The position numbers and the translations under genes were made by a program. From contig JAWPMV010000001.1 in assembly GCA_033391075.1 (NCBI GenBank), positions 6,014,001-6,078,000 on the forward strand: a stretch of DNA of 64,000 bases. The letters are read 5' to 3'. The stretch comes from Bacteroidia bacterium. Its GTDB lineage: Bacteria; Bacteroidota; Bacteroidia; J057. This document shows positions 1 through 64,000 of the stretch, one piece after another. The stretch's first letter is position 1. Each line of letters starts with the position of its first letter. The notes below the pieces were generated by a model, which saw only the letters and a list, made by a program, of their open reading frames with translations, was not told where the DNA came from and ran no database searches.

Positions 1-194
1 CGTTAGGGTTAAAACCTGCTTGAAATTTCATTGGCACGCAATTGTTCGGGTTGTGAATTATTTCAAATCATTTATTGATTCATCGACCTTGACTTTTATG
101 TTTAGGCTAAGTTTTATAATTTTAGACGTACAGAATACTGACAACCTCACCTCTTGTAATCAAAAAAATAGGAATTCATTATGAATCGCCCAGC

Positions 195-791
195 GTGAGG
201 AAAAAAATAAACGGGAATAACGAGGAAATTCTCCTGGCTGATATTCGCATAGGCGGACTTCAACAGGAACGTGCCATGAGCGACCTTTTTAGGCGCTATC
301 ATGCCTTTATAGGTATGGGACAGGGACGATACCGACTTTCAGAATCCCAGGCCATGCAGGCCTACAGCGACACCTTGCTCTCTTTCCGCAGACAGGTCCT
401 TACCGAAAGATTTCGGGGGGACAGCCAGATCAAAACCTATCTTTTTAAAATTTTTTCTAATAAGTGCGTTGATATTATTCGAAAACGTCCGTCTAAAGAA
501 GTAGATGGTCTCGATGAGGCACTGAATATTCCCAATGAGTCTGACAATATCCTCAGAAAAATCATTATACAGGAGGAAATGGACAAGCTTATGGGAGAAT
601 TCAATAAACTCGGAGAGACTTGCAAACAAATTTTACTTCTGGCAGAATACCTGGGATATACAAGCGCGGAAATTGCCGAAAAGATCGGTTTTAAAAATGC
701 TCATTCTGTTACCAGCAAAAAACACAAGTGCCTCCAGCGATTGAGAGGAAATTTAGAAAAGAAACATGTCAAGGGACCAGAAAACGTATAA
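195..791 (+). CDS. ECF-type sigma-70 family RNA polymerase sigma factor
   Basis: 198 residues, the usual ECF length. It would bind core RNA polymerase and direct it to a regulon not identifiable here. Region 2 is recognisable around residues 28-90 (DLFRRYH near the start, then FKIFSNKCVDIIRKR, the -10 recognition and melting helix). Region 4 lies at about 125-190, with an HTH reading YTSAEIAEKIGFKN followed by VTSKKHKCLQRLR. The start is a GTG at 195; an upstream ATG at 181 is closed at once by TGA in another frame. The next ATG (277) would cut into region 2, so GTG is preferred. The reading frame overlaps the downstream membrane TPR gene by 26 nt, suggesting translational coupling of a sigma factor and its regulator. 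Sigma family assignment is secure; the target regulon is unknown. Confidence 0.88.
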   Translation: MRKKINGNNEEILLADIRIGGLQQERAMSDLFRRYHAFIGMGQGRYRLSESQAMQAYSDTLLSFRRQVLTERFRGDSQIKTYLFKIFSNKCVDIIRKRPSKEVDGLDEALNIPNESDNILRKIIIQEEMDKLMGEFNKLGETCKQILLLAEYLGYTSAEIAEKIGFKNAHSVTSKKHKCLQRLRGNLEKKHVKGPENV

Positions 792-1488
792 TCTGTTGCT
801 CGATTACCTGTCCGGTAGCCTTGGGGAAGAAGAGAAACTTGCCCTGGAAAAGCTATGGGTCGATCCCGAAAAACGTACAGAATTCTTGGAGCGTGGAGCC
901 ATTGAGCATGGGGGAGACGCCTATTACAGGCAAAAATTTGAAGTTCTTCATCAACAGATGAAAGAGGAACAATCAAGAAGAACACGATTTATCTGGATGA
1001 CAGGCGCAGCTGCTGCTGCAATTATTCTGGTTTTTTGGATGTTCAATTTCCTCGGGGGAGGGAAAGAACAATTAACCCTGAAAACTCTGTATGCAGACAA
1101 TGTTCCTAATCCTAACATTACCGTTAGGGGAGAAGGAATGACTTTTTGTATGAATCCTCCTTTAGATCCTGAAAAGATAATCCAGGAATTAAAGGACAAA
1201 GAAAATCTTGATAATATCTGCAATAGATTGTTAGCGGTTACTTACTTTAATCTGCAGGACTATCAGAAATCCTATGAAAATTGGATCAAGATTGATACCA
1301 ATGCATTATTCATCGATGAAGTGGTTTGGTATCAAAGTCTATCTTTGCTTAAGCTGAAAAAATACAAAGAATCTGAGCAAATGCTGGATTCTCTACTTAA
1401 ATCAGCTCCCTTATCTGCTTTTACAAATAAAGCACAAGAACTAAAAGAAAACCTTCCGGCTCTCATCAAAGAATCGGAATCGAAATAA
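766..1488 (+). CDS. Single-span membrane protein with TPR-like C-terminus, putative anti-sigma partner
   Basis: 240 residues. The N-terminal ~80 residues are soluble and acidic (LLLDYLSGSLGEEEKLALEKLW), resembling the short helical N-terminus of Bacteroidota anti-sigma proteins. One hydrophobic span follows at about residues 78-96 (MTGAAAAAIILVFWMF). The periplasmic part has helical TPR-like repeats (NRLLAVTYFNLQDYQKSYENW, then SLLKLKKYKESEQMLDSLL). The gene starts inside the sigma factor gene (26-nt overlap). Topology plus overlap suggest it binds the sigma factor in the cytoplasm and senses something outside; that is inference. There is no zinc-binding HxxxCxxC motif, so it is not a canonical ZAS anti-sigma. 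Confidence 0.7.
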   Translation: MSRDQKTYNLLLDYLSGSLGEEEKLALEKLWVDPEKRTEFLERGAIEHGGDAYYRQKFEVLHQQMKEEQSRRTRFIWMTGAAAAAIILVFWMFNFLGGGKEQLTLKTLYADNVPNPNITVRGEGMTFCMNPPLDPEKIIQELKDKENLDNICNRLLAVTYFNLQDYQKSYENWIKIDTNALFIDEVVWYQSLSLLKLKKYKESEQMLDSLLKSAPLSAFTNKAQELKENLPALIKESESK

Positions 1489-1714
1489 TATCCCTTGATT
1501 ACCCCATTTCACAAGGGAACAAACCCAAAACACAAACACAACAAATAATCCAGGAGCGCCGAAATTACCCTTCGGGCATTGGGGGATTTGTGACTCTTCC
1601 ACCACATGCCTTTCTCTTACAAGAGAAACAAGCCTCCATCCTTTTTATAAAATAATCCATTTGGGCTCGCGGGCGCATTCCCTTTTCAAGGGGAATGGGG
1701 AATGCGCGATGGGG
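1489..1714. repeat. Intergenic region with repeat-like hairpins
   Basis: No gene seen. Two hairpins stand out: TTTCTCTT/AAGAGAAA at 1611-1628, and CATTCCC/GGGGAATG at 1676-1697. The second lies in a roughly 55-nt block that is also present at 28321-28377. In both places the block ends exactly at the stop codon of a minus-strand gene, so it probably works as a terminator as well as being a dispersed repeat. Confidence 0.6.
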
Positions 1715-4132
1715 TCACTTCAACGTATCCTCAAACAACTTGAAAATCCTTCGATACTCATCCGTCCAGCTACTTGGCTCACGAAAGCCATGCCCCTCTA
1801 CCGGATACATCGCGACTTCCCAATTCTCTTTTCCTAGCTCAATCAAACGCTGAGCCAGTCGAACTACATCCTGAAAGTGAACATTCGTATCTACCATTCC
1901 ATGGCAGATCAACAGACTGCCGACTAAACCCTCTGCATGATAGATGGGCGAACTTCTAACATAAGCCAAACTATCATCCTGCGGTTGATTCAACATTGAA
2001 GCTGTATAGTTATGATTATAATGCGCCCAATCAGTTACCGGACGCAAGGCTGCTCCTGATCTAAACACCTCCGGCTCAGTAAACATTGCCATCAGTGTAA
2101 TGAAGCCTCCATAAGATCCACCATAGATTCCGATTCTTTCCGCATCAACATCATATTCATCCACTAACATCTTTGCACCATCTACCTGATCCCATAAATC
2201 CCAACTTCCCATATAACGATAAACCGCTGTTCGCCAATCCCGGCCATAACCGGCACTGGCTCGAAAATCCATATCCAATACCGTATATCCTTTATCCACC
2301 AGCAAATTGTGAAACATGTATTCTCTGAAATAGCTACTCCACCATTTATGGGCATTTTGTAAATAACCTGCACCATGCACAAAAATCACTGCCGGACCAT
2401 TGGCTTCCGGATTTTCAGGCCGATACAATCTTGCATGAACTTTAGCCTTATCTCGTGCTTTGAAAGTGATATACTCCGGTTCTCTCCAGGGATAGGATAA
2501 AAATTCCTCAGAAAGAGAATTTGTCAAGCGCTTTGCTTCTGCTCCCGCTTCATTTTTCTGAATAAATAGTTCCCAGGGTCTGTTTCCACTTGAATGCAGG
2601 ATAGCGATATGAGATTCATCAGGGGAAAGGAAACAGTTATTGTTTCCAGACATAGAGGTCAGTTTTATAGCCTTCCCTCCATCAATCGGCATTTTATATA
2701 AATGCCTTTCTCCTGGATGAAGCTCGCTGGAAGTAAAATACCAGAAAGTTTTATCCTGTGAGATAATGGGACCAAAGACCTCAAATTTACCTTTTGTCAA
2801 AGCCTTTTTCTTACCGGTATTGATATTCACTGTATATAAGTGAGAATAACCGCTTTCCTCTGACTGAAAATAGACATGTTCTCCATCCGGCATCCAACCC
2901 GCAGTCCCTACCGCCTGAGTCCAACGCCCAATACCCGGACCATCAATCCAGGCTTCATCATGCTGGTGATCCAGGCTTTTCAATTCACCACTTTCCTTAT
3001 CCAACAAACAAATCCAACGATCCTTATAATCTAAAGATTTGGCGATCACCAGGGCATTGCTTCCTGTTTCAGACCAAATCGCATCCATGATGATCAATTT
3101 CTTTTTGGGAGCTTTCACCTCTTTGCCTGCCTCACGATACTCTACTATATACGCTGCCTCCTCATCAAAACCCGGTAAATCTTTCCCTACGATCTTCAAA
3201 ACCGTATCCCTTTCCTTGTCATATAGGTAGGAAGTATAGCTACTTTGCGGAGAACCAACTTTCGGCCGAGCTTGTCTTTCTTCGGTATAAGAAGAAGACT
3301 GAATATAATCCGGGACTTTCGTCTGCTTGGCGTCTGCCGATCTACTTACCCTAAAACTCACAAACTTGCCATCAGGACTCAAACTTGGCCAGCCTATTCT
3401 TCCACTTCCATAATAGAAAGACTCTGGACTTTCAGGTCTTTCTCTCTTTGCAGCTTCTGCCGAAGCCTCTCTTTTCTCTTTTTGCTCCTTTAAATACTGG
3501 ATCAATTTGAGTTCTTCCTGTTCGACCCATTCTTTCTGGCTATTTTTAAATCCTTCTCCTTTCGGTCCCATCCCCCTTCGAAAATCCGTGATCTGACGGG
3601 TAATTCCGCTAGCGATTTCCCAGAGAAAGATGTTGTTATCTCTTACATAGGCTATAGCAGTTTCTTCATGGACAAATCCAATCAATCCTTCGCGATCCTG
3701 GGTAAAAGTCAACTGCTGAATTTGCCCGCTTTCCATATCCTGAATAAAGAGATCCCCATATCTCTCATAAATCTTTTGAGAACGATCCTCAGTAAAATCA
3801 TTACGGAAAGTCAAATGCTTTCTTTCCTCAAAAGGAACCTTTACAGCATCTCCACCTTCAACCGCTATACTATATAAAGAGTCGCTTTGAGCTTTTTCAG
3901 GATTCCAGTTGAAATAGATCTTTTTACTATCATCTGACCAGCGCACATTGCTGGGAGAAGTTCCGATCCATTTGGGATCGCGCATGATATAAGAGACACT
4001 CAGCTCAGGAGGAGTCAGCTGGGCAAGGCTAATTTCTTGTCCCAGGTAAAGAAATAAAAGGAGCAAGAATGCATACTTATGGATAGAAATACGTTTAAAA
4101 AAGGGAGTACCTATAGATGTAGTAGGATGCAT
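1715..4132 (-). CDS. Secreted S9 family prolyl oligopeptidase / dipeptidyl-peptidase
   Basis: 805 residues with an N-terminal signal sequence (hydrophobic YAFLLLLFLYLG, then SLAQ). Residues ~50-540 form a WD40-like beta-propeller (DPP IV N-terminal type) with repeated LSPDGK/LSPDES-like blades. The C-terminal alpha/beta hydrolase has the S9 nucleophile elbow GGSYGG with Ser673, Asp748 in HGMVDTNV and His781 in VEGHGF, a complete triad. It should cleave short peptides in the periplasm or at the cell surface, probably after proline or alanine. The unusual KEKR-rich insert at about residues 215-240 is predicted helical. Stand-alone gene; the stop codon abuts a repeat hairpin that likely terminates transcription. 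Confidence 0.93.
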   Translation of the reverse strand: MHPTTSIGTPFFKRISIHKYAFLLLLFLYLGQEISLAQLTPPELSVSYIMRDPKWIGTSPSNVRWSDDSKKIYFNWNPEKAQSDSLYSIAVEGGDAVKVPFEERKHLTFRNDFTEDRSQKIYERYGDLFIQDMESGQIQQLTFTQDREGLIGFVHEETAIAYVRDNNIFLWEIASGITRQITDFRRGMGPKGEGFKNSQKEWVEQEELKLIQYLKEQKEKREASAEAAKRERPESPESFYYGSGRIGWPSLSPDGKFVSFRVSRSADAKQTKVPDYIQSSSYTEERQARPKVGSPQSSYTSYLYDKERDTVLKIVGKDLPGFDEEAAYIVEYREAGKEVKAPKKKLIIMDAIWSETGSNALVIAKSLDYKDRWICLLDKESGELKSLDHQHDEAWIDGPGIGRWTQAVGTAGWMPDGEHVYFQSEESGYSHLYTVNINTGKKKALTKGKFEVFGPIISQDKTFWYFTSSELHPGERHLYKMPIDGGKAIKLTSMSGNNNCFLSPDESHIAILHSSGNRPWELFIQKNEAGAEAKRLTNSLSEEFLSYPWREPEYITFKARDKAKVHARLYRPENPEANGPAVIFVHGAGYLQNAHKWWSSYFREYMFHNLLVDKGYTVLDMDFRASAGYGRDWRTAVYRYMGSWDLWDQVDGAKMLVDEYDVDAERIGIYGGSYGGFITLMAMFTEPEVFRSGAALRPVTDWAHYNHNYTASMLNQPQDDSLAYVRSSPIYHAEGLVGSLLICHGMVDTNVHFQDVVRLAQRLIELGKENWEVAMYPVEGHGFREPSSWTDEYRRIFKLFEDTLK

Positions 4133-4292
4133 GTTTCTTTTCGTCGATGGTTAGATCCCTTCCATTAGGCAGGAAGGAGGAAAAATCAGCCTAAATATGT
4201 CAAATTATTCGCATACATTACACATAGGGCTAATTGAATTATATTCTACAGGGAAATTTGCGAACTTAGCCGAATTAGGGATTTATAATAGC

Positions 4293-4937
4293 ATGAACAA
4301 ATCACTGCTCATATTTGATTTTGATGGCACCATTGCAGATACCTTGAGTATTGCCATGAATATCGTCAGTGATCTCAAGGATGAGTTCAATCTTCCTGAG
4401 GTGAGCAAGGAGCAGTTTGTGGAATTGAAGAATAAGCGGGTAAAGGAATTATTGAAACTATCCGGACTGAGTTGGCTACAGCTCCCTCGCTTCATCCGTA
4501 AAGCCCGCACCCACTTCAGAAAACATATCCATTTGGTAAAACCCATACAGGGGATGCCAGAAACCATCAAAATCCTGCATCAACAAGGCTATAAAATGGG
4601 TATCCTCACTTCCAATACCCAGGAAGGCGTACAGGAATTTCTCTCAACCAATGAATTGAATTACTTCGAGTTCATCCAAAGCTCGGATTCACTTTTCGGG
4701 AAAGCCCGTTACCTAAACAATATCCTGAAAAAGAATCGACTAAAACCCGCTGAAGTAATAATGATCGGGGATGAAATCAGAGATGTTGCAGCTGCACAGA
4801 AAGTCGGCATCGACTCTATTGCCGTCTGCTGGGGATTCAATTCGGTAGAATTATTGGAATCTCAAAAGCCGGATCACCTCTTTCAAGAGCCCGAACAGCT
4901 CCTGGATCTTCTTTGTACAAATCATCGACATACCTAA
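4293..4937 (+). CDS. HAD-superfamily phosphatase (phosphoglycolate phosphatase-like)
   Basis: 214 residues from the ATG at 4293. Motif I is LIFDFDGTIADT (nucleophile and acid Asp), motif II is ILTSN, and motif III/IV is MIGDEIRDVAAAQKVG. The cap is of the small alpha-helical type found in Gph/PGPase-like HAD enzymes. The frame stays open upstream to 4197, but that extension adds 32 unconserved-looking residues before the first beta strand. Starting at 4293 places motif I at residues 6-14, as expected. Likely a cytoplasmic small-molecule phosphatase; the substrate cannot be read from sequence. Confidence 0.85.
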   Translation: MNKSLLIFDFDGTIADTLSIAMNIVSDLKDEFNLPEVSKEQFVELKNKRVKELLKLSGLSWLQLPRFIRKARTHFRKHIHLVKPIQGMPETIKILHQQGYKMGILTSNTQEGVQEFLSTNELNYFEFIQSSDSLFGKARYLNNILKKNRLKPAEVIMIGDEIRDVAAAQKVGIDSIAVCWGFNSVELLESQKPDHLFQEPEQLLDLLCTNHRHT

Positions 4938-4962
4938 GCCCTGTTAGGCTTTGGCTTTTTTG
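4934..4962 (+). terminator. Possible weak terminator after the HAD gene
   Basis: AAGCC/GGCTT stem with a 6-nt loop immediately after the stop codon, followed by TGGCTTTTTT. The stem is short, so confidence is modest. The rest of the gap to 5184 is AT-rich and shows no gene. Confidence 0.4.
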
Positions 4963-5184
4963 AATACCAAATATTTCGATTTTCGAATTATTTGAGGCGA
5001 TCGAGTGCCGTTTATAACGCTATTTGAAGCTTATAGAGCCAAAAGGTGCTGAATCATTTCCTTCTGAGAGAAAAATTTACCTGCTAAAAAGGACGTTTTA
5101 TTCTCCATTATTCTGTCTGGCATTCCCCCAAGACTTTTCCTAACATTAATTCTAGAGAAAATCTATCCCCTGTTTTCTTATCGT

Positions 5185-8100
5185 ATGCCGAATAATTTTA
5201 GTCCTGAATTCCGCCTAAAAGCATACTTGCTCTTTTGTCTTCTGCTCCCCGTCCACATGGGTTTGCTTATGTCAAATCCTCATGATGACATTCCAACACT
5301 TTATTTCCAACAATTTACTGAGGGATTATCCGAAAACAACGTGCGATGCATAGTTGAAGACCATCGAGGATATATCTGGATGGGTACAGGAGGAGGATTG
5401 AATCGTTTCGATGGTACACAAATCAAAATCTTTGAAATGGACGAGGCAGATTCTACCTCTATTCCTGACAACCGAATCAACGACCTTCTTATAGATTCAC
5501 AGCAACAATTATGGATCGCGACTTATCATTCGCTCGCTCGCTATGTGGAAGATCAGGATAATTTTGTTGTACTCAACAAGGACCCTTCTATTGGACGAGA
5601 GCCTTACCTCGACGCCTTATCCCTCCATGAAGATAAGAAAGGGAAATTGTGGGTAGGAACACAACATGGATTATTTGTATTAAATGCAGCGAAAAATTCT
5701 CTTGTCAGACCGGAGCAAGTGGAACTACAAGAGTTAGAAAAAATGGAAATCAATTCCATGGAAGAGGTAGGTAACAATTTATGGTTCGGAAGCAGTCATG
5801 GTTTATATATCTGGGAGCGAAAAAACAATTCTCTGCATGAAGTTATTTCCAATGAAGGAGATAATGCTGTAGGAGAAGTCCGCGAACTCCTGGCCGATAG
5901 TAAAGGTAATGTATGGGTAGCAAGCTTCGAAAAAGGACTTTTCAAAATTAGTCAGAATCAATTTGGCAGGTGGGTTTTCAAATCTTTCTATGATAAAAGA
6001 AATCCAATCCTAAATGATCACAGCATTTTTAGTGTGTATGAAGATTCAGAACAGAAGATATGGATCGGCACAGAGAGTCAGGGGATAAATTTATACCTGC
6101 CGGAACAAGAATCATTTCACTCCTACACAAAAGATATTCCTGACAAACTTGGCCTGAAATCCAATAGTATACAGGAAATATTTGAAGATAAAACCGGAAG
6201 GTTCTTCTTTGGTTCAAACAACCAGGGATTCTTCCTCTACGATCCTTATGCAATCAATTTTAACCACAAAGATCAACTCTTTGGCTTTCGACTCAAATTC
6301 AGTACAGTTACTTCTTTTCTGGAAGATGGAGACAATATCTGGATAGGAACTGATGGTGGGGGAATCAGCGTTTGGGATCGAAAAAACAAGCATTACTCCT
6401 TTCTCAATCATGATCCTCAAAACCCAAATACCCTGGGCAGCAATGAAGTTCTTTGCATCTTAAAAGATTCTCGCGGCATTATTTGGACCGGGAACTGGAA
6501 TGGGGGCTTGAACAGATATGATCCCAAAACCCAAACCTTCAAAACCTATAAAAACAATGCTTTTCCCAATTCGATAGGTAGCAATAGTGTCTTTAACATC
6601 AAGGAAGATAAGAATGGAGACCTCTGGTTATCGACCTGGGGATATGGGATTTCCAGATTCAATCGATCGACAGGAGATTTTTTCAATATAGGCTATCAAA
6701 AGTACAATGATGCCCTGATGTCCCACTATATGACCTACGATCTGGAGATTGATGATCTCAGTGGAGACATTTGGGTAGCAACTGTCTTAGGATTGGATCG
6801 AATCAGCATGATCGATCATAATAATTATACAATCAAGCACTTCTCATACAGCCAGGAGAAAAAATCCTCTATTAGCGCTCCAAATGTCCACAGCATTTTT
6901 GAAGATTCCCAACACAGATTATGGGTAGGAACGGTGAATGGGCTGAACTTATACGATCGAGAAAAGGAGAATTTTACTCATTTTCATACCGGAGATGGAC
7001 TTCCCAGTAATTTCATAAAAGACATTATTCAATATGAGGAAGGAGAGTTTTGGATAAGTACAGCGAAAGGGTTGGCAAAAATGACAGAAGATGAGCAAGG
7101 CTTTCACTTTGAAATCTTTACTAAATCAGATGGTCTCCAGGCTGATGAGTTCTTCTTCAATTCTTTTTACCTCAGTTCGAAAAAAGAATTGTTTGTAGGT
7201 GGGGTCAATGGGTTCAATCATTTTGATCCTCGCAATTTGAAGCGAAGTCCCTATGCACCTCAAATGCAACTCACCTCATTCAAACTATTCAATAAAGAGG
7301 TTGAAATTGGGGAAAAGGATTCCCCCTTACACTCACATATCAACTCTCAAAGCCAAATTATATTAGAGAAAAACCAATCTGCTTTTAGCCTCGAATTTCA
7401 GGGAGTAAATATGACCAGCCCTGATAAAAATGAATATGAATATATGCTTCAGGGTTTTGATGAAGATTGGAATAAAGTAGGAAATCGAACTATAGCTACC
7501 TATACCAATCTGGATGCCGGAGAATATGTGTTTATGCTAAAAGGAGCCAATCGGGATGGCATATGGAGCCCGATCAGAAAAATCCATTTCGAAATTCTCC
7601 CCTATTGGTACCAAAGTTGGTGGGCACGATTACTCTTTTGGCTAGGCCCCCTGGCACTTATCAGTTCTTTGGTTTTGATCCGGATTTCTTTCATCAAAGC
7701 TCAGAAAAAGAAATTATCGAAACTGGTTGCGATTCAAACTACCGAGCTCCTTGAGCAAAAAAATGAAATTGAAAATCAAGCGGAGCAGCTCCAACAGCTC
7801 AACCATCAAAAAAACAAAATATTCTCTATCATTTCTCACGACCTTCGCAGTCCAATCACTACCCTTCAGGGTATCACCAATATGCTCGACCCGGAAATTC
7901 TGGCAGCGAGAGATCTCAATTTGATTAAGGAAAAGATCAGTCAAAAGATCGAAAATATAGGAAATGCGATGGTAAACTTGCTGGATTGGTCTAAGAGTCA
8001 AATGGAAGGAGAAGTTTCCCTAAAAGAAGAATTCAGCATTTCTAGCCTGGCAGCTGTGATTTGCAATATGTATCAGATGACTGCGAGCCAAAAGAAGATC

Positions 8101-8508
8101 CATCTTATCAATAATATTTCTGGTACGGATAAAATTTATGCTGACCCCAATCAAATCCGAATAGTTCTTCGAAACCTGATTGGAAATGCCTTGAAATTCA
8201 CCCATGCTGATGATCAGGTCTGCCTTTCCTCAGAAGTGCTCTCGAATGAAGAGATTCTGATCAAAGTATCTGATACAGGCATCGGGATGGATGAAGATCA
8301 ATTGGAAAAACTTTTCCAGCTTGAGTACAACAAATCCACAAGCGGTACATCCGGAGAAAAAGGCGTAGGACTGGGACTTCTCCTTGTTAAAGAATATATC
8401 GAGAAGAATGGGGGAAAGATTTTTGTTGAAAGTGAGAAAGGAGTAGGGACGAGTTTTTACTTTTCTCTTCTGAGGTGCAAACAAGCTAGCTATAGCCTGA
8501 CACCCTAA
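5185..8508 (+). CDS. Orphan sensor histidine kinase with Reg_prop propeller and Y_Y_Y domain
   Basis: 1107 residues. After a signal-like N-terminus, residues ~30-725 carry about fourteen Reg_prop repeats (pattern EDxxGxxWxGTxxGLNRxD), forming two periplasmic beta-propellers. A Y_Y_Y domain (LQGFDEDWNKVGNRTIATYTNL) lies at ~740-805, then one membrane span (~812-832) and a short coiled coil. The HisKA domain has its phosphorylatable His885 in FSIISHDLRSP. The HATPase has N box NLIGNALKFT, G1 VSDTGIGM and G2 GVGLGLL. The layout matches Bacteroidota hybrid two-component sensors, but the receiver and AraC output domains of that family are absent and no response regulator gene is adjacent. The last bases overlap the convergent GNAT gene by 4 nt. 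Confidence 0.92.
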   Translation: MPNNFSPEFRLKAYLLFCLLLPVHMGLLMSNPHDDIPTLYFQQFTEGLSENNVRCIVEDHRGYIWMGTGGGLNRFDGTQIKIFEMDEADSTSIPDNRINDLLIDSQQQLWIATYHSLARYVEDQDNFVVLNKDPSIGREPYLDALSLHEDKKGKLWVGTQHGLFVLNAAKNSLVRPEQVELQELEKMEINSMEEVGNNLWFGSSHGLYIWERKNNSLHEVISNEGDNAVGEVRELLADSKGNVWVASFEKGLFKISQNQFGRWVFKSFYDKRNPILNDHSIFSVYEDSEQKIWIGTESQGINLYLPEQESFHSYTKDIPDKLGLKSNSIQEIFEDKTGRFFFGSNNQGFFLYDPYAINFNHKDQLFGFRLKFSTVTSFLEDGDNIWIGTDGGGISVWDRKNKHYSFLNHDPQNPNTLGSNEVLCILKDSRGIIWTGNWNGGLNRYDPKTQTFKTYKNNAFPNSIGSNSVFNIKEDKNGDLWLSTWGYGISRFNRSTGDFFNIGYQKYNDALMSHYMTYDLEIDDLSGDIWVATVLGLDRISMIDHNNYTIKHFSYSQEKKSSISAPNVHSIFEDSQHRLWVGTVNGLNLYDREKENFTHFHTGDGLPSNFIKDIIQYEEGEFWISTAKGLAKMTEDEQGFHFEIFTKSDGLQADEFFFNSFYLSSKKELFVGGVNGFNHFDPRNLKRSPYAPQMQLTSFKLFNKEVEIGEKDSPLHSHINSQSQIILEKNQSAFSLEFQGVNMTSPDKNEYEYMLQGFDEDWNKVGNRTIATYTNLDAGEYVFMLKGANRDGIWSPIRKIHFEILPYWYQSWWARLLFWLGPLALISSLVLIRISFIKAQKKKLSKLVAIQTTELLEQKNEIENQAEQLQQLNHQKNKIFSIISHDLRSPITTLQGITNMLDPEILAARDLNLIKEKISQKIENIGNAMVNLLDWSKSQMEGEVSLKEEFSISSLAAVICNMYQMTASQKKIHLINNISGTDKIYADPNQIRIVLRNLIGNALKFTHADDQVCLSSEVLSNEEILIKVSDTGIGMDEDQLEKLFQLEYNKSTSGTSGEKGVGLGLLLVKEYIEKNGGKIFVESEKGVGTSFYFSLLRCKQASYSLTP

Positions 8509-9011
8509 ATTCCGAAAGCTTTGGAGTATTTAAGTAATCCGGATTTCCCTTCCAGAGCTGCGGGAAAGAGTTCCATAGCCATAAAAGCTTCGTCTGGCAC
8601 ATCCAGCGGACACTTTACACTCCATTTTGAGGCTTTACTGAAGCCAAAACGAGGATAGTAATCTTTATGCCCCAGGACAAATACAGAAGGAAAGCCCATG
8701 GCTCGCGCACGTTTCAAGCCTTCTTCTACCAGAGCCGTTCCGATTCCCTTCTGCTGATAGGCGGGGAGTACAGACATCGGCGCCAATGCGAGGCTGGGCC
8801 ATTCTTTTTTTCCTACGATATGAATATGGCTAAAGAGGATATGCCCCACAATGATGCTTTGCTTCTCAGCAATAAGTGATAGTTCAGGAATAAAGGAATG
8901 TGTTGTACGAAGTTTATCTATCAACTTGCTTTCCTCATCTCCTTTAAAAGCGAGTTGATTCAGTTGATATATCTCTTCTTCATCTTCCCATTTTTCAGCA
9001 CGTATATTCAT
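8505..9011 (-). CDS. GNAT-family N-acetyltransferase (YhbS-like)
   Basis: 168 residues. The acetyl-CoA binding signature is visible as LPAYQQKGIGTALVEEGLKRA at about residues 86-106 (the Q-x-x-G-I-G/A loop), followed by the beta strand PSVFVLGHKDYYPRFGFSKA typical of the YhbS subgroup. Cytoplasmic; acceptor substrate unknown. It is convergent with, and overlaps by 4 nt, the upstream sensor kinase. Twelve nt separate its start from the stop of the VTT-domain gene, so the two minus-strand genes are probably cotranscribed. Confidence 0.87.
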   Translation of the reverse strand: MNIRAEKWEDEEEIYQLNQLAFKGDEESKLIDKLRTTHSFIPELSLIAEKQSIIVGHILFSHIHIVGKKEWPSLALAPMSVLPAYQQKGIGTALVEEGLKRARAMGFPSVFVLGHKDYYPRFGFSKASKWSVKCPLDVPDEAFMAMELFPAALEGKSGLLKYSKAFGI

Positions 9012-9022
9012 ATCTGGAATTA

Positions 9023-9655
9023 TTAAGCAAGTTCTCGTTTAAAAAAGTATCTCACCCCTAGCCAAAGTATTGGGGGTATTCCCGCACTCAAAACCAGAGA
9101 AAGCCAGGGATTCTCTACTCCCATAGCTCCAATATAAGCGAAAACAAATCCTAATGGAACTGATCCGCAAGCCAAAGCCAGAAAGAAACTTCTGCTTTTC
9201 ATCTGACTCAAACCTGCCAGACTGGCGATAACCTCAGGAAAAACCGGCAGCCATCTTGACAAAGCAACGATCCAGCCCCCCATTTTATTAAATAATTTCT
9301 CACCTTTTTCCAGGTCTTTCTCTCCCAATAACCATTTAGCTCCCTTTATCCCCGCCAGTCGGCAAAGTCCATATGCAAGTGCCCCCGAAAGAAAGGATCC
9401 TACAGTAGAGATAATTCCCCCCCAAAATGGGCCATACAAAAATCCAAGGGCTGCCATGACAACCGTCGCAGGTATAGGCAAAAACAAATCACTGATGAGC
9501 AAAAGAATTCCCATAAAAATGGCCCAGTTCCCATAGCTCTCCAACCAGGCCACAGAACCTTCTTGAGAGAAAGTATCCGTCAATGCTTCTCCCCAGATAG
9601 CAAATGGGATGAGAACCATAGCTGTAAGTCCGAGAAACATAAAAACTAGCCGCAT
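9023..9655 (-). CDS. TVP38/TMEM64 (VTT/DedA-type) inner-membrane protein
   Basis: 210 residues with five or six hydrophobic segments. The VTT (SNARE-associated) core reads LPIPATVVMAALGFLYGPFWG, then GSFLSGALAYGLCRLAG, and later SRWLPVFPEVIASLAGLSQM. Its glycine and proline pattern is characteristic of DedA-like re-entrant membrane proteins, a family linked to lipid scrambling and envelope homeostasis. Lies just upstream of the GNAT gene on the same strand. Family assignment is firm, physiological role is not. Confidence 0.85.
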   Translation of the reverse strand: MRLVFMFLGLTAMVLIPFAIWGEALTDTFSQEGSVAWLESYGNWAIFMGILLLISDLFLPIPATVVMAALGFLYGPFWGGIISTVGSFLSGALAYGLCRLAGIKGAKWLLGEKDLEKGEKLFNKMGGWIVALSRWLPVFPEVIASLAGLSQMKSRSFFLALACGSVPLGFVFAYIGAMGVENPWLSLVLSAGIPPILWLGVRYFFKRELA

Positions 9656-9702
9656 AAGAATTCTATATTTTTTTATTTTGCCTCCAAAATAACATTTCTT
9701 TT

Positions 9703-10146
9703 ATGCCTAAACCGCAACCAAAACCGATTGATGAAACAAAACTTGCTGAGCTCGCCCAACAGCTGATGAAAGAAGCTAAATTTCCCATCCTGGCTAGTAT
9801 AGATGAGGATCAAGCCAGATTGCGTCCCGTATCCCCTGTAAAAACTGAAGGTTTTACCGTCTATGTTGCCAATCTCAAATCCTATGGCAAAACAAAAGAA
9901 ATTGCCGCCAATCCCAAGGTGGAACTTTGCTATGTAAATAGCAATCATGACCAGGTCCGTATCACAGGAGTAGCTGAAGTAGTCTCAGACCGAGCCCTCT
10001 TGGAAGATATCTGGAACAAGAATCGACTACTGGAACATTACCTGGGGAGCTTAGACAATCCCGAATTGATCATTTATCGCATCGATCCGAATCGCGTTCG
10101 CTATATGAAAGAATGGGCGCTGAACTATTATGAAATAGCCATTTAA
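9703..10146 (+). CDS. Pyridoxamine 5'-phosphate oxidase-family protein (general stress protein 26-like)
   Basis: 147 residues forming one split-barrel flavin-binding domain: FPILASIDEDQARLRPVSP near the N-terminus, KSYGKTKEIAANPKVELCYVN in the middle, and VRITGVAEVV after it. The short length and lack of the PdxH C-terminal signature argue against a true PNP oxidase. FMN, F420 or heme binding is possible. It is divergent from the VTT gene with a 47-nt intergenic region, and its stop is directly adjacent to that of the convergent M50 protease. Confidence 0.82.
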   Translation: MPKPQPKPIDETKLAELAQQLMKEAKFPILASIDEDQARLRPVSPVKTEGFTVYVANLKSYGKTKEIAANPKVELCYVNSNHDQVRITGVAEVVSDRALLEDIWNKNRLLEHYLGSLDNPELIIYRIDPNRVRYMKEWALNYYEIAI

Positions 10147-11331
10147 TCAGGCGCCTATAATGGATAGGGGTGTAGGGGTAAAGCAGAGAATAAAGATCAG
10201 GATAGCGAGGTAGCCATAGAACTGTCGAGAGAAGTTGACTCTATGCTCAATGAAAGCCCGAGGGTGATCCAGACCAATAAACCGCACAACCATCCAGGCA
10301 TACAAGAGCCATATAAAATTAAACTCTATACGCGGAAAATTCCATTTAAGCAGAACCTGCATTGCCAGAATCAATACGGTACTGAAGACAGCTATTTGCC
10401 AATTCTCTCTGCCGAGTACTTTCGAAAATATGTAGAGGAGGAAAAAGACATAAAGCGCTAAAGCCAAGTAATCCCAGGCCTGAATACCTCGAAATTCCAT
10501 CAGTCCAGTCCCTCCAAAAAAGAGGAGACCAATCAAACCTACCCGAGCGATATAGCCCGCCATCTTTCGCCCGAACATCCCATAAATAATATGGCCTCCA
10601 TCCAGCTGACCCATAGGCAACAAATTGAGTGCGGTAAAAAAGAGGGTGATATATCCTACAAAAAGATAGGGATAATGGATGAGGTCAAAATGATTGGGAA
10701 CTTGGGCGGGATCGCTGGGGATCACAGCTTTCAGAAACTCAAAGAGCAAACTGGTCCCAACATAATATCCGTAATAGTCTACTTCAGCTTCCAGGGCCGT
10801 TATGATCACAGATTCTTCCGGCACTCCTCCAAATTGCTCGGCATAAAAGGGCTCGATCGCCATTACATATTCCTCCATAGGAGGAAGATTCATAAAGCCA
10901 TACAATAAGAGGAAAATGGATACAACGAATCCAGCCAAAGGACCTGCGATGCCGATATCAAAAAATTTGCGGGTGCTGGTCGGAATTTCCTTTAGGCGAA
11001 TGACGGCCCCAAATGACCCTATATTTAAAATGCCAGGAATCGGTATGAAAATCGGGATGTAGTAGGGAAGACTTGATCTTACTTTATGATAAACAGCCAT
11101 AAAGTAGTGCCCGAATTCATGAAAGCTGAGAAAGGTCAGAAAACTAATCGAATACGGAAGGCCTTTCCAAAAGTCTTTCAATTCCAGCATGCGATCTGCG
11201 GGAATACCTGTTCCAAAATTCAGCCAGTATTTACCTGTAATCAACTCGGCACCTGCCAGAGTGGTTGTGATAAAAGCCAGGATAAATAGGAGTATCTGAA
11301 TGAGATAGGTCCGGAGTTTACGTCTCTTCAT
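10147..11331 (-). CDS. Site-2 protease family (M50) membrane metallopeptidase
   Basis: 394 residues with about nine hydrophobic segments. The zinc motif HEFGH is in FLSFHEFGHYFMA (about residues 66-78), and the second metal-ligand motif is NLLPMGQLDGGHIIYG (Asp of LDG), both characteristic of intramembrane M50 proteases. There is no PDZ domain, so it belongs to the compact group rather than the RseP/RasP type. Such enzymes release membrane-anchored regulators or process signal peptides; no target gene is adjacent. Confidence 0.9.
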   Translation of the reverse strand: MKRRKLRTYLIQILLFILAFITTTLAGAELITGKYWLNFGTGIPADRMLELKDFWKGLPYSISFLTFLSFHEFGHYFMAVYHKVRSSLPYYIPIFIPIPGILNIGSFGAVIRLKEIPTSTRKFFDIGIAGPLAGFVVSIFLLLYGFMNLPPMEEYVMAIEPFYAEQFGGVPEESVIITALEAEVDYYGYYVGTSLLFEFLKAVIPSDPAQVPNHFDLIHYPYLFVGYITLFFTALNLLPMGQLDGGHIIYGMFGRKMAGYIARVGLIGLLFFGGTGLMEFRGIQAWDYLALALYVFFLLYIFSKVLGRENWQIAVFSTVLILAMQVLLKWNFPRIEFNFIWLLYAWMVVRFIGLDHPRAFIEHRVNFSRQFYGYLAILIFILCFTPTPLSIIGA

Positions 11332-11371
11332 ATAATCGGTGCCCGCTGTGGAAGAATCAGCTTCAAGTTAA

Positions 11372-11379
11372 TATCTTTG
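11372..11379 (+). promoter_or_regulatory. Putative Bacteroidota-type promoter for the PseC-like gene
   Basis: TATCTTTG fits the -7 consensus TAnnTTTG and lies 19 nt upstream of the ATG at 11399. A TGTG at 11347-11350 sits 21 nt upstream, where TTTG is expected. The match is partial. Confidence 0.4.
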
Positions 11380-11398
11380 GAGCAAATTTCTATACATT

Positions 11399-12541
11399 AT
11401 GGGTCCAATCCCCTATGCCAAACAATACATCCCACAGGAAGACAAAGCTGCCATTCTGGAAAGTCTTTCTGATCCATTTCTCACTACTGGTCCAAGGGTA
11501 GGAGAATTTGAGAAAGCTTTTGCGGAATATATCGGGGCTCCCTATGGCATTGCCGTTGCTAATGGCACCGCAGCCTTGCACCTTTGCGCCAAAGCACTGG
11601 AGGTAGATTCAGCTAGCAGAGCCCTCTGCCCTTCGCTCACTTTCGCAGCCTCCGCCAATTGCATTTTGCATGAAGGAGGTGAAATTGACTTTGTAGATAT
11701 TGATGGGGAAACAGGCTTGATTGATCTGGACAAACTGCAAAATAAATTAGAGCAAGCTCCAGCCAATCACTACCAGCTCATCATTGCCGTTGACTTTGCG
11801 GGCTTTCCCCTGCAAATGGATCGGCTTAGGAAAATTGCAGACACCTACAACTGCAAGATTATCGAAGATAGTTGTCATGCGCCGGGTGCCTTCTATCTGG
11901 ATGAAACAAATACTAGACATACTACAGGAAATGCAGCCTATGCTGATCTCAGCATCTTTTCCTTTCATCCTACCAAACATATCACCACTGGAGAAGGAGG
12001 CATGATCACATGTTCTGATCCGCAATTGGCAGATAGATTGAAAAGACTCCGAAATCATGGCATTACAAAAGATCCGGAACTCCTCGAAAGACAGGAAGGC
12101 GGCTGGTATTATGAATTGCAGGAAGTGGGGCTTAACTACCGCTTGACAGATATCCAGGCGAGATTAGGCTTGACTCAATTAAAACATGCGGAAAAGTGGT
12201 TGGAAAGAAGAAGAGCGATTGCCCATGCTTACCGGAAAGCCTTTGCCAATAGCCCGATCCAGTGTCTGGCCGATACAGCAGGACATGCCTATCATTTGTT
12301 TGTGATTCGGTATGAGCGGAGAAAGGAACTCTACGATTTTCTACGCAGTCAGGGCATCTATTGCCAGGTCCATTATGTTCCCCTTCACCTCCATCCCATC
12401 TACCAAAAGAAAGGATGGAAAAGAGGAGATTTGCCACAAACAGAATCCTATTATAATAGCTGCCTGAGCTTACCCATGTATCCCAGCTTGACAGAAGAAG
12501 AACAGGCCTATGTGATCGAAAAAATTCTCTCCTTTGTCTAG
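11399..12541 (+). CDS. pseC: DegT/DnrJ/EryC1/StrS aminotransferase, PseC-like
   Basis: 380 residues, fold type I PLP enzyme. The PLP lysine is in FSFHPTKHITTGEGGM; the phosphate/ring-binding region reads IIEDSCHAPGA. NHGITKDPELLE and VGLNYRLTDIQARLGLTQL agree with UDP-4-amino-4,6-dideoxy-N-acetyl-beta-L-altrosamine transaminases (PseC), which act in pseudaminic acid synthesis. No other pse gene is adjacent, so the specific sugar is inference; a related nucleotide-sugar transaminase is possible. It is a single gene with its own likely promoter, and a 5-nt gap separates its stop from that of the convergent metallo-hydrolase. Confidence 0.85.
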   Translation: MGPIPYAKQYIPQEDKAAILESLSDPFLTTGPRVGEFEKAFAEYIGAPYGIAVANGTAALHLCAKALEVDSASRALCPSLTFAASANCILHEGGEIDFVDIDGETGLIDLDKLQNKLEQAPANHYQLIIAVDFAGFPLQMDRLRKIADTYNCKIIEDSCHAPGAFYLDETNTRHTTGNAAYADLSIFSFHPTKHITTGEGGMITCSDPQLADRLKRLRNHGITKDPELLERQEGGWYYELQEVGLNYRLTDIQARLGLTQLKHAEKWLERRRAIAHAYRKAFANSPIQCLADTAGHAYHLFVIRYERRKELYDFLRSQGIYCQVHYVPLHLHPIYQKKGWKRGDLPQTESYYNSCLSLPMYPSLTEEEQAYVIEKILSFV

Positions 12542-12546
12542 CAGAA

Positions 12547-13506
12547 TTATAAACGGAAGCGGAGGCCTTCTCTCGCTATATTAAAGCCAGCTGCTTCCAC
12601 TGCTTTTGAAGCCTCAGTCCCTACTTGCATGACGGGATTGGTATGGTTGAAATGGATAAAGTAAACCCGGGATTTTTCTTCTGGACTCAGGTCTTTGAAG
12701 ATTTCCATACTTTCGATGATAAAGGGGTGAGGGATGTCTTTGATATTTCTACCAGGCAATTCAGAATCATCGTAAAACGTAGCATCTACAAAAGCATAAT
12801 CCACTTCGCGAATAATGTCCTTTATATCTGTTTCCCAGATCGACCATTTATTTATATCCGGAACGAAAAAAGCTTTCTTGCTCGGACCATAAATCATATA
12901 GCCTACCGTTTCGCTATATTCATCTCTATGAGGAACCAGTAATGGCTTGACAAAAAGAGAGTCGCTGATTGCCATCAATGAATCAGCTTTCATCTCCTGC
13001 AAGTCGATATTCTCATATCGAACCAACTGATCCCAGGGACCATGATTGCTAAGGTATTCCTTCATTCGAGGCATGACAAAAACGGGAACCCCTTTCGCTC
13101 CCATTACTTCATGTCCCAAATACATCAATCCTGTATAATGTCCGATATGCGCATGGGTCAGAAATACTCCGCTCAGTTCAGAATTTGGGAGACGTTCCTT
13201 ACTGATCTGTAGCTGTCTGGAGAAATCTGGAGTGGCTTCAAATATAAAGCGCTTCCCCTTGTGAGAATCTAACAGGCCCAGGGATACCACTTTTTGCTCT
13301 AAGTCAGGTTTTTTCCATACCGCCGCACAGCAGGATTTCTCGCAGTTAGCCTGAGGAAAACCAGCATCCTGTGCAATGCCCAATATTTCCAGATTTATCC
13401 CCTCCAAAGGGGTATTTCTTCTATCTCCCTGATTATCAGACACCTCCTGAGAAGTGCAGGAAATTATACCAAAAGCGAAAAAAATAAAGATTTTACTGAT
13501 TCTCAT
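12547..13506 (-). CDS. PqqB-like metallo-beta-lactamase-fold lipoprotein
   Basis: 319 residues from the ATG at 13506. This start puts a lipoprotein signal first (FAFGIISC, candidate lipidated Cys); the frame runs open to 13530. The mature part begins with LEILGIAQDAGFPQANC and contains LTHAHIGHYTGL, the metal-binding loop of PqqB-type proteins, with HxHxGH in place of the usual HxHxDH. Downstream are LVPHRDEY, FVDATFYDD and a C-terminal FIHFNHTNP metal-site motif. There are no other pqq genes, so a role in PQQ synthesis is unlikely; more probably a periplasmic or outer-membrane hydrolase of unknown substrate. Confidence 0.82.
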   Translation of the reverse strand: MRISKIFIFFAFGIISCTSQEVSDNQGDRRNTPLEGINLEILGIAQDAGFPQANCEKSCCAAVWKKPDLEQKVVSLGLLDSHKGKRFIFEATPDFSRQLQISKERLPNSELSGVFLTHAHIGHYTGLMYLGHEVMGAKGVPVFVMPRMKEYLSNHGPWDQLVRYENIDLQEMKADSLMAISDSLFVKPLLVPHRDEYSETVGYMIYGPSKKAFFVPDINKWSIWETDIKDIIREVDYAFVDATFYDDSELPGRNIKDIPHPFIIESMEIFKDLSPEEKSRVYFIHFNHTNPVMQVGTEASKAVEAAGFNIAREGLRFRL

Positions 13507-13665
13507 TTTGCGAATATTTTCACAATCCATAAAATTCGCATTTTGCGAACGATAGATTCAGGCTTAAAATGTAACAGGTCTTACAGGCTTATTAACCATT
13601 AAATTCCTATCCATTCCCGTTCAGGTAATCAATTAGTATTTTTAGGTTAAGGAAATCCACCATTT

Positions 13666-16600
13666 ATGGATCGCACGTACACTGCTTCTGTTTACCTTGC
13701 TTTTGCCAACCATAATAAGAAAAAAAAAGGGGTACAGCACTTAAAATCTTTATATGACTCTCTCGCACCTATCTTACAATTAAGCGAGAAAGATCAAAGT
13801 ATAAGTCTTATCAGGGAAGATCAGGACGGTATCCCCTTCGCACATGAATTGTTGCAGGAAGGCTTACCGCTACCAGGCCTTACTTTGGTTCACCTCGAGG
13901 CTGAATCACTACAGTCAGATGAATGGTTGTTAAATGCCGCTGGAGGCAAAAGGCTACCTATAGACTGGGACAGTCTTTTTCTGGATCATTTGGAAGATTT
14001 AAAGCTCATTTATCTGGATAAAGGAGCTTCTCTGGATGCGATTGAAAAGCTGCTTTTTGCAGGTGCTCCAGCCGTAATCGGAACACACTTTGAATTTCAG
14101 GACCGGGAAGCGGATCTTTTTAGATCGAGATTTTATGCAGAATTATCGACAGGTAAAACTCTGCAAGCTGCTTATGAACAAGCGGCAGATGCAATCTCAC
14201 GTCCCTGTGAAATGAAAAAGATTCCCAGCGATCCCTATGAATACTGGGAAAGCAAAGAAAAAAATCAGGACACCACTTTCCATTGGGGACTCTACTATCT
14301 ATCTGCCAATGAAACCATCCTGGATTGGAAGATGCTGAGTGCTGGGCCTGCAAGATTGGATGCTCCCATTATTCCACCACCTCCTCCTATAGAAAAACCT
14401 ACGGTAAGTCTGAATAATGATCTCGATATTCTTTCTTCCGCAGATCCAGTTAGTCTTCAGGAAGAAGAGGAAATGGAACTGGATCTTCTGGCAGCTTCTT
14501 TAGAAAAAAATGAAGAGGAGAAAATAGAACTGGAACCCGTGTATGAGCTTCCAAAAGAAGAGGAAAAAATACTCATCAAAACGGAAGAAACAGCTGTAGT
14601 TTCTAAAACAGAATATTCCCATAGTACACCAGCTATTGGACTCAAAGTTAAGAGTTCTGATCTGGAAGCATTGACTAGCTTTCCCCCACTTAGAGAAGTG
14701 AGAATAAAGGAAACGGACATCATGTACCGTCAGAGCAATGCATCTACAACCAAGGAAGAGAAAAGCGCGACCCCAACAGTAGAAGAGAGTCCGATTAGGC
14801 CTCCTCTTCCTCAGGAAGAAGAAATCGAAAAGAATTTTGTTCCTCCTGTAGAAAACAGATTTGAAGCGCCCGAAGAAACTGTAAAGGTGGAAGAAAAAGC
14901 GCCGATCGAAGAAAAAATAGAAATTCCTACTCCCAGGCCACAATGGGAAGAAAATAAGCTTCGCCAAAGTACGGATCCCAATATTGTCCCCTTAAACAGG
15001 AATCCTCAAGTTCGAGAAGAACCGAAAGAAGTTGTAGAAGAAGCATCTTTCGACTTCCAGCCAAAAGTTGAGGAAAGAGAAATAGTGGAAGAAAGGGTGG
15101 AAGATCACCGAAGGTATCAACCGACTTCGCTTCAAACCGTAGAAGATAAGCCTAGCTTCCTTACCGCTCGTCCTAAAAGAAAAACCATCCATTTCGCTCC
15201 TCTGATCAATTCGAAGCCTTTAATTTACACAGGCATCGGACTGGCAGTGGTGGGAATGCTTTTGGCAGCCGTATTTATTTTTACCGGGATTGATTTTGAT
15301 GAAAGCTGGACCAGTGAAGAGGATAGTTACCTTTCTGCCTTTGGTAGTGGAGATTCCTATAACATCCTGCTTCTACCTTTCAAGGAATATCCCAATTGTA
15401 TCGCCGAGGATGCCTTTGACGAAATCGCTGTCAGGGACAGAATGAATCTTTTCCAGGAAGGAGAGGATCTCGGGATCAAAGTTAAATTTATGGGAGATGG
15501 TGCCTGCCCCAAAAATAGCGAAGAGGCAAGAAGAATTGGTCAGGTATATAATGCAGATTTGGTTGTATGGGGTAACTATACCGAAATCAAGCGTGATAGC
15601 ATAAATCTTCATACCCGCTATATCTCTCTCCGAAACAATAACAATTTTCTGGGTAGCCAGGTCAAAAATCTGGGTAAACTTGCCCTGGGAGATAATTATG
15701 ATTTGCAAGAAGGTTTTATCGCCGGAGACATTGATGATGTCGTGAACTGGTTATTGGGGATTGTAAATCTTCGCAATGAAAATTACATCAGCTCCCTGCA
15801 ATTCTTTGAGCAAATGGAGTTGAGCGATTCGCATGAAAGTGCCAATCTTTATCATTTGATGGCCAAATGCTTTCAGGGACTGGAGCAATACGACCAGGTG
15901 TTGCAAGCCTACAATCAGGTCATTTTCCTTAGCCCGGACAATGCCAATGCCTATCACAATCGTGGACTGCTTTACCAGCATTTAAAACAGGAAGAGCAAG
16001 CCATCGCGGATTTCTCCGAAGCAATTCGTCTGAATCCACGCCATATCAAAGCACACTACAATCGCAATCTCCTCATGGAAGGAGAAGTAGATGATACCTT
16101 CTATGTTGATCCTGAACTCATGCAAAAAACAGAAGACGTTTGGGAAACGACAGAAGAAGAAAATCCGGATACCTTTCCGGATGAAGAAATCCAATTGGTA
16201 ACAGAGACCGATCGTTCAGGAGGCTTCATGAGTGAAAGCAGAATCGAAGCTAGCTTACTTCAGGAAGAAGCCAGCGAAATTGAAGATCTGTACGAAGAAA
16301 GAGGAAATCTCAACCTGAGTTCCGCAGAAACTTTTTTCTCAGATGGAATCCAATTAGAGCAAAGGGGAAGATTGAGCGATGCAGTTGAAGCCTATAATCA
16401 TGCCATAGAAAGCTCTCCCAGAGAAAGCCGCTATTATCATGCTAGGGCAAAAGTCTACGAGAAAATCGGCAAAATGAAAGATGCCCTCAATGACTATACT
16501 ACCGCTTCACAGCTTTCTCCAAAGAATACAGAGATTTACCTGAATCGGGCATATTTGTATGAAAGAATGCACAAATACTATGAAGCGATTGCAGATTATG

Positions 16601-17076
16601 GCAAGATCATCAATCTCGCTCCCACTTCACCCGGTGCATATTTGTATAGAGGAAAGGCTTACCAGTTCGTAAAGCAGCCCAGAAAATCACTGGCAGACTT
16701 TGAGAAAGCTATCAGCCTCAATCCTAATGATGCAACTGGCTTTTACTTCCGGGCATTGCTTTACATGGAATTGAAAAAGCCCAATTTGGCCATTGATGAT
16801 TTCTCTCATGCCATTGAGATCAATCCCGGATATGCAAGTGCATACAGACAAAGAGGAGAACTCTATGTAGGAAGATCTCTCTACCAGAAAGCCCTGGAAG
16901 ATTTTAACAAAGTGCTGGCCCTTAATCCTCGCGACGCAAACATTTATGCCAAACGTGCGGAAATGAATTATCAATTGGGCAACCAGCAATTAGCGAAGAA
17001 AGACATCGAGCAGGCAGTAAGACTGGCTCCCGGCAATAAGAACTTTAAAAACATGCTTGCTAAATTTAATAAGTAA
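13666..17076 (+). CDS. Degenerate CHAT-domain membrane protein with FlgO/TolB-like domain and TPR arrays
   Basis: 1136 residues. Residues ~5-215 follow the C-terminal CHAT (caspase-like) pattern: LVHLEAESL, KLIYLDKGAS, FAGAPAVIGTHF, FRSRFYAELSTGKTLQAAYEQA and a closing FHWGLYYLS. The His of the usual HxxxH(G/A) motif and the Cys of the usual LNGCST strand are missing (here VHLEAES and LDKGAS), so it is predicted inactive. A long acidic and proline-rich linker (~230-505) leads to one membrane span (~517-541). A domain resembling the TolB/FlgO N-terminal fold follows (NILLLPFKEYPN at ~565, then ADLVVWGNYTEI). Two TPR blocks (~695-800 and ~885-1136) are separated by an acidic spacer. Likely a scaffold or sensor; the role is unknown. 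Confidence 0.75.
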   Translation: MDRTYTASVYLAFANHNKKKKGVQHLKSLYDSLAPILQLSEKDQSISLIREDQDGIPFAHELLQEGLPLPGLTLVHLEAESLQSDEWLLNAAGGKRLPIDWDSLFLDHLEDLKLIYLDKGASLDAIEKLLFAGAPAVIGTHFEFQDREADLFRSRFYAELSTGKTLQAAYEQAADAISRPCEMKKIPSDPYEYWESKEKNQDTTFHWGLYYLSANETILDWKMLSAGPARLDAPIIPPPPPIEKPTVSLNNDLDILSSADPVSLQEEEEMELDLLAASLEKNEEEKIELEPVYELPKEEEKILIKTEETAVVSKTEYSHSTPAIGLKVKSSDLEALTSFPPLREVRIKETDIMYRQSNASTTKEEKSATPTVEESPIRPPLPQEEEIEKNFVPPVENRFEAPEETVKVEEKAPIEEKIEIPTPRPQWEENKLRQSTDPNIVPLNRNPQVREEPKEVVEEASFDFQPKVEEREIVEERVEDHRRYQPTSLQTVEDKPSFLTARPKRKTIHFAPLINSKPLIYTGIGLAVVGMLLAAVFIFTGIDFDESWTSEEDSYLSAFGSGDSYNILLLPFKEYPNCIAEDAFDEIAVRDRMNLFQEGEDLGIKVKFMGDGACPKNSEEARRIGQVYNADLVVWGNYTEIKRDSINLHTRYISLRNNNNFLGSQVKNLGKLALGDNYDLQEGFIAGDIDDVVNWLLGIVNLRNENYISSLQFFEQMELSDSHESANLYHLMAKCFQGLEQYDQVLQAYNQVIFLSPDNANAYHNRGLLYQHLKQEEQAIADFSEAIRLNPRHIKAHYNRNLLMEGEVDDTFYVDPELMQKTEDVWETTEEENPDTFPDEEIQLVTETDRSGGFMSESRIEASLLQEEASEIEDLYEERGNLNLSSAETFFSDGIQLEQRGRLSDAVEAYNHAIESSPRESRYYHARAKVYEKIGKMKDALNDYTTASQLSPKNTEIYLNRAYLYERMHKYYEAIADYGKIINLAPTSPGAYLYRGKAYQFVKQPRKSLADFEKAISLNPNDATGFYFRALLYMELKKPNLAIDDFSHAIEINPGYASAYRQRGELYVGRSLYQKALEDFNKVLALNPRDANIYAKRAEMNYQLGNQQLAKKDIEQAVRLAPGNKNFKNMLAKFNK

Positions 17077-17182
17077 GCCATAAGCAATACAGAGGTATTT
17101 GGTAGAAAATAAAGCGGGCAACAATTCCTGGCGAATCATCCTGGCCGTTTTATCCTAGCTCATACCTCTTTCCTTTTTTTCC

Positions 17183-17190
17183 TACCTTTG
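17183..17190 (+). promoter_or_regulatory. Putative -7 promoter element (TACCTTTG)
   Basis: Exact TAnnTTTG match 18 nt upstream of the ATG at 17208. No clear TTTG is seen at the -33 position. Confidence 0.35.
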
Positions 17191-17207
17191 GGGAATATTT
17201 TTCCCAT

Positions 17208-17822
17208 ATGAATACTAGTCCCAGGCGACTCCTCCTCATCTTTGTAAAGCATCCCGAGAAAGGAAAATCCAAGACCCGATTGGCCGCAGGAATCGGTCAT
17301 GATCTGGCCCTGGAAGTGTACCGAAAACTCCTCGCCCATACCCGGGATATCAGCCTGAATTTACAAGCAGATAAAGTAGTTTTTTTCGGAAACCAAATGC
17401 CGGAGACAGATCTTTGGTCAGAAGCCGATTATTCTCGCCATCAACAAGTCGGAGTAGATTTAGGCGAAAGAATGTCACATGCTTTTTCATGGGGATTTGA
17501 CCAGGGATATGAACAGATTTGCATCATTGGGAGTGATTGCGCTACCCTTTCTACCGAAATCCTCGAAAATGCTTATAAGGTCCTGAATGAAAAAGATTTT
17601 GTCATTGGGCCAGCTAAAGATGGAGGCTATTACCTCATCGGTATGTCCGACTTTTATCCCAAAGTATTTGAAGATAAAGTTTGGAGTACGGCTGATGTGC
17701 GAAAGGAAGCCATTGCTGAGCTGGAAGCTGGAAACAAAAGCTTCGATCTCTTGACAGAACTTTCAGATGTAGACGTAGTCGATGACCTGAGAGGTACTTT
17801 TCTGGAATCTTATATCCCTTAG
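17208..17822 (+). CDS. TIGR04282 / DUF2064 family arsenosugar-type glycosyltransferase
   Basis: 204 residues with a GT-A-like nucleotide-binding fold. The N-terminal FVKHPEKGKSKTRLAAGIG matches the GKxKTRL signature of the family. The DxD-like region is CIIGSDCATLS (about residues 105-115), and AKDGGYYLIGMS is the second family signature. Members are annotated as DUF2064 or TIGR04282 glycosyltransferases, some near arsenosugar genes; no such partner is present here. The next gene begins 10 nt downstream, so the two are probably cotranscribed. Confidence 0.87.
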   Translation: MNTSPRRLLLIFVKHPEKGKSKTRLAAGIGHDLALEVYRKLLAHTRDISLNLQADKVVFFGNQMPETDLWSEADYSRHQQVGVDLGERMSHAFSWGFDQGYEQICIIGSDCATLSTEILENAYKVLNEKDFVIGPAKDGGYYLIGMSDFYPKVFEDKVWSTADVRKEAIAELEAGNKSFDLLTELSDVDVVDDLRGTFLESYIP

Positions 17823-17832
17823 CCTTTTTATC

Positions 17833-18687
17833 ATGAACACACCCAAACTATTCCTGCTTACTATCTTTTTGCTGAGTAGTAGCTGCCTTTTCGCCCAAAA
17901 GAAAATGAGCGAGAAAGCCTATACAAAATACTACCTCGAAGTACTCCAGAAAGCTCATCCCAGCGTAAGTTTTGAGCAGGTCGATAAACTGGAAATCATT
18001 GGCAAAACGAAAGAAGGAAAAGAAAGTAAGCACTTCCTGGACAATTCTTATTCGGAGTATAAATCCGAGCCAGATAGCCTGGATAGTATTGTAGCTCGAT
18101 TTGTGGCATCAAGCAAACTTCTCTTTATCGACCAGGAAGGGATCAATCCTGAGAATATTGTTCCCATCATTAAGACCCAGGAATATCTGGACTATGTCCT
18201 GGGTTTCTCTCAGGGGCAGGCAAAACGAAAGAGCATCGTGTATGAAACCTACAATGATGATTTATACATCTTTTATGCAGAGGATATGGGGAGCAGCATT
18301 TCCTATTTTGGAGAAGAAGCTTTCATAAAGCTGGGGATTTCCCGGGATACGCTTTTGCAATTAGCGGTAAACAATCTAAATCGACTGCTCCCCTCCATCA
18401 ATCGACAGGGAGCTGAAGGGCGATATATGCTCACGGCGGGAGGAGATTATGAAGTAAGCCTGATTTTGATGTCTTATCTATGGACAGAGGAAAATCTACC
18501 CGTAGATGGGGAATATGTGATTGCGATTCCGAATAGAGATCTACTCTTTATCACGGGGAGCAATAATACCGAATTCATAGAAGAACTGAAGAAAATCAGT
18601 CAGAACTCCCATGAATCCGCTTCCTATCCCATCAGTCGCCATCTCTATAAATGGGATGGAGAAAGATTTAGGCGAATGCAGGACTAA
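17833..18687 (+). CDS. Secreted protein, possibly DUF1444 (YtpQ/UPF0354) family
   Basis: 284 residues with a signal peptide (LFLLTIFLLSSSCLFAQ). The body contains KESKHFLDNSYSEYK, IVPIIKTQEYLDYV, DLYIFYAEDM, LLQLAVNNLNRLLP and RYMLTAGGDYEVSLIL. Spacing and motif order resemble DUF1444 proteins (YtpQ), which are normally cytoplasmic in Firmicutes; here an export signal is added. No catalytic residues are recognised. It probably shares a transcript with the preceding transferase gene. The family assignment is tentative. Confidence 0.6.
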   Translation: MNTPKLFLLTIFLLSSSCLFAQKKMSEKAYTKYYLEVLQKAHPSVSFEQVDKLEIIGKTKEGKESKHFLDNSYSEYKSEPDSLDSIVARFVASSKLLFIDQEGINPENIVPIIKTQEYLDYVLGFSQGQAKRKSIVYETYNDDLYIFYAEDMGSSISYFGEEAFIKLGISRDTLLQLAVNNLNRLLPSINRQGAEGRYMLTAGGDYEVSLILMSYLWTEENLPVDGEYVIAIPNRDLLFITGSNNTEFIEELKKISQNSHESASYPISRHLYKWDGERFRRMQD

Positions 18688-18690
18688 GTC

Positions 18691-20655
18691 CTATTCTTTA
18701 ACCTCTATAATCTTTATCTCTGTACGGCGATTTTGTGCCCGATCCTCATCCGTAATATTCCCGGCAACCGGCTGACTTTCGCCATAACCCTTGGCTTCCA
18801 GTCGGTAAGGTTCTATGCCTTGCTCTAAGAGATAGGCTGCCACAGCTTCGGCTCTTCTCTGGCTGAGATCGAGATTGTCTTTTTCCTGTCCGACATCATC
18901 CGTATGCCCCTGAATCTCAACAGAAATTTTGGGATTTTGTCTGAGAAACTTCAACAGGAATTTCAGCTCTACTTCAGAAGTTTCTTTCAACTCCCACTTT
19001 CCCGTATCAAAAAACAAATTAGGTAGCACGATGCTGATATCTTTTCGCAGCTTTTTCATTTCGATCAGGAGGTCGAAATAGGGAGCTTCCACACTACTTT
19101 TGAGGGAGAAATTTTTACTGGTGAACAAGTATCCCGGCGTTTCCACATAGGCCGCATAATCTCTATCGAGAGGCAAGCTCATGAGAAATTTCCCATCCTG
19201 TTTACCCGAAAAAACCTGACGAATCGTATCACCAGACTCAACATCAATCAATTGAATGCGAGCGTATAAGGGTTTTTCTGTCAAACTATCCACAACCAGG
19301 CCTCTCAAGTAGGTCGCAAGCCTCGGACGCAGTTCAGGAGCCATCTCAAATTCATAAAGATCACTCATTCCCTTACCTCCCTCACGATCCGAATTGATAT
19401 AGCCTTTCTTCCCACTGGCACTTACGAAAATATTGCTTTCATCTGCAACCGTATTTAAGGGATATCCCATATTTTTTGGCAGGGACCAGGTTTCCGTTTC
19501 ATCTCTATGGCTGACGAAAAGATCCTGTGCACCAAAACCCGGATGATAATCCGAAGAAAAATACATGGTTTTATCATCGGCATGGATAAAAGGAGAATCT
19601 TCATTCCCTGCTGTATTCACAGGCGCTCCCAAATTTTTTGCATCCGTCCATTTCCCATCAACCAGATTACTGTACCAGATATCTCTTCCTCCTTTTCCTC
19701 CTACTCGCCCGGAAGCAAAGTAGAGGGTCTTGCCATCATGAGACAGACAAGGCTGAGAATCCCAACTTTCACTGTTTACAGCCGCTCCAAGATTTACCGG
19801 ACGGGTCCATTTACTTCCCTCTCGACGTGAAAAATAAATATCACAACTTCCCATGCCATTGGGAAGGTTACAGGCCGTAAAAAAGATCATTTTACCGTCC
19901 TGGGTAACACTGGCAGCTCCCTCATTTTCAACTGTATTGATGGGGGTTCCCAGGTTTTTTGCTTTCGTCCATTGCCCATCTACTTTTTCACTAAAGAAAA
20001 AGTCCTCAGAGTAATCCTGCAAAGAGCGATTGAAGCCGCCTACACTTTGTGGGCGTTTAGAAGTAAAAAGGATATAGCCATCATCCGCGGTCAGGAAGGG
20101 CAAATACTCATCCCTGGCCGTATTGATGTTATCTCCCATATTGATTGCCTCAAATTTGACGGGATGATTGATGGCCTCTGCGGCAAAACTGGCATGCCTC
20201 AAAGTTCTTTTGGCCTTTCTTTGGTCTATATTTCGGCCCGCTCCAGAATTTAGAAACTCCTGAAGCTTTACCGATGATTTGTCGTACTGCTCATTGAAAA
20301 AATAAGCTTCCCCTAAAAAGAAATCGAGGGATTTAAAATCAGCGGGATTGATTTCGTCTACCTTTTCCAGATGATCGAGGGCATCTGCATATTTCTTTTT
20401 CACATAGGCATTTACCCCGATCTGGTAGTGAGCATGCGCAAAATTAGGCTCAAGTTGTACGGCCTGTTCAAAGAAATTGATGGCTTCCAGACGGTTGCGC
20501 CATTGGGCTTGTTGCAATCCTTCAAGGTAAAGCTTCATGGCCTTTTTAGACTTGATCCCAAAATCTGCAGGTTTGGGTTTTGTCTGACCAAAAGAGGAAG
20601 TGGCCGTCATCTGCAGAAAGCAGAAGAGCAGCATTCCCCGGACTATATTTTTCAT
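18691..20655 (-). CDS. OmpA-family protein with TPR and PD40 propeller
   Basis: 654 residues from ATG 20655; the frame extends to 20700, but only the inner start gives a clean signal peptide (MLLFCFLQMTATSSFGQ). Order: TPR-like helices (~30-130), about five PD40/WD40-like blades with the YFASGR / YFSSDYHPG pattern (~190-430), a CarboxypepD_reg-like beta domain (RGLVVDSLTEKPLYARI, ~450), and a C-terminal OmpA peptidoglycan-binding domain (VEIQGHTDDVGQEKDNLDLSQRRAEAV; ~540-650). Such proteins are common in Bacteroidota, where relatives such as PorE work with the T9SS core. It anchors in the outer membrane and binds peptidoglycan. Confidence 0.9.
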   Translation of the reverse strand: MKNIVRGMLLFCFLQMTATSSFGQTKPKPADFGIKSKKAMKLYLEGLQQAQWRNRLEAINFFEQAVQLEPNFAHAHYQIGVNAYVKKKYADALDHLEKVDEINPADFKSLDFFLGEAYFFNEQYDKSSVKLQEFLNSGAGRNIDQRKAKRTLRHASFAAEAINHPVKFEAINMGDNINTARDEYLPFLTADDGYILFTSKRPQSVGGFNRSLQDYSEDFFFSEKVDGQWTKAKNLGTPINTVENEGAASVTQDGKMIFFTACNLPNGMGSCDIYFSRREGSKWTRPVNLGAAVNSESWDSQPCLSHDGKTLYFASGRVGGKGGRDIWYSNLVDGKWTDAKNLGAPVNTAGNEDSPFIHADDKTMYFSSDYHPGFGAQDLFVSHRDETETWSLPKNMGYPLNTVADESNIFVSASGKKGYINSDREGGKGMSDLYEFEMAPELRPRLATYLRGLVVDSLTEKPLYARIQLIDVESGDTIRQVFSGKQDGKFLMSLPLDRDYAAYVETPGYLFTSKNFSLKSSVEAPYFDLLIEMKKLRKDISIVLPNLFFDTGKWELKETSEVELKFLLKFLRQNPKISVEIQGHTDDVGQEKDNLDLSQRRAEAVAAYLLEQGIEPYRLEAKGYGESQPVAGNITDEDRAQNRRTEIKIIEVKE

Positions 20656-20837
20656 TACTAATGATTTAATTCTCAAGAATGTGCGGCTTATTCTTTCCAA
20701 TTAGAAAATTCGGAATGTATTTCCCTTATTTCCATATTTCCTTATTCCGAATCTTACCTACCCGAATTGGGGGATTATCGGGAATTGTCATCGACTTATG
20801 TATGAAACGAAAAGAAAAAATGAATGTTGGATATGCC

Positions 20838-21485
20838 TTAAGGAATATCGATATACTTATGGGTTTGCATGCTCAACTTCCAGCGAGGATGGTCTTTTAC
20901 ATATTGAACAATCTCTGCCGTAAAGCGATCTCTGCGACTCCATTCCGTTTGGAAATAAAGCTCTACATGTTCCGGACAACGGGCCGCATGCATTTCTGCC
21001 CAGGCAAAATCAGTGGCATTATATATGATCACCTTGAGCTCATGCGCCTTTTCATAATATTCATCCAGTGGCGGCAGGAATTTTTTCGGGGAAAGGCACA
21101 ACCAGTCTATTTCTCCACTGGCAGCATGAGGGCCAGCCGTTTCCATATGTACCTTGAGTCCAAGCGCATGCAGGGCATCGCACAATTTTGTAAGGTCGTA
21201 GATGCTGGGTTCTCCTCCAGTGATCACAACCCTTTCTGCGCCAGAATCTTTGGCAGTCTGGGCGATCAATTCAACCTCCTGATATTGCTCTTCTGCGGGA
21301 TCCCAGGATTCTTTTACATCACACCAGTGGCAGCCTACATCACAGCCCGCCAGGCGAATGAAGTAAGCAGGAGTTCCTGTCCAGAATCCTTCTCCCTGCA
21401 GGGTGTAGAATTGCTCCATGACCGGCAGGGGATTGGCCTGACGGTAATTCACATTATCCTTTTTCGCTCTTAGTTTCTGCAACAT
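20838..21485 (-). CDS. queE: 7-carboxy-7-deazaguanine synthase
   Basis: 215 residues, radical SAM enzyme. The cluster ligands are in AGCDVGCHWCDVKESWD (CxxxCxxC), preceded by the typical QGEGFWTGTPAYFIRLAG. TGGEPSIYDL follows as the SAM-binding GGE motif. It converts 6-carboxy-tetrahydropterin to 7-carboxy-7-deazaguanine in queuosine/7-deazapurine synthesis. Its ATG lies 2 nt after the folD stop, so folD-queE form an operon. No other que genes are in the window. Confidence 0.94.
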   Translation of the reverse strand: MLQKLRAKKDNVNYRQANPLPVMEQFYTLQGEGFWTGTPAYFIRLAGCDVGCHWCDVKESWDPAEEQYQEVELIAQTAKDSGAERVVITGGEPSIYDLTKLCDALHALGLKVHMETAGPHAASGEIDWLCLSPKKFLPPLDEYYEKAHELKVIIYNATDFAWAEMHAARCPEHVELYFQTEWSRRDRFTAEIVQYVKDHPRWKLSMQTHKYIDIP

Positions 21486-21487
21486 AG

Positions 21488-22393
21488 CTATTCTACTGCC
21501 AATGCGGATACATCGTACTGACGATTGTAAGTATCCAGGGTATTTTTTAACAACATGGCGATGGTCATGGGTCCTACTCCTCCCGGAACAGGGGTGATGA
21601 AGCTCGCCTTTTTTGATACATTTTCAAAATCTACATCTCCCTTCAATTTATAACCGGACCTGGTTTTATCAGAAGGGACACGGGTGATTCCTACATCGAT
21701 AACCACAGCTCCTTCTTTCACCATATCCTCTGTAATCAGGTCAGGTTTGCCTACTGCTACGATGATAATATCTGCCTGCGGACAGATTCTCTTCAAATCT
21801 TCTGCTGGTGTATACTTATGACAAAGGGTTACGGTTGCCTCTCCGGGCTTCCCCCCTCTCGACATCATAATAGAAGTAGGCCTGCCTACAATCCGGCTTC
21901 TTCCCACTACTACACAATGCTTCCCTTTGGTGTCAATATTATAGCGAGTGAGGAGCTCCAGGATTCCAGAGGGAGTAGCTGGCATCAGGCAAGGGAAATT
22001 GAGGGTCATCAGTCCCACATTCACCGGATGAAAACCATCAACGTCCTTATGGGGATGGATAGCCTGCGTGATTTCCTGAGGCGTGATGTGATCGGGCAAA
22101 GGCATTTGTACCAAAATCCCATCTACATCAGGATCTTCATTAAAACGCTTTACCTGATTGAGCAGATCTTCCTGATTTATGTTCGCAGGTAATCTTTTCA
22201 GGGTCGAACTATAGCCTACAAATTCACAGGCCTGCATCTTATTTTTTACATAGACTTTGGAAGCTGGATTTGCTCCCACCAAAATAGCGACCAGATGCGG
22301 AGGACGTTTCCCATCTTCCAACAGTTTATCAACTTCTATTCTGATCTCATTTTTGATCTCCATGGAGATCTTTTTTCCGTCTAGTAACTCCAT
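21488..22393 (-). CDS. folD: Bifunctional methylenetetrahydrofolate dehydrogenase / methenyl-THF cyclohydrolase
   Basis: 301 residues from ATG 22393 (MELLDGKKIS); the frame is open to 22423, but the added residues are not family-like. Hallmarks: YVKNKMQACEFVGY (catalytic Lys), VDGILVQMPLPDHI, VVVGRSRIVGRP for NADP binding, and the C-terminal PGGVGPMTIAMLL. Interconverts 5,10-methylene-, 5,10-methenyl- and 10-formyl-THF in the cytoplasm. First gene of the folD-queE pair; its upstream region is occupied by nested intergenic repeats. Confidence 0.96.
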   Translation of the reverse strand: MELLDGKKISMEIKNEIRIEVDKLLEDGKRPPHLVAILVGANPASKVYVKNKMQACEFVGYSSTLKRLPANINQEDLLNQVKRFNEDPDVDGILVQMPLPDHITPQEITQAIHPHKDVDGFHPVNVGLMTLNFPCLMPATPSGILELLTRYNIDTKGKHCVVVGRSRIVGRPTSIMMSRGGKPGEATVTLCHKYTPAEDLKRICPQADIIIVAVGKPDLITEDMVKEGAVVIDVGITRVPSDKTRSGYKLKGDVDFENVSKKASFITPVPGGVGPMTIAMLLKNTLDTYNRQYDVSALAVE

Positions 22394-22877
22394 AAAATAA
22401 GGTGCGGGTTTAAGATGCTGCAAAATTAAGAACTTAAGATGGAATTATTAGGGTTCAATCTGATTAAGTTGGGTTTTGGGTAAAATTGAAGGTTAACTTC
22501 CTTAACTGTATTATTCTTTTTTGGAGAGGTAGTTTGATCTTTTTTAGGGAGTCGTTTCCATCTTTTTGTAAGGCTTCTTCCATCTTTTTTAGAAAAAGAT
22601 GGAGTCAAAAATCGCAGCGCCAAGGTAGTGGGAGGGAAAGGTGTTTGGGTATATGCGTGTTAGGGTGTTAGCGATTGTAATTACCTGGTCCCACTTCAAC
22701 ACCAACACGCTAATACTCTAACACGTCAACACTTCCCCTTGCGCGCCGGGGCCAGGCTGCTGCATTGGGTGCGGGGGTCGGATTGCGCGTCGGCTTTGCA
22801 GCAGCTTGATTTTTGCTTCTTTTCATCTAAGGAAAAGAAGAAGAAAACTCAATTACAATAAAAGAGAATAAAAGCCA
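22394..22877. repeat. Gene-free 484-nt stretch made largely of nested palindromic repeats
   Basis: No gene supported. It contains: a T/A-rich hairpin CATCTTTTTT/AGAAAAAGATG at 22581-22601 followed by GAGTCAAAAATCGCAG; a GTGTTAG...CTAACAC inverted repeat at about 22656-22733; a 9-bp perfect stem GCTGCTGCA/TGCAGCAGC at 22756-22764 and 22797-22805; then TTGATTTTTG and a CTTCTTTT/AAAAGAAG hairpin at 22816-22840. Short open frames here read as low-complexity and are not genes. Confidence 0.7.
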
Positions 22878-23894
22878 TTAATCATCCAAATACTCCTCCT
22901 GAAACTTCTCCAATTGATCTTCTGTCCCCATAATGAAGAGGCGATCTCTTTCGGTGAGTTTTTCCTGCACATTAGGATTGAGGGTGATCCCTTGATAGCC
23001 GCGCTTATAGCCCAGTACCAATACCCCTGTTTTGGAGCGAATATTCAGTTCTGCCAGACTTTTCCCGATCATTTCACTATAGCCTTCACAAAGGATGTCT
23101 TTCAAGTGTAAAGATGAATTTCCCTGACCTGAGATCAGTTCGATAAATTCGACCAGGGCAGGGCGAGTGAGGACGTTGGCCATTTTCTGTCCGCCGATAA
23201 GGTTAGGGACAATTACATGATTGGCACCGGCTCTGCGAAGTTTGGGGATGACATGTTCGTAATTGGCTCGAGCCACAATATTCAAACTGGGTTTCATTCC
23301 TCGAGCCGTAAGAGTTATATACACATTGTCAGCATCCGAAGAAAGCGAGCTGATGATGCCTTTGGCGGTATGGATATTGGCCCGTTCGAGTACCTCTTCC
23401 AGGGTCGCATCTCCGTTGACAACCAGAATTTCTTGATTCTCCCGGATGAATTGTTCGATGACGTCTTCATCCTTTTCCACCACTACAAAATTTTGCTCCT
23501 GTTCCAGCAGTTCCTTCACTGCTTCCCGGCCATTTCTTCCCAGACCGCAAACGATGATATGATCTTTGAGTTCCTTCACTTTTCTGCTGTATTGATATCT
23601 GTTCAGGATTTGCCGCATTTCCCCCTCCACAATGAAGGTAGTCAGGGTTCCTACTGCATAAATAAAAGTACCTGCGCTAATCACGATCAGGAAGACAGAG
23701 AAAGTCTTACCAGCCATACTGGGCTCTGTTTCCCATCCATATCCCACCGTACTCATGGTTGTGATGGTCATATAGATGGCGTCTCCCCAGCTCAGATTCT
23801 CAATACTGGCAAAGCCGATGGTCCCAATAACTGAGATCATCAGCAAGAGACCGATTGCAAAGAGAATCCTTCGAATGGAATAGCGCAACTCCAT
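22878..23894 (-). CDS. Two-TM potassium channel with RCK (TrkA-N/TrkA-C) domains
   Basis: 338 residues. TM1 (~8-28) is followed by a pore helix and selectivity filter TTMSTVGYGWE, then TM2 (VFLIVISAGTFIYAVGTLTTF). The RCK_N Rossmann fold starts at HIIVCGLGRNGREAVKELL (GxGxxG) and continues through VVVEKDEDVIEQF and VVNGDATLEEVL. The C-terminal RCK_C ends near FIMGTEDQLEKF. This is the MthK/Kch layout: a K+-selective channel gated by a cytosolic ligand such as Ca2+ or nucleotide. Single gene on the minus strand. Confidence 0.92.
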   Translation of the reverse strand: MELRYSIRRILFAIGLLLMISVIGTIGFASIENLSWGDAIYMTITTMSTVGYGWETEPSMAGKTFSVFLIVISAGTFIYAVGTLTTFIVEGEMRQILNRYQYSRKVKELKDHIIVCGLGRNGREAVKELLEQEQNFVVVEKDEDVIEQFIRENQEILVVNGDATLEEVLERANIHTAKGIISSLSSDADNVYITLTARGMKPSLNIVARANYEHVIPKLRRAGANHVIVPNLIGGQKMANVLTRPALVEFIELISGQGNSSLHLKDILCEGYSEMIGKSLAELNIRSKTGVLVLGYKRGYQGITLNPNVQEKLTERDRLFIMGTEDQLEKFQEEYLDD

Positions 23895-24154
23895 GGCAAA
23901 AAGGTAAGAGAAATTGCCGAAAGAATCTAATCCAGGTTTTCCTTATAAAAACAAAAGAGAATGATTTAAAATGTATTTCCCCCTTTTTTAGAAAAAGAGG
24001 GGAGTCAAAAATCGCAGAGCCCAAAGCCAGCCACAGATGCCGCCCCTTTTCCCGATGGGCTCTGCAGGGCCAAACCGCTGGCAAAGGGATTAATTTTTTA
24101 TAGGAAAGCCCAGGAATCTAATCGAAGTATTTTGATATGTCAGGAAGAATCTGC
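23895..24154. repeat. Intergenic stretch carrying a two-hairpin repeat copy
   Basis: The T/A-rich hairpin CCCCTTTTTT/AAAAAGAGGGG at 23979-24002 is followed by GAGTCAAAAATC and then a 9-bp perfect stem GCAGAGCCC/GGGCTCTGC at 24014-24022 and 24057-24065 with a 34-nt loop. This is the same architecture as the blocks at 22756-22840 and 37461-37547, on the opposite strand. No gene seen. Confidence 0.65.
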
Positions 24155-24162
24155 TACCTTTG
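24131..24162 (+). promoter_or_regulatory. Bacteroidota sigma-A type promoter of tRNA-Ala
   Basis: TTTG at 24131-24134 and TACCTTTG at 24155-24162, separated by 20 nt, match the Bacteroidota consensus (TTTG, 19-21 nt, TAnnTTTG). Transcription would start near 24169, about ten nt before the mature tRNA. Confidence 0.75.
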
Positions 24163-24178
24163 CAAGACCTCAAAATAT

Positions 24179-24252
24179 GGGGCATTAGCTCAGTTGGCTA
24201 GAGCGCGTGACTGGCAGTCACGAGGTCGGCGGTTCGACTCCGCCATGCTCCA
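24179..24252 (+). tRNA. tRNA-Ala (anticodon GGC)
   Basis: A complete cloverleaf can be drawn in 74 nt. The acceptor GGGGCAT pairs with ATGCTCC and includes a G3:U70 wobble, the alanine identity element. The anticodon stem CGTGA/TCACG holds loop CTGGCAG with anticodon GGC. The T arm is GGCGG/CCGCC with TTCGACT. The discriminator is A, and CCA is not encoded (next bases are CGA). A strong promoter precedes it and an intrinsic terminator follows, so it is transcribed as a single gene. Confidence 0.96.
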
Positions 24253-24256
24253 CGAA

Positions 24257-24286
24257 AAAATCCCAAAGTTTCGGCTTTGGGATTTT
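24257..24286 (+). terminator. Intrinsic terminator of tRNA-Ala
   Basis: AAAATCCCAAAG / CTTTGGGATTTT perfect 12-bp stem with a 6-nt loop (TTTCGG), beginning 4 nt after the tRNA discriminator and ending in a T tract. Confidence 0.9.
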
Positions 24287-24365
24287 GTTGTTTGAATATG
24301 TTCTTCCTTGAAATCTTTTCTCAGATTCCCTAGCTTCGTGTACGATTATCTAAACCATAAACACA

Positions 24366-24968
24366 ATGAATTCCTTTCTAAGCGTCAGCTTCTCTTTTCT
24401 GCTTATCAGCCTTAGTTTCCAACTATCTCTGGCCCAAAAGAACAAATGGGTCGAGGGAAAAATCATTACAAAATCCAATGAGATCATCGACGGATGTGTC
24501 AAACGTCCCAACCTCAAACCCAGAGAGCAAGTAGAAATCAAGGCTGATTGCGGCAAAAAGAAAAACCTGTATTTCTCCAAGGATATAGATATGTATACCT
24601 ATGCAGGACTTACCTATCGAAGTGTTTTCATTCCGCATAAATTCAAGCCTTACTTGCTAGTTGAATTTCAGATAAAGGATAATGGTTTTCATTACTTCCT
24701 TTTGGCCCTTACAGAAGGGAAATACGACCTCTACGAATTTGACTTGAAACAGAACCAGTCTAAGGGAGAGTATATCCTTCGGGATTCAAACAATAGACTC
24801 ATTACGCTAAATCAAAAGAAACTGAATAAAAATTCGAAGAAAGAACTAAAGGAACTCCGGATGTTCTTCCAGGAAGATTCGGAAATGCTAAGCTTTCTCG
24901 ATCAGACAAATCTAGACTTTGATCGTTTTCTTGCAAAACTCGAAAGTTTGAATAAGGAGAAATCCTAA
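24366..24968 (+). CDS. Secreted protein of unknown function
   Basis: 200 residues. The signal peptide is VSFSFLLISLSFQLSLAQ, with cleavage expected after SLAQ. The mature N-terminus has a beta-strand pattern (WVEGKIITKSNEIIDGCVK), then KKKNLYFSKDIDMYTYAG and a Lys/Glu-rich helical C-terminus (KKELKELRMFFQEDSEMLSFL). Two cysteines (in DGCVK and ADCGKK) could form a disulfide. I do not recognise a named family; length and pattern recall short periplasmic Bacteroidota proteins of unknown role. The preceding tRNA ends with its own terminator, so this is likely a separate transcript. Confidence 0.75.
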   Translation: MNSFLSVSFSFLLISLSFQLSLAQKNKWVEGKIITKSNEIIDGCVKRPNLKPREQVEIKADCGKKKNLYFSKDIDMYTYAGLTYRSVFIPHKFKPYLLVEFQIKDNGFHYFLLALTEGKYDLYEFDLKQNQSKGEYILRDSNNRLITLNQKKLNKNSKKELKELRMFFQEDSEMLSFLDQTNLDFDRFLAKLESLNKEKS

Positions 24969-25096
24969 TTGCCATACTCCTGCAAAAATTGTCCTTTTAG
25001 GTATATACAGCTATAGGTCAATTATAATCTGAGAAGGAAAAGCTAATCCTTAAATTGAAAAGAGAAGACTTGAGCTTGCTTCAAGAATACTGAAAG

Positions 25097-26122
25097 TCAA
25101 TGTAAACGAGCTTTCCCCATCTTCACCACATACGTAGCAATATAAAGTTCTCCCAACTTGATGTGGACATCATGATTCACTCGCTTTTTAAAGGGATAAG
25201 TCAATTCCAATAAGCCTGTTTCCATCATCCGAATTTCAGGTTTTACGCTTAACACATTGTTCGGCCCGGAAGCGATTTCCAAACGAATCTTGTCCAAATC
25301 CAAATTACTGGGACCACTTAAGACAAAGCGCAGCAGTTCATCTTTTGCCAACTTTACCTTCATTTGTTTGGGTTCAATCGGAATCAATTGCTGTTTATAG
25401 GTATGCTTGTATATCAAAGGAGCATCTAAAAATTCCTGAAAGGAAGGTGCTTCCTCCATCAGAATCCAATCAGGATCCAGGGGATAATGACTCCTGACGA
25501 ATACAGCCGGATCAGCTAAAAAATAGCCGTCATTGTATTCCTGAATAAACTTGTATGAAGGAATCAAAGTATGCCCACTGGACCAGGTAGGGTCACATAG
25601 ATACCATTTGCCATTGAGTTGAACGGCATTCCAGGAATGATTGGGAATGCTGGCTTCGCCTACATTGGAAACTACGGTTCGGCCGTATCCATCTACGATC
25701 ACACATTCTATCCCAGCGAAATAAGATAATTCCTTCATCAGGTAGGCATAACCCGTACAGACCGTCTTCTTTGATTTCAAAAGCTTATTAAAAACCTCCA
25801 CTTGAAATTCAGCATTCCATTGGGACAGGGCCTGCTCATCATCTTGATATTTCTCCCGCATCTTCCGATTCTTCACAAAACTTCCATGGTCGCTTGTGAT
25901 GTTACTACAGACCCAGGTGTAAATGGCCCGAAATTTCTCTACCTCTGAATCCAAATCTCGAGTGAGATTATGAGCGAGTAAGGGAAGCATTTCCAGACGT
26001 TCCCCATCATAAAGCTCCGCTATGCTATCCGCCTTCTGAAAATCAATGTTTCCAAAATCTGATAACTGAGCATGAGTTATCGAATGAACAAAAAGTAAGC
26101 AGATAATTGCTAGATGCTTCAT
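25097..26122 (-). CDS. Secreted transglutaminase-like (papain-fold) protein
   Basis: 341 residues with a signal peptide (IICLLFVHSITHAQ). The transglutaminase core shows the Cys-His-Asp triad in order: TVCTGYAYLMKELSYFAG (Cys), IPNHSWNAVQLNGKWYLCDPTW (His in NHSWN, Asp in CDPTW). The upstream FRAIYTWVCSNI is also typical of the family. Such proteins act as cysteine peptidases or cross-linking enzymes in the periplasm. The C-terminal ~110 residues are a beta-rich domain of unknown type. Its ATG overlaps the stop of the upstream zinc-ribbon/carboxypeptidase-like gene by 4 nt (ATGA), indicating translational coupling. Confidence 0.88.
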   Translation of the reverse strand: MKHLAIICLLFVHSITHAQLSDFGNIDFQKADSIAELYDGERLEMLPLLAHNLTRDLDSEVEKFRAIYTWVCSNITSDHGSFVKNRKMREKYQDDEQALSQWNAEFQVEVFNKLLKSKKTVCTGYAYLMKELSYFAGIECVIVDGYGRTVVSNVGEASIPNHSWNAVQLNGKWYLCDPTWSSGHTLIPSYKFIQEYNDGYFLADPAVFVRSHYPLDPDWILMEEAPSFQEFLDAPLIYKHTYKQQLIPIEPKQMKVKLAKDELLRFVLSGPSNLDLDKIRLEIASGPNNVLSVKPEIRMMETGLLELTYPFKKRVNHDVHIKLGELYIATYVVKMGKARLH

Positions 26123-26838
26123 TTGAAAAGTCCACTTAGTTTCTGCCAGATCGTCTTTTTGGAGGAATAGATTTGAGCCACGGCAACTTCTCCCATGATA
26201 GCCAGGTGATCCATCTCCATTTTGACGTCCAGAACATACTCCTGAATATCTGATTGATTCTTCTTGATGTTGTATTCTTCTCTTTCATAACCGACGTATG
26301 AAAATATAAGGACATCAGTTTTACTCACGCCCTCCAGAATGAATTTTCCATCTACATCTGTAAAAACTCCATTGGTAGTTCCCTTAACTAAGACACTAGC
26401 TCCTGGCATGGGTTCATCGCTCTCATCTACAACCACACCCCTTACCCGAAAAGTATCCGAGGTTTTCGTGGGTCTTTGGACCTTAGCCATCTCTAAATAA
26501 GTTAGGTCAATTGCCTGTGGAACATTATTCGATTGGGCATGGGTATTTGTTATGGGGAAAAAGGTGAACAAAGAAATGCCCAGAAGACTTGCGCCTATCC
26601 ATCCGGGACTCCATCTGCTATGAGATTCTGTGATTGATGGATAGGATTTTAGTTGAGATGGGGTAAAGTAACCACAAGTTTTGCCTTGCTTTTCTTTAAA
26701 ATATCGAAGGACCTCAGCATCCGTCATAGAGGTGAAGTCAATCACTTCTTTCTGGCAATTTTGGCAGAAACCTCCGGCTTTGGTAGGTTCAAACTTATCA
26801 AAGGATTCGCTACAGGGAGTATGGATAGATAGTTTCAT
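26119..26838 (-). CDS. Membrane protein with N-terminal Cys-rich motif and CarboxypepD_reg-like domain
   Basis: 239 residues. The N-terminus is cytoplasmic and zinc-ribbon-like: IHTPCSESFDKF, GGFCQNCQKEVIDFTSMTD and a further TCGYFTP (PC...CxxC...C). One membrane span (~78-97, WIGASLLGISLFTFFP) follows. The periplasmic C-terminus is a carboxypeptidase-regulatory-like beta sandwich (FRVRGVVVDESDEPMPGASVLVKGTTNGVFTDVDGKF). The tail is KTIWQKLSGLFK. This N-terminal motif recurs in Bacteroidota membrane proteins of unknown role. First gene of a two-gene unit with the transglutaminase; the 4-nt overlap suggests the two products work together. Confidence 0.78.
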   Translation of the reverse strand: MKLSIHTPCSESFDKFEPTKAGGFCQNCQKEVIDFTSMTDAEVLRYFKEKQGKTCGYFTPSQLKSYPSITESHSRWSPGWIGASLLGISLFTFFPITNTHAQSNNVPQAIDLTYLEMAKVQRPTKTSDTFRVRGVVVDESDEPMPGASVLVKGTTNGVFTDVDGKFILEGVSKTDVLIFSYVGYEREEYNIKKNQSDIQEYVLDVKMEMDHLAIMGEVAVAQIYSSKKTIWQKLSGLFK

Positions 26839-26929
26839 AGTTTATGTGTTTTCCTAAAGGACCAGTTCTCCATGCATTTTCCATAAAGATTCCCACAAAA
26901 CCCTATCTTAAGGAATAGCTATCTCGCGC

Positions 26930-28186
26930 CTAATCTTCCCTATATTCCTTCAGAAAATCTTCCTTTGACATCCGAACTCCTCTGGGCGCATAATCTCCCA
27001 TATAAAAGGGAGCTTCCGTCTCGGCAAAATCCTTCATACCTTCTTTGATCGGAGGAACAGCATCAATTTGTGCCTCAAAATCCGGCTTAGCCAGCATATG
27101 TCGAAATAGAATCAAAGCTTCTTTCCAGGGCATGTTCCATTCGAGAAAATTGTAGCCCAAAGCTTCACATCGCTTTTCCAATTCGAGATCAGCTGAAGCC
27201 AGAACGATGTGCACAATGCCCGCACTATCGACCAGTGCATCCTCGTCTTTCAGGGCATTGAAATTATAAGAAGCGGCATTGCCTAAATTGAAGGACCAGT
27301 ATCGAACTTCTGTTTGATTGATGTTTTCCGGTCCGGTGGTGTAACTGGGAGATTTGAAGCGAAAGAGATAGACCTCATCCTCCTGCTTTGTGATTCCTGC
27401 CAGCAAATAGCGATTATCATTATTCTCTATGAAGCCTTTGCTGTCAATGGCATGGAAAGGCAAAGCCGTAAGGGATTGCTCTTTCCCCAAACTTTCCAGA
27501 GAAGCTTCACTCTCCGTCTCATACAGCAGACTCAAGCGCTTGACCATTTTCGGCAAACTGAAATTTCGGACAATCATCCGGAGATTCAGCGCACGGGGAA
27601 GATTACTATTTTCAAAAGTCATTTCTCCTTCCTCCTCTTCAATCGTAAATGCTTCTACCGTCGGCAATTCAACTCCTCCCTGATCATCCACATTATAGTC
27701 GTACATCCGAATCACCATCGTCAGCAATTTCACATCATCCCTAAAGCTCAACATATTGGACAGTTCCTTGCCTTTGTAATGCTCAGGTACAATGTATACC
27801 GTATAGTCAGCACCCGTTTCTACACTGTCCTTATTTGCCACAAAGGGATTGGGGTTTCCCGAATCTGTTCCAATCTGATAATCCACCAAAGAACCCTGAG
27901 TGGCATTATCTCCCAGACTATAGACATTGAAACTGAAATAACGAGCATCAGGAAATTTTCCTTTAATCTTAAAACCAAGGTCTTGATTCGTTCGGGCGAG
28001 GGTATAGGTAAAATAATTGGCGTATTGATCCGGCAGGATGCCCACCGTTGTGTCTCGACCGATGTAGGATTCCCAAACGCTATTGTCCGGCTCCGAACTC
28101 CCCGAGTTCAGGTAGCTGATCAATCCAACATAAAGCAAGCCCAAAAAGAGGATCAGGCCCAGTAGTAGTTTTCCAAATTTTTTCAT
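26930..28186 (-). CDS. Membrane-anchored protein of unknown function, distantly DUF1254/DUF1214-like
   Basis: 418 residues. The N-terminal signal anchor (LLLGLILFLGLLYVGLISYL) is followed by a large extracytoplasmic beta-rich region. FPDARYFSFNVYSLGDNATQGS near residue 80 and EVRYWSFNLGNAASYNF near 305 resemble the repeated PDaRYxSFxxY / YWSf motifs of uncharacterised DUF1254/DUF1214-related proteins. No catalytic residues recognised. A long antisense open frame (27314-28165) is a shadow. It is separated from the next minus-strand gene by 190 nt that hold a perfect 36-nt palindrome and a repeat block. Confidence 0.65.
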   Translation of the reverse strand: MKKFGKLLLGLILFLGLLYVGLISYLNSGSSEPDNSVWESYIGRDTTVGILPDQYANYFTYTLARTNQDLGFKIKGKFPDARYFSFNVYSLGDNATQGSLVDYQIGTDSGNPNPFVANKDSVETGADYTVYIVPEHYKGKELSNMLSFRDDVKLLTMVIRMYDYNVDDQGGVELPTVEAFTIEEEEGEMTFENSNLPRALNLRMIVRNFSLPKMVKRLSLLYETESEASLESLGKEQSLTALPFHAIDSKGFIENNDNRYLLAGITKQEDEVYLFRFKSPSYTTGPENINQTEVRYWSFNLGNAASYNFNALKDEDALVDSAGIVHIVLASADLELEKRCEALGYNFLEWNMPWKEALILFRHMLAKPDFEAQIDAVPPIKEGMKDFAETEAPFYMGDYAPRGVRMSKEDFLKEYRED

Positions 28187-28272
28187 CTGATGATATGCTT
28201 ATCACCATGCTTGCGAGTGTAATCACTCAATATAGGGGAATTAAGCCTACCGCCGCAAGCCCGTTTCCCTTC

Positions 28273-28308
28273 AAAAGTAGGGGCAGCTCATGAGCTGCCC
28301 CTACTTTT
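28273..28308. terminator. Perfect 36-nt palindrome, probable terminator
   Basis: 18-bp arms with no loop: AAAAGTAGGGGCAGCTCA followed by its exact reverse complement. It starts with A4 and ends with T4, so it could act on either strand. It lies between two minus-strand genes and probably separates their transcription. Confidence 0.75.
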
Positions 28309-28320
28309 ATGAATAAATCA

Positions 28321-28377
28321 TTTGGCCTTGCGCGCGCATTCCCCTCCTGAGGGGAATGGCGACTGCGCGAAGGGGTT
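28321..28377. repeat. Second copy of the stop-codon-abutting repeat
   Basis: Contains the stem CATTCCCCTC/GAGGGGAATG at 28337-28358 flanked by GCGCGC and TGCGCGAAGGGG. Aligns over ~56 nt with 1659-1714, with most positions identical. Like that copy, it ends exactly at the stop codon of a minus-strand gene. Confidence 0.65.
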
Positions 28378-30048
28378 TTAATTCAGCACCACTTTCCTCG
28401 CAAAGCGAAATTCTTCTCCTTCAAAAGTGATGAGATAAAGTCCGGGACTCATGCCTAAGTCCTGAGCATTAACTTGAATCCGTTCTTCCTGACCGGCGAA
28501 CATAGTTCTACGAGCTACTTCTCCCAACTTCCTTCCCTGCAAATCAGATACAGATACCCTTACTTCTCCACTGATTTTTGGGCTAAAGTCTATGTGTAGG
28601 TTTTGATGGAAGGGGTTAGGGTAAAGTTTGAGTTCCTCAACGACTAGCTCTTCTTCTAGATTTGTTGTCATGCCTCCAAAGGTGATGTCAACAGGCACGA
28701 AAAATTCTCCCAAATCCATCGATTGATCTCCATTGGTCACTTTAAAGCGAATGTGATCGACCTTTACATCTCCTCCATTGATGGTGAAGAAATGATTGGC
28801 AGGACTAGCACCTGTTCCATAAAGCGGGGAACCCGAGGCTCCGTATCCAGGACTCAGCGCAGCATTGGTGAATGGTCTGGGGAATACCCGAATGTCTGCG
28901 CCTGTATTGTTCTCGATATCAAAGCTAACGTTCACGCGCTCTCCATTTTCCATACGCACAGGGCTTTGAGGACAAAGTTTGAGATTTTCGATGCTTACTT
29001 CTCCGAAAAAGTAGGTCACCGGGTAAAGGATTTCCAGATATTCTTCACTTTGATCCGGACTCACTGCTTTGAAGCGAATGTGGTCCACGTATTTATTTCC
29101 ACTACCAATGCTAAAATTACAGGAAAGGGAACCTGAGCCCGTATTCACGCCGGAACCACAAGCCGAATAACCTGGAGTCAAGCCATCGAGGGACCAGGGA
29201 CGAGGAAAGATACGTGCACCTGCCGTTTCAGTCGTTTCAAATGAATATTGGATTGTCCTGTTCTCTCCATTTGGAGAAAGGAGATCACCCATGGCAGTAA
29301 CATTAAAAATTTTTACCGTAGAGAAGTAAAGGTTTACCGGAATAAAAAACTGATCCAATTGTGTAGATTGATCGTCATTTAGTACGGTAACTCTGAGGGA
29401 GTCTACCCGCACATTTTTGCCAGAATTAATGGTAAAATTCACGGTTTGACTTCCGGTACCGCTAAAGCTTGGAGAACCCGAAGCTCCGTATCCGGCAGTC
29501 AAGGCTCCATCAGTAAATGGGCGAATAAAAATTCGATTACCTCCCGCATGATTGGCATTATAATCAAAGGTAATTTCAAATTGTTCTCCCAAAAGCAGAC
29601 TGGATACTTTAGGGTCATGGGAATAGGAAAAATGGTTGACCCCACTTTCACCAAAATGATATTCAACCGGAATCCACATTTCTCGAAGGATCGTGCTTTG
29701 ATCCGCATTGGTTACGCGTATCCGAATTTCATCTACGATCTGCTCAGTGGAATTGATGGTAAAGGTCCCATCGTCTGTACCGTTTCCACTGTACAAAGGC
29801 GACCCACTAGCAGCATATCCACTAGCCAAAGCCCCTCCACTAAAAGGACGAGCAAAAATTCGGGCACCGCTTGCTTCTGTGACTTCGTAATCAAATTCGA
29901 TTTTTACCTGTTCGCCGAAAGCGAAGCTGGCGACTCTGTTGTCTGGGATGAGTCTAATCCCACAAATGTCGGCTTGCGCCTGTAAGTTGTTTGTGTTTGT
30001 TAATAGGAGGAAATAGAGGAGGAGAGAGAAGGTTAATGTTTGTTTCAT
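28378..30048 (-). CDS. T9SS-exported protein with four repeated beta domains
   Basis: 556 residues with a signal peptide (FSLLLYFLLLTNTNNLQAQ). The body contains four ~105-residue repeats, each with a signature like IFARPFSGGALASGYAASGS, then SPLYSGNG, FTIN and VDxIRxRVTNxDQS. The repeats start near residues 25, 135, 240 and 350. The C-terminus is a type A T9SS sorting domain (LYPNPFHQNLHIDFS ... VSVSDLQGRKL ... GLYLITFEGEEFRFARKVVLN), so the protein should be exported and anchored or released at the cell surface. Function unknown; the repeats look like beta-sandwich adhesin or matrix modules. Confidence 0.85.
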   Translation of the reverse strand: MKQTLTFSLLLYFLLLTNTNNLQAQADICGIRLIPDNRVASFAFGEQVKIEFDYEVTEASGARIFARPFSGGALASGYAASGSPLYSGNGTDDGTFTINSTEQIVDEIRIRVTNADQSTILREMWIPVEYHFGESGVNHFSYSHDPKVSSLLLGEQFEITFDYNANHAGGNRIFIRPFTDGALTAGYGASGSPSFSGTGSQTVNFTINSGKNVRVDSLRVTVLNDDQSTQLDQFFIPVNLYFSTVKIFNVTAMGDLLSPNGENRTIQYSFETTETAGARIFPRPWSLDGLTPGYSACGSGVNTGSGSLSCNFSIGSGNKYVDHIRFKAVSPDQSEEYLEILYPVTYFFGEVSIENLKLCPQSPVRMENGERVNVSFDIENNTGADIRVFPRPFTNAALSPGYGASGSPLYGTGASPANHFFTINGGDVKVDHIRFKVTNGDQSMDLGEFFVPVDITFGGMTTNLEEELVVEELKLYPNPFHQNLHIDFSPKISGEVRVSVSDLQGRKLGEVARRTMFAGQEERIQVNAQDLGMSPGLYLITFEGEEFRFARKVVLN

Positions 30049-30134
30049 GATATGTTTTAAATTATGTGACCCTTAGGCGAGATTATGTTACCATCGCCGG
30101 AATATTTTCCGCTTGCCTAAGCGAAAAAATAGAA

Positions 30135-30168
30135 CAGGAGCAATCTGAGATGCTCAGAATTGCTCCTG
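30135..30168 (-). terminator. Intrinsic terminator after the GDG-repeat protein gene
   Basis: CAGGAGCAAT/ATTGCTCCTG with an inner CTGAG/CTCAG stem, 9 nt past the stop codon on the minus strand. Followed on that strand by TTCTATTTTTTCG. Confidence 0.8.
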
Positions 30169-30176
30169 CTTTTTAA

Positions 30177-31343
30177 CTACCTAATTATGATTAATTTGCT
30201 AAGCTGCTCGTTTCGAGAGCTTACCCGTACCTGATAGCTTCCTTCCGGAAGGCGTCTATTCAGATCAATCCCTGCTTCGAGAACCGGGGCATCACTTTGC
30301 CAATCATTCTCCCAAATCTTTCGGCCCTGCATATCGATGATTTCCAGATGAAAGCTTTCTCTTGCTTCTATACCAGAGAGCTTGAAATTGATATATTCTC
30401 CTGAATTTGGATTGGGGTAAAGTAAAAGTCTCCAGGCGGAAGGCGCTTCAAAATTCACCTCTACAATCTGTGAATAGGTAAAGGCTCCATCAAAATCTGT
30501 GGACTTCAATCGGTAGAAAGATGTACCGTCCAGAGGTTCTTCGTCTTTCGTTTCATAGGTTTGGATATCAGCTGTCGTACCCGCTCCGGCTACTTCATAG
30601 AGGCCTTCAAATAAGGCGGCATCTATGCTCCTTTCGACCGTAAAGAAATCATTGTTGAGTTCTGATTCGGTTACCCATTGCACTACAACATATTCGTTTT
30701 CCGGAAAGGCTTCGAAGGAAAGTAGAGTTACGGGGAAAGGAATGGCACTGCCTAAATAATCTGCTTTATCATTTCCGTCCCCATTGCCTCCGCTATAAAG
30801 TGCTGCCAGGTCTATCCCGGCTATAGAACTTTGAACGAAGGCCAAATCCTGTCCATCTCCATTTCCTCCAGCATACAGCATATCCAGCATGATTCCAGAT
30901 AAAAAACTCTGGGTGCTGAAGAAATCCTGACCATCTCCGGAACCTCCCGAATATAAAGCCGATGAAGATTGATTATTGAGAAATAATTGTGTCCTCATCA
31001 TATCCTGCCCATCTCCGTTTCCTCCGGCATACAAATTTGCCAAATCCGTTCCATCCAGATAAGCATTGATCGAAGTCCGATCCTGCCCATCTCCATATCC
31101 CCCGGAATACAATTGGCTACTCACTGCTCCATTGAGCCAGGATTGCGTATTGGCCCTATCCTGGCCGTCACCCGTCCCGCCACTGTAAAGAATATTTGTT
31201 CCAAGGGACTGACCTTGCAAATCAATCTGTATAGCTGAAGCCCGATCATTGCCGTCTCCTTCTCCTCCTTCATACTGGCCATATGAATAAGGATACCATA
31301 GCAACATAAGGAGGACGAGAGTCCCATGCGTTAACTTATGCAT
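30177..31343 (-). CDS. T9SS-exported protein with seven YxGGxGDGxD repeats
   Basis: 388 residues. The signal peptide (LVLLMLLWYPYSYGQ) is followed by seven tandem units of mostly 26 residues, each beginning YSGGxGDGQD or YAGGNGDGQD (about residues 24-205). The Gly/Asp-rich turns resemble Ca2+-binding repeats. Then comes a Bacteroidota FN3-like module (PFPVTLLSFEAFPENEYVV ... FYRLKSTDFDGAFTYSQIV) and a T9SS type A sorting domain (LLYPNPNSGEYINFKLSG ... GSYQVRVSSRNEQLSKLIIIR). Predicted cell-surface structural or adhesive protein. Only 27 nt separate it from the SUMF1-type gene upstream, so the two are probably in one transcript. Confidence 0.85.
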   Translation of the reverse strand: MHKLTHGTLVLLMLLWYPYSYGQYEGGEGDGNDRASAIQIDLQGQSLGTNILYSGGTGDGQDRANTQSWLNGAVSSQLYSGGYGDGQDRTSINAYLDGTDLANLYAGGNGDGQDMMRTQLFLNNQSSSALYSGGSGDGQDFFSTQSFLSGIMLDMLYAGGNGDGQDLAFVQSSIAGIDLAALYSGGNGDGNDKADYLGSAIPFPVTLLSFEAFPENEYVVVQWVTESELNNDFFTVERSIDAALFEGLYEVAGAGTTADIQTYETKDEEPLDGTSFYRLKSTDFDGAFTYSQIVEVNFEAPSAWRLLLYPNPNSGEYINFKLSGIEARESFHLEIIDMQGRKIWENDWQSDAPVLEAGIDLNRRLPEGSYQVRVSSRNEQLSKLIIIR

Positions 31344-31370
31344 AATTATGCTTATTGATCCTTAGGTGAA

Positions 31371-32876
31371 TTAGGGAGCCGAACGAACTGCTCTGAAACC
31401 TACCCGATTATTGACAATATTTGATGCAGTAGCAGCATCATCCCGATCTGAAACACGAGCGAAACTAGAACCAACAAGGTATCCGCCCCCCCGATATCCA
31501 ATAGAGCCTGTATATGCTGGCCAGCCTGTTACATTATGTTCCCCACTTACTGTTAAGTTACCATCTCCATGCAAAGCTGTATAGACTCTCCCTGCAGGAC
31601 TTCCAACAGTTACTGCACGTTCATAGACATTGCCACTCATTTCCATGATTCCATAATAAGTGCCTCCTGATTCTTCACGGCTTTTATTTATAGCACTCGC
31701 AGCAAATATCCCACAACGCACAGGCCCTCCAATGCTTCCAGCTGTAGTGCTATACATAGCATTTCCAATCAAGCTACCCGGATCAGCAATTCCTTCTGCA
31801 GGAGTTCCGTCATTTGAAAGGCTATAGTTGGATGCAGGTGAATAAATATCAGCACTGCCCCAGGCAAATTCATCCGGAACGGCTAGCTGTGTACCGCGAC
31901 AAGCTTTTTCAAATTCCAGTTCGGTCATCAAGCGAAGTCCCGACCAATCGAGATAGGCAAGAACATCCTGATTACTGACATAATTCAGGGCTCTGTCTGG
32001 AGAGCTGCTTGTAGCACTTCCGCTGGTATAGGAAATCGTATTTCTGGCTACCTCAGTATCTGAATTTTTATGATTGGAGTTGGTAATATCCCGATCCGTC
32101 TTTTGGCTTGTTGTCAAGGTATTAAAGAAGTCGACATATTGTCCCTGGCTCACCTCATATTTCATACAATAAAAGGCATTGAATCCCTTGGGGAAAGCAG
32201 CGGGAATAGGTCCCAATTGATCTCCCGATCCTATCACTGAGCTGTAGTATAGATTTCCAATAGTATTGGAAACATTAATCGCGTTTTCTGAACTAACCGT
32301 ATAGGGTACAGCCAAAATCCCATTTCGGAATTTTCCGGCACTTGTACTCCCGGCTCCATCTCCCAGCCGGAAACTTCCTTGAGGAATATAAACCATCTCA
32401 ATGGCAAATACCTGTATATCTACCAACTGTCCGTCGGCTACTCCATCGCTTCCATAATTCCACAATAAGCGTAAATCGGAATAACTCACATCTCCACTTC
32501 CATCAGCATCTCGGTAAATAAAAGCTCCTCTGCCATCAGAGGGAGTTGTAATGACACTTCCAGCTGCTTCCAAATGTCCGTCATTGGCAGCAATTCCATC
32601 TACAAAGTTTAAACTTGCGTGTTGCCAATCACCACCACTAGGACGAAACTTCACAAAGACCCAGGCCGCATCCCAATTGGATGGACCCACACTAATTCGC
32701 CAGGAATTTTCCCAAGCGAGATCAAATTGAACTTGTACGGTTTGGTCTGTGGTGTTCTGCCCGGTGAGGCTGACATTCGATACTTCTACATTGTTTGCGT
32801 GTAGGGAAGAGGTAAAAAAGAGCAATAGTAAGCAGCTAAGGGCATAGTATGCCCTGTGAGCAATGTTTCTTTTCAT
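31371..32876 (-). CDS. Secreted formylglycine-generating-enzyme (SUMF1) family protein
   Basis: 501 residues with a signal peptide (ALSCLLLLFFTSSLHAN). An N-terminal beta domain (~28-165, SLTGQNTTDQTVQVQFDLAW, YRDADGSGDVSYSDLRLLW) precedes the FGE-sulfatase fold. The fold starts at MVYIPQGSFRLGDG, continues with YCMKYEVSQGQYVDFFNTL and GLRLMTELEFEKACRG, and ends with GYRGGGYLVG ... RVGFRAVRSAP. No sulfatase gene is nearby, and this subgroup lacks clear evidence of the FGE active-site cysteine pair, so the fold may serve as a binding module. First gene of the run of three secreted proteins. Confidence 0.83.
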   Translation of the reverse strand: MKRNIAHRAYYALSCLLLLFFTSSLHANNVEVSNVSLTGQNTTDQTVQVQFDLAWENSWRISVGPSNWDAAWVFVKFRPSGGDWQHASLNFVDGIAANDGHLEAAGSVITTPSDGRGAFIYRDADGSGDVSYSDLRLLWNYGSDGVADGQLVDIQVFAIEMVYIPQGSFRLGDGAGSTSAGKFRNGILAVPYTVSSENAINVSNTIGNLYYSSVIGSGDQLGPIPAAFPKGFNAFYCMKYEVSQGQYVDFFNTLTTSQKTDRDITNSNHKNSDTEVARNTISYTSGSATSSSPDRALNYVSNQDVLAYLDWSGLRLMTELEFEKACRGTQLAVPDEFAWGSADIYSPASNYSLSNDGTPAEGIADPGSLIGNAMYSTTAGSIGGPVRCGIFAASAINKSREESGGTYYGIMEMSGNVYERAVTVGSPAGRVYTALHGDGNLTVSGEHNVTGWPAYTGSIGYRGGGYLVGSSFARVSDRDDAATASNIVNNRVGFRAVRSAP

Positions 32877-33262
32877 GTTTTACAGGTTTATTTCTAAGTA
32901 TTGTTGGGATGAGGCATTGCGCTATTTGCCTCCTTCGAAACCGGCTTCGATTAGACTAACGGATGAGAAAAGATTTTTACAGCAGCTTCTGAAAAACAAT
33001 CCTGCTTTTTGCGTCCTGGAGATGAAAGGGCTATGGGCGCGGGCTTTGGTTTAGCCCTTCAGATTCTTTATTCCTGAGCAAAAAAAAGGATCTGTAGCTT
33101 TCCAAAATTTGCAAAGAATTCCCCAAGCACTCATTTACTCCTACCAACTACTCATTTAGCCGAAGGAATTATAAAGGTCTTTTGCACCTTGAGATCAACA
33201 AACAAACACACAGTCATATAGCTCCTAACACAAGCTACATTCACATAGCAAACACAGATAAT
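32877..33262. repeat. Gene-free 386-nt divergent region with a repeat hairpin
   Basis: No gene supported. A stem AAGGGCTA/TAGCCCTT at 33026-33059 is followed by GATTCTTTATTCCTGAGC, then A-rich sequence and AGGATCT. This downstream block resembles 36652-36684 (GAATCTTTAGTCCTGAAC, then AGGATCT), suggesting a shared dispersed element. Promoters for the two divergent genes must also lie here, but none matches the consensus well. Confidence 0.45.
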
Positions 33263-33913
33263 ATGCAAACGAAAGCAGAAAATTTCATCCTCGACATGCA
33301 ACCGATCTCGGTTTATATTTATCTACTCCTGTGCAGCCTCGCTTGTATAAGCATGGCATGCTCAACAGCAGAATCCGCGAATAATACAAACACAGTTCAA
33401 TCACGTTCAATCGAAGAAGCCCATGAAATCGTTCCTGAAAACCAATATAATCTGGGAGAAAAAGCTCCTGAATTTACACTTACAGATCTCGACGGATCCA
33501 CAAAACGTCTCTCAGACTACGCAGGAAAATTCCTCGTCATCCACTTCGCCACTACCTGGTGTCCCTTTTGCAATGCGGAAGCCCCTACCCTTGAGAAGAT
33601 CTCTCAGCAATACAAGGATCAGGATGTAGAAGTACTAATCATTGATGTAAAAGAAGACAAAAAGCTCGTACAGGAAAAACTTCAGAATAGATTCAATTTC
33701 AGCTTCCCCATCTTGTTGGATGCTGAAGGTAAAGTAGCCGCTTCTTATGCGCCTGAAGGAGTTTTGCCAGACCTGACAAGAGATGAAGTTGTACTTGCTT
33801 CAAACTTGCTCATTGATCCCGAAGGAAAGATTCAATTCTATTCCTTGCTGGACTCCAAGGACTTTGATGCTGAATTGGTGGCCCTTCAAGAAAGGCTTCA
33901 TGAACTCTTATAA
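33263..33913 (+). CDS. TlpA-like thioredoxin-fold lipoprotein
   Basis: 216 residues from ATG 33263. The ATG at 33296 is an alternative, and a more upstream TTG is less likely. A lipoprotein signal (YIYLLLCSLACISMAC) is followed by an AhpC/TSA-Redoxin fold. Motifs: APEFTLTDLDGSTKRLSDYAGK, FATTWCPFCNAEAPTL (active-site CPFC), VLIIDVKEDKK, FPILLDAEGKVAASYAPEG and a closing NLLIDPEGKIQ. It probably reduces periplasmic disulfides or resolves oxidised thiols. The next gene, encoding a DsbD-alpha-like domain, overlaps it by 14 nt, suggesting an electron-relay pair. Confidence 0.88.
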   Translation: MQTKAENFILDMQPISVYIYLLLCSLACISMACSTAESANNTNTVQSRSIEEAHEIVPENQYNLGEKAPEFTLTDLDGSTKRLSDYAGKFLVIHFATTWCPFCNAEAPTLEKISQQYKDQDVEVLIIDVKEDKKLVQEKLQNRFNFSFPILLDAEGKVAASYAPEGVLPDLTRDEVVLASNLLIDPEGKIQFYSLLDSKDFDAELVALQERLHELL

Positions 33914-34376
33914 AATATTCCTCCTGCTCTTGCTCCCTTTACAGGGATGGGGGCAGGAAAATTTTTTGCGTTTTCTCCCGGAAGAAAGTAAGATTATACG
34001 TACAGCAGATTGTCAGAGTATGCGTCTGAGTTTTCTGATAGAACAGGGATTTTACATACAGGCCAATGAGGTCTTGAATGAAAATTTTATCCCCACACAA
34101 ATACAGCTAGAAAACAGACTTCCTATTGAGGTAGAGAAAGTGCTCTTTCCCAAAGCAGCTATCATCTTGCTCGGAGGTATAGAAAGGACAGCTGTTTTCC
34201 AGGGAAAAATAGAAGTCTGGATAGAATTTGAGTCTAATTCCTTCTCATCCATACCCATTGAGCAGCTGAAAGGCTCCATTCTATACCAGGCCTGTAATAA
34301 GCAAAAGTGCTTCTTTCCCAGACAACTTGCCTTCGAACTACAGCCCCTAAAAGGCCCTAAAGTGTTAATGCCCTAA
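33900..34376 (+). CDS. Stand-alone DsbD alpha-domain (DsbD N-terminal) protein
   Basis: 158 residues from ATG 33900, which gives a signal peptide (IFLLLLLPLQGWGQ). The C-terminal part matches the DsbD N-terminal immunoglobulin-like domain: VWIEFESNSF, then LKGSILYQACNKQKCFFPRQL, with the redox pair in the CxxxxC arrangement of DsbD-alpha active sites. The transmembrane beta and thioredoxin gamma domains of full DsbD are missing. It overlaps the thioredoxin-like lipoprotein gene by 14 nt and the convergent HD-domain gene by 20 nt. Likely a periplasmic thiol shuttle partnered with the preceding protein. Confidence 0.78.
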   Translation: MNSYKIFLLLLLPLQGWGQENFLRFLPEESKIIRTADCQSMRLSFLIEQGFYIQANEVLNENFIPTQIQLENRLPIEVEKVLFPKAAIILLGGIERTAVFQGKIEVWIEFESNSFSSIPIEQLKGSILYQACNKQKCFFPRQLAFELQPLKGPKVLMP

Positions 34377-34941
34377 GAAGCACTGCTTCATATACTTCAA
34401 TCTCCGGGATTTCCAGGCCTACTGTTTTGGCCTGGTCATCCCATTTTCTGAGTTGAATGGCTTCTTGAAAATGAGGATGTGCCTCAAAATTCTTTTGCTC
34501 GCTTTCATCCATATCTCCCCCTTGCAGTCTGAAACTCTTCTGGGAAGCCGAGGAAAGCCCTTCAAAATATTGCTTATCCGTCGTACAGATATAGCGTTTG
34601 GCTTCTACATGCAAGCGAATAGGTTCCGTAACCGAGGCAGGAAAGAATTCGGCAAGAAAACTCGCACCCAGATTTTCATGAAAATCATCCTTTTCCGTAG
34701 GATTGATATCACCTTCCATATCTTCAGCCAACATATGCCCCATGTCATGTAGTAGGGCCGCACTCAACATGAAATGATTGGCATTTTGGCGGGAGGCCAG
34801 GGCTGCACTCTGAAGCGCATGCTGATATTGGCTTACATCCTCTTCATAATGGGCCTGGCCCTTTTCTTTCATGTACTGAAACAAGAGAGAGATTCTAGCC
34901 TGAGGATGGGCTTCATGCAAGTCTTGACGTAGAATTTTCAT
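34357..34941 (-). CDS. PhnZ-like HD-domain protein (phosphonate-degradation HDIG oxygenase family)
   Basis: 194 residues from ATG 34941. The metal-binding HD core includes YQHALQSAALA, SAALLHDMGHML and HENLGASFLAEFF. Also present are LHVEAKRYICTTDKQYFEGLSSASQKS, RLQGGDMDESE and LRKWDDQAKTVG, which together are the signature of PhnZ-type HD oxygenases. PhnZ oxidatively cleaves the C-P bond of 1-hydroxy-2-aminoethylphosphonate using a di-iron site. No PhnY hydroxylase or transporter is adjacent, so the substrate here is uncertain. It is convergent with the DsbD-alpha gene. Confidence 0.8.
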   Translation of the reverse strand: MKILRQDLHEAHPQARISLLFQYMKEKGQAHYEEDVSQYQHALQSAALASRQNANHFMLSAALLHDMGHMLAEDMEGDINPTEKDDFHENLGASFLAEFFPASVTEPIRLHVEAKRYICTTDKQYFEGLSSASQKSFRLQGGDMDESEQKNFEAHPHFQEAIQLRKWDDQAKTVGLEIPEIEVYEAVLLRALTL

Positions 34942-35087
34942 TATATATAGCAATTTAAAGTTAGGATCAGCTCAAGCTTTCTTTCTCTTCCAATTTCTCA
35001 TTATAATCGCTCATTTGCAGCAAATGGAACATGATTTTTCCTAATTTTAAACTTTGTTAAAATCAGCGATAACCAAAATCACATACA

Positions 35088-36587
35088 ATGAAAAAAATCT
35101 TAATCAGCTGCCTGATCTTCTTCAGCCTTGGAATGGTCCAGGAAATTTATGCGCAAAGTCCCAGTCATCCTGATGATTTTCTGAGTTCTGATTTTCATAA
35201 AGAACGTAGGGAGGCAGTACGAGAAAGATTGCCCAAGAACTCGGTGGCAGTGTTTTTCTCCAATCCCGTCAGAAACCGGGCCAATGATGTTGATTACATT
35301 TTTCATCAAGATCCCAATTTCTACTATCTGACAGGCCATCGGGAACCACACTCTATGTTGCTGGTATTTTCAGAAGAACAAAAAGAAGGGAATAAGAACT
35401 ATGACGAAATCATCTTTGTACGTAAAAACAATGCCCTGATGGAAATGTGGGAAGGCGCAAGATTAGGTAAAGATGGAGCCAAGGACAAACTGGCATTTGA
35501 GACCGTTTTTTCAGGAGAAGAATTTGAGGATTTCGATCTGGAATGGGGGAAGTTTGATAAAATTCTTTTCTATGATTTCCAGGATGATGTGAGGGATACA
35601 AGAGAAAAAGGAGATCTCTATGACTTGATTATTCAATTCAAGGATAAAGTAAATTATTTTGGGAATAAACTCAGTACGGAAGAAGTGCCTCAGCCCCAAA
35701 AGCAAAACCTGGACACCCGAAGCCTGGACCAGATCATGGTCAAGCTGAGAGGGATAAAAACGGCGGACGAAATGGAGCTCTTAAGAAAAGCCGTTAAGAT
35801 ATCTGCTCTGGGACAGGTAGAAGTCATGAAAGCCATGGAACCCGGTATGTCAGAACTTGAAGTGCAGGGTATGCACGAATTCGTCTACAAAAAATACCGG
35901 GCAGAATATGAAGGTTATCCGAGTATCGTGGGAGCCGGACATAATGGCTGTGTCTTACACTACATCGAAAACTACAAACCAGAAATTGAAGACGGAGAAC
36001 TCATCCTCATGGATTTGGGTGCAGAATACCACGGTTATACAGCTGATGTTACCCGTACCCTTCCTGTAAATGGGAAATTCACGACCGAGCAAAAGGCCAT
36101 ATATGACCTCGTATATGAAGCTCAGGAAGCAGCCATTGAGGTCTGCAAAGAAGGAACCAATTTCAGCGACCTTTTCCTCACAACGGCCAATGTTATCAAC
36201 GAAGGCCTGGTAGAACTCGGAGTGATGAAAAGCACCAGCCGCAAAGACATGATCAATCCCCAAACCGGAGCACATTTATATTATCCCCATGGATGTTGTC
36301 ATCACATCGGACTAGATGTACATGACAAAGGAGAATATGATGTTTTGAAGTCAGGCATGGTTATTACCATAGAGCCGGGCATCTACATTCCGAAAGGAAG
36401 TCCTACCGACGAAAAATGGTGGAACATCCCGGTTCGCATAGAAGATGATTTCCTTATCACTACTGAGGGTTGTGAAATCCTTTCCGGCGACGCCCCCAGA
36501 AAAAGCGCAGAAGTAGAAGCTATGATGGCTCAACCCAGTCCATTTAATGCTATTGTACTTCCAGACCTGGATGGGAAGGATGAATAA
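35088..36587 (+). CDS. Secreted Xaa-Pro aminopeptidase (M24B, aminopeptidase P)
   Basis: 499 residues with a signal peptide (LISCLIFFSLGMVQEIYAQ). The N-terminal creatinase-like domain (~35-210) is followed by the pita-bread metalloprotease. Metal ligands are seen in LILMDLGAEYHGYTADVTRTLP (two Asp), HGCCHHIGLDVHD (His), ITIEPGIYIP (Glu) and VRIEDDFLITTEG (Glu), so the dinuclear Mn site is complete. It removes N-terminal residues preceding proline from peptides outside the cytoplasm and complements the S9 peptidase encoded near the left end. Single gene. Confidence 0.93.
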   Translation: MKKILISCLIFFSLGMVQEIYAQSPSHPDDFLSSDFHKERREAVRERLPKNSVAVFFSNPVRNRANDVDYIFHQDPNFYYLTGHREPHSMLLVFSEEQKEGNKNYDEIIFVRKNNALMEMWEGARLGKDGAKDKLAFETVFSGEEFEDFDLEWGKFDKILFYDFQDDVRDTREKGDLYDLIIQFKDKVNYFGNKLSTEEVPQPQKQNLDTRSLDQIMVKLRGIKTADEMELLRKAVKISALGQVEVMKAMEPGMSELEVQGMHEFVYKKYRAEYEGYPSIVGAGHNGCVLHYIENYKPEIEDGELILMDLGAEYHGYTADVTRTLPVNGKFTTEQKAIYDLVYEAQEAAIEVCKEGTNFSDLFLTTANVINEGLVELGVMKSTSRKDMINPQTGAHLYYPHGCCHHIGLDVHDKGEYDVLKSGMVITIEPGIYIPKGSPTDEKWWNIPVRIEDDFLITTEGCEILSGDAPRKSAEVEAMMAQPSPFNAIVLPDLDGKDE

Positions 36588-36726
36588 ATTAGTACATTTG
36601 GGATCGGCCGACAGGGCGAAAACCTAGCGAGCGGGCTCGGTTTTTGCGTTCCGAATCTTTAGTCCTGAACTTAGCGAAGGATCTCCCACTTTTTAGAAAA
36701 AGTGGGAAAAGACCTAAAAGAAAAAT
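36588..36726. repeat. Intergenic hairpin repeat
   Basis: GAGC-GG-GCTC within AAAACC...GGTTTT at about 36618-36645, then GAATCTTTAGTCCTGAAC, then a strong T/A stem TCCCACTTTTT/AAAAAGTGGGA at 36684-36707. Resembles the hairpin family at 22.6, 24.0 and 37.5 kb and could terminate transcription of the aminopeptidase gene. Confidence 0.5.
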
Positions 36727-37212
36727 ATGGAGGTAAGTCGTATCATCTTCCTTGACATAGACGGTGTCCTTAACACCGGTAGAGGCAAACTTTACTGGCG
36801 AAAGCAAGAGCGCAAAAAGAAATATACTTTCAATGCTGACTTTTGCCCGGATGCCATTGCCAATCTCAATCAAATCACGCGGGAAAGTGGTGCTAAAATC
36901 GTCATATCTTCCTATTGGCGTTCTTTCTTTTCGCTGGAAGCTTTGCAGGTAATCTTCAAAGAATACGGCATAGAAGGGGAAGTCATTAGTACCTTATCAA
37001 TGGGAGAAGGATTTGCCATCCGCCCGGATCGGGGAACCCTTATCAAAGAATGGCTGAAAGATAATTTTGAGCCGGATCAATTTGTTATCATTGATGATAA
37101 TGATTCCGGGATCAGCAGACTTTTCCCAAAAGAGTTTATCAAGGTCAATGAAGAAGAAGGTCTTGCCAATCTCTCCCGCTTTTCTGACAGCCTTTCTTTG
37201 TTGGTGAATTAA
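36727..37212 (+). CDS. HAD-domain protein (Swiss Army Knife RNA-repair HAD-like)
   Basis: 161 residues, compact HAD fold without a large cap: motif I IIFLDIDGVLNTGRG (both Asp present), motif II IVISSYWRSFF, and a C-terminal FVIIDDNDSGIS corresponding to motif IV. This pattern matches the small HAD domain first described in Swiss Army Knife RNA repair proteins and also found alone in bacteria. Predicted cytoplasmic phosphatase, possibly acting on nucleic acid or nucleotide ends; the substrate is inference. Single gene flanked by intergenic repeats on both sides. Confidence 0.82.
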   Translation: MEVSRIIFLDIDGVLNTGRGKLYWRKQERKKKYTFNADFCPDAIANLNQITRESGAKIVISSYWRSFFSLEALQVIFKEYGIEGEVISTLSMGEGFAIRPDRGTLIKEWLKDNFEPDQFVIIDDNDSGISRLFPKEFIKVNEEEGLANLSRFSDSLSLLVN

Positions 37213-37553
37213 ATTTTTCGACAATCTGTCACCCCGACCTGAGCGGAGGGGCCTATGCCTTTACCTCAGTTTTTCCAAGTCTTCAATTGAGTTGTGGAAA
37301 GAAAATGAGAAGAGATGTAGGTCCCTCGACGGGGCTCGGGATAACAAGCGTGTGTTTAGCATCATTTATTAATAGCTAGAGATCCCGGCTCTTAAATTAA
37401 AGCCGGAATGACAGATATTTAAGTATATAATATTCGATCCCAAAAAGGCGCGTTGGAGATGGAACGAGAATTTCGGGGATGGAGAGCGTGTTGGCTGGCT
37501 CTTCTCGTTCCGACTTTTTGTGTCACTTTATGAGAGAAAAAGTGGCAAAGTAA
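37213..37553. repeat. 341-nt gene-free region with several palindromic repeat modules
   Basis: Three modules of one style: GTCACCCCGACC...GGAGGGGCCTA (from 37225), an inverted relative GTAGGTCCCTC...GCTCGGGATAAC (37317-37343), and CCCGGCT/AGCCGG hairpin DNA ending GAATGACAGAT (37384-37415). Then a two-hairpin element: 10-bp perfect stem GGAACGAGAA/TTCTCGTTCC (37461-37470, 37502-37511), linker GACTTTTTG, and T/A stem TGTCACTTT/AAAGTGGCA (37521-37547). No gene. Confidence 0.65.
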
Positions 37554-38786
37554 TTATAAAACTCCCTCCAAAACCCCAATCAACTTATCTACCTCCTCCA
37601 TCGTATTGTAGTGCACAAAACTCACCCGAACGACTCCGTTTTGTTCCTCAAGATCCATATCCTGAATCAATTTCTTGGCATAAAAATCACCGAATCGAAT
37701 CGCAATTTTATGTGGATCGGTCGCCAGACATATTTCTTCACTGTCTCTTTTCCCCTGAGCAAAGGCAATCGTTGGCACCCGCTTATTTTTATCTCCACTT
37801 TCCAGGCCTATGATCCGGATATCAGATCGGCTATTCAAAAAATCCAGAAAACGATTGGCCAGTTTTTCTTCATGATCCGCAAAAAGATCAAAGACCGCTT
37901 GCATTTGCTCTCTTTTTGAAGCCGATCCATTGGGGAAATGGGCACGGTACATATCTTCCAGATAATCTCCCAGTCCCAACATCCCATAGGCAAACTCAAA
38001 GTTTACATTTCCCGGCTGAAATTTGTAAGGGGAGTTTTCTCCATCAATGAAATAATGATTGACGCCAGGAATCTTAAAAAGATGCTCCTGCTTGCCATAA
38101 AGCATGGCATAATGGGGACCATAGACTTTGTAATAGCTAAAGGCATAGAAGTCCACATCCGTATCTTGCACATCGATCAATCGATGCGGAGCATGAGCTA
38201 CACCATCCACACAAATCAAAGCTCCACGATCATGTACAAATTTGGCAATCTCCTTGACCGGATTGAGGGTACCGAGAATATTGGAAGTATGGGTCAAAGA
38301 AACCAGACGAGTTTTATCTGTCATGAGTTTTGCCAGATCATCCAACTCAAATTGCCAGGTCTCGGGGTTTACTTGCCAGACTTTTACCTTGATCCCTCTT
38401 CCCTGAAGGTCCATCCAGGGACTGACATTGGCTTCATGATCACAGCCTGATACGATGATTTCGTCTCCTATATTGAAGGTATTTCCCAGACTGATAGACA
38501 GGATCCTCAAGACCAGAGAAGTCGAACCACCCATCACAATTTCTGAAGGATGTTTTGCATTAATATACTCAGCCATGAAAGCCGTCCCAGCATCCACTCT
38601 ATCCATAGAAAGCTGAGAGATTTCATACGAACCTCCATGCTGTACATCCGAAGTATAATAGTACTCACTGATCCGATCGACAATCGGTTTAAGGGTTTGA
38701 GAACCTCCCGCATTGTCCATGAAAATCCACTCCTTATCGAGGGCTGGGAAATGTGCACGTACCTTGGATAGATTGAGTTCTGGCAT
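37554..38786 (-). CDS. Cysteine desulfurase-like class V aminotransferase
   Basis: 410 residues from ATG 38786 (MPELNLSKVR); an upstream extension to 38828 is unlikely. PLP fold: FMDNAGGSQTLKPIV at the N-terminus, VSGCDHEANVSPWMDLQ, LVSLTHTSNILGTLNPVKEIA, ICVDGVAHAPHRLIDVQ (Asp pairing with the PLP nitrogen), and the Schiff-base Lys in FYAFSYYKVYGPH. This is the cysteine-desulfurase-like branch related to SufS/CsdA. No suf or isc genes are adjacent, so a role in Fe-S assembly is not supported by context. The loop carrying the catalytic Cys of true desulfurases is not evident. Confidence 0.83.
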   Translation of the reverse strand: MPELNLSKVRAHFPALDKEWIFMDNAGGSQTLKPIVDRISEYYYTSDVQHGGSYEISQLSMDRVDAGTAFMAEYINAKHPSEIVMGGSTSLVLRILSISLGNTFNIGDEIIVSGCDHEANVSPWMDLQGRGIKVKVWQVNPETWQFELDDLAKLMTDKTRLVSLTHTSNILGTLNPVKEIAKFVHDRGALICVDGVAHAPHRLIDVQDTDVDFYAFSYYKVYGPHYAMLYGKQEHLFKIPGVNHYFIDGENSPYKFQPGNVNFEFAYGMLGLGDYLEDMYRAHFPNGSASKREQMQAVFDLFADHEEKLANRFLDFLNSRSDIRIIGLESGDKNKRVPTIAFAQGKRDSEEICLATDPHKIAIRFGDFYAKKLIQDMDLEEQNGVVRVSFVHYNTMEEVDKLIGVLEGVL

Positions 38787-38852
38787 GTCTATTTGAGCTT
38801 TAGCAGATGTTAATTGTAGGAAGGGCATTTAAGCCAGCCTACATATTACAAA

Positions 38853-39785
38853 TTATTCCAAAGCCTTGCTCAAAATCTCTGCAAACTCCTGAGGTTTATC
38901 CATCCATACTGCATGTCCGGCTTCCTCCAGAATATGAAGATCTACTCCATCCATTTCATCCAACCAACGACTATGCAATTTCACTCCATAATCACCAAAT
39001 TCATGATAGCCAAAGATAAAGGTGATCGGATAAGGATGCTTTGCTATATCATCCAGAAAATTAAATTTCTTTCCACTCCTTTCCGGACTGATTCTCTTAT
39101 TGATTTCCGGATTAAAGAATAAGCCTTTCACCTGCCTCCACTTTTCTATACGATAAATTTGTCCTGCTGAAAACTGTATCTTCCATTGGTAAGAAGCCTT
39201 TTTCCCAGCTCCTATATCTGTGCCAGCCAGCTTAGCTATTTCCTCCTTGATTTCCTGTCTTTGCATAAACTTCTGCCGCTCGACTTGTGTTCCCATCATG
39301 ATCTGCATTTCTTCTTCATCTGGCCATTTAGGGATAAAGCCTGATATTACGATCGCTTCGGCCACATGATCCGGATACTTTTCCAGATAATTATAGAGGT
39401 AATTTGCTCCCATTGAGTGGGCAATAATTTTCATCCTTTCTACTCCCACTTCCTTACGAATGGATTCCAAATCTTCTACCAATAATTCTAGAGAGATTTT
39501 ACGATCCAGATCTTTTGAGGGAATAGGAGAACGAAGGGAGCCTCTTTGATCGAACAAAATGAAGCGATGATTTTCTTGATGGGGCAGCAGGAAATCCAGC
39601 ATATAGCTGTGTTCTGAGCCATAGCCTCCATGCAAAACAACTACCGGATCTCCCTGCCCAAATTCGTACATATATAACCGAAGGCTGTCCTGGGTTTGCA
39701 AATACCAGGCTTCTTCATTCAAGGGAGCATTCTGAGAAAATAATAAGCCACTAAAACAAAAAGCTAAGACGAATACATTTTTCAT
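38853..39785 (-). CDS. Secreted alpha/beta hydrolase (proline iminopeptidase-like)
   Basis: 310 residues with a signal peptide (VFVLAFCFSGLLFSQ). Motifs: VVVLHGGYGSEHS (oxyanion loop HGG), FDQRGSLRSP, IAHSMGANYLYNYL with the nucleophile Ser in HSMG, and C-terminal EEAGHAVWMDKPQEF holding the catalytic His. The acid is probably in the YHEFGDYG strand. The HGGPG-like start and DQRGS motif resemble proline iminopeptidases, but the lid region differs; esterase activity is possible. Acts in the periplasm or outer membrane. Confidence 0.85.
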   Translation of the reverse strand: MKNVFVLAFCFSGLLFSQNAPLNEEAWYLQTQDSLRLYMYEFGQGDPVVVLHGGYGSEHSYMLDFLLPHQENHRFILFDQRGSLRSPIPSKDLDRKISLELLVEDLESIRKEVGVERMKIIAHSMGANYLYNYLEKYPDHVAEAIVISGFIPKWPDEEEMQIMMGTQVERQKFMQRQEIKEEIAKLAGTDIGAGKKASYQWKIQFSAGQIYRIEKWRQVKGLFFNPEINKRISPERSGKKFNFLDDIAKHPYPITFIFGYHEFGDYGVKLHSRWLDEMDGVDLHILEEAGHAVWMDKPQEFAEILSKALE

Positions 39786-39897
39786 GAGATTGATTTTTAG
39801 CCCAAGAAAGGCTGAACAATCTCAAAGGACCTTCTTTTTCTCCTAAAGTGAGGGAAAATTCTGTTAAACGCCGGGAAATTCAGGATAAAGAGAAGCC

Positions 39898-40710
39898 TCA
39901 GCACAGCCATTTTTTGAAGCAAGGAGATCTGTTATTGGAAGTGTAGAGGGCTTCCTTGCGAGAAACTATCTGAAGAGCGAGGCGATCCTTAAAATAGGGC
40001 TCATAACTCTCTACTGCATCTATATGCACAAGTTCGGATCGATTGATCCGGAAAAAGAATTGAGGATCGAGTTTGGCTTCCAGTTTCTTTAGGCTTTGCT
40101 CAGCCAAAAGGTGTTTTTGATTGTGTCGGTCAAAGGCAAATACCAAGCCTTCCTCCACAGCAATCAGATGAATTTCTTCAACGGAAATGGGATACTTCTT
40201 ATGCTTTTTTATACTCAGTAGTCTTTGGGCGAAAGCTTGAACTGTCTGCGGGTCGCTTTCATTTCCTTTTTCAACTCGATCCCTTTTACTATAGACTTGC
40301 TTTATATGTATATGAATTAAATAGACAAAAGAGATAAGCAGGGGAAAAGGCAGACTAAAAAATAATTCTCTCCACCTATTGATATTCATACTTATCTGAC
40401 CGGAAAAAATTAATTGCATTCCCCAGTAGAAAACAAAAAAAACGATGCTGATGAGGCCAAAACTAATCCCGATCTTTTGGTAGAGGTTTGAGATCAAATG
40501 CCTGCTTTTTTCTTTCCACTTTCGATCCACAAAAGACGCGATGGTCAAACTCAGCCAACTAAATCCTGCTATGCTCATTGGGGCATCAAAAAAGAAGTGA
40601 ATGCTTTGGATATCGGCAGCGGTGATAAGTGCGATAAGTAAGGTGTAAATAAATGCTGCGGATAAGAGGCTAACTGCCAGAATAAGGTTCCTTTTTAGAT
40701 AGATGGGCAT
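39898..40710 (-). CDS. Membrane-anchored LytTR DNA-binding regulator
   Basis: 270 residues from ATG 40710; the frame is open to 40773. Four hydrophobic segments lie in the first ~145 residues (LILAVSLLSAAFIYTLLIAL, IAGFSWLSLTIASF, FGLISIVFFVFYWGM, PFPLLISFVYLIHI). The C-terminal LytTR domain reads VEEIHLIAVEEGLVFAFDRHNQ, LKKLEAKLDPQFFFRINRSELVHIDAVESYEPYFKDRLAL. It has the membrane module in place of a receiver domain, so it probably senses a membrane signal and binds DNA directly. No partner kinase is adjacent; targets unknown. Confidence 0.85.
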   Translation of the reverse strand: MPIYLKRNLILAVSLLSAAFIYTLLIALITAADIQSIHFFFDAPMSIAGFSWLSLTIASFVDRKWKEKSRHLISNLYQKIGISFGLISIVFFVFYWGMQLIFSGQISMNINRWRELFFSLPFPLLISFVYLIHIHIKQVYSKRDRVEKGNESDPQTVQAFAQRLLSIKKHKKYPISVEEIHLIAVEEGLVFAFDRHNQKHLLAEQSLKKLEAKLDPQFFFRINRSELVHIDAVESYEPYFKDRLALQIVSRKEALYTSNNRSPCFKKWLC

Positions 40711-40777
40711 AATCAGGATAGGCTTTGATTTTATAAGTCTGAGTTGAGGAAAGAAAATTACAGGGATAGGCATAAGT

Positions 40778-40810
40778 AAAAAGGGCCACGTACATACGCA
40801 GCCCTTTTTT
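40778..40810 (-). terminator. Intrinsic terminator after the BNR-propeller gene
   Basis: AAAAAGGGC / GCCCTTTTTT stem (40778-40786 with 40801-40810) around a 14-nt loop that includes GTAC, about 20 nt beyond the stop codon of the minus-strand gene. Confidence 0.75.
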
Positions 40811-40830
40811 GATTCATAGATTATTTTCTA

Positions 40831-43800
40831 TTATCCCTGATCAGCATCTTGCTTGCGTTTGATGTTTATCGCATCTACGCTTTTCTGCTTGACCATATTA
40901 TTCAGTTCAGGAATATCTTTTTCCCGGATGTTCTTCCACTTGTCCAACTGCTCATTGATATTTCCACTTACTTCCTGGAAGAACTCTTTGGATTGCTCGG
41001 TAGGTTTAAAGTCGCCACGGCTATTCAAGGCACCAACGTGGGCCAGTTTGTTGTTTAGCTTGATGGGGAAATTCAAGGGATCCTGACGACTTCTGTTTTT
41101 CGTTTGATAAAGGGCTTCTTCGACTGCCTTCATGTCTTTATTGATCTGCTTCATTTTATCCATCACATCATCCATATCCTCTGCTTCAGCAATTCTATCT
41201 TTCAATTGCCCCAACTGCCCACGAACTTTGCGGATGTCTATGATCGCATCATGGGTTTCTGTCAACTTATCCCTAACCGCAATCATGAAATCAAACTGCT
41301 CCTGCATATCAGCTATGCTGCTGCTACTTCTTGGATCAGGCAGAATTTCAAATTCCTGTTCCTGCACCTGATCTCCCACAGTAAACTTCACTTTATAAGT
41401 TCCGGGTACTGCGCGGGGTCCACGGGTGGAACCGGCCCACATGATCATTCCTTTGAAGGATTTGGCATCTTCGTACATCATGTTCCAAACGAAGCGATTC
41501 ATTCCTTCCTCGGTTCCTTCAAACCATCTGGCCGTCTTTTTATCCTTGGAAGAATATTCCTTGATCAGATCGCCATCGGCTTCATGGAAACTCAATTTCA
41601 TTTCTACCGAATCAGCTGGCATATCCTTGAGGTAGTAATGCACCATTACTCCTCCGGGATGGTTCTTACCCGCAGTTCTACTTGATCTACCAAATCCACC
41701 GAATCCCGGCATGCGATAGCTCGGCATGGGTTTGAACAAATGCATATCACTCACAGCAATATCTTCATTCAATTGATGCAAAGGAGTCAGGTCGTCAATG
41801 AGGTAAATACTTCTTCCCTGGGTAGCTGCTACAAGGTTATCATTTTTGACAGTAAGGTCCGTGATGGGAACGATAGGAAGATCCAGTTGGAAAGGCTTCC
41901 AGCTAGCTCCATCATCAAAGGAGATATACATTCCTGCTTCTGTACCTGCATAGAGAAGTCCCTGTCTCTTGGGATCAGCCCTTACCACCCGGGTAAAGTC
42001 TTCTTCCGCAATTCCATTGGTAATTTTTGTCCAGGTCTTTCCGTAATCTTTGGTTTTGAAGAGGTAAGGCTTATAATCTCCAGCCTTGTATAAGGTACCA
42101 GCAACATACAGTCCCCCTTTTGTGAAAGGATCCGGATCAACACTATTGATCATCATCCATTCAGGCATGATACTGCTTGGAGGAGTTACATTCTCCCAGT
42201 TTCCACCCCCATCTCTACTGACATGAATCAAACCATCGTCTGATCCCGCCCAAAGCAAGTCTTTCTCATAAGGAGATTCACAAGCCGCGAAAACTGTACA
42301 GTAGTATTCAACACTGGTATTATCCTGGGTTATCGGTCCTCCGGAAGAACCAAGCTTTGAAGCATCATTTCTCGTCAGATCAGGACTAATCACTTTCCAG
42401 GATTGTCCTTCATCTGTACTCATATGGATATGGTTGGAAGCTGTATAGAGTTTGTTACCATCATGAGGAGAGAAGTAGATGGGAAAGTTCCATTGAAAAC
42501 GGTACTTCATGGCTTCTGCTCCCGCTCCCATAGGGTTATCCGGCCATACATTGATCGAACGAGTCTCTCCACTCTTGTGATTTACACGAGTCAGGAATCC
42601 TCCATAGCTACCTCCATAAACAATATCACTATCATCCGGATCAACGGCTATGTGTGCACTTTCTCCTCCGGCTGTAGGCTCCCAGTCTCTCTCGCCTATA
42701 GAACCTCCATTGGTTCTGTGAGCGATACGTAAGGTACTATTGTCCTGCTGGGCTACATAGATGCGGTAGGGGAAATGATTATCGGTGGTAACACGATAGA
42801 ACTGAGCCGTGGGCTGGTTGTAATAGGTTGACCAGTTTTCGCCTCCATCATAAGAAACCTGGGCTCCTCCATCATCAGCGATAATCATGCGCATGGGATC
42901 TTCAGGGGCAATCCATAGATCATGATGGTCTCCATGAGGTGCATTAGATGATTTGAATGTACGACCTCCATCTGTGGATTTATGGTAAGCAACATTCATT
43001 ACATATACGACATCTTCATTTTTGGTATCCGCATAGATACGCGTGTAGTACCAGGCACGTTGGCGAAGGGAACGGTCGGAGTTCAGCTTTCTCCAGCTTT
43101 CCCCTGCATCGTCCGAACGAAAAACACCTCCGTCTTTATTTTCTACAATGACCCAGACTCTATTGGAATTGGCAGGAGAAACAGCAACGCCATTTATTCC
43201 CCACACTCCTTTCGGCAGTCCTTTATTTCCCGTGATCTCCGTCCAGTTATCTCCTCCATCGGTACTTTTCCAAAGGCCAGAACCTTCTCCCCCTGAAATC
43301 AGGCTATAGGGAGTTCTGCGGATTCTCCAGGTACTCGCATAGAGTACACGTGGATTATTAGGATCCATGATAAGGTCAACGGCACCTGCATCTTCATTTA
43401 CAAACAATACCTTCTCCCAATTCTCTCCTCCATCCTTCGAACGATAGACTCCGCGGACCTCAGAAGATTTATACAAATCTCCCATTACCGCTGCATAAAC
43501 CAGATCAGGATTTTTGGGGTGAATGCGAATGCGGGGAATATGGCGAGAACCTTCCAGCCCTATAGTTTCCCAGCTTTTACCAGCATCCATAGATTTATAC
43601 ATGCCATAGCCTGAAGAAACATTTCCTCTGACAGTAACCTCTCCTCCTCCTGCATAGATGATATTATTGTCGTATTCAGAAACAGCCACGGCTCCAATCG
43701 AGCCTCCAAAGTATCCATCTGAGATATTTTCCCAGGTGGAGCCTCCATCTTTGGTTCTCCAAACTCCTCCTCCTGTAGCTCCCATATAAAATAGGGTAGG

Positions 43801-44025
43801 ATTTCCGGGTACTCCCGTAACCGTTGCGGAACGACCTCCTCTGAAAGGTCCAATAGAGCGCCAGCTTAAGGCGTCGTATAGTCCTTCTTCATAGTTAAGG
43901 GTAGCTACTTCCGGCTCCGCATTTTTCTTTTTCTTCTTTTTCTGGGCCATTGCATCCGGTGCTAAAAGAAGCAGGATCGCAAACAGCCAAACAGTTGATA
44001 GTTTTGCTAGCGTAATAGTTCTCAT
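40831..44025 (-). CDS. Secreted VPS10/sortilin-like BNR-repeat beta-propeller protein
   Basis: 1064 residues from ATG 44025, which gives a signal peptide (VWLFAILLLLAPDAMAQ followed by six Lys). Residues ~40-720 contain many BNR/Asp-box blades (patterns WRTKDGGSTWENI, YKSMDAGKSWETI, YRSKDGGENWEKV, WKSTDGGDNWTEI), the fold of VPS10 sortilin-like proteins annotated as glycosyl hydrolases in Bacteroidota. A beta domain with YKVKFTVGDQVQEQEFEI follows, then a ~150-residue C-terminal helical coiled coil (IRKVRGQLGQLKDRIAEAED). It likely binds proteins or glycans at the surface. It is divergent from the DUF2891 gene. Confidence 0.88.
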   Translation of the reverse strand: MRTITLAKLSTVWLFAILLLLAPDAMAQKKKKKKNAEPEVATLNYEEGLYDALSWRSIGPFRGGRSATVTGVPGNPTLFYMGATGGGVWRTKDGGSTWENISDGYFGGSIGAVAVSEYDNNIIYAGGGEVTVRGNVSSGYGMYKSMDAGKSWETIGLEGSRHIPRIRIHPKNPDLVYAAVMGDLYKSSEVRGVYRSKDGGENWEKVLFVNEDAGAVDLIMDPNNPRVLYASTWRIRRTPYSLISGGEGSGLWKSTDGGDNWTEITGNKGLPKGVWGINGVAVSPANSNRVWVIVENKDGGVFRSDDAGESWRKLNSDRSLRQRAWYYTRIYADTKNEDVVYVMNVAYHKSTDGGRTFKSSNAPHGDHHDLWIAPEDPMRMIIADDGGAQVSYDGGENWSTYYNQPTAQFYRVTTDNHFPYRIYVAQQDNSTLRIAHRTNGGSIGERDWEPTAGGESAHIAVDPDDSDIVYGGSYGGFLTRVNHKSGETRSINVWPDNPMGAGAEAMKYRFQWNFPIYFSPHDGNKLYTASNHIHMSTDEGQSWKVISPDLTRNDASKLGSSGGPITQDNTSVEYYCTVFAACESPYEKDLLWAGSDDGLIHVSRDGGGNWENVTPPSSIMPEWMMINSVDPDPFTKGGLYVAGTLYKAGDYKPYLFKTKDYGKTWTKITNGIAEEDFTRVVRADPKRQGLLYAGTEAGMYISFDDGASWKPFQLDLPIVPITDLTVKNDNLVAATQGRSIYLIDDLTPLHQLNEDIAVSDMHLFKPMPSYRMPGFGGFGRSSRTAGKNHPGGVMVHYYLKDMPADSVEMKLSFHEADGDLIKEYSSKDKKTARWFEGTEEGMNRFVWNMMYEDAKSFKGMIMWAGSTRGPRAVPGTYKVKFTVGDQVQEQEFEILPDPRSSSSIADMQEQFDFMIAVRDKLTETHDAIIDIRKVRGQLGQLKDRIAEAEDMDDVMDKMKQINKDMKAVEEALYQTKNRSRQDPLNFPIKLNNKLAHVGALNSRGDFKPTEQSKEFFQEVSGNINEQLDKWKNIREKDIPELNNMVKQKSVDAINIKRKQDADQG

Positions 44026-44100
44026 TATTTCTGCGTTAGATGAAGTTTCAATATACAATCCAAGCTGTGATTTGAACAAGGAATTTATATATTCGTACAC

Positions 44101-45240
44101 ATGCAGTCGACAAGCCTTCCTATTCTCTCCTCCAAGCGGGGTTTCCTTGCTTTATTTTTGTTTTTTTGTCTGCAACTTGCTTTTTGCCAGGAGGAAGATA
44201 GTGTCGCATATATAGACATTGACATAGAAAGTGGAAGACCCAGCCTGACAGAGGCAGGGGCTTCTCATTTTGCCAAGCTAGCTCTCCATTGTATCGGCAC
44301 AGAATTTCCAAACAAACTCAGCCATGTGATAAACAGCGAGAAGGAGATTCTGGGACCGAGCCGACTGCATCCTGCATTCTATGGTTGTTTTGACTGGCAC
44401 TCTTCTGTGCATGGTCATTGGATGTTGATACGTTTGCTGAAACTCTTTCCGGATTTACCAGAAGAAGAGCAGATTCGGACTTCCATTTCCCAAAATCTTT
44501 CCGCCCAAAATATTCGAGCTGAGATTGCTTATTTAAATCAGAGGAGCAGGAAGTCTTTCGAACGAACCTATGGATGGGCCTGGCTCTTAAAGTTATCAGA
44601 AGAACTCAGGGATTGGGAGGATGTAGACGGGAAAATCTGGAGTAGGAATCTGGAACCTCTGGCAGAAACTTTCGTCAAACGCTATCTCGACTTTCTCCCT
44701 AGACAGACTTATCCCATACGTACGGGTGTTCATCCCAATACGGCCTTCGGTTTGTCTTTCGCTCATGACTATGCAGTCAGCAGTGGGCATAAAGAGCTTA
44801 AAAGCCTGATTGAGCTAACAGCGCTTCGTTATTATGGATTTGATGCCGATTGTCCCGCAGACTGGGAACCGGGAGGTTCTGATTTTCTTTCGCCCTGCCT
44901 GGAGGAAGCAAATCTGATGCGGAGGGTCCTAAAACCAGAATCTTTCAGGGATTGGTACGGTCGCTTTATGCCAAGCCTGAATATCAATTTGCGAGAACCT
45001 GCTACCGTTTCAGATCGCAGTGATGGTCAGATTGTACATTTGGATGGATTAAACCTCAGCCGTAGCTGGTGTATGCTGGGAATTGCACAGGTACTGCCCG
45101 AAGGCGATCCGAGAAAAGATCTTTTATTAGAAACGGCCAATCGACATATTCTGGCAACTCTTCCTCACATTGCTAGTGGAGATTATGCGGGCGAGCATTG
45201 GTTGGCTTCTTTTGCGGTTTATGCCTTATCAGTTGAATAA
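44101..45240 (+). CDS. DUF2891 family secreted protein
   Basis: 379 residues with a signal peptide (GFLALFLFFCLQLAFCQ). The family signature LHPAFYGCFDWHSSVHGHWML lies near residue 100, followed by helical repeats with RTYGWAWLLKLSEEL, NTAFGLSFAHDYAV, DWEPGGSDFLSPCLEEA and GEHWLASFAVYAL. The all-alpha toroid pattern and conserved His, Asp and Glu suggest a glycan-active (alpha/alpha)6 enzyme; that is inference and the family is uncharacterised. It is divergent from the BNR-propeller gene with 75 nt between starts, so the two may share regulation. Confidence 0.88.
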   Translation: MQSTSLPILSSKRGFLALFLFFCLQLAFCQEEDSVAYIDIDIESGRPSLTEAGASHFAKLALHCIGTEFPNKLSHVINSEKEILGPSRLHPAFYGCFDWHSSVHGHWMLIRLLKLFPDLPEEEQIRTSISQNLSAQNIRAEIAYLNQRSRKSFERTYGWAWLLKLSEELRDWEDVDGKIWSRNLEPLAETFVKRYLDFLPRQTYPIRTGVHPNTAFGLSFAHDYAVSSGHKELKSLIELTALRYYGFDADCPADWEPGGSDFLSPCLEEANLMRRVLKPESFRDWYGRFMPSLNINLREPATVSDRSDGQIVHLDGLNLSRSWCMLGIAQVLPEGDPRKDLLLETANRHILATLPHIASGDYAGEHWLASFAVYALSVE

Positions 45241-45349
45241 GTGTTAGGGTGTTTGTGTGTTAGCGTGTTTGTGTAAATAATTTAACTCCCTCCCCCTAAT
45301 ACCCTAATACCCTAATACCCTAATACCCTAAAACGCTAACACCTTTCCC
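45241..45349. repeat. GTGTTAG-family inverted repeat with internal tandem units
   Basis: The left arm starts GTGTTAGGGTG and continues GTGTGTTAGCGTG; the right arm is four-plus tandem TAATACCC units ending CGCTAACACC. The arms are complementary, giving a long imperfect hairpin between two convergent genes. Relatives lie at about 22656-22733 and 59626-59702. Confidence 0.7.
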
Positions 45350-45640
45350 TCACCTTGTCCCCACCAACCAGGCAAAGACTCCTGTAAAGGGAAGGAATAG
45401 AAAAATGACTCCCATGATATTCATGACGAACTGACTTTCTATTTCCATATTGGCAATGACCAAAAATAAGACGAAGGTAATGATGCCGGGGAGCGCAATG
45501 ATCGAAGTCCATTTCCATCTTTGGCTCTGGTCAAATTTCTCGCTACGCCAAACACTGGTAATCAGCATTCCATATACGACGAGGATCAGTAATGGAAAGC
45601 CTGATCTGAGTACTTGCCAAATGACTTCATTGGTATTCAT
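45350..45640 (-). CDS. Small membrane protein (three predicted spans)
   Basis: 96 residues from ATG 45640; an upstream frame extension adds 11 non-hydrophobic residues. Hydrophobic segments: FPLLILVVYGMLITSVW, WTSIIALPGIITFVLFLVIA and FVMNIMGVIFLFLPFTGVFAWLV. No motif or family recognised. On the plus side it meets the GTGTTAG repeat directly after its stop; upstream a terminator at 45674-45703 separates it from the next small membrane gene. Confidence 0.62.
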   Translation of the reverse strand: MNTNEVIWQVLRSGFPLLILVVYGMLITSVWRSEKFDQSQRWKWTSIIALPGIITFVLFLVIANMEIESQFVMNIMGVIFLFLPFTGVFAWLVGTR

Positions 45641-45673
45641 AGGGCAAATATAGAGAATATGGAAATAGGACAA

Positions 45674-45703
45674 TAAAAAAAGCCTCCCCGGAAGGAGGAG
45701 GCT
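45674..45703 (-). terminator. Intrinsic terminator downstream of the 57-residue membrane protein
   Basis: AGCCTCC/GGAGGCT stem (45681-45703), followed on the minus strand by a run of T (seen as A7 at 45674-45680). Confidence 0.8.
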
Positions 45704-45764
45704 AGCGTGTAATGACTATTATACTTATGAGGAAACTATTTTAGGGCGTGTTCCGCCTGTATTT

Positions 45765-45938
45765 TTATGCGTTTACAATCCATGCAACAGATCCCAATAT
45801 GGGGAGCACCAGCATAGCACCTAACCAAAGGATTTTCATTCCAAAACCCAGAGAATTACTTCCCCAGACTTCCATCATGCTACCCGGGGTAGTCATGAGC
45901 CAAATAATGATTAAGAAACAAGCCAGTAATATAAACAT
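45765..45938 (-). CDS. 57-residue two-span membrane protein
   Basis: A short gene read by eye from ATG (45936-45938) to TAA (45765-45767). The product begins MFILLACFLIIIWLM and contains a second hydrophobic stretch ILWLGAMLVLPILGSVAWIV, separated by a short TTPGSMMEVWGSNS loop. It fits in the gap between terminators at 45674-45703 and 46062-46090, which supports an independent transcript. Function unknown; similar tiny two-span proteins are frequent in Bacteroidota. Confidence 0.55.
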   Translation of the reverse strand: MFILLACFLIIIWLMTTPGSMMEVWGSNSLGFGMKILWLGAMLVLPILGSVAWIVNA

Positions 45939-46061
45939 GGAGATTTTTGTGTGTATGTTTCTAATCTTTTCAGATTACATACTTATGTACGTGCTTTTTT
46001 AAAAAGGGTTAAGCTTAATGCAAAAATCCTTAGCCCTTGAGATAAATTGATTCAGATAAAA

Positions 46062-46090
46062 AAAAGCCCACTCCAATGAAGCAGGCTTTT
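46062..46090 (-). terminator. Probable intrinsic terminator after the lytic transglycosylase gene
   Basis: AAAAGCC / GGCTTTT stem around a 15-nt loop, 20 nt past the minus-strand stop codon, followed on that strand by an eight-T run. Confidence 0.6.
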
Positions 46091-46110
46091 CTTCTGAAAA
46101 ATATCTTTTA

Positions 46111-47985
46111 CTAGAATTTTTTGGTTGCGAGAACCCGTAGGTATTGCCCCATGATAATCGCATCAGTTTCCAGTTTATTGATTTTCTTAATCAGGTCCAC
46201 CTGGGTCCCATATTTTTGAGAAATCTGCCAAAGGGTTTCTCCTTCTGCAACGATATGCTGGACCCAAACCGGTTTAAATTCCTGGGATTCCGGATTAAAG
46301 AATTCCATGGCTTCTTCTGTATTATTCACCATTTCCTCAGCAGCATTTTCTTCTGATTTTTCTTCTACTTCAAGGGTAGGAGGTGGACTTACTTCCTCTA
46401 TTTTTTGCTCTTCAACTTCTTCCTTAATCGCTATTGGAGTTTCCACTTCTGCTGATAGATTTTCTTCTTCCTGCGGCTTCTCTGATTCCGTTTCGGCTAT
46501 AGCTTCAAGCTCTTCGATTTCTGCTGAGAGTATGATGATTTTTTCCTCCTTGGGTTTGCGATCCTTCAGGTATAATTTCTGCCCCACATAAATGGTGAAG
46601 TTAGAAGCAGACATACGATTCCGATTTTGAATTCGGGCAACAGAGGTCAAATGATCTGCAGCTATGTCAGTCAGGGATTCACCTGATTCAACAATATGGT
46701 AGCTTCTCCTTTCCGGTCTTTCTATATATATGATGCTTCCCTTCTCTGGTTCATTTCCGGGCACCAATCCATTATATAAAAGAAAGGCAGCCAGGCCCTT
46801 CTTGTAACGGTCTGCAATCTCTGCCACACGGGTATAGCCGGTGTATTCCAGAAATTCAATCCCATAATCCAAGTCATGACGAAGCTGGAACTCGACAAAA
46901 TCTCCGGACATCTGCGCATGTATATCGATTGCCTTAGGAGCAAATATGTTGGCATTTACCGGATTGGGTTGAGAAATGGATTGAGTAGAAGTTTGAATAG
47001 GCTTTTCTTCTTTAACTCGCTGTTCATCGGCAAAAACCATCCTTGGTTCAGGCTTATCTTCTTTCTCAAGAGCTTTGAGATCTCCTACTGGAGGTGCCGC
47101 AGCCAGAACTTTGCGGTCTGACATTTTTCCTTCCTCCTCAACCTTTAGTGGATCAGGAATATGGCCAATATAGCTGCTCCCTGTTCGTACGATATAATAG
47201 GTATAGTCTTTTTTACGAGAAATTCTTTTACTATTTCTAATCCATTTATTGTAGCGCAAAAATTCCTCTTCCTCTATATTATGTTTTTGCAAAAGCTCCT
47301 TTATAGACGTACCTGCTTTAGCGACGAATGGCATGAGGTAGAGTTCGGGACGTTCATTTGAGCTCAAAGCCTCTTTATAGGCCAATTTATTTGCAATAGC
47401 TTTCAGAATATACCAATGATCATTGGCACTAATATGCATGGAGGTTTCCCCATAATAATCAGGATTGGTATAAGGAACCGAACCTGTAGGACCTTCATAA
47501 TAGGATAGGAGCGCATATACCCAGTTAGCATAGCCCTTATTTGCTTCGTTTAAGTATTTAGCAGCAGCTTGTGAGGCGCGGAAAATGTGCATCCTTTCGT
47601 CCACATCTCCATCTATCTGCAAATTTAAATCTGAAGCCGTTCCATCTTTTAACTGCCAGAAACCAACTGCCTTTGAACTGGAAACTACATCTGCACGAAG
47701 GGCACTTTCCTGGATGGCCAGGTATTTCAAATCTTCCGGAATATCATATTGCGCAAAAGCCTCATCAATAAAGGGCATATAAAGTTGCGCCCTTTTCACC
47801 ATCTCATTGAAATAGCGAGGGCTAGCTACAATTTGGCGGTAATATTCTTTGATTCGGGTTTGTGCGTCAGGGCTCAATTTTATTTCGATATCACAATAAG
47901 ATACAGTAGGGGGTACATCCTGAGCCTTTAGGTTAATAAAAAGGCCCAGCATAAGGATGAGGGAGATAAGAACTAATTTTTTCAT
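46111..47985 (-). CDS. MltD-like lytic transglycosylase with LysM repeats
   Basis: 624 residues with a signal peptide (LVLISLILMLGLFINLKAQ). The GH23-type SLT domain (~70-210) shows AIQESALRADVVSSSKAVGFWQLK with the catalytic Glu, plus NWVYALLSYYEGPTG. Two clear LysM domains follow: YHIVESGESLTDIAADHL at ~430 and QHIVAEGETLWQISQKYG at ~575, separated by an acidic, Glu-rich low-complexity linker (~480-560). A further LysM-like stretch may lie near 230-270. It cleaves peptidoglycan glycan strands to 1,6-anhydro ends. A TACCTTTG -7 box at 48063-48070 may drive it. Confidence 0.9.
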   Translation of the reverse strand: MKKLVLISLILMLGLFINLKAQDVPPTVSYCDIEIKLSPDAQTRIKEYYRQIVASPRYFNEMVKRAQLYMPFIDEAFAQYDIPEDLKYLAIQESALRADVVSSSKAVGFWQLKDGTASDLNLQIDGDVDERMHIFRASQAAAKYLNEANKGYANWVYALLSYYEGPTGSVPYTNPDYYGETSMHISANDHWYILKAIANKLAYKEALSSNERPELYLMPFVAKAGTSIKELLQKHNIEEEEFLRYNKWIRNSKRISRKKDYTYYIVRTGSSYIGHIPDPLKVEEEGKMSDRKVLAAAPPVGDLKALEKEDKPEPRMVFADEQRVKEEKPIQTSTQSISQPNPVNANIFAPKAIDIHAQMSGDFVEFQLRHDLDYGIEFLEYTGYTRVAEIADRYKKGLAAFLLYNGLVPGNEPEKGSIIYIERPERRSYHIVESGESLTDIAADHLTSVARIQNRNRMSASNFTIYVGQKLYLKDRKPKEEKIIILSAEIEELEAIAETESEKPQEEENLSAEVETPIAIKEEVEEQKIEEVSPPPTLEVEEKSEENAAEEMVNNTEEAMEFFNPESQEFKPVWVQHIVAEGETLWQISQKYGTQVDLIKKINKLETDAIIMGQYLRVLATKKF

Positions 47986-48062
47986 AGGGTTGCCTGATAT
48001 TCAGAACCTTAAAATAAAAAATAGCCCTTTCTTATTGCAAGTTCCCTTCAGCTAATATCAAG

Positions 48063-48070
48063 CAAAGGTA
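48063..48070 (-). promoter_or_regulatory. Putative -7 promoter element for the lytic transglycosylase gene
   Basis: Reads TACCTTTG on the minus strand, about 78 nt upstream of the start codon at 47985. No convincing -33 TTTG is seen, so support is partial. Confidence 0.35.
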
Positions 48071-48086
48071 AGAAAGGCTCTTAATT

Positions 48087-48728
48087 TCATGTGTTTTTCC
48101 GAATGAGATATAAGCCATCGCGTATAGGAAGCAGGACTTTACTCACCCTTTCATCCTGAGCAACGAAATCATTGAAGGCACGGATGCCCAGGGTTTCTTT
48201 ATCTGTATACGTATCTGAGAGAATTTTTCCATCCCAAAGCACATTATCTGCTAAAATTAGTCCTCCTTTTTTGAGTAAAGGGAAAACGAGATGGTAATAA
48301 TCGAGATAACGAGCCTTGTTAGCATCGAGGAAAATGAGGTCGAATTCGCCTGAAAGATTTGGCAAAGTATCGTAAGCATCTCCAAATATAAGTTCGACCT
48401 GTTCTTCAATTCCTGCTTCTTTCAGCCATTTTCTAATGAAGTCTTCTCTTTCCCGAATCAATTCAAGGGAAACTATCTTTCCTCCCGCTGCCAAACCTTC
48501 TGCCAAACATATGCAGGAATAGCCCGTAAAGGTTCCTATTTCCAAAATCCGTTCAGGCCTTAGCAAGTGCGAAATCATGGCGAGAAGTCTCCCCTGATAG
48601 GGCCCTGAAAGCATACGCGGATAGAGAACTTCCACATGGGTTCGCCTTCTCAATTTCCTTAGAAGCTCCGGTTCTTCAGAACTATAAGACTCTATATATT
48701 TTTCAATGTCCTCAAATACGATCTGCAT
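48087..48728 (-). CDS. Class I SAM-dependent O-methyltransferase
   Basis: 213 residues. SAM motif I is ILEIGTFTGYSCICLAEGL, motif II region VSLELIREREDFIRKWLKEAG, then LIFGDAYDTLP and FDLIFLDANKARYLDYYH (metal/catalytic Asp of the COMT/CCoAOMT type). LILADNVLWDGKI and a C-terminal LLPIRDGLYLIRK complete the caffeoyl-CoA-OMT-like pattern. Probably a divalent-cation-dependent catechol-type O-methyltransferase; the substrate is unknown. It is divergent from dnaN. Confidence 0.9.
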   Translation of the reverse strand: MQIVFEDIEKYIESYSSEEPELLRKLRRRTHVEVLYPRMLSGPYQGRLLAMISHLLRPERILEIGTFTGYSCICLAEGLAAGGKIVSLELIREREDFIRKWLKEAGIEEQVELIFGDAYDTLPNLSGEFDLIFLDANKARYLDYYHLVFPLLKKGGLILADNVLWDGKILSDTYTDKETLGIRAFNDFVAQDERVSKVLLPIRDGLYLIRKNT

Positions 48729-48793
48729 CCGCTTTTTTTAAAGCTTCAAGTTAGTACTTACAAAATATTTTCTCATCTTTACTCAAAGATTCT

Positions 48794-48801
48794 TATTTTT
48801 G
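48794..48801 (+). promoter_or_regulatory. Putative -7 promoter element upstream of dnaN
   Basis: TATTTTTG matches TAnnTTTG and lies 75 nt before the ATG at 48877. The expected -33 TTTG is not clear (TTTTC nearby). Confidence 0.35.
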
Positions 48802-48876
48802 TTGTAAATACTTCCTGGCCAGGGGCTATCCTTGCTCTTGCTCAGAAAGTCCCAACCTCCTTAAGAGCAGCGTGTT

Positions 48877-50013
48877 ATGAATTTCATCGTCTCTTCGACA
48901 TCATTGTCGCGGCAGCTAAGCCGTATATCTGGGGCAATACCCTCCCGATCTGTATTACCTATTATCGAAAATTTTCTTTTCGAAATAGCAAACAATAGCC
49001 TTACAATCTCTACTACAAACCTGGAGACCTCTATGCAAACCCAATTGCCGGTAGAGGCACATGGGGAAAGCATGAAAGTTGCTATTCCTGCTCGTATCCT
49101 TCAGGATATCCTGAAGGCGCTTCCGGAGCAGCCCATATCCTTTTCTATAGATGAGGATAATTTTGGAGTTGAAATCAACTCTGAAAACGGGAAATACAAA
49201 ATCAGTGGAGAAAATGGAGAGGACTTTCCTCTCATTCCTCAGCCTGAACACGCAGAGTCTATTCGGATGCCTATGCATACCGTACTGAAGGCTGTGAGTA
49301 AAACGCTGTTCGCGGCTTCTACAGATGAAGATAAAGCTGCCCTTAATGGAATCTATTTTGATCTCAATGAGTCTGGAGCGACTTTCGTTGCTACAGATGC
49401 TCACCGACTGGTTCGGTATAGAAGAGTCGATGTAAGTGTGCCAGAGGCAACTAATTTTATCGTACCTCAAAAGGCTCTCAATCTATTGAAGAGTTCGCTT
49501 GACCCCAATGATAATAAGGATGTGATCATTCACTATAATGAGAACAACGCCTTTTTTCAGACCGATGATTTGTTGCTCGTTTGCAGACTCATCGATCAGA
49601 AATATCCCGATTATCAAAACGTAATACCGGTTGATAATCCCAACACGCTTTACATCTCTAAAACAGAACTACTAGGAACCCTTCGCAGGGTAAACATATT
49701 CTCAAATAAAAGTACGCACCAGGTACGTTTCTCTGTAAAGGGGGATCAGCTGGAAATAACAACAGAAGATCCGGATTTTGCGAATGAAGCGAAAGAAACC
49801 CTGAAGTGCCATTACGAAGGATCTGATATCGAGATTGGATTCAATGCTTCTCTTTTATTAGATGTGATCTCCAATGTCGATACAGAAGAGGTTACCATTG
49901 AACTTTCAGAGCCTAATCGTGCGGGTATCATCCTCCCCAATGTACAGGAAGAAGGAGAGAATACGCTTATGCTTATCATGCCGATCATGCTTAACAGCTA
50001 TGTAGGCATGTAA
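48877..50013 (+). CDS. dnaN: DNA polymerase III beta subunit (sliding clamp)
   Basis: 378 residues, standard length, three clamp domains. It starts MNFIVSSTSLSRQLSRISGAIPSR; later GENGEDFPLIPQ, LFAASTDEDKAALNGIYFD, FVATDAHRLVRYR, IIHYNENNAFFQTDDLLLVCRLIDQKYPDYQNVIP and the C-terminal tail LMLIMPIMLNSYVGM with the family MPIM/MPxR region. The protein forms a dimeric ring that tethers Pol III to DNA. Followed by a strong terminator, so it is transcribed alone; dnaA is not adjacent. Confidence 0.97.
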   Translation: MNFIVSSTSLSRQLSRISGAIPSRSVLPIIENFLFEIANNSLTISTTNLETSMQTQLPVEAHGESMKVAIPARILQDILKALPEQPISFSIDEDNFGVEINSENGKYKISGENGEDFPLIPQPEHAESIRMPMHTVLKAVSKTLFAASTDEDKAALNGIYFDLNESGATFVATDAHRLVRYRRVDVSVPEATNFIVPQKALNLLKSSLDPNDNKDVIIHYNENNAFFQTDDLLLVCRLIDQKYPDYQNVIPVDNPNTLYISKTELLGTLRRVNIFSNKSTHQVRFSVKGDQLEITTEDPDFANEAKETLKCHYEGSDIEIGFNASLLLDVISNVDTEEVTIELSEPNRAGIILPNVQEEGENTLMLIMPIMLNSYVGM

Positions 50014-50033
50014 AGATATACAGCAGAAATGCT

Positions 50034-50064
50034 AAAAGGAGAGCTTTAACGGCTCTCCTTTTTT
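50034..50064 (+). terminator. Intrinsic terminator of dnaN
   Basis: AAAAGGAGAGC / GCTCTCCTTTT perfect 11-bp stem with a 7-nt loop, T tract, 20 nt after the dnaN stop. Confidence 0.92.
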
Positions 50065-50066
50065 TG

Positions 50067-50086
50067 TTTCTACCGGTTTCCCGGTA
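50067..50086 (+). promoter_or_regulatory. Candidate operator upstream of the heme peroxidase operon
   Basis: TTTCTACCGG overlaps a perfect 6-bp inverted repeat TACCGG-TTTC-CCGGTA. Near-identical TTTCTACTGG sequences occur twice at 55089-55122, at the other end of the peroxidase/two-component locus. A binding role for the LuxR-type regulator is inference. Confidence 0.35.
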
Positions 50087-50269
50087 TATCCTTATTTCCT
50101 ACGAATATCGAAATTATGCTCAACTCGAAAGTAACATTTTCCAAGAATACTTGTGAAATGGTTTTTTTTCAGAGTTTGGAGTAAACAATGTGATTTATTC
50201 ACACGTATTTCATTTTTGCAACCTAAAAAAACACCGTTTCGCTTAGCGAAAACCCCTTATTAACTCCCT

Positions 50270-51712
50270 ATGAATCACGGAAGCTCATCATTGGATGTTG
50301 TTCGTGCGTTCAGATTATCGCCAAGGAAAGATAAAGAATCCCGAAAAGCTCATACTTCTCGTGGGATTACACCTGTTACGTTCAAGATATTTCCAGACTT
50401 AGCAGCTTTGGAGATTAGTGAGCAGGAACTATCTGTTCTTGCTGAAGCAATGCACACAGCTCGCACACCAAAAACCAATCCACGTATCCCTGCAGCATAC
50501 ACCTATTTTGGTCAATTTGTTAGCCATGACATCACAGCGATCCCCAAAAAATTCTCAGGAAAGCCCTGGGTAATTGGAGATCAAACACCTTGCATGGATC
50601 TGGATTCCGTATACGGGAAATTCGGAGAAAACCGTAATTCTTTTCTTACCAAGAGCCACCTGTTAAAAATCGGAACAAATTCTCTGGGTGAAGATGATTT
50701 GCCCAGAGATTCTTCCGGATCAGCCATCATTGCAGATCCTCGCAATGATATGAGCATTATGATTGCTCAGATACATTTACTCTTCCTCAACTTACATAAT
50801 GCATTCATCAAGCATCTAAAGGAATCATCCTTTAAAGGGGATTTATTTACCGAAGCGAAAAGACTCAATAGTTGGCATTATCAATGGATCATTGTCCATG
50901 ATTATCTGAAAAGGCTGTTGGGAGAGGAACTATTGTATAGCAAAATCAGTAGACCGGATGCAAAAAAAGCGAAAGTAAATCTGAGTTATTTACAAAACGC
51001 TTCTTTCAGCTATCTCCCACTTGAATTTAGCGGAGCAGCATACCGCATGGGGCATAGCATGATCCGTCCTTCTTATTATCTCAATGAAATTCCGAATGCT
51101 CGAAACCCCCGAACGGGTCGTGCAGAAGCCCGAGCTTTTAAAATTTTTGATTTCGAAAAAAGAGAAGCGGATTTAAGGGGAGGAAGAAGTTTACCAGCTT
51201 TCCACAGTCTTCAATGGAATCGTTTCCTCCAATTCAAGGATCATCCGGAGCCGCAATATTCTCAACGGATAGATACTTCTATGGCAGGTCCCATGTCAAA
51301 AATCCCTGGGGATAAGGATGAAGCGGTAAGTATGGCCAGGCAAAACTTGCTCAGGGGATTGAGTTTTGAATTAGCGTCGGGACAGACCCTCGCAAAAAAA
51401 ATGGGGATCAAAGCCCTCAAAAAATTAAGTAGCAAACAGGAGACTCCTCTTTGGTACTATGTACTTCAGGAAGCAGAGCACCATCATGATGGCACACAAT
51501 TAGGTCCCCTTGGAGGCCAAATTATAGCCGAAGTCTTCCTGGCAAAATTATTAGCAGATCCCGAATCTTTCCTGCATCAGAATCCGGCATGGAATCCTGA
51601 ACAAGAAGGAATCATAGAACGAGAATCCTCCCATTTCGAACTGAAAGACCTACTAAAATTTGCAGAAATGCCTATCAGTCGTGAAGAGCTGGAAGCACGG
51701 ATTCAATTTTGA
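50270..51712 (+). CDS. Animal-type heme peroxidase (peroxicin-like)
   Basis: 480 residues, no signal peptide seen. The distal His is in FGQFVSHDITAI, the catalytic Arg in ADPRNDMSIM, and the proximal His in FSGAAYRMGHSMIRPSYYLN. By alignment with myeloperoxidase, the distal His, Arg and proximal His are kept. The two residues that form ester bonds to heme (Asp before the His, here Ser; Glu three after the Arg, here Met) are not, so covalent heme linkage is unlikely. It oxidises halides, thiocyanate or phenolics with H2O2 in related enzymes; the substrate here is unknown. First gene of a probable operon with an unknown protein, a sensor kinase and a LuxR-type regulator. Confidence 0.9.
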   Translation: MNHGSSSLDVVRAFRLSPRKDKESRKAHTSRGITPVTFKIFPDLAALEISEQELSVLAEAMHTARTPKTNPRIPAAYTYFGQFVSHDITAIPKKFSGKPWVIGDQTPCMDLDSVYGKFGENRNSFLTKSHLLKIGTNSLGEDDLPRDSSGSAIIADPRNDMSIMIAQIHLLFLNLHNAFIKHLKESSFKGDLFTEAKRLNSWHYQWIIVHDYLKRLLGEELLYSKISRPDAKKAKVNLSYLQNASFSYLPLEFSGAAYRMGHSMIRPSYYLNEIPNARNPRTGRAEARAFKIFDFEKREADLRGGRSLPAFHSLQWNRFLQFKDHPEPQYSQRIDTSMAGPMSKIPGDKDEAVSMARQNLLRGLSFELASGQTLAKKMGIKALKKLSSKQETPLWYYVLQEAEHHHDGTQLGPLGGQIIAEVFLAKLLADPESFLHQNPAWNPEQEGIIERESSHFELKDLLKFAEMPISREELEARIQF

Positions 51713-51753
51713 TACTTACATATACACATCTTTCACTCTATAATCGTAAACTT

Positions 51754-52359
51754 ATGATGAGTTTGAAGCCCTATATAAGTCTGCAACAGAAATATCTGTC
51801 GCCAGATAAGGGCATGGAAATCTATTATTTGGGGGTATGCTTATCTGTGCCAAATGGCTATCAGATATACCAGCGAAAGCCCCAAAAGAAAAGTAAAAAA
51901 GGGAAAGTGGCTCAGGTCAGGTTTTTGCTTTTTGCCGCGACTTCCCAAATCAATGCTCACCCCAATGATTATCTCTATTATTTCAATAAATCTGATTGGA
52001 GTAATCTGGAATCTATTGAGGTTGAAGTGCTTTATCTGGAAGCGGGAGATATAAGCGGAGGTTCCTATCCCATCTATGATCCCTTTGACTATGATCAGGA
52101 TCAAAACTATTCTGAGAAAAATCTGAAGAGAGTCGGTTTTTCGAGGGTAGATCTTGGAGATGCCTCTGATGATTCTGACTCTGTCGGACTTCTTTATCAG
52201 GAAGAAGGATTGGGGCAAGAAGCACATATTCCAAATATGGGCTACCCTGATTTCCCAATTATTGATAAATTGAGTCGTAAGCATATTGCAAGAGCAGTAG
52301 GAGGAGGAACTTCCGGTGGGAGTAAACCACCACCTGGAGGAGGAGGAGATGGAGGTTGA
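51754..52359 (+). CDS. Unknown protein with Gly-rich C-terminal tail, in the peroxidase operon
   Basis: 201 residues from ATG 51754; a TTG at 51709 overlapping the peroxidase stop is an alternative. The N-terminus is MMSLKPYISLQQKYLSPDKG; a beta-rich middle has EIYYLGVCLSVPNGYQIYQR, VRFLLFAATSQI and EVEVLYLEAGDISGGSYPIY; an acidic stretch (YDQDQNYSEKN, DASDDSDSVG) follows. The C-terminus is a low-complexity run rich in Gly and Pro. No family recognised, no signal peptide. It lies 41 nt after the peroxidase gene and 32 nt before the sensor kinase gene, so it is probably translated from the same mRNA. Possibly a partner or substrate of the peroxidase; that is inference. Confidence 0.68.
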   Translation: MMSLKPYISLQQKYLSPDKGMEIYYLGVCLSVPNGYQIYQRKPQKKSKKGKVAQVRFLLFAATSQINAHPNDYLYYFNKSDWSNLESIEVEVLYLEAGDISGGSYPIYDPFDYDQDQNYSEKNLKRVGFSRVDLGDASDDSDSVGLLYQEEGLGQEAHIPNMGYPDFPIIDKLSRKHIARAVGGGTSGGSKPPPGGGGDGG

Positions 52360-52391
52360 TCCTGAATTTCCGAAAAGAAAATCATAGTTAA

Positions 52392-54362
52392 ATGAAAAAT
52401 TCCTATTCCCTCTCCTTTTTCAGAGTTCTATTGAGCATCATTTGTTTCTGCATTTATGGATGTAATTCTGAAAATGGAGAGGCAGGGAATTTTGCCAATC
52501 CGTCCAAAAAACATCAAAAGCAAGAAGTTGATAGCATTGGAAAACTGGCCTACCAAATCTACTCGCAGGACAGTGATTCTGCCATTGCCTTATCCCGTAA
52601 AGCATTACGCTTAAGTCAGGAATACAATCTTCCAAAAAGAAGTGCCCGTTGGCTGACTAAGGTTGGAGCATTTTATCGAATTGGCGGACTCTACCATGTT
52701 GCTGATGATTATTATCAGCAAGCCTTGGCGTCCCTCTCGACCATAAGGGATACCTTGTGGCTTGCATTGACCCGAGAAGAAATGGGCTTCAATTTCCAGC
52801 AACAGGGAGAGTATGAAAAATCTTTAGAGAATACCCGATATGCCCTGGATTTTTGGGGGAAACTGGATTCAACTGAAAAATTAATTGATGTTGAACTAGA
52901 CCTGGTTGAATACTTTTTGGACCAGGGGAAATTGGAGATGGCGAATGAAGAATTCGAAACCATAGATCGGTTGCTAGAAGACTTTTCCGGGAAGCATAGG
53001 AAAGTCAGAGCATCTCTGATGAAAGGTACGCTCCTTATAAAAGAAAATCATTTTGAGCAGGCAATTGCTACCCTCAAATCGGTGGATAGCCCGGAAGCCT
53101 TCACCAATTTAGGCTTTAGCTATCAGGAATTAGGAGATCTCCTAGAGAAAAAATCTCCGGGCTCTGGTAATAAAAATTATCTCAACTCAATAGAATATCA
53201 TCAACAATCTCTTAGCTATCATGCGGATAAAAAGAAGCTAGACAGATTAATCCTTGATTACTGGAATTTAGGGGCAATAAATCGTCGCCTTAAAAACTTT
53301 CAGACCGCTATAGATACGCTGAGAAAAGGAATTCAACTTGCCCGTGAAAATCGAGAGGGGATTATCCTGGCAGGTATGTTCAAGACTCTTTCAGATACCT
53401 ATGAAAATCTCAATATGGGAGAAAGGGCCCTAGAACATTATAAAAAATCCATTGCAATTCGAGATAGTATACAGAGGAATAAAGATGAAGCGGTAATTCG
53501 CTTTGCAGAGGTCCACTTTGATACACAGAAAAAAGAACAGGCAAAAATTTTGGCAGAGCAGGAAAGTGAGCGCCGAACCAAACAATTGCTCATAAGCATT
53601 CTTGCTTTCTTATTGGCAGGTGCTTTAGGCATCTTCTACTTCTATCGTGCACGTTCCCGAAAGATTCGGATGGAACAACAAGCTGAGATCAATAGCCAAA
53701 TCGTTGTAGACCTCATTCAAGAACAGACCATCGAAAATCTAAATTCCCGAATCGAAGGGCAAGAAGATGAAAGGACTCGAATCGCAAGAGAATTGCATGA
53801 TCAATTGGGCGGCACCCTCGCAGCTGTGAAATTCAGCCTGGAAGGCATGGAAAACAAAATGCCAACAGAACTGATAGACAGTTACAGAAATACCCATAAA
53901 CTCCTTCAGAGTGCCACAGATAATACCCGCACTTTATCCCACCAAATGAAAGCGCTTCATCTGGAAGATTTGGGCCTGGATGATTCCTTACAGCAATTTT
54001 GTGATGCCCTTAATAATAATGGAAGCCTGCAGGTTCACTTTAACAGCACAAGCATCTCAGAGTCTCATGTCAGCCCCAAAGCCGAATTACAATTGTATAG
54101 GGTAGCTCAGGAACTTTTACAAAATGTGATCAAACATGCCCAGGCTTCAGAAGTTTTTTTGCAACTTACTTATGAAGAAGATAAGCTAACGCTCATGTTG
54201 GAAGATGATGGGAAGGGTTTTAATCCCGAAAAGGTGAAATCCGGCATGGGTATGCAGAATATTGAAAATAGGGTTGCACAAATCGATGGAAAATTGGATT
54301 TTGACAGCCTAATTGGGCAAGGAACCACTGTAATAATCGAGGTACCAACTGAAAGAGACTAA
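52392..54362 (+). CDS. TPR-containing sensor histidine kinase (NarL-type HisKA_3)
   Basis: 656 residues. A lipoprotein-like N-terminus (FRVLLSIICFCIYGC) is followed by about seven TPR units (~45-370), for example LALTREEMGFNFQQQGEYEKS and RLILDYWNLGAINRRLKNFQ. One membrane span (~399-420, LLISILAFLLAGALGIFYFY) precedes a short coiled coil. The HisKA_3 dimerisation domain has the phospho-acceptor His469 in RIARELHDQLGGTLAAVK. The HATPase domain carries LQNVIKHAQAS (N box), LEDDGKGF (G1) and GMGMQNIENR (G2). Its partner is the LuxR regulator starting 47 nt downstream. Confidence 0.93.
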   Translation: MKNSYSLSFFRVLLSIICFCIYGCNSENGEAGNFANPSKKHQKQEVDSIGKLAYQIYSQDSDSAIALSRKALRLSQEYNLPKRSARWLTKVGAFYRIGGLYHVADDYYQQALASLSTIRDTLWLALTREEMGFNFQQQGEYEKSLENTRYALDFWGKLDSTEKLIDVELDLVEYFLDQGKLEMANEEFETIDRLLEDFSGKHRKVRASLMKGTLLIKENHFEQAIATLKSVDSPEAFTNLGFSYQELGDLLEKKSPGSGNKNYLNSIEYHQQSLSYHADKKKLDRLILDYWNLGAINRRLKNFQTAIDTLRKGIQLARENREGIILAGMFKTLSDTYENLNMGERALEHYKKSIAIRDSIQRNKDEAVIRFAEVHFDTQKKEQAKILAEQESERRTKQLLISILAFLLAGALGIFYFYRARSRKIRMEQQAEINSQIVVDLIQEQTIENLNSRIEGQEDERTRIARELHDQLGGTLAAVKFSLEGMENKMPTELIDSYRNTHKLLQSATDNTRTLSHQMKALHLEDLGLDDSLQQFCDALNNNGSLQVHFNSTSISESHVSPKAELQLYRVAQELLQNVIKHAQASEVFLQLTYEEDKLTLMLEDDGKGFNPEKVKSGMGMQNIENRVAQIDGKLDFDSLIGQGTTVIIEVPTERD

Positions 54363-54409
54363 CATTCTAGCGCTAAATCCCAAACATACGTTCTCTCCTG
54401 GCTAATAAC

Positions 54410-55054
54410 ATGACCCATATCCTGATAGTGGATGATCATGCGGTTTTTGCAGAATCGCTTGAGCATCGGTTAAATAATGAAGAAGACTTCAAGGTTATTG
54501 CTACTGCTTCTGATGCTGCAGAGGCAAAGGGATTCCTGACTGATAAGGCACACAGCATAAATATTGCCCTCCTCGATATCAGAATCAAAAACAATGAAAC
54601 CGAAGGCCTGGAATTAGCTAGTTATATCAGAAATTCCTACCGAGGCATCAAAGTCATTATGCTAAGCATGCATAGTGAAGGCTCCTATGGAAAGAAGATG
54701 TTGGATGCAGGTATAGAGGGCTATGTCTTAAAGAGCTCCCATATAGAGGAAGTTATCAGATATGTAAACCAGGGGAAAAGATACTATTCTAAAGAAATCG
54801 AGGATTCCATCGGTCTCTTTGAAAAGAAAAAAGAAAAAATAAAGGAATCGAAAATAGTCTTAACCAAAACAGAAAAAAGAATCCTCAACTACCTGGCCGA
54901 TGGTTTGAGTTCCCGTGAAATCGCGGAGGAAATTGGAAATAAAGAAGCAACTGTTGAAGTACACCGAAGAAATATCTTCGCGAAGTTTGGCGTTAATAAA
55001 GTAGCCCTCCTAATAAAAAAAGCCATTGCCCTCGGATTTATAGAAGTAAAATAG
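54410..55054 (+). CDS. LuxR/NarL-family response regulator
   Basis: 214 residues. Receiver domain: acidic pair in ILIVDDHAVF, phospho-acceptor Asp56 in IALLDIRIK, Ser in MLSMHSEG, and Lys in GYVLKSSH. The C-terminal GerE-type HTH spans ~150-210: LTKTEKRILNYLADGLSSREIAEEIG, then TVEVHRRNIFAKFGVNKVALL. It should be phosphorylated by the preceding kinase and regulate promoters through direct or inverted half-sites. The locus contains a repeated TTTCTACYGG sequence that could be its target. Confidence 0.94.
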   Translation: MTHILIVDDHAVFAESLEHRLNNEEDFKVIATASDAAEAKGFLTDKAHSINIALLDIRIKNNETEGLELASYIRNSYRGIKVIMLSMHSEGSYGKKMLDAGIEGYVLKSSHIEEVIRYVNQGKRYYSKEIEDSIGLFEKKKEKIKESKIVLTKTEKRILNYLADGLSSREIAEEIGNKEATVEVHRRNIFAKFGVNKVALLIKKAIALGFIEVK

Positions 55055-55088
55055 TTTTTACAAATCTCCCTTTTTTTGCCCCTCCCAA

Positions 55089-55130
55089 TTTCTACTGGAA
55101 ATCCCGTTTACTTTTCTACTGGTAAACGAG
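55089..55130 (+). promoter_or_regulatory. Paired TTTCTACTGG direct repeats and hairpin
   Basis: TTTCTACTGG occurs at 55089-55098 and 55113-55122 (24 nt start to start). The second copy overlaps a CGTTTAC/GTAAACG inverted repeat at 55105-55129. The same core is found once upstream of the peroxidase gene. Candidate operator; the function is inference. Confidence 0.35.
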
Positions 55131-55266
55131 TAGATATCCCGAATTCCTAGGATTTACCCTACGGAAAACCCTTATTTTCCTTATCGGAATCCCCTATTCA
55201 ATCCGCTAGCTATTCATTTGCACTTTTGTAAGGACGATACAAAGACAGCATCCTAACAATACTGTA

Positions 55267-55593
55267 ATGAAAACTTTAAAAATCCTTATTAGCGCGATCT
55301 GCATGATCTTCGGACAGGAGGATAACTCAACAATCAACAAAAGCCTTGTTTTCCAGCAAACCTGTGAATTAAGTAACGTACAAATCCCTATACAAGAAAT
55401 AGAATACCCTGAAATTCCAGATTCTCAACTTGCAGAAATTTTTTATACCGGGGAGGATAAAACTTCTGTAAAAGAAAACACAATCATGAGCTTTGAAGAA
55501 GGACACTTCTATTTGGCCGAGGGATTCTGGAAAAACTTTAGCACACAAACTGACAAACAACAGGACCTGCTGTTTATCGCGCAAAAAAACTGA
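55267..55593 (+). CDS. Small unknown protein, possibly frameshifted
   Basis: 108 residues as read. The N-terminus MKTLKILISAICMIFGQ is weakly hydrophobic and could be a poor signal peptide. The body is acidic (EIEYPEIPDSQLAEIFYTGEDK) and ends GHFYLAEGFWKNFSTQTDKQ, then a few residues to the TGA. Another frame opens at 55554 and runs 58 codons to TAA at 55728-55730 with protein-like content, so the real gene may be ~150 residues with one frameshift near 55555-55590. No family recognised. It follows the response regulator gene by about 210 nt containing the TTTCTACTGG pair. Confidence 0.5.
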   Translation: MKTLKILISAICMIFGQEDNSTINKSLVFQQTCELSNVQIPIQEIEYPEIPDSQLAEIFYTGEDKTSVKENTIMSFEEGHFYLAEGFWKNFSTQTDKQQDLLFIAQKN

Positions 55594-55730
55594 TCGCTCA
55601 AAAGCACACAAACGATCCCGGCAACAGCCCTTTTACAACGACACCCAGATATGAATTAGAAATGACCCTAAATGCAGGCAATTATCAAGGCTCTCTGGAG
55701 CTCTATTACTTGCCTGCACTATTTACCTAA
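55554..55730 (+). pseudogene. Out-of-frame continuation of the 55267 gene
   Basis: 58 open codons with no start codon at the beginning. The reading includes VYRAKKLIAQKHTNDPG, PRYELEMTLNAGNYQG and SLELYYLPALFT. The other two frames are closed within ~25 codons. Best explained as the displaced C-terminus of the preceding small gene; sequencing error, mutation or programmed shift cannot be distinguished here. Confidence 0.4.
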
Positions 55731-55752
55731 GAATACCCGTAAAATTCAAGTC

Positions 55753-56877
55753 ATGAAGATCAAATACCTGAAGTTGCGATATATAAGGCTACCCTTAAAA
55801 ATGGCATTCAGTCAGGCAAATTATCGCACAAAACAATCCGAATCCGTAATTCTAGAACTTCACACTCAAAATGGAATTACCGCCTTTGGAGAATCAAATC
55901 CTCTGGGATTTGTGAATGGAGAAAGTCCCTGGTCCGTGAAATCAGATATTGAATTCATCAAGCATTCTCTCTTACAAGCTAATTTCACCCGCCTGGAAGA
56001 GATAAGAGAATTCATCACCGAAGAGATTGCGGAGCTGATAGGAGAGTCTAGTCTTTGTGTATTGGAAATAGCATTACTCAATGCCTTTTCCAAAGAAACC
56101 GGAAAGAGTCTTGATCAGATTTTCGAAACAGAAATTCCGAAGATTCTTGATTATACCGGTGTGATTCCTTTAGGAGACCTAAGCTTAATGCGTCCCCTTC
56201 TCCAGAAGTTTTCCTTTTCCAGGGTCAAATTGAAAGCCGATAGGAACCTACAACTGAGTCTGGAAAATATTCAAATCCTGAAGCAAATCTACGGGGCCGA
56301 TATTGATATTCAACTCGACCTGGATTGCTCCTGGAATACAGCAGATGCTCTTGAACAGATTCCTATTCTGATAGAAAAGGGGATTTATCAATTTGAACAG
56401 CCGTTCGAAACCGATCAGGATCTACGCATGCAAAAACTGCAGCGACATTATGGAAACGAACTCATCTTTATTGCCGATGAATCTATTAGACGATATAAAG
56501 ATGCTGTCAGGCTGATCAAAACAGAAGCATGCAAGGGGTTTAACCTAAAACTCTCCAAGCATGGAGGTATTTTTCAAAGCCTTGCTATCTACAAACTCGC
56601 ACATAAATATGGGATACGTTGCGAACTGGGCGTTTATCCCGGAGAAACAAGTTTACTGGCCCGGGCAGGAATCCTGCTATCCGGCCTTGCTCCAGCCATA
56701 CATAGTCGGGAAGGTGCTATCGCACATGAACTACTGAGCATGGACATTTGCCATGCTTCTCTCAAGCCCGATGCAAAAGGGCAAATAGAGGGACATCAGC
56801 ATATCAACAAGCTATGTAGCAAGGTCGACACTCTAAGACTGGATAAGTATTCTTCAAGTTTAGCCCATGTAGCTTAG
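55753..56877 (+). CDS. Enolase-superfamily dipeptide epimerase-like enzyme
   Basis: 374 residues from ATG 55753 (MKIKYLKLRYIRLPLKM); the frame is open upstream to 55672 but that part is not family-like. The N-terminal capping domain is followed by a TIM barrel with the catalytic Lys pair in FSRVKLKADRN (KxK), metal ligands in LDLDCSWN (Asp), QFEQPFE (Glu) and IADESI (Asp), and the other catalytic Lys in GFNLKLSKHGG. This is the muconate-lactonising subgroup, closest in pattern to L-Ala-D/L-Glu (dipeptide) epimerases. Chloromuconate or o-succinylbenzoate chemistry cannot be excluded. Its stop lies one base from that of the convergent pullulanase gene. Confidence 0.85.
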   Translation: MKIKYLKLRYIRLPLKMAFSQANYRTKQSESVILELHTQNGITAFGESNPLGFVNGESPWSVKSDIEFIKHSLLQANFTRLEEIREFITEEIAELIGESSLCVLEIALLNAFSKETGKSLDQIFETEIPKILDYTGVIPLGDLSLMRPLLQKFSFSRVKLKADRNLQLSLENIQILKQIYGADIDIQLDLDCSWNTADALEQIPILIEKGIYQFEQPFETDQDLRMQKLQRHYGNELIFIADESIRRYKDAVRLIKTEACKGFNLKLSKHGGIFQSLAIYKLAHKYGIRCELGVYPGETSLLARAGILLSGLAPAIHSREGAIAHELLSMDICHASLKPDAKGQIEGHQHINKLCSKVDTLRLDKYSSSLAHVA

Positions 56878-56878
56878 G

Positions 56879-59575
56879 CTAATCGTTCTTTATCCACACT
56901 TTGAAGTTCTTTCCGGCCAGTCTAAACGAGTGTTTTTTGCCGCCTTCAAGATTGCGAAGGGATTTGTCATCTTTGACGCCTTTCTCATGATCGAAGGCGG
57001 TATTATTTCCAATCAATTTCCACTTTCCGGCAGGAAGATCAACTTCCTCCCATTTGTGTTCTTCCGATCCGGTATTGATCAGGACAAAAACTTTCCCATC
57101 AACTATATATCCCAATTGATATGGATTGACCGTATCTATCCATTGGAAGTAGTCGTCAGCCACAGAGTCTTTCACCCGAAAAATTGCTCCCGCATCACTC
57201 AATCTGAAACGATTCAAGCCTCGCCAGAACTGATACATATTCTCATAGTCGCAATGGCAATCTTCGTCTTTTTTAGATTTTCCGAGATTTTCCCAAATAA
57301 ACTGATTGGCGGTGCGCATATTATAGGTATCTCGTTTTCCATGAAGGAAGACTTTGGTTCCATTGACCATCTCTTTTACGTCCTCCCTCAATGCAGCATG
57401 TCCTTTGGAACGAATCATCTCTGTACCTCCATGGGTCACGATAGGACCAAGGGAAGTATAAAGAAGTAAAGCCGCGATTTTGTAGCGATCCTCATCCACG
57501 CCCATTCGACCATCCCAATTATCATTCGCGAATTGATCTGCCAAAGCCCAATTGTCATGAATATCCAGGTAATTGATTCCACTTAGGGGAGTCTTGTCGT
57601 CCGCAAATTTATTCATCAAAGCCAACTTCACTTTCTCAAACTCCCTGAAATTTCCTCCCGCATATCCCTGATCTCTTTCTTTTACCTCCGGATTGGAAAC
57701 CGGGCCTTTGAAAGCATTTCTTGAATCGTCCTGGAAAAAAGTGATGGGGGAATTATGCTTATACCAATCCCAACTAGGATTATTTTCAAAGTCCGGATCA
57801 TAAGAGGCAATCCAGGGTTCTCCGTATATGATGATATCCGGTCCCAGCGCCTCCCGCAATTTCTGCAAACTTTGCCGGTCTATTTGCCCAGCCAAATCAA
57901 CCCGAAAGCCATCTATCCCAAATTCCTCTATCCAGTGTTTACATTGGTCAATCAACCATCGCTGGACCATAGGTCTGTTTTCTGTCTTCACCTCATTCCC
58001 ATATTCACCAATCAGTTCCAATTCTTTCGTGCGATAATAATAGACTTTGTCCAGTACACTGAAGTGGAAATAGTAAGGATCTTTGTCCATATTCTCAGCT
58101 GTATGATTAGGAACGATATCAATGATGACTGCAATTCCTTTATCATGAAAAGCCTGTACCAAATCCCGAAATTGCTCTCGTTCAGCTCCGGGCTTTGTAT
58201 CTCTTTGGCGATAGCGACTTTCGACAGCAAAACAATGAGATGTACGATACCCCCATTGATAATTTTCATCAGCAATGCCTTGCTCAATCATAAAAGGATC
58301 ATCCTTGAATGCAGGCTTCCAATCCTCATCTTTGTAATGAAGAAATTCCTGCACCGGCATGAGATGGACCGTATTTATCCCCAAATCAAGGAGGTAATCA
58401 AAGCCAATCTTTTTCCCTCTGCTATTCTTTAGACCACTCTTATAAAAAGCGGGAAGGGTTCCTTTAATCTTATCATCTACCGGAAGTAGATCTGTAAAAT
58501 CCTGCACATGGACCTCATAGGCTATAACACTTTCCATCGGAGGGATGCCATTTGCTAAAGGACTGGCAGGAATCGTTTTGGGTGCCACCATGCATTTCCC
58601 CCAGCTATCATCACTCACCCTGCAATAGGGATCGCTGATGTGTGTGGGCTCTGTCTCATAAAAATGATTGCCTGGATCGTTGGGACCATGTACAGTGAAG
58701 TCATACCATACGCCCGACAAATCCTCCTGATGGAAACTTTCCCAAACCCCTTCCTTATCCCGCTGCATTTCTATCGTTTCGTAAGCCTTTTTGTCATCTT
58801 TTCCTTTGTATAGATAAAGCCTGACCTCAGAGGAGCGAGGAGAAAAAATGCGAAAGACCGTCTCAGTCCCGTCGTCATTGATATTTGCTCCTAACGCTTT
58901 ATTTGAATAGAGTTCACGAAACCAACCATCAAAGGAGCACCAGGCTTTGAGATTGCTGGCTTTCAATTCCAGGTAATAGACCCTGCGAATGTCGATTTTC
59001 TCTCCAGGTATCAACAGCGCATCATGGGCACTATTTGGGAGCACCTCTGCAATAGGAATTTCTTTTCCATCTGCATCAGTGAGGATATAAGCCTCAGGAT
59101 CTATGGGCCGTTCGAAGGATTGTACTTCCACCCAGATATTCCCGGATGACTTGAGTTCTGCTTTCAGCATAGCTGGGATTATGTCTTGTAAAAAAACGAG
59201 ATTACCTCCTTTGCTATTTGCAGCTTCAGAAGGAGGTTGTAACCAAATCCCATCATCCATGCGAAATTTGAATTCAGCGTGGGGTGGAATGCGTGTAAAT
59301 TTAGGATTGTATAGGTGTAAAGTCCAAAGGGAATTAGCTTGAGAAACTAACTGCCATTCTTGCTCATCCATATCCTGGCTCCATCCGCGAAAAGAACCTG
59401 TAAGAACGACTCTTTTAGGAGTATTTACTTCATAAACTTTTTCAGAGAAAAAGAAATAGGAGGTATCATTTCGATGGAAATGCCCTTCCAGGATTTGAGC
59501 ATCCGTTTGCGCCTCCAATCCTGCAGGCGAAAAGAGGATCAGAAAGCTGATCAAAATGGCTAGATTTCTTTGCAT
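56879..59575 (-). CDS. pulA: Secreted GH13 type I pullulanase
   Basis: 898 residues from ATG 59575, which gives a signal peptide (LAILISFLILFSPAGLEAQ). N-terminal beta domains of CBM/E-set type (~30-330) include NDDGTETVFRIFSPRSSEVRLYLYKG. The catalytic (beta/alpha)8 barrel has VIAYEVHVQDF (pullulanase YNWGYD-region neighbour NYQWGYRTS), AVIIDIVPNHTA, GIDGFRVDLAGQID (nucleophile Asp), IIYGEPW (acid Glu) and INYLDIHDN (third Asp). It debranches alpha-1,6 bonds in pullulan, starch or glycogen outside the cytoplasm. The upstream TonB-dependent receptor gene is on the same strand, 131 nt away, with a repeat between. Confidence 0.88.
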   Translation of the reverse strand: MQRNLAILISFLILFSPAGLEAQTDAQILEGHFHRNDTSYFFFSEKVYEVNTPKRVVLTGSFRGWSQDMDEQEWQLVSQANSLWTLHLYNPKFTRIPPHAEFKFRMDDGIWLQPPSEAANSKGGNLVFLQDIIPAMLKAELKSSGNIWVEVQSFERPIDPEAYILTDADGKEIPIAEVLPNSAHDALLIPGEKIDIRRVYYLELKASNLKAWCSFDGWFRELYSNKALGANINDDGTETVFRIFSPRSSEVRLYLYKGKDDKKAYETIEMQRDKEGVWESFHQEDLSGVWYDFTVHGPNDPGNHFYETEPTHISDPYCRVSDDSWGKCMVAPKTIPASPLANGIPPMESVIAYEVHVQDFTDLLPVDDKIKGTLPAFYKSGLKNSRGKKIGFDYLLDLGINTVHLMPVQEFLHYKDEDWKPAFKDDPFMIEQGIADENYQWGYRTSHCFAVESRYRQRDTKPGAEREQFRDLVQAFHDKGIAVIIDIVPNHTAENMDKDPYYFHFSVLDKVYYYRTKELELIGEYGNEVKTENRPMVQRWLIDQCKHWIEEFGIDGFRVDLAGQIDRQSLQKLREALGPDIIIYGEPWIASYDPDFENNPSWDWYKHNSPITFFQDDSRNAFKGPVSNPEVKERDQGYAGGNFREFEKVKLALMNKFADDKTPLSGINYLDIHDNWALADQFANDNWDGRMGVDEDRYKIAALLLYTSLGPIVTHGGTEMIRSKGHAALREDVKEMVNGTKVFLHGKRDTYNMRTANQFIWENLGKSKKDEDCHCDYENMYQFWRGLNRFRLSDAGAIFRVKDSVADDYFQWIDTVNPYQLGYIVDGKVFVLINTGSEEHKWEEVDLPAGKWKLIGNNTAFDHEKGVKDDKSLRNLEGGKKHSFRLAGKNFKVWIKND

Positions 59576-59608
59576 AATTCCAGGCAAAGGGGTTGAAAGC
59601 TTGCAAAG

Positions 59609-59616
59609 CAAATATA
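59609..59616 (-). promoter_or_regulatory. Putative -7 promoter element for the pullulanase gene
   Basis: TATATTTG on the minus strand (TAnnTTTG), 33 nt upstream of the start at 59575. The -33 position falls in the neighbouring GTGTTAG repeat and has no TTTG. Confidence 0.35.
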
Positions 59617-59625
59617 AGAACGTGT

Positions 59626-59702
59626 GGGGGTTTTAGCGTGTTAGTGTGTTGGCGTTTCTTCGATTTAATTCAACTTCTATACGCCAACACTCCAACACGC
59701 TT
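59626..59702. repeat. GTGTTAG-family inverted repeat, third copy
   Basis: The left arm is GGGGTTTTAGCGTGTTAGTG then TGTTGGCG; the right arm is CGCCAACACTCCAACACGC. The arms pair over about 20 positions around a loop of ~30 nt. Located just past the stop of the TonB-dependent receptor gene. Confidence 0.65.
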
Positions 59703-59706
59703 ATCT

Positions 59707-61656
59707 TTATTTTATCCTCCAACTAATCCCTGCCTGTAACCAGGATCCGGGCATACGAGCACCAAGAATATTTTGATACTGGGTGTTGAAGATGTTTTGC
59801 ATCTGAACGTGGACGCGTATGCCGTCAATAATTTCGCCAGAAAAACGTCCATGCCAAACACTATAACTGGGATTGAGCGAAGCATTGATCGCAAGGGCTT
59901 CCCGAGCATCTCTGCCTATATAATGTCCTCCTATGGCCAATTCTACCTTATCGACATTCAGAATAAGTTGAGTGGTCAGGAGGTGCTGGGCGTGGCTGGA
60001 AATGTAAACAGAGACTATCCCCTGATCATTGGTAGTATTAAGATAGGTATATCCCAGGCTTAACCGAAGGCGGGTATTATTCCCAAAATCTTCCTGATAC
60101 CAGGCTTCAACTTCGACTCCATCGGTATTTACTGCGGAGATGTTTTGGGCGAAAAAGTAGTTCCCGCCTTCCTGCAAGCTTCCGATGCTTATTTCAGAAG
60201 CCGGTGTACTTACATAATCGATAAGCCTTTCTGACTGCCGAAAAAAGGCGGTAGCCTTTAGGGTGAGGTTTTTAGACGGGTAAACATCCACTCCGAATTC
60301 TTCTGACCATCCTTGTTCAGCAAGGAGATCCGGATTCCCCAGACTTCTTCCGGGAGTTAGGTTTTGGAGATTGTTGGATACATAACGCTCGGTATAATCA
60401 GCTGCGCGTATACTTCTTCCCGCAGAAGCTCTCAACAATAGCTTGGGCAGCACCCAGGAAGCATTGACTTGAGGCAAAAGTTCCCAGGCATAGTTTTCAT
60501 CATAATCCAAACGCAAACTCGCTGTGAGGTTGACTTGTTCAGAGGGTTGAAGAACTCCCATTGCATAGATGCCAGTATGCCAATCCTGGTGGTCTCCTCT
60601 GTCATTACTTTCAATGCTTCTCCGATCTGCTTGTATACCAGCCTTGAGGGTAAATTGATCACTCAATTCCTGCAGCTGATTGAAAGTCATATTGAGGTAC
60701 TGTGTTGTGTGAATGTTGGTCGAAGGGAAATCCGGGCTGAAGACAAACTCATCGGTATTGCTTTTAAAAGCTACACTCAAATCCGTTTGTCCTTTTTTGC
60801 TGTATTTATTCAGGCGAAAGTGGTTCCACCAGCCTTGTACTGTTTCTGTGGACTTATCAAAAGTACTATTTGTGTAAAAGTAGCGGGCATTGAAATCTCT
60901 CAGGTCATAGGCCGAACGGAAATTGAGCGAAAGGCCATTGTCAAAATTATATCCCAGGGCAGCAGAGACCGTTTTGACATCAAAGAAAGTATGATAAGGG
61001 CTAAGGCTAGTGGTTGAATCTATTACTTCTTCAGGAATACTTTCTCCTTCAGACTCATTGAAATTAATAGCAGCTCCCACTCTTAACTTTCCTTTCCGGA
61101 AGAAAACACCTTGTTCAGCTCGAACCAATTCATTGTCTCCATAACTCAGACTTCCTCCCATATCATTGCCTTCTTCCATATTTCGGGCGAAAGTTTTGGT
61201 AACAAAATTGATCACTCCCCCTACAGCATCCGGCCCATAAATAGCTGCTGCAGGACCTCGCAGAATCTCTATGCGGGCAATCTCCCGGGGACTAACTGAA
61301 ATATTCCCATTGAAGTGTCCGGTAAGGGCATCATTCATTTTCAGGCCATCTACCAATACCAATACCTGATTAAAGGTCGATCCTCTTAGCAGAATGTCTG
61401 CCTGAACCCCAAATCCACCTCGGGACTGAACCTGAACACCGGGAATCCACTGGAGGAGTTCGTCCAGAGAGTTGAAGGGTAAGGCTTCTATTTGCTCGGC
61501 CTGAATGATACTAATATTTCGGCCTGTCTCCTGAATGGTCAGCGGAATATTGCTTGCTGTAACCAAAACCGTGTCTATCTCCTTCAAGGCCTGGCCCCAA
61601 AGCTTTCCGAATGAAATGAATAGACAAATCAGAATAAGTAAAAATTTCCGATCCAT
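59707..61656 (-). CDS. TonB-dependent outer-membrane receptor (BtuB/CirA type)
   Basis: 649 residues from ATG 61656, which gives a signal peptide (FLLILICLFISFGKLWGQ). A TonB-box-like start (EIDTVLVTASN) precedes the plug domain (~45-165): ISIIQAEQIEALPFNSLDELLQWIPGV, VLVDGLKMNDALTGHFNGNI and ILRGPAAAIYGPDAVGGVINFVTK. A 22-strand beta barrel ends NIFNTQYQNILGARMPGSWLQAGISW. It lacks the long CarboxypepD_reg N-terminus and SusD partner of SusC receptors, so it more likely imports a metal chelate or cobalamin-like ligand than a glycan. Promoter box at 61680-61687. Confidence 0.93.
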   Translation of the reverse strand: MDRKFLLILICLFISFGKLWGQALKEIDTVLVTASNIPLTIQETGRNISIIQAEQIEALPFNSLDELLQWIPGVQVQSRGGFGVQADILLRGSTFNQVLVLVDGLKMNDALTGHFNGNISVSPREIARIEILRGPAAAIYGPDAVGGVINFVTKTFARNMEEGNDMGGSLSYGDNELVRAEQGVFFRKGKLRVGAAINFNESEGESIPEEVIDSTTSLSPYHTFFDVKTVSAALGYNFDNGLSLNFRSAYDLRDFNARYFYTNSTFDKSTETVQGWWNHFRLNKYSKKGQTDLSVAFKSNTDEFVFSPDFPSTNIHTTQYLNMTFNQLQELSDQFTLKAGIQADRRSIESNDRGDHQDWHTGIYAMGVLQPSEQVNLTASLRLDYDENYAWELLPQVNASWVLPKLLLRASAGRSIRAADYTERYVSNNLQNLTPGRSLGNPDLLAEQGWSEEFGVDVYPSKNLTLKATAFFRQSERLIDYVSTPASEISIGSLQEGGNYFFAQNISAVNTDGVEVEAWYQEDFGNNTRLRLSLGYTYLNTTNDQGIVSVYISSHAQHLLTTQLILNVDKVELAIGGHYIGRDAREALAINASLNPSYSVWHGRFSGEIIDGIRVHVQMQNIFNTQYQNILGARMPGSWLQAGISWRIK

Positions 61657-61679
61657 AGCGTGTATTTTTTTTGAAGGCG

Positions 61680-61711
61680 CAAACCTAGATAAATACTTTT
61701 CTTCCTTCAAG
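61680..61711 (-). promoter_or_regulatory. Probable promoter of the TonB-dependent receptor gene
   Basis: Read on the minus strand: CTTG (61708-61711), 20 nt, TAGGTTTG (61680-61687). Both parts fit the Bacteroidota consensus, and the -7 box is ~24 nt before the ATG. No cobalamin riboswitch elements were found in the 320-nt divergent gap 61657-61976, which otherwise holds only a TAGTTA triple repeat near 61928-61945. Confidence 0.5.
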
Positions 61712-61976
61712 GGGTATTGATCTTGTATTTTCAGAAATTTCTCCATAGACAAGCGAGTAAATTTTATCCCTCCTATCTATGAGAAAGCAGCCTCAGGGAG
61801 AAACGCGAGTCTTTTCTATTAAACAATTCATATTGACGCTGATTTCATTGCCTACTGAAAATTGTCTCTGAGCCGATAAACTTTCCTCATTTACTCTTCT
61901 AATTTTGGGACATAATATGGCTTTTGTAGTTATAGTTATAGTTAAACTTATTAACCCCAAAATCGAATAGATAGAT

Positions 61977-62591
61977 ATGGAGCAGCTAATTAGAGAGAAA
62001 GTGAGTCAGAGTATGAGTTATGAAGAGTACAGGACCTTGATGGGAAGTCTGGTAGCAGAAGGAAAAACCAGTGGTCCCAATCAGAGTGAGTCGATGGCGA
62101 ATTATACGAAGATGAATGAACATCGCATGAAGCGACTGGACAAAACTTTTAAGGTTTCAGAAGAGTTGGAGGAAATCGTTGCAACTTATGAGAAAGACTA
62201 TATCTGGCTGGTAATTACGGAAGCATGGTGCGGAGATGCAGCGCAAACTGTACCTATTCTTCAAAAAATTGCCGCAGCCAGCGATAAGGTAGATCTGAGA
62301 GTGGTACTAAGAGATGAGCATCCCGACTTGATGGAGAAATTCCTGACAGATGGAGCCAAGTCTATACCCAAGCTAATAATTGTAGATAAAGAAAGTATGC
62401 AAGTAGAGCAAGATTGGGGTCCCAGACCGGCACCTGCCCAGGAGATGCTTATGGAATTTAAGGCCAATCCTGATCTTTCTTATAGTGAGTTTAGTCTCAG
62501 CTTGCAAAAATGGTATAACCAGGATAAGGGAGAGACAACTCAAAATGAATTGATCCAGACCTTGAAGTCTCCGGCTCAATTGTATATCTAG
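61977..62591 (+). CDS. Thioredoxin-family protein with WCGD active site
   Basis: 204 residues, no signal peptide. The thioredoxin fold is recognisable in IWLVITEAWCGDAAQTVPILQKIA (~75-98), VDLRVVLRDEHPDLMEKFL and SIPKLIIVDKES (cis-Pro loop). The usual CxxC is reduced to a single cysteine (WCGDA), so it cannot do classical two-Cys disulfide exchange. The first 60 residues are helical. A cytoplasmic monothiol role is possible. It is divergent from the TonB-dependent receptor gene; 56 nt separate its stop from the TonB-like gene downstream. Confidence 0.83.
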   Translation: MEQLIREKVSQSMSYEEYRTLMGSLVAEGKTSGPNQSESMANYTKMNEHRMKRLDKTFKVSEELEEIVATYEKDYIWLVITEAWCGDAAQTVPILQKIAAASDKVDLRVVLRDEHPDLMEKFLTDGAKSIPKLIIVDKESMQVEQDWGPRPAPAQEMLMEFKANPDLSYSEFSLSLQKWYNQDKGETTQNELIQTLKSPAQLYI

Positions 62592-62647
62592 CACTTTTTT
62601 TGCTATTTGAGTAAAACAACCCTTATTTCTACATTCAATAAAAAAGA

Positions 62648-63502
62648 ATGTTTTCATCAGAATTAATCGCTCAGGAGCGTAAAAATATTCGAGTTAGTGC
62701 TGTATCTACAACCGCAATCATGGTCGTTCTGGCTTTGTTGTGTTTGATTTTCACGGCCTATCGAAATCGCGTCCCTCCTCCGGGCAAGAAATATGAAGTT
62801 TTGGGAGCGATTGACTTTGGAGATACGCGGGAAGGAAGCAAAAATGTAAACACCCGTGAACGTGCTGTACCAGATCCGGTAGAGAATCAGACTCCTAAGC
62901 CAACTCCTCCTCAACCAACTCCGCAACCTGTAGAGGCTGCTCCAACGCCTCCTCCCAGGGTTACCACTCCCAAGCCTACGCCTGTGGCAGTGCCCGATCC
63001 TCCGGTAAAAAAACCTGAGCCGGTCGAACAACCCAAAGTGGAGAAACCGCAGGAACCCAAGCCTACCCCTAAACCGACCAATACGCAGACCAAGCCTACA
63101 GAAAGTAAGCCTGCAGATAAACCTTCCACCAATACCAGTAGTAAACCTTCTGGTTCAAATGATGGTAGTGCAGATAGTGGAACCGGAAATAAGGGTACTC
63201 CTAATACCAATGTCCTGAATAATGATGGACTTTATTCTTTCGGTGAAGGCATAGGCGGATCAAATGGTAGAGGCATTCTTTCGATTCGTGATCCAGATTA
63301 TAAGTGCCAGGAAGAAGGTACGCTTACCTTCAAATTCCAGATTATGCCCAATGGTTCTGTAGGTCGTGTATACAGACCGATTTCAAACAAAAGATGTTTG
63401 GTTCAAATCGGGATGGCCGCTATCAGAAGCTGGAAGTTTACTTCCTCACCTGGATCTGGCACCTTGGAAACCAATGTTACCATCAAATTCAAATTGAATT
63501 AA
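62648..63502 (+). CDS. TonB-like energy transducer / periplasmic proline-rich protein
   Basis: 284 residues. Cytoplasmic N-tail of about 20 residues, one membrane span (~21-40, TAIMVVLALLCLIFTAY), then a long periplasmic Pro/Lys/Thr-rich linker (~75-165). A Ser/Gly-rich spacer and a C-terminal domain follow (YKCQEEGTLTFKFQIMPNGSVG, RCLVQIGMAAIRSWKF, ending in TNVTIKFKLN). The layout is TonB/AgmX-like; the C-terminal domain has two Cys that may pair. No exbB or exbD genes adjoin it. Followed by a bidirectional terminator. Confidence 0.8.
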   Translation: MFSSELIAQERKNIRVSAVSTTAIMVVLALLCLIFTAYRNRVPPPGKKYEVLGAIDFGDTREGSKNVNTRERAVPDPVENQTPKPTPPQPTPQPVEAAPTPPPRVTTPKPTPVAVPDPPVKKPEPVEQPKVEKPQEPKPTPKPTNTQTKPTESKPADKPSTNTSSKPSGSNDGSADSGTGNKGTPNTNVLNNDGLYSFGEGIGGSNGRGILSIRDPDYKCQEEGTLTFKFQIMPNGSVGRVYRPISNKRCLVQIGMAAIRSWKFTSSPGSGTLETNVTIKFKLN

Positions 63503-63516
63503 TCGATATTTTGAAT

Positions 63517-63553
63517 AAAGAAAAGGGGCTTGCAATGCAAGCCCCTTTTCTTT
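63517..63553. terminator. Bidirectional intrinsic terminator
   Basis: An 18-bp perfect stem, AAAGAAAAGGGGCTTGCA and its reverse complement around a single A, lying between two convergent genes. A-rich 5' and T-rich 3' flanks serve both strands. Confidence 0.93.
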
Positions 63554-63572
63554 AGGTATATTTTTCGCTGAT

Positions 63573-64000
63573 CTAATCTTTATTCAAACGATTGATCTCA
63601 TCTCTAAGTCTCGCGGCCGCTTCATAATCCTCACCTGCCAGGGCTTCATCCAGTTGCTTCTGCAATTGCTTGAGAGTTTTATTGCTGGACTTCTTTGGTT
63701 TAACAGGAATCTTATCCTCTTCTCCTTCTCCTCCTCCTTCTACTTCCTCCTCTTCAATCGGATCTGATTTTTCAACCTCCGCCAAAGAAAACTCGCTTTC
63801 CTCACCTGTTGCAAAGGTCTCTCCTTCTTCTCCACTTTCGTCAATAACAATTCCCGCTTCTGAAAGCACCGTCTCATAGGTATAGATAGGCACCTTAAAG
63901 CGTACGCCTATTGCAACGGCATCACTGGGTCGACTATCGATTTCATGAATTTCTCCATCCACCTCAAGAATCAATCTTGCATAAAAAATACCTTCATGAA
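63573..64000 (-). CDS. Bifunctional nuclease (BFN/DUF151) family protein with UvrB/UvrC motif, partial
   Basis: The 5' part lies beyond the window edge; 142 codons are visible and the frame is open to base 64000. It reads HEGIFYARLILEVDGE, then EIDSRPSDAVAIGVRFKVPIYTYETV, the conserved core of BFN domains. An acidic low-complexity linker (EEEEVEGGGEGEEDK) follows, then a C-terminal UVR motif (LKQLQKQLDEALAGEDYEAAARLRDEINRL), a short helical hairpin also found in UvrB/UvrC. BFN proteins have reported RNase/DNase activity; the UVR fusion is common in Bacteroidota. Convergent with the TonB-like gene. Confidence 0.9.
   Translation of the reverse strand, partial: HEGIFYARLILEVDGEIHEIDSRPSDAVAIGVRFKVPIYTYETVLSEAGIVIDESGEEGETFATGEESEFSLAEVEKSDPIEEEEVEGGGEGEEDKIPVKPKKSSNKTLKQLQKQLDEALAGEDYEAAARLRDEINRLNKD

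Follow-up and report, generated by a model that had tools for sequence, protein, structure and literature searches.

Which of its neighbours does a small protein serve when it is encoded between a heme peroxidase gene and a gene for a TPR histidine kinase? The question arose from four adjacent genes in a window of 64,000 nucleotides of a Bacteroidia bacterium genome (contig JAWPMV010000001.1, positions 6,014,001 to 6,078,000), where the peroxidase, the small protein (here called P2), the kinase and a LuxR-type regulator follow one another. The preliminary description of this DNA had read them as an operon in which the kinase/regulator pair controls production of a peroxidase and its undescribed partner.

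Operon layout and flanking dyads

All four genes were found on the + strand of the ORF listing with gaps of 41, 32 and 47 nt, as previously described, and the families then named were borne out by Pfam (PF03098; HisKA_3/HATPase_c plus TPR; Response_reg/GerE). Peroxidase, P2, TPR histidine kinase and LuxR-type regulator probably constitute one operon, with the following features:

50034..50062, + strand: terminator-like hairpin, left operon boundary (12 pairs, T-rich tail; consensus match only)
50070..50087, no strand: operator-like dyad CTACCGG-TTTC-CCGGTAT, ~180 bp 5' of the peroxidase start (6/7 matches)
50270..51712, + strand: heme peroxidase, PF03098, 480 aa (ORF and Pfam)
51754..52359, + strand: P2, small Ig-like-family protein, 201 aa (ORF; fold borrowed from the model of a relative)
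52392..54362, + strand: sensor histidine kinase, TPR, HisKA_3 and HATPase_c (ORF and Pfam)
54410..55054, + strand: NarL/LuxR-type response regulator, Response_reg and GerE (ORF and Pfam/NCBIfam)
55092..55109, no strand: half-dyad CTACTGG-N4-CCCGTTT (4/7 matches; 10-mer copy 55089)
55116..55133, no strand: operator-like dyad CTACTGG-TAAA-CGAGTAG, 3' of the regulator gene and ~135 bp 5' of ORF 55267
55267..55593, + strand: 108-aa ORF 3' of the second dyad, a possible but doubtful regulon member

The gene 5' of the hairpin (48877-50013) was judged, by reading, to be DNA-polymerase clamp-like. For P2 the listed in-frame start was TTG 51709, which is a possible start; ATG 51754 aligns with relatives. 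The kinase consists of an N-terminal hydrophobic segment, a TPR sensor region, a transmembrane segment near residue 396, HisKA_3 (H469) and HATPase_c, and adjoins a regulator with receiver and output domains, as in two-component systems. ORF 55267 matched nothing above cut-off in Pfam or NCBIfam and had no relative in the other 21 genomes of the order. Against the anti-phage defence models of PADLOC, the peroxidase and P2 matched no family at E 0.1, and for the kinase and the regulator the matches were confined to general domains (TPR with E 0.0081, and HTH/receiver stretches with E 5.5e-6 at best, respectively).

The motif TTTCTACYGG, previously proposed to be shared across the operon, was present at 50067, 55089 and 55113 as stated, and a fourth copy, absent from the preliminary description, was found at 40423 on the minus strand (four in the window vs 0.27 expected; 0 of 100 shuffles had as many). 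Over the 9,489,248 bases of the genome, 88 matches were obtained vs 59 for the reversed control, so the bare 10-mer is close to randomly distributed. The copies at 50067 and 55113 extend into dyads (CTACCGG-N4-CCGGTAT and CTACTGG-N4-CGAGTAG), which places operator-like sites, as judged from sequence, on both sides of the operon. With 0 mismatches, TCTACYGGNNNNCSRGTA occurred at three places in the 9.49 Mb genome, two of them at the operon and the third overlapping the end of an unrelated ORF; with one mismatch allowed, the 7-4-7 dyad pattern, which was derived from the operon's own sites, was near background (20 rows vs 14 in the control). Among 41 distinct 10-mer sites read out of the 88, only those at 50067 and 55113 had 6/7 dyad matches, at least 5/7 being expected at about 1% of sites. 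The dyad at 50070 sits directly behind the terminator and also scored as a weak 6-pair terminator-like stem. A genome-wide TTTCTACYGG regulon was rejected, the other sites read lying in ORFs or having no dyad, and an initially promising 10-mer cluster at 5.467-5.488 Mb turned out to lie inside ORFs.

The peroxidase and the gene slot before P2

The peroxidase matched PF03098 (An_peroxidase) with E 3e-20, and a profile built from it and its counterpart in genome G301 matched lactoperoxidases (best E 4.5e-6); on these profile matches it is a bacterial relative of the human antimicrobial peroxidases, within the peroxidase-cyclooxygenase superfamily. In an alignment of seven sequences it keeps Gln82, His86, Asp87, Arg158 and the proximal His262 (residue roles in part after PMC4420034), the Gln, His86 and Arg being invariant in 7/7 and the proximal His present in 6/7. 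The positions of the heme-ester Asp and Glu are taken by Ser85 and Met161 in the window enzyme and by Ser and Val in the G301 enzyme; of the five other peroxidases compared, three have both ester acids and all five the Glu. The window peroxidase thus lacks the heme-ester pattern (GQxxDHD, RxxE) called typical, with exceptions, in the part of PMC4420034 available. No signal peptide was seen in it by eye.

A conserved neighbourhood had been put forward as a check on the operon. A search of genome contigs with the peroxidase and P2 as a pair returned only G301 contig JAUIKF010000008.1 (MAG Bacteroidia bacterium Co_bin.347), and the peroxidase alone gave no match. On that contig the genes for the peroxidase, P2 and the TPR kinase are again neighbours, with protein identities of 44%, 30% and 37%, respectively; the regulator is not adjacent, the next gene being a 130-aa ORF without a Pfam match. 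The linked G301 kinase is the best match in that genome to the window kinase (E 1.4e-112, the next being 1.7e-40). Dyads of the same build 5' of the G301 peroxidase differ in sequence, lie where ORFs can also be read, and were set aside. Linkage of the peroxidase to P2 and the kinase was seen in two genomes; in five other genomes of the phylum with this peroxidase, neither P2 nor a TPR kinase was seen beside it (one contig being 7.1 kb). Genome G500 encodes another such peroxidase, with a divergent non-TPR HisKA_3 kinase and a LuxR-type regulator ~0.9 kb away, and the peroxidase may therefore be linked to such regulators in the absence of P2.

In all, 30 small-protein loci were collected from nine families of two classes. 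In the window's class, 23 loci (seven in its own family and 16 in seven others) have a small, same-strand ORF of no known family directly 5' of a TPR kinase; they were taken from 7/20, 8/27 and 8/40 loci read, one of them found only by an extra step. P2 has the same placement, with a gap of 32 nt. In 20 of those 23 class loci the gene after the kinase encodes a LuxR-type regulator. In the other class, family f87 has the small gene 5' of the kinase in 7/10 loci read. In 28 of the 30 loci the small gene, 5' of its TPR kinase, has no recognised peroxidase next to it, which speaks against P2 being mainly the partner of the peroxidase, as had been supposed.

The slot 5' of the small gene is occupied in 11 of the 23 class loci, six times by a peroxidase or peptidase gene: peroxidase (2; PF03098 both times), caspase (2; PF00656, E 1e-13 and 3.4e-17), subtilase (1; PF00082, 2.9e-27) and papain-like protease (1; PF12385, 4.1e-5). 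Of the other five slot genes, two encode DNA glycosylase-like proteins and one each a regulator, a secreted protein of 170 aa and a further small protein. In the remaining 12 class loci no gene on the same strand lies within 150 nt 5' of the small gene, and no effector gene was recognised before it in the seven f87 loci; the effector is therefore optional. At ten kinase loci lacking the small protein, the preceding gene belonged to none of the slot families (one was a cell-wall amidase).

The small-protein family and its kinases

No Pfam or NCBIfam family matched P2 above cut-off. Its family core covers approximately residues 1-115; the extension beyond is lineage-specific and carries a Pro/Gly tail. 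The G301 P2 has such a C-terminal tail, whereas the remaining family members lack it or have a different one. No export signal was found in P2 and most of the family by hydropathy alone. No single comparison gives more than weak homology between P2 and the family. An HMM of the seven f87 proteins alone ranked 11 of 24 other small proteins above every one of 1270 background ORFs, with the window P2 at rank 3 of 1294 (E 0.037) and the G301 P2 at rank 4 (E 0.041). With a mixed HMM of all members but P2, the two fell to ranks 30 (E 4.8) and 49 (E 18), below several background ORFs; a leave-one-out HMM placed P2 at rank 2 (E 0.16) and the G301 P2 at rank 163, and hhalign of P2 against f87 gave P 0.005 with a probability of just 7%. 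The motif P.[ILVAMFT].[LI], picked by eye from the very sequences scored, occurs in the first 25 residues of 13/22 small proteins vs 48/659 background ORFs. In searches for further copies, a second P2 match in 295 class genomes (E 9.1e-5) contained two internal stops and was rejected as chance, plasmids gave no match, and the window's own genome held no second copy at E 10.

An AlphaFold model of P2 itself (two alignment rows) was unusable (pLDDT 49.8), and an f87 member (14 rows) was modelled with seven strands (pLDDT 79.9, pTM 0.72). Foldseek with the latter model found no PDB or BFVD match below E 0.001, so the fold is called only Ig-like; its two best matches, both Bacteroidetes proteins, were 3k6o (E 0.013) and 3k0y (E 0.057, titled toxin-related). 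NigD-like chains scored Z 5.4 and 5.3, level with antibody and other Ig-like domains.

On kinase trees the presence of an upstream small gene is clustered. In a tree of 70 kinases this label (assigned by the analyst, not blind) required three changes vs a shuffled mean of 19.7, and in a tree of 91 kinases that included f87 six vs 23.2, none of 500 shuffles being as low in either case; a tree of 38 rows required two changes, and trees of the kinase end alone and the sensor half alone five and six, respectively. Loci dropped were L079-L082, L084, L085, L091 and L092 from the set of 20 (incomplete TPR kinases or upstream DNA cut) and L137 from the set of 27 (upstream ORF of 271 aa, no Pfam family), and eight of the set of 40 are outside the 70-row tree (L176, L177, L179, L181, L183, L185, L187 and L188). 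L147 and L090 were labelled 'none' though their upstream DNA is nearly absent; the count stays at three without both. The 91-row tree took in 23 loci from a set of 29, with L250 (lipoprotein-like upstream ORF) labelled 'none' and with the repeats L230, L244, L246, L248 and L254, as well as L256 (186-aa upstream ORF, unplaced), left out; of a further set of 20 loci, seven have the small gene and the other 13 are in no tree. The window kinase (L073_S) groups with linked kinases of its own family, in a fork shared with the unlinked L205; the deep forks have weak support. Because three of the ten f87 loci have no small gene and are nested among linked kinases in the 91-row tree, the link between small gene and kinase has at times been gained or lost.

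These comparisons support the placement of P2 as the window member of an unnamed, fast-evolving family of small Ig-like (beta-sandwich) proteins, encoded directly 5' of a group of Bacteroidota TPR histidine kinases that are usually followed by a LuxR-type regulator.

Readings of the locus and known systems

The locus is best read as a modular signalling cassette of P2, TPR kinase and LuxR-type regulator with an effector gene in front, an account to which we give about even chances: small protein and kinase (with the regulator) would be the constant unit and the peroxidase an exchangeable effector. Of the earlier interpretation, the trio, recurring in a second genome, and operator-like sites around the operon are supported; the regulator linkage and the bare motif are not. 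The cassette architecture is supported by the gene arrangements, and for its cue and biochemistry we infer the following. The periplasmic TPR domain of the kinase would read an envelope cue, and P2, with no recognisable export signal, would be the kinase's dedicated cytoplasmic partner, perhaps a co-sensor or an adaptor coupling kinase and effector. The phosphorylated regulator would bind the putative 18-bp dyads and switch on the operon, possibly also ORF 55267. The output would be the peroxidase, in which neither heme-ester acid is kept; with H2O2 it would oxidise or cross-link targets, either inside the cell that makes it or at the site of its release. It counts against this account that effectors and P2 look cytoplasmic and the TPR domain faces the periplasm, an arrangement that does not account for contact.

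Plain oxidative defence, with the kinase and regulator sensing peroxide or envelope stress and inducing a cytoplasmic peroxidase for which P2 is a maturation or stability factor, is in our estimation unlikely. Gene order, the dyads 5' of the operon, the retained active-site residues, the adjacency of P2 and peroxidase in both genomes and the G500 arrangement agree with it; however, nearly all P2-type genes precede TPR kinases with no peroxidase recognised, and the five other peroxidase genomes showed neither P2 nor a TPR kinase adjacent. The Pro/Gly tails of the two P2 proteins would also suit a RiPP-like precursor peptide with a Gly tail that the peroxidase modifies, but this is highly improbable given the absent or different tails across the rest of the family, and no RiPP enzyme was recognised among the ORFs near the operon.

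Two further alternatives concern the small protein. Some protease inhibitors have Ig-like folds, and this, together with the predicted fold, the matches to 3k6o and 3k0y and the scores of the NigD-like immunity proteins, would fit an inhibitor or immunity protein restraining an adjacent protease or peroxidase. The chance of this is slim: most of the small proteins have no recognised adjacent effector, and the fold matches do not exceed what common arrangements give, antibody domains scoring the same Z. The small protein might instead be the kinase's signal: coming from neighbours, lysed siblings or some unknown export, it would be bound by the periplasmic TPR domain and report kin or danger. 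This seems quite unlikely, for a folded protein of 113-232 aa without an export signal (by hydropathy alone) in P2 and most of the family would have to pass the outer membrane; in its favour are the tie between small gene and kinase group on the trees, a fast divergence such as a specificity pair would show, and the binding of polypeptides by TPR domains, a polypeptide cue having been suggested for FimS in the part of PMC11053733 available.

Returning to the modular cassette, a broader and tentative reading, which we hold doubtful, is that of a widespread, undescribed three-component Bacteroidota system, self- or invader-triggered, in which a rapidly diversifying Ig-like small protein would serve a group of periplasmic-TPR kinases as dedicated partner, or even as specific signal, and which would drive swappable executioners (caspase, subtilase, papain-like protease, peroxicin peroxidase).

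A literature search, judged from titles and the starts of abstracts, found no cassette of this kind. The regulator resembles those of the NarL/UhpA type in its Response_reg and GerE domains and in a putative operator built as a dyad of two 7-bp half-sites. NarL sites have TAC...GTA ends like the dyads here, but their half-site consensus differs. FimS/FimR of Porphyromonas gingivalis is likewise a histidine kinase that senses through a periplasmic TPR domain, together with its paired regulator (PMC11053733, available part), but no fimbrial genes were recognised at the window locus and the FimS equivalog profile (NF053520) was matched only weakly (E 2.5e-5, 22.8 bits vs a 600-bit cut-off). The window kinase, though below that cut-off, may work like FimS, the cue of which is stated as unknown in the same part; the small protein encoded before this TPR-kinase group is a concrete candidate partner or ligand for kinases of open cue.

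The conflict systems of Kaur et al. (PMC7159879, PMC8195603, available parts) also have a constant core and interchangeable effectors, including caspase and trypsin- and papain-like peptidases. Their cores are vWA/MoxR or STAND NTPases, whereas the core here is a small beta-sandwich protein, a TPR histidine kinase and a LuxR regulator; neither NTPase family was found by Pfam in the four operon proteins and ORFs 55267 and 55672, the remaining neighbours having been checked by reading translations only. 'Peroxidase' has 0 occurrences in the main texts of both papers, and the available part of PMC7159879 reports no histidine kinase among vWA-associated effectors. A peroxidase in the place that a caspase or another protease takes in a few other genomes suggests an oxidative effector of a modular response system, and the parallel to the peroxidases of animal immunity would be convergent use of a common enzyme family. 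With the short bacterial peroxicins (family 5; PMC4420034, available part) the window peroxidase has in common PF03098, the distal Gln/His/Asp, the catalytic Arg, the proximal His and a single domain; it differs in lacking both heme-ester acids and in being tied to a kinase cassette. The role of short peroxicins is described there as open, and the three-component reading, if true, would provide their first physiological context.

Layout of the probable operon and candidate operator dyads

Reading of the ORFs gave the four plus-strand genes as the preliminary description had them, with gaps of 41, 32 and 47 nt and P2 starting at the ATG at 51754:

50270-51712, plus strand, heme peroxidase
51754-52359, plus strand, small protein P2
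52392-54362, plus strand, TPR histidine kinase
54410-55054, plus strand, LuxR-type regulator

All three reported copies of TTTCTACYGG (50067, 55089 and 55113) were present, a window scan added one at 40423, and the motif was commoner than chance within the window. The preliminary description had also called for a genome scan, with a random distribution counting against the motif; the 10-mer occurred 88 times in the 9.49 Mb genome versus 59 for a reversed control, so, judged this way, the motif by itself carries little information. The sequence beyond it is more telling. In two of the three operon-flanking copies the motif supplies one half of a 7-4-7 dyad whose ends read TAC...GTA. Exact matches to the 18-mer TCTACYGGNNNNCSRGTA number three genome-wide: two flank the operon, and the remaining match overlaps the end of an unrelated ORF; with one mismatch allowed, the frequency of the 18-mer was near background genome-wide. 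Of the 88 genomic 10-mer sites, 41 distinct ones were read, and among these 6/7 dyad matches occurred only at the two operon-flanking sites. The first dyad lies directly behind a terminator-like hairpin of the preceding gene. The natural reading of the dyads is as a candidate NarL-family operator.

The peroxidase and conservation of gene order

The peroxidase is a PF03098 protein (E 3e-20) that keeps the distal Gln82-His86-Asp87, Arg158 and the proximal His262. Ser85 and Met161 stand in place of the two acids that usually bind heme covalently, as do Ser and Val in the peroxidase of G301 (a genome from the window organism's own family); because both acids are replaced, non-covalent heme and modest oxidising power are likely for the two enzymes. 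Both acids were kept in three of five other bacterial relatives compared, and the Glu in all five. In PMC4420034, short bacterial enzymes of this sort form the base of the superfamily and their role is called unknown. The peroxidase is rare (6/395 genomes of the phylum, own genome included; 2/22 of the order).

Of the proposed four-gene neighbourhood, the order peroxidase, P2 and TPR kinase is kept together in G301 (44%, 30% and 37% identity, respectively), and the regulator is not there: its best G301 match, approximately 33% identical, is located elsewhere. Among G301 proteins, the trio-linked kinase matches the window kinase far better than any other (E 1.4e-112; next 1.7e-40). At the regulator's expected place (locus L036, 11681-12073; contig JAUIKF010000008.1) there is instead an ORF of 130 aa that matches no Pfam family, and the G301 peroxidase (L036, 6550-8709) has an additional segment of approximately 230 aa, itself lacking a Pfam match, between N-terminal motif and catalytic core. 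In the five other peroxidase-bearing genomes of the phylum, neither P2 nor a TPR kinase was seen beside the peroxidase. In one of these five (G500; L044, 1827-3496 and 4387-6372), approximately 0.9 kb separates a peroxidase relative from a divergent non-TPR HisKA_3 kinase and LuxR-type regulator, so that kinase/LuxR control of such peroxidases may exist without P2. Elsewhere (G452; L047, 5154-6446), a relative adjoins a gene whose product has an eCIS core domain (PF13699, E 4.9e-31); some bacterial peroxicins may therefore travel as cargo in extracellular injection machines.

Small proteins linked to TPR kinases

The nearest relatives of the window kinase have another small unknown ORF directly upstream. 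In successive locus sets moving outward, a small gene preceded the kinase in 7/20, 8/27, 8/40 (one found only by further reading), 4/29 and 7/20 loci (four of these seven repeating the 4/29 set). In all, 30 distinct small-protein loci were collected: the window's family accounts for seven, seven further families of its class for 16, and f87, a family of another class, for seven (7/10 loci read). Small-gene stop and kinase start overlap or are no more than 10 nt apart in at least 11/23 class loci, and a regulator follows the kinase in 20/23.

None of the 30 small proteins matched a Pfam family above cut-off, nor did any of the 11 tested in NCBIfam. Common to them is a start motif (x-P-x-hydrophobic-x-Leu/Ile) with a Tyr strand behind it, and they often end in an acidic D-A-D/E; the start motif, picked by eye, occurred in 13/22 small proteins versus 48/659 background ORFs. 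An HMM built from the seven f87 proteins alone ranked 11 of the 24 remaining small proteins ahead of all 1270 background ORFs, with P2 at rank 3 (E 0.037) and its G301 relative at rank 4 (E 0.041), single E-values being marginal. A mixed, less careful HMM ranked them only 30 (E 4.8) and 49 (E 18), and a leave-one-out test 2 (E 0.16) and 163. An f87 member, modelled with 14 rows that included P2, gave a confident seven-stranded sandwich (pLDDT 79.9, pTM 0.72); the predicted fold is loosely Ig-like, NigD-like and antibody domains scoring equally weakly. The Gly tail described for P2 is present; it is part of an extension at the C-terminus that P2 has in common with its G301 relative.

A second small protein-TPR kinase-regulator cassette lies in the window's own genome (G000:C1, approximately 8065050-8068275; L115, 3053-6273, minus strand), with no peroxidase recognised; at the end of its small protein a 'GDPxNSTGHPKPILDD' stretch occurs twice in almost identical form. 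The small proteins of L116 and L118 are longer, each seemingly with two beta-domain copies by eye.

Kinases were collected with profiles of linked kinases and labelled, not blindly, by what lies upstream. With 23 linked and 47 unlinked kinases the tree required three label changes versus a shuffled mean of 19.7 (0/500 shuffles as few), and still three without two rows with cut upstream DNA; kinase-end and sensor-half trees gave five and six. Adding 23 kinases, f87 included, under a simpler model (27 linked, 64 unlinked) gave six versus 23.2 (0/500 as few), three unlinked f87 kinases nesting among linked ones. From these few changes relative to shuffles, the small-gene link is a clustered, fairly stable property of part of these kinases; the deep branches are weak, and therefore the linked kinases are not claimed as one clade.

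Slot occupants, proposed mechanism and known systems

A same-strand gene ends no more than 150 nt before the small gene in 11/23 class loci, and in none of the seven f87 loci was one recognised.

Table. Occupants of the slot before the small gene
Peroxidase: 2 loci (window, G301)
Caspase: 2 loci (G041, G115)
Subtilase: 1 locus (G210)
Papain-like C70: 1 locus (G228)
DNA glycosylase-like: 2 loci
Regulator: 1 locus
Secreted 170-aa protein: 1 locus
Second small protein: 1 locus

By eye, none of the slot peptidases and peroxidases has an export signal. In 10 loci without a small protein, a sample of those within reach on the plus strand rather than all, the genes before the kinase were metabolic, regulatory or envelope genes, including one cell-wall amidase, and none belonged to the four slot families. 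In G210, a family of approximately 95-99-aa proteins, several ending 'MSGTV...VIIA', is divergent to two cassettes: L197 has three copies and L198 one, and the two proteins tested gave no Pfam match.

Sequence comparison thus supports the gene order, trio conservation, P2 family membership, kinase-small protein linkage and alternative slot occupants. Kinases of this sort phosphorylate LuxR-type regulators. Since the TPR region of linked kinases lies between an N-terminal hydrophobic segment (20/23) and a TM segment at residue 335-455, it is probably periplasmic. An envelope cue would activate the kinase, the regulator would switch the operon through the dyads, P2 would be the kinase's dedicated partner on the cytoplasmic side, linking it to the effector, and the peroxidase would be the output. 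P2 and the effectors look cytoplasmic and the sensor domain does not, a spatial mismatch that leaves room for a bolder reading, in which the released small protein is itself the signal.

Among the papers listed in literature searches, none described a cassette that joins a dedicated Ig-like small protein to a TPR kinase, a regulator and an exchangeable effector, and no PADLOC model matched the window peroxidase or P2; the G115 caspase matches a PADLOC caspase model (E 4.4e-7). Already known are two-component systems, TPR kinases such as FimS, peroxicins and effector-swapping conflict systems.
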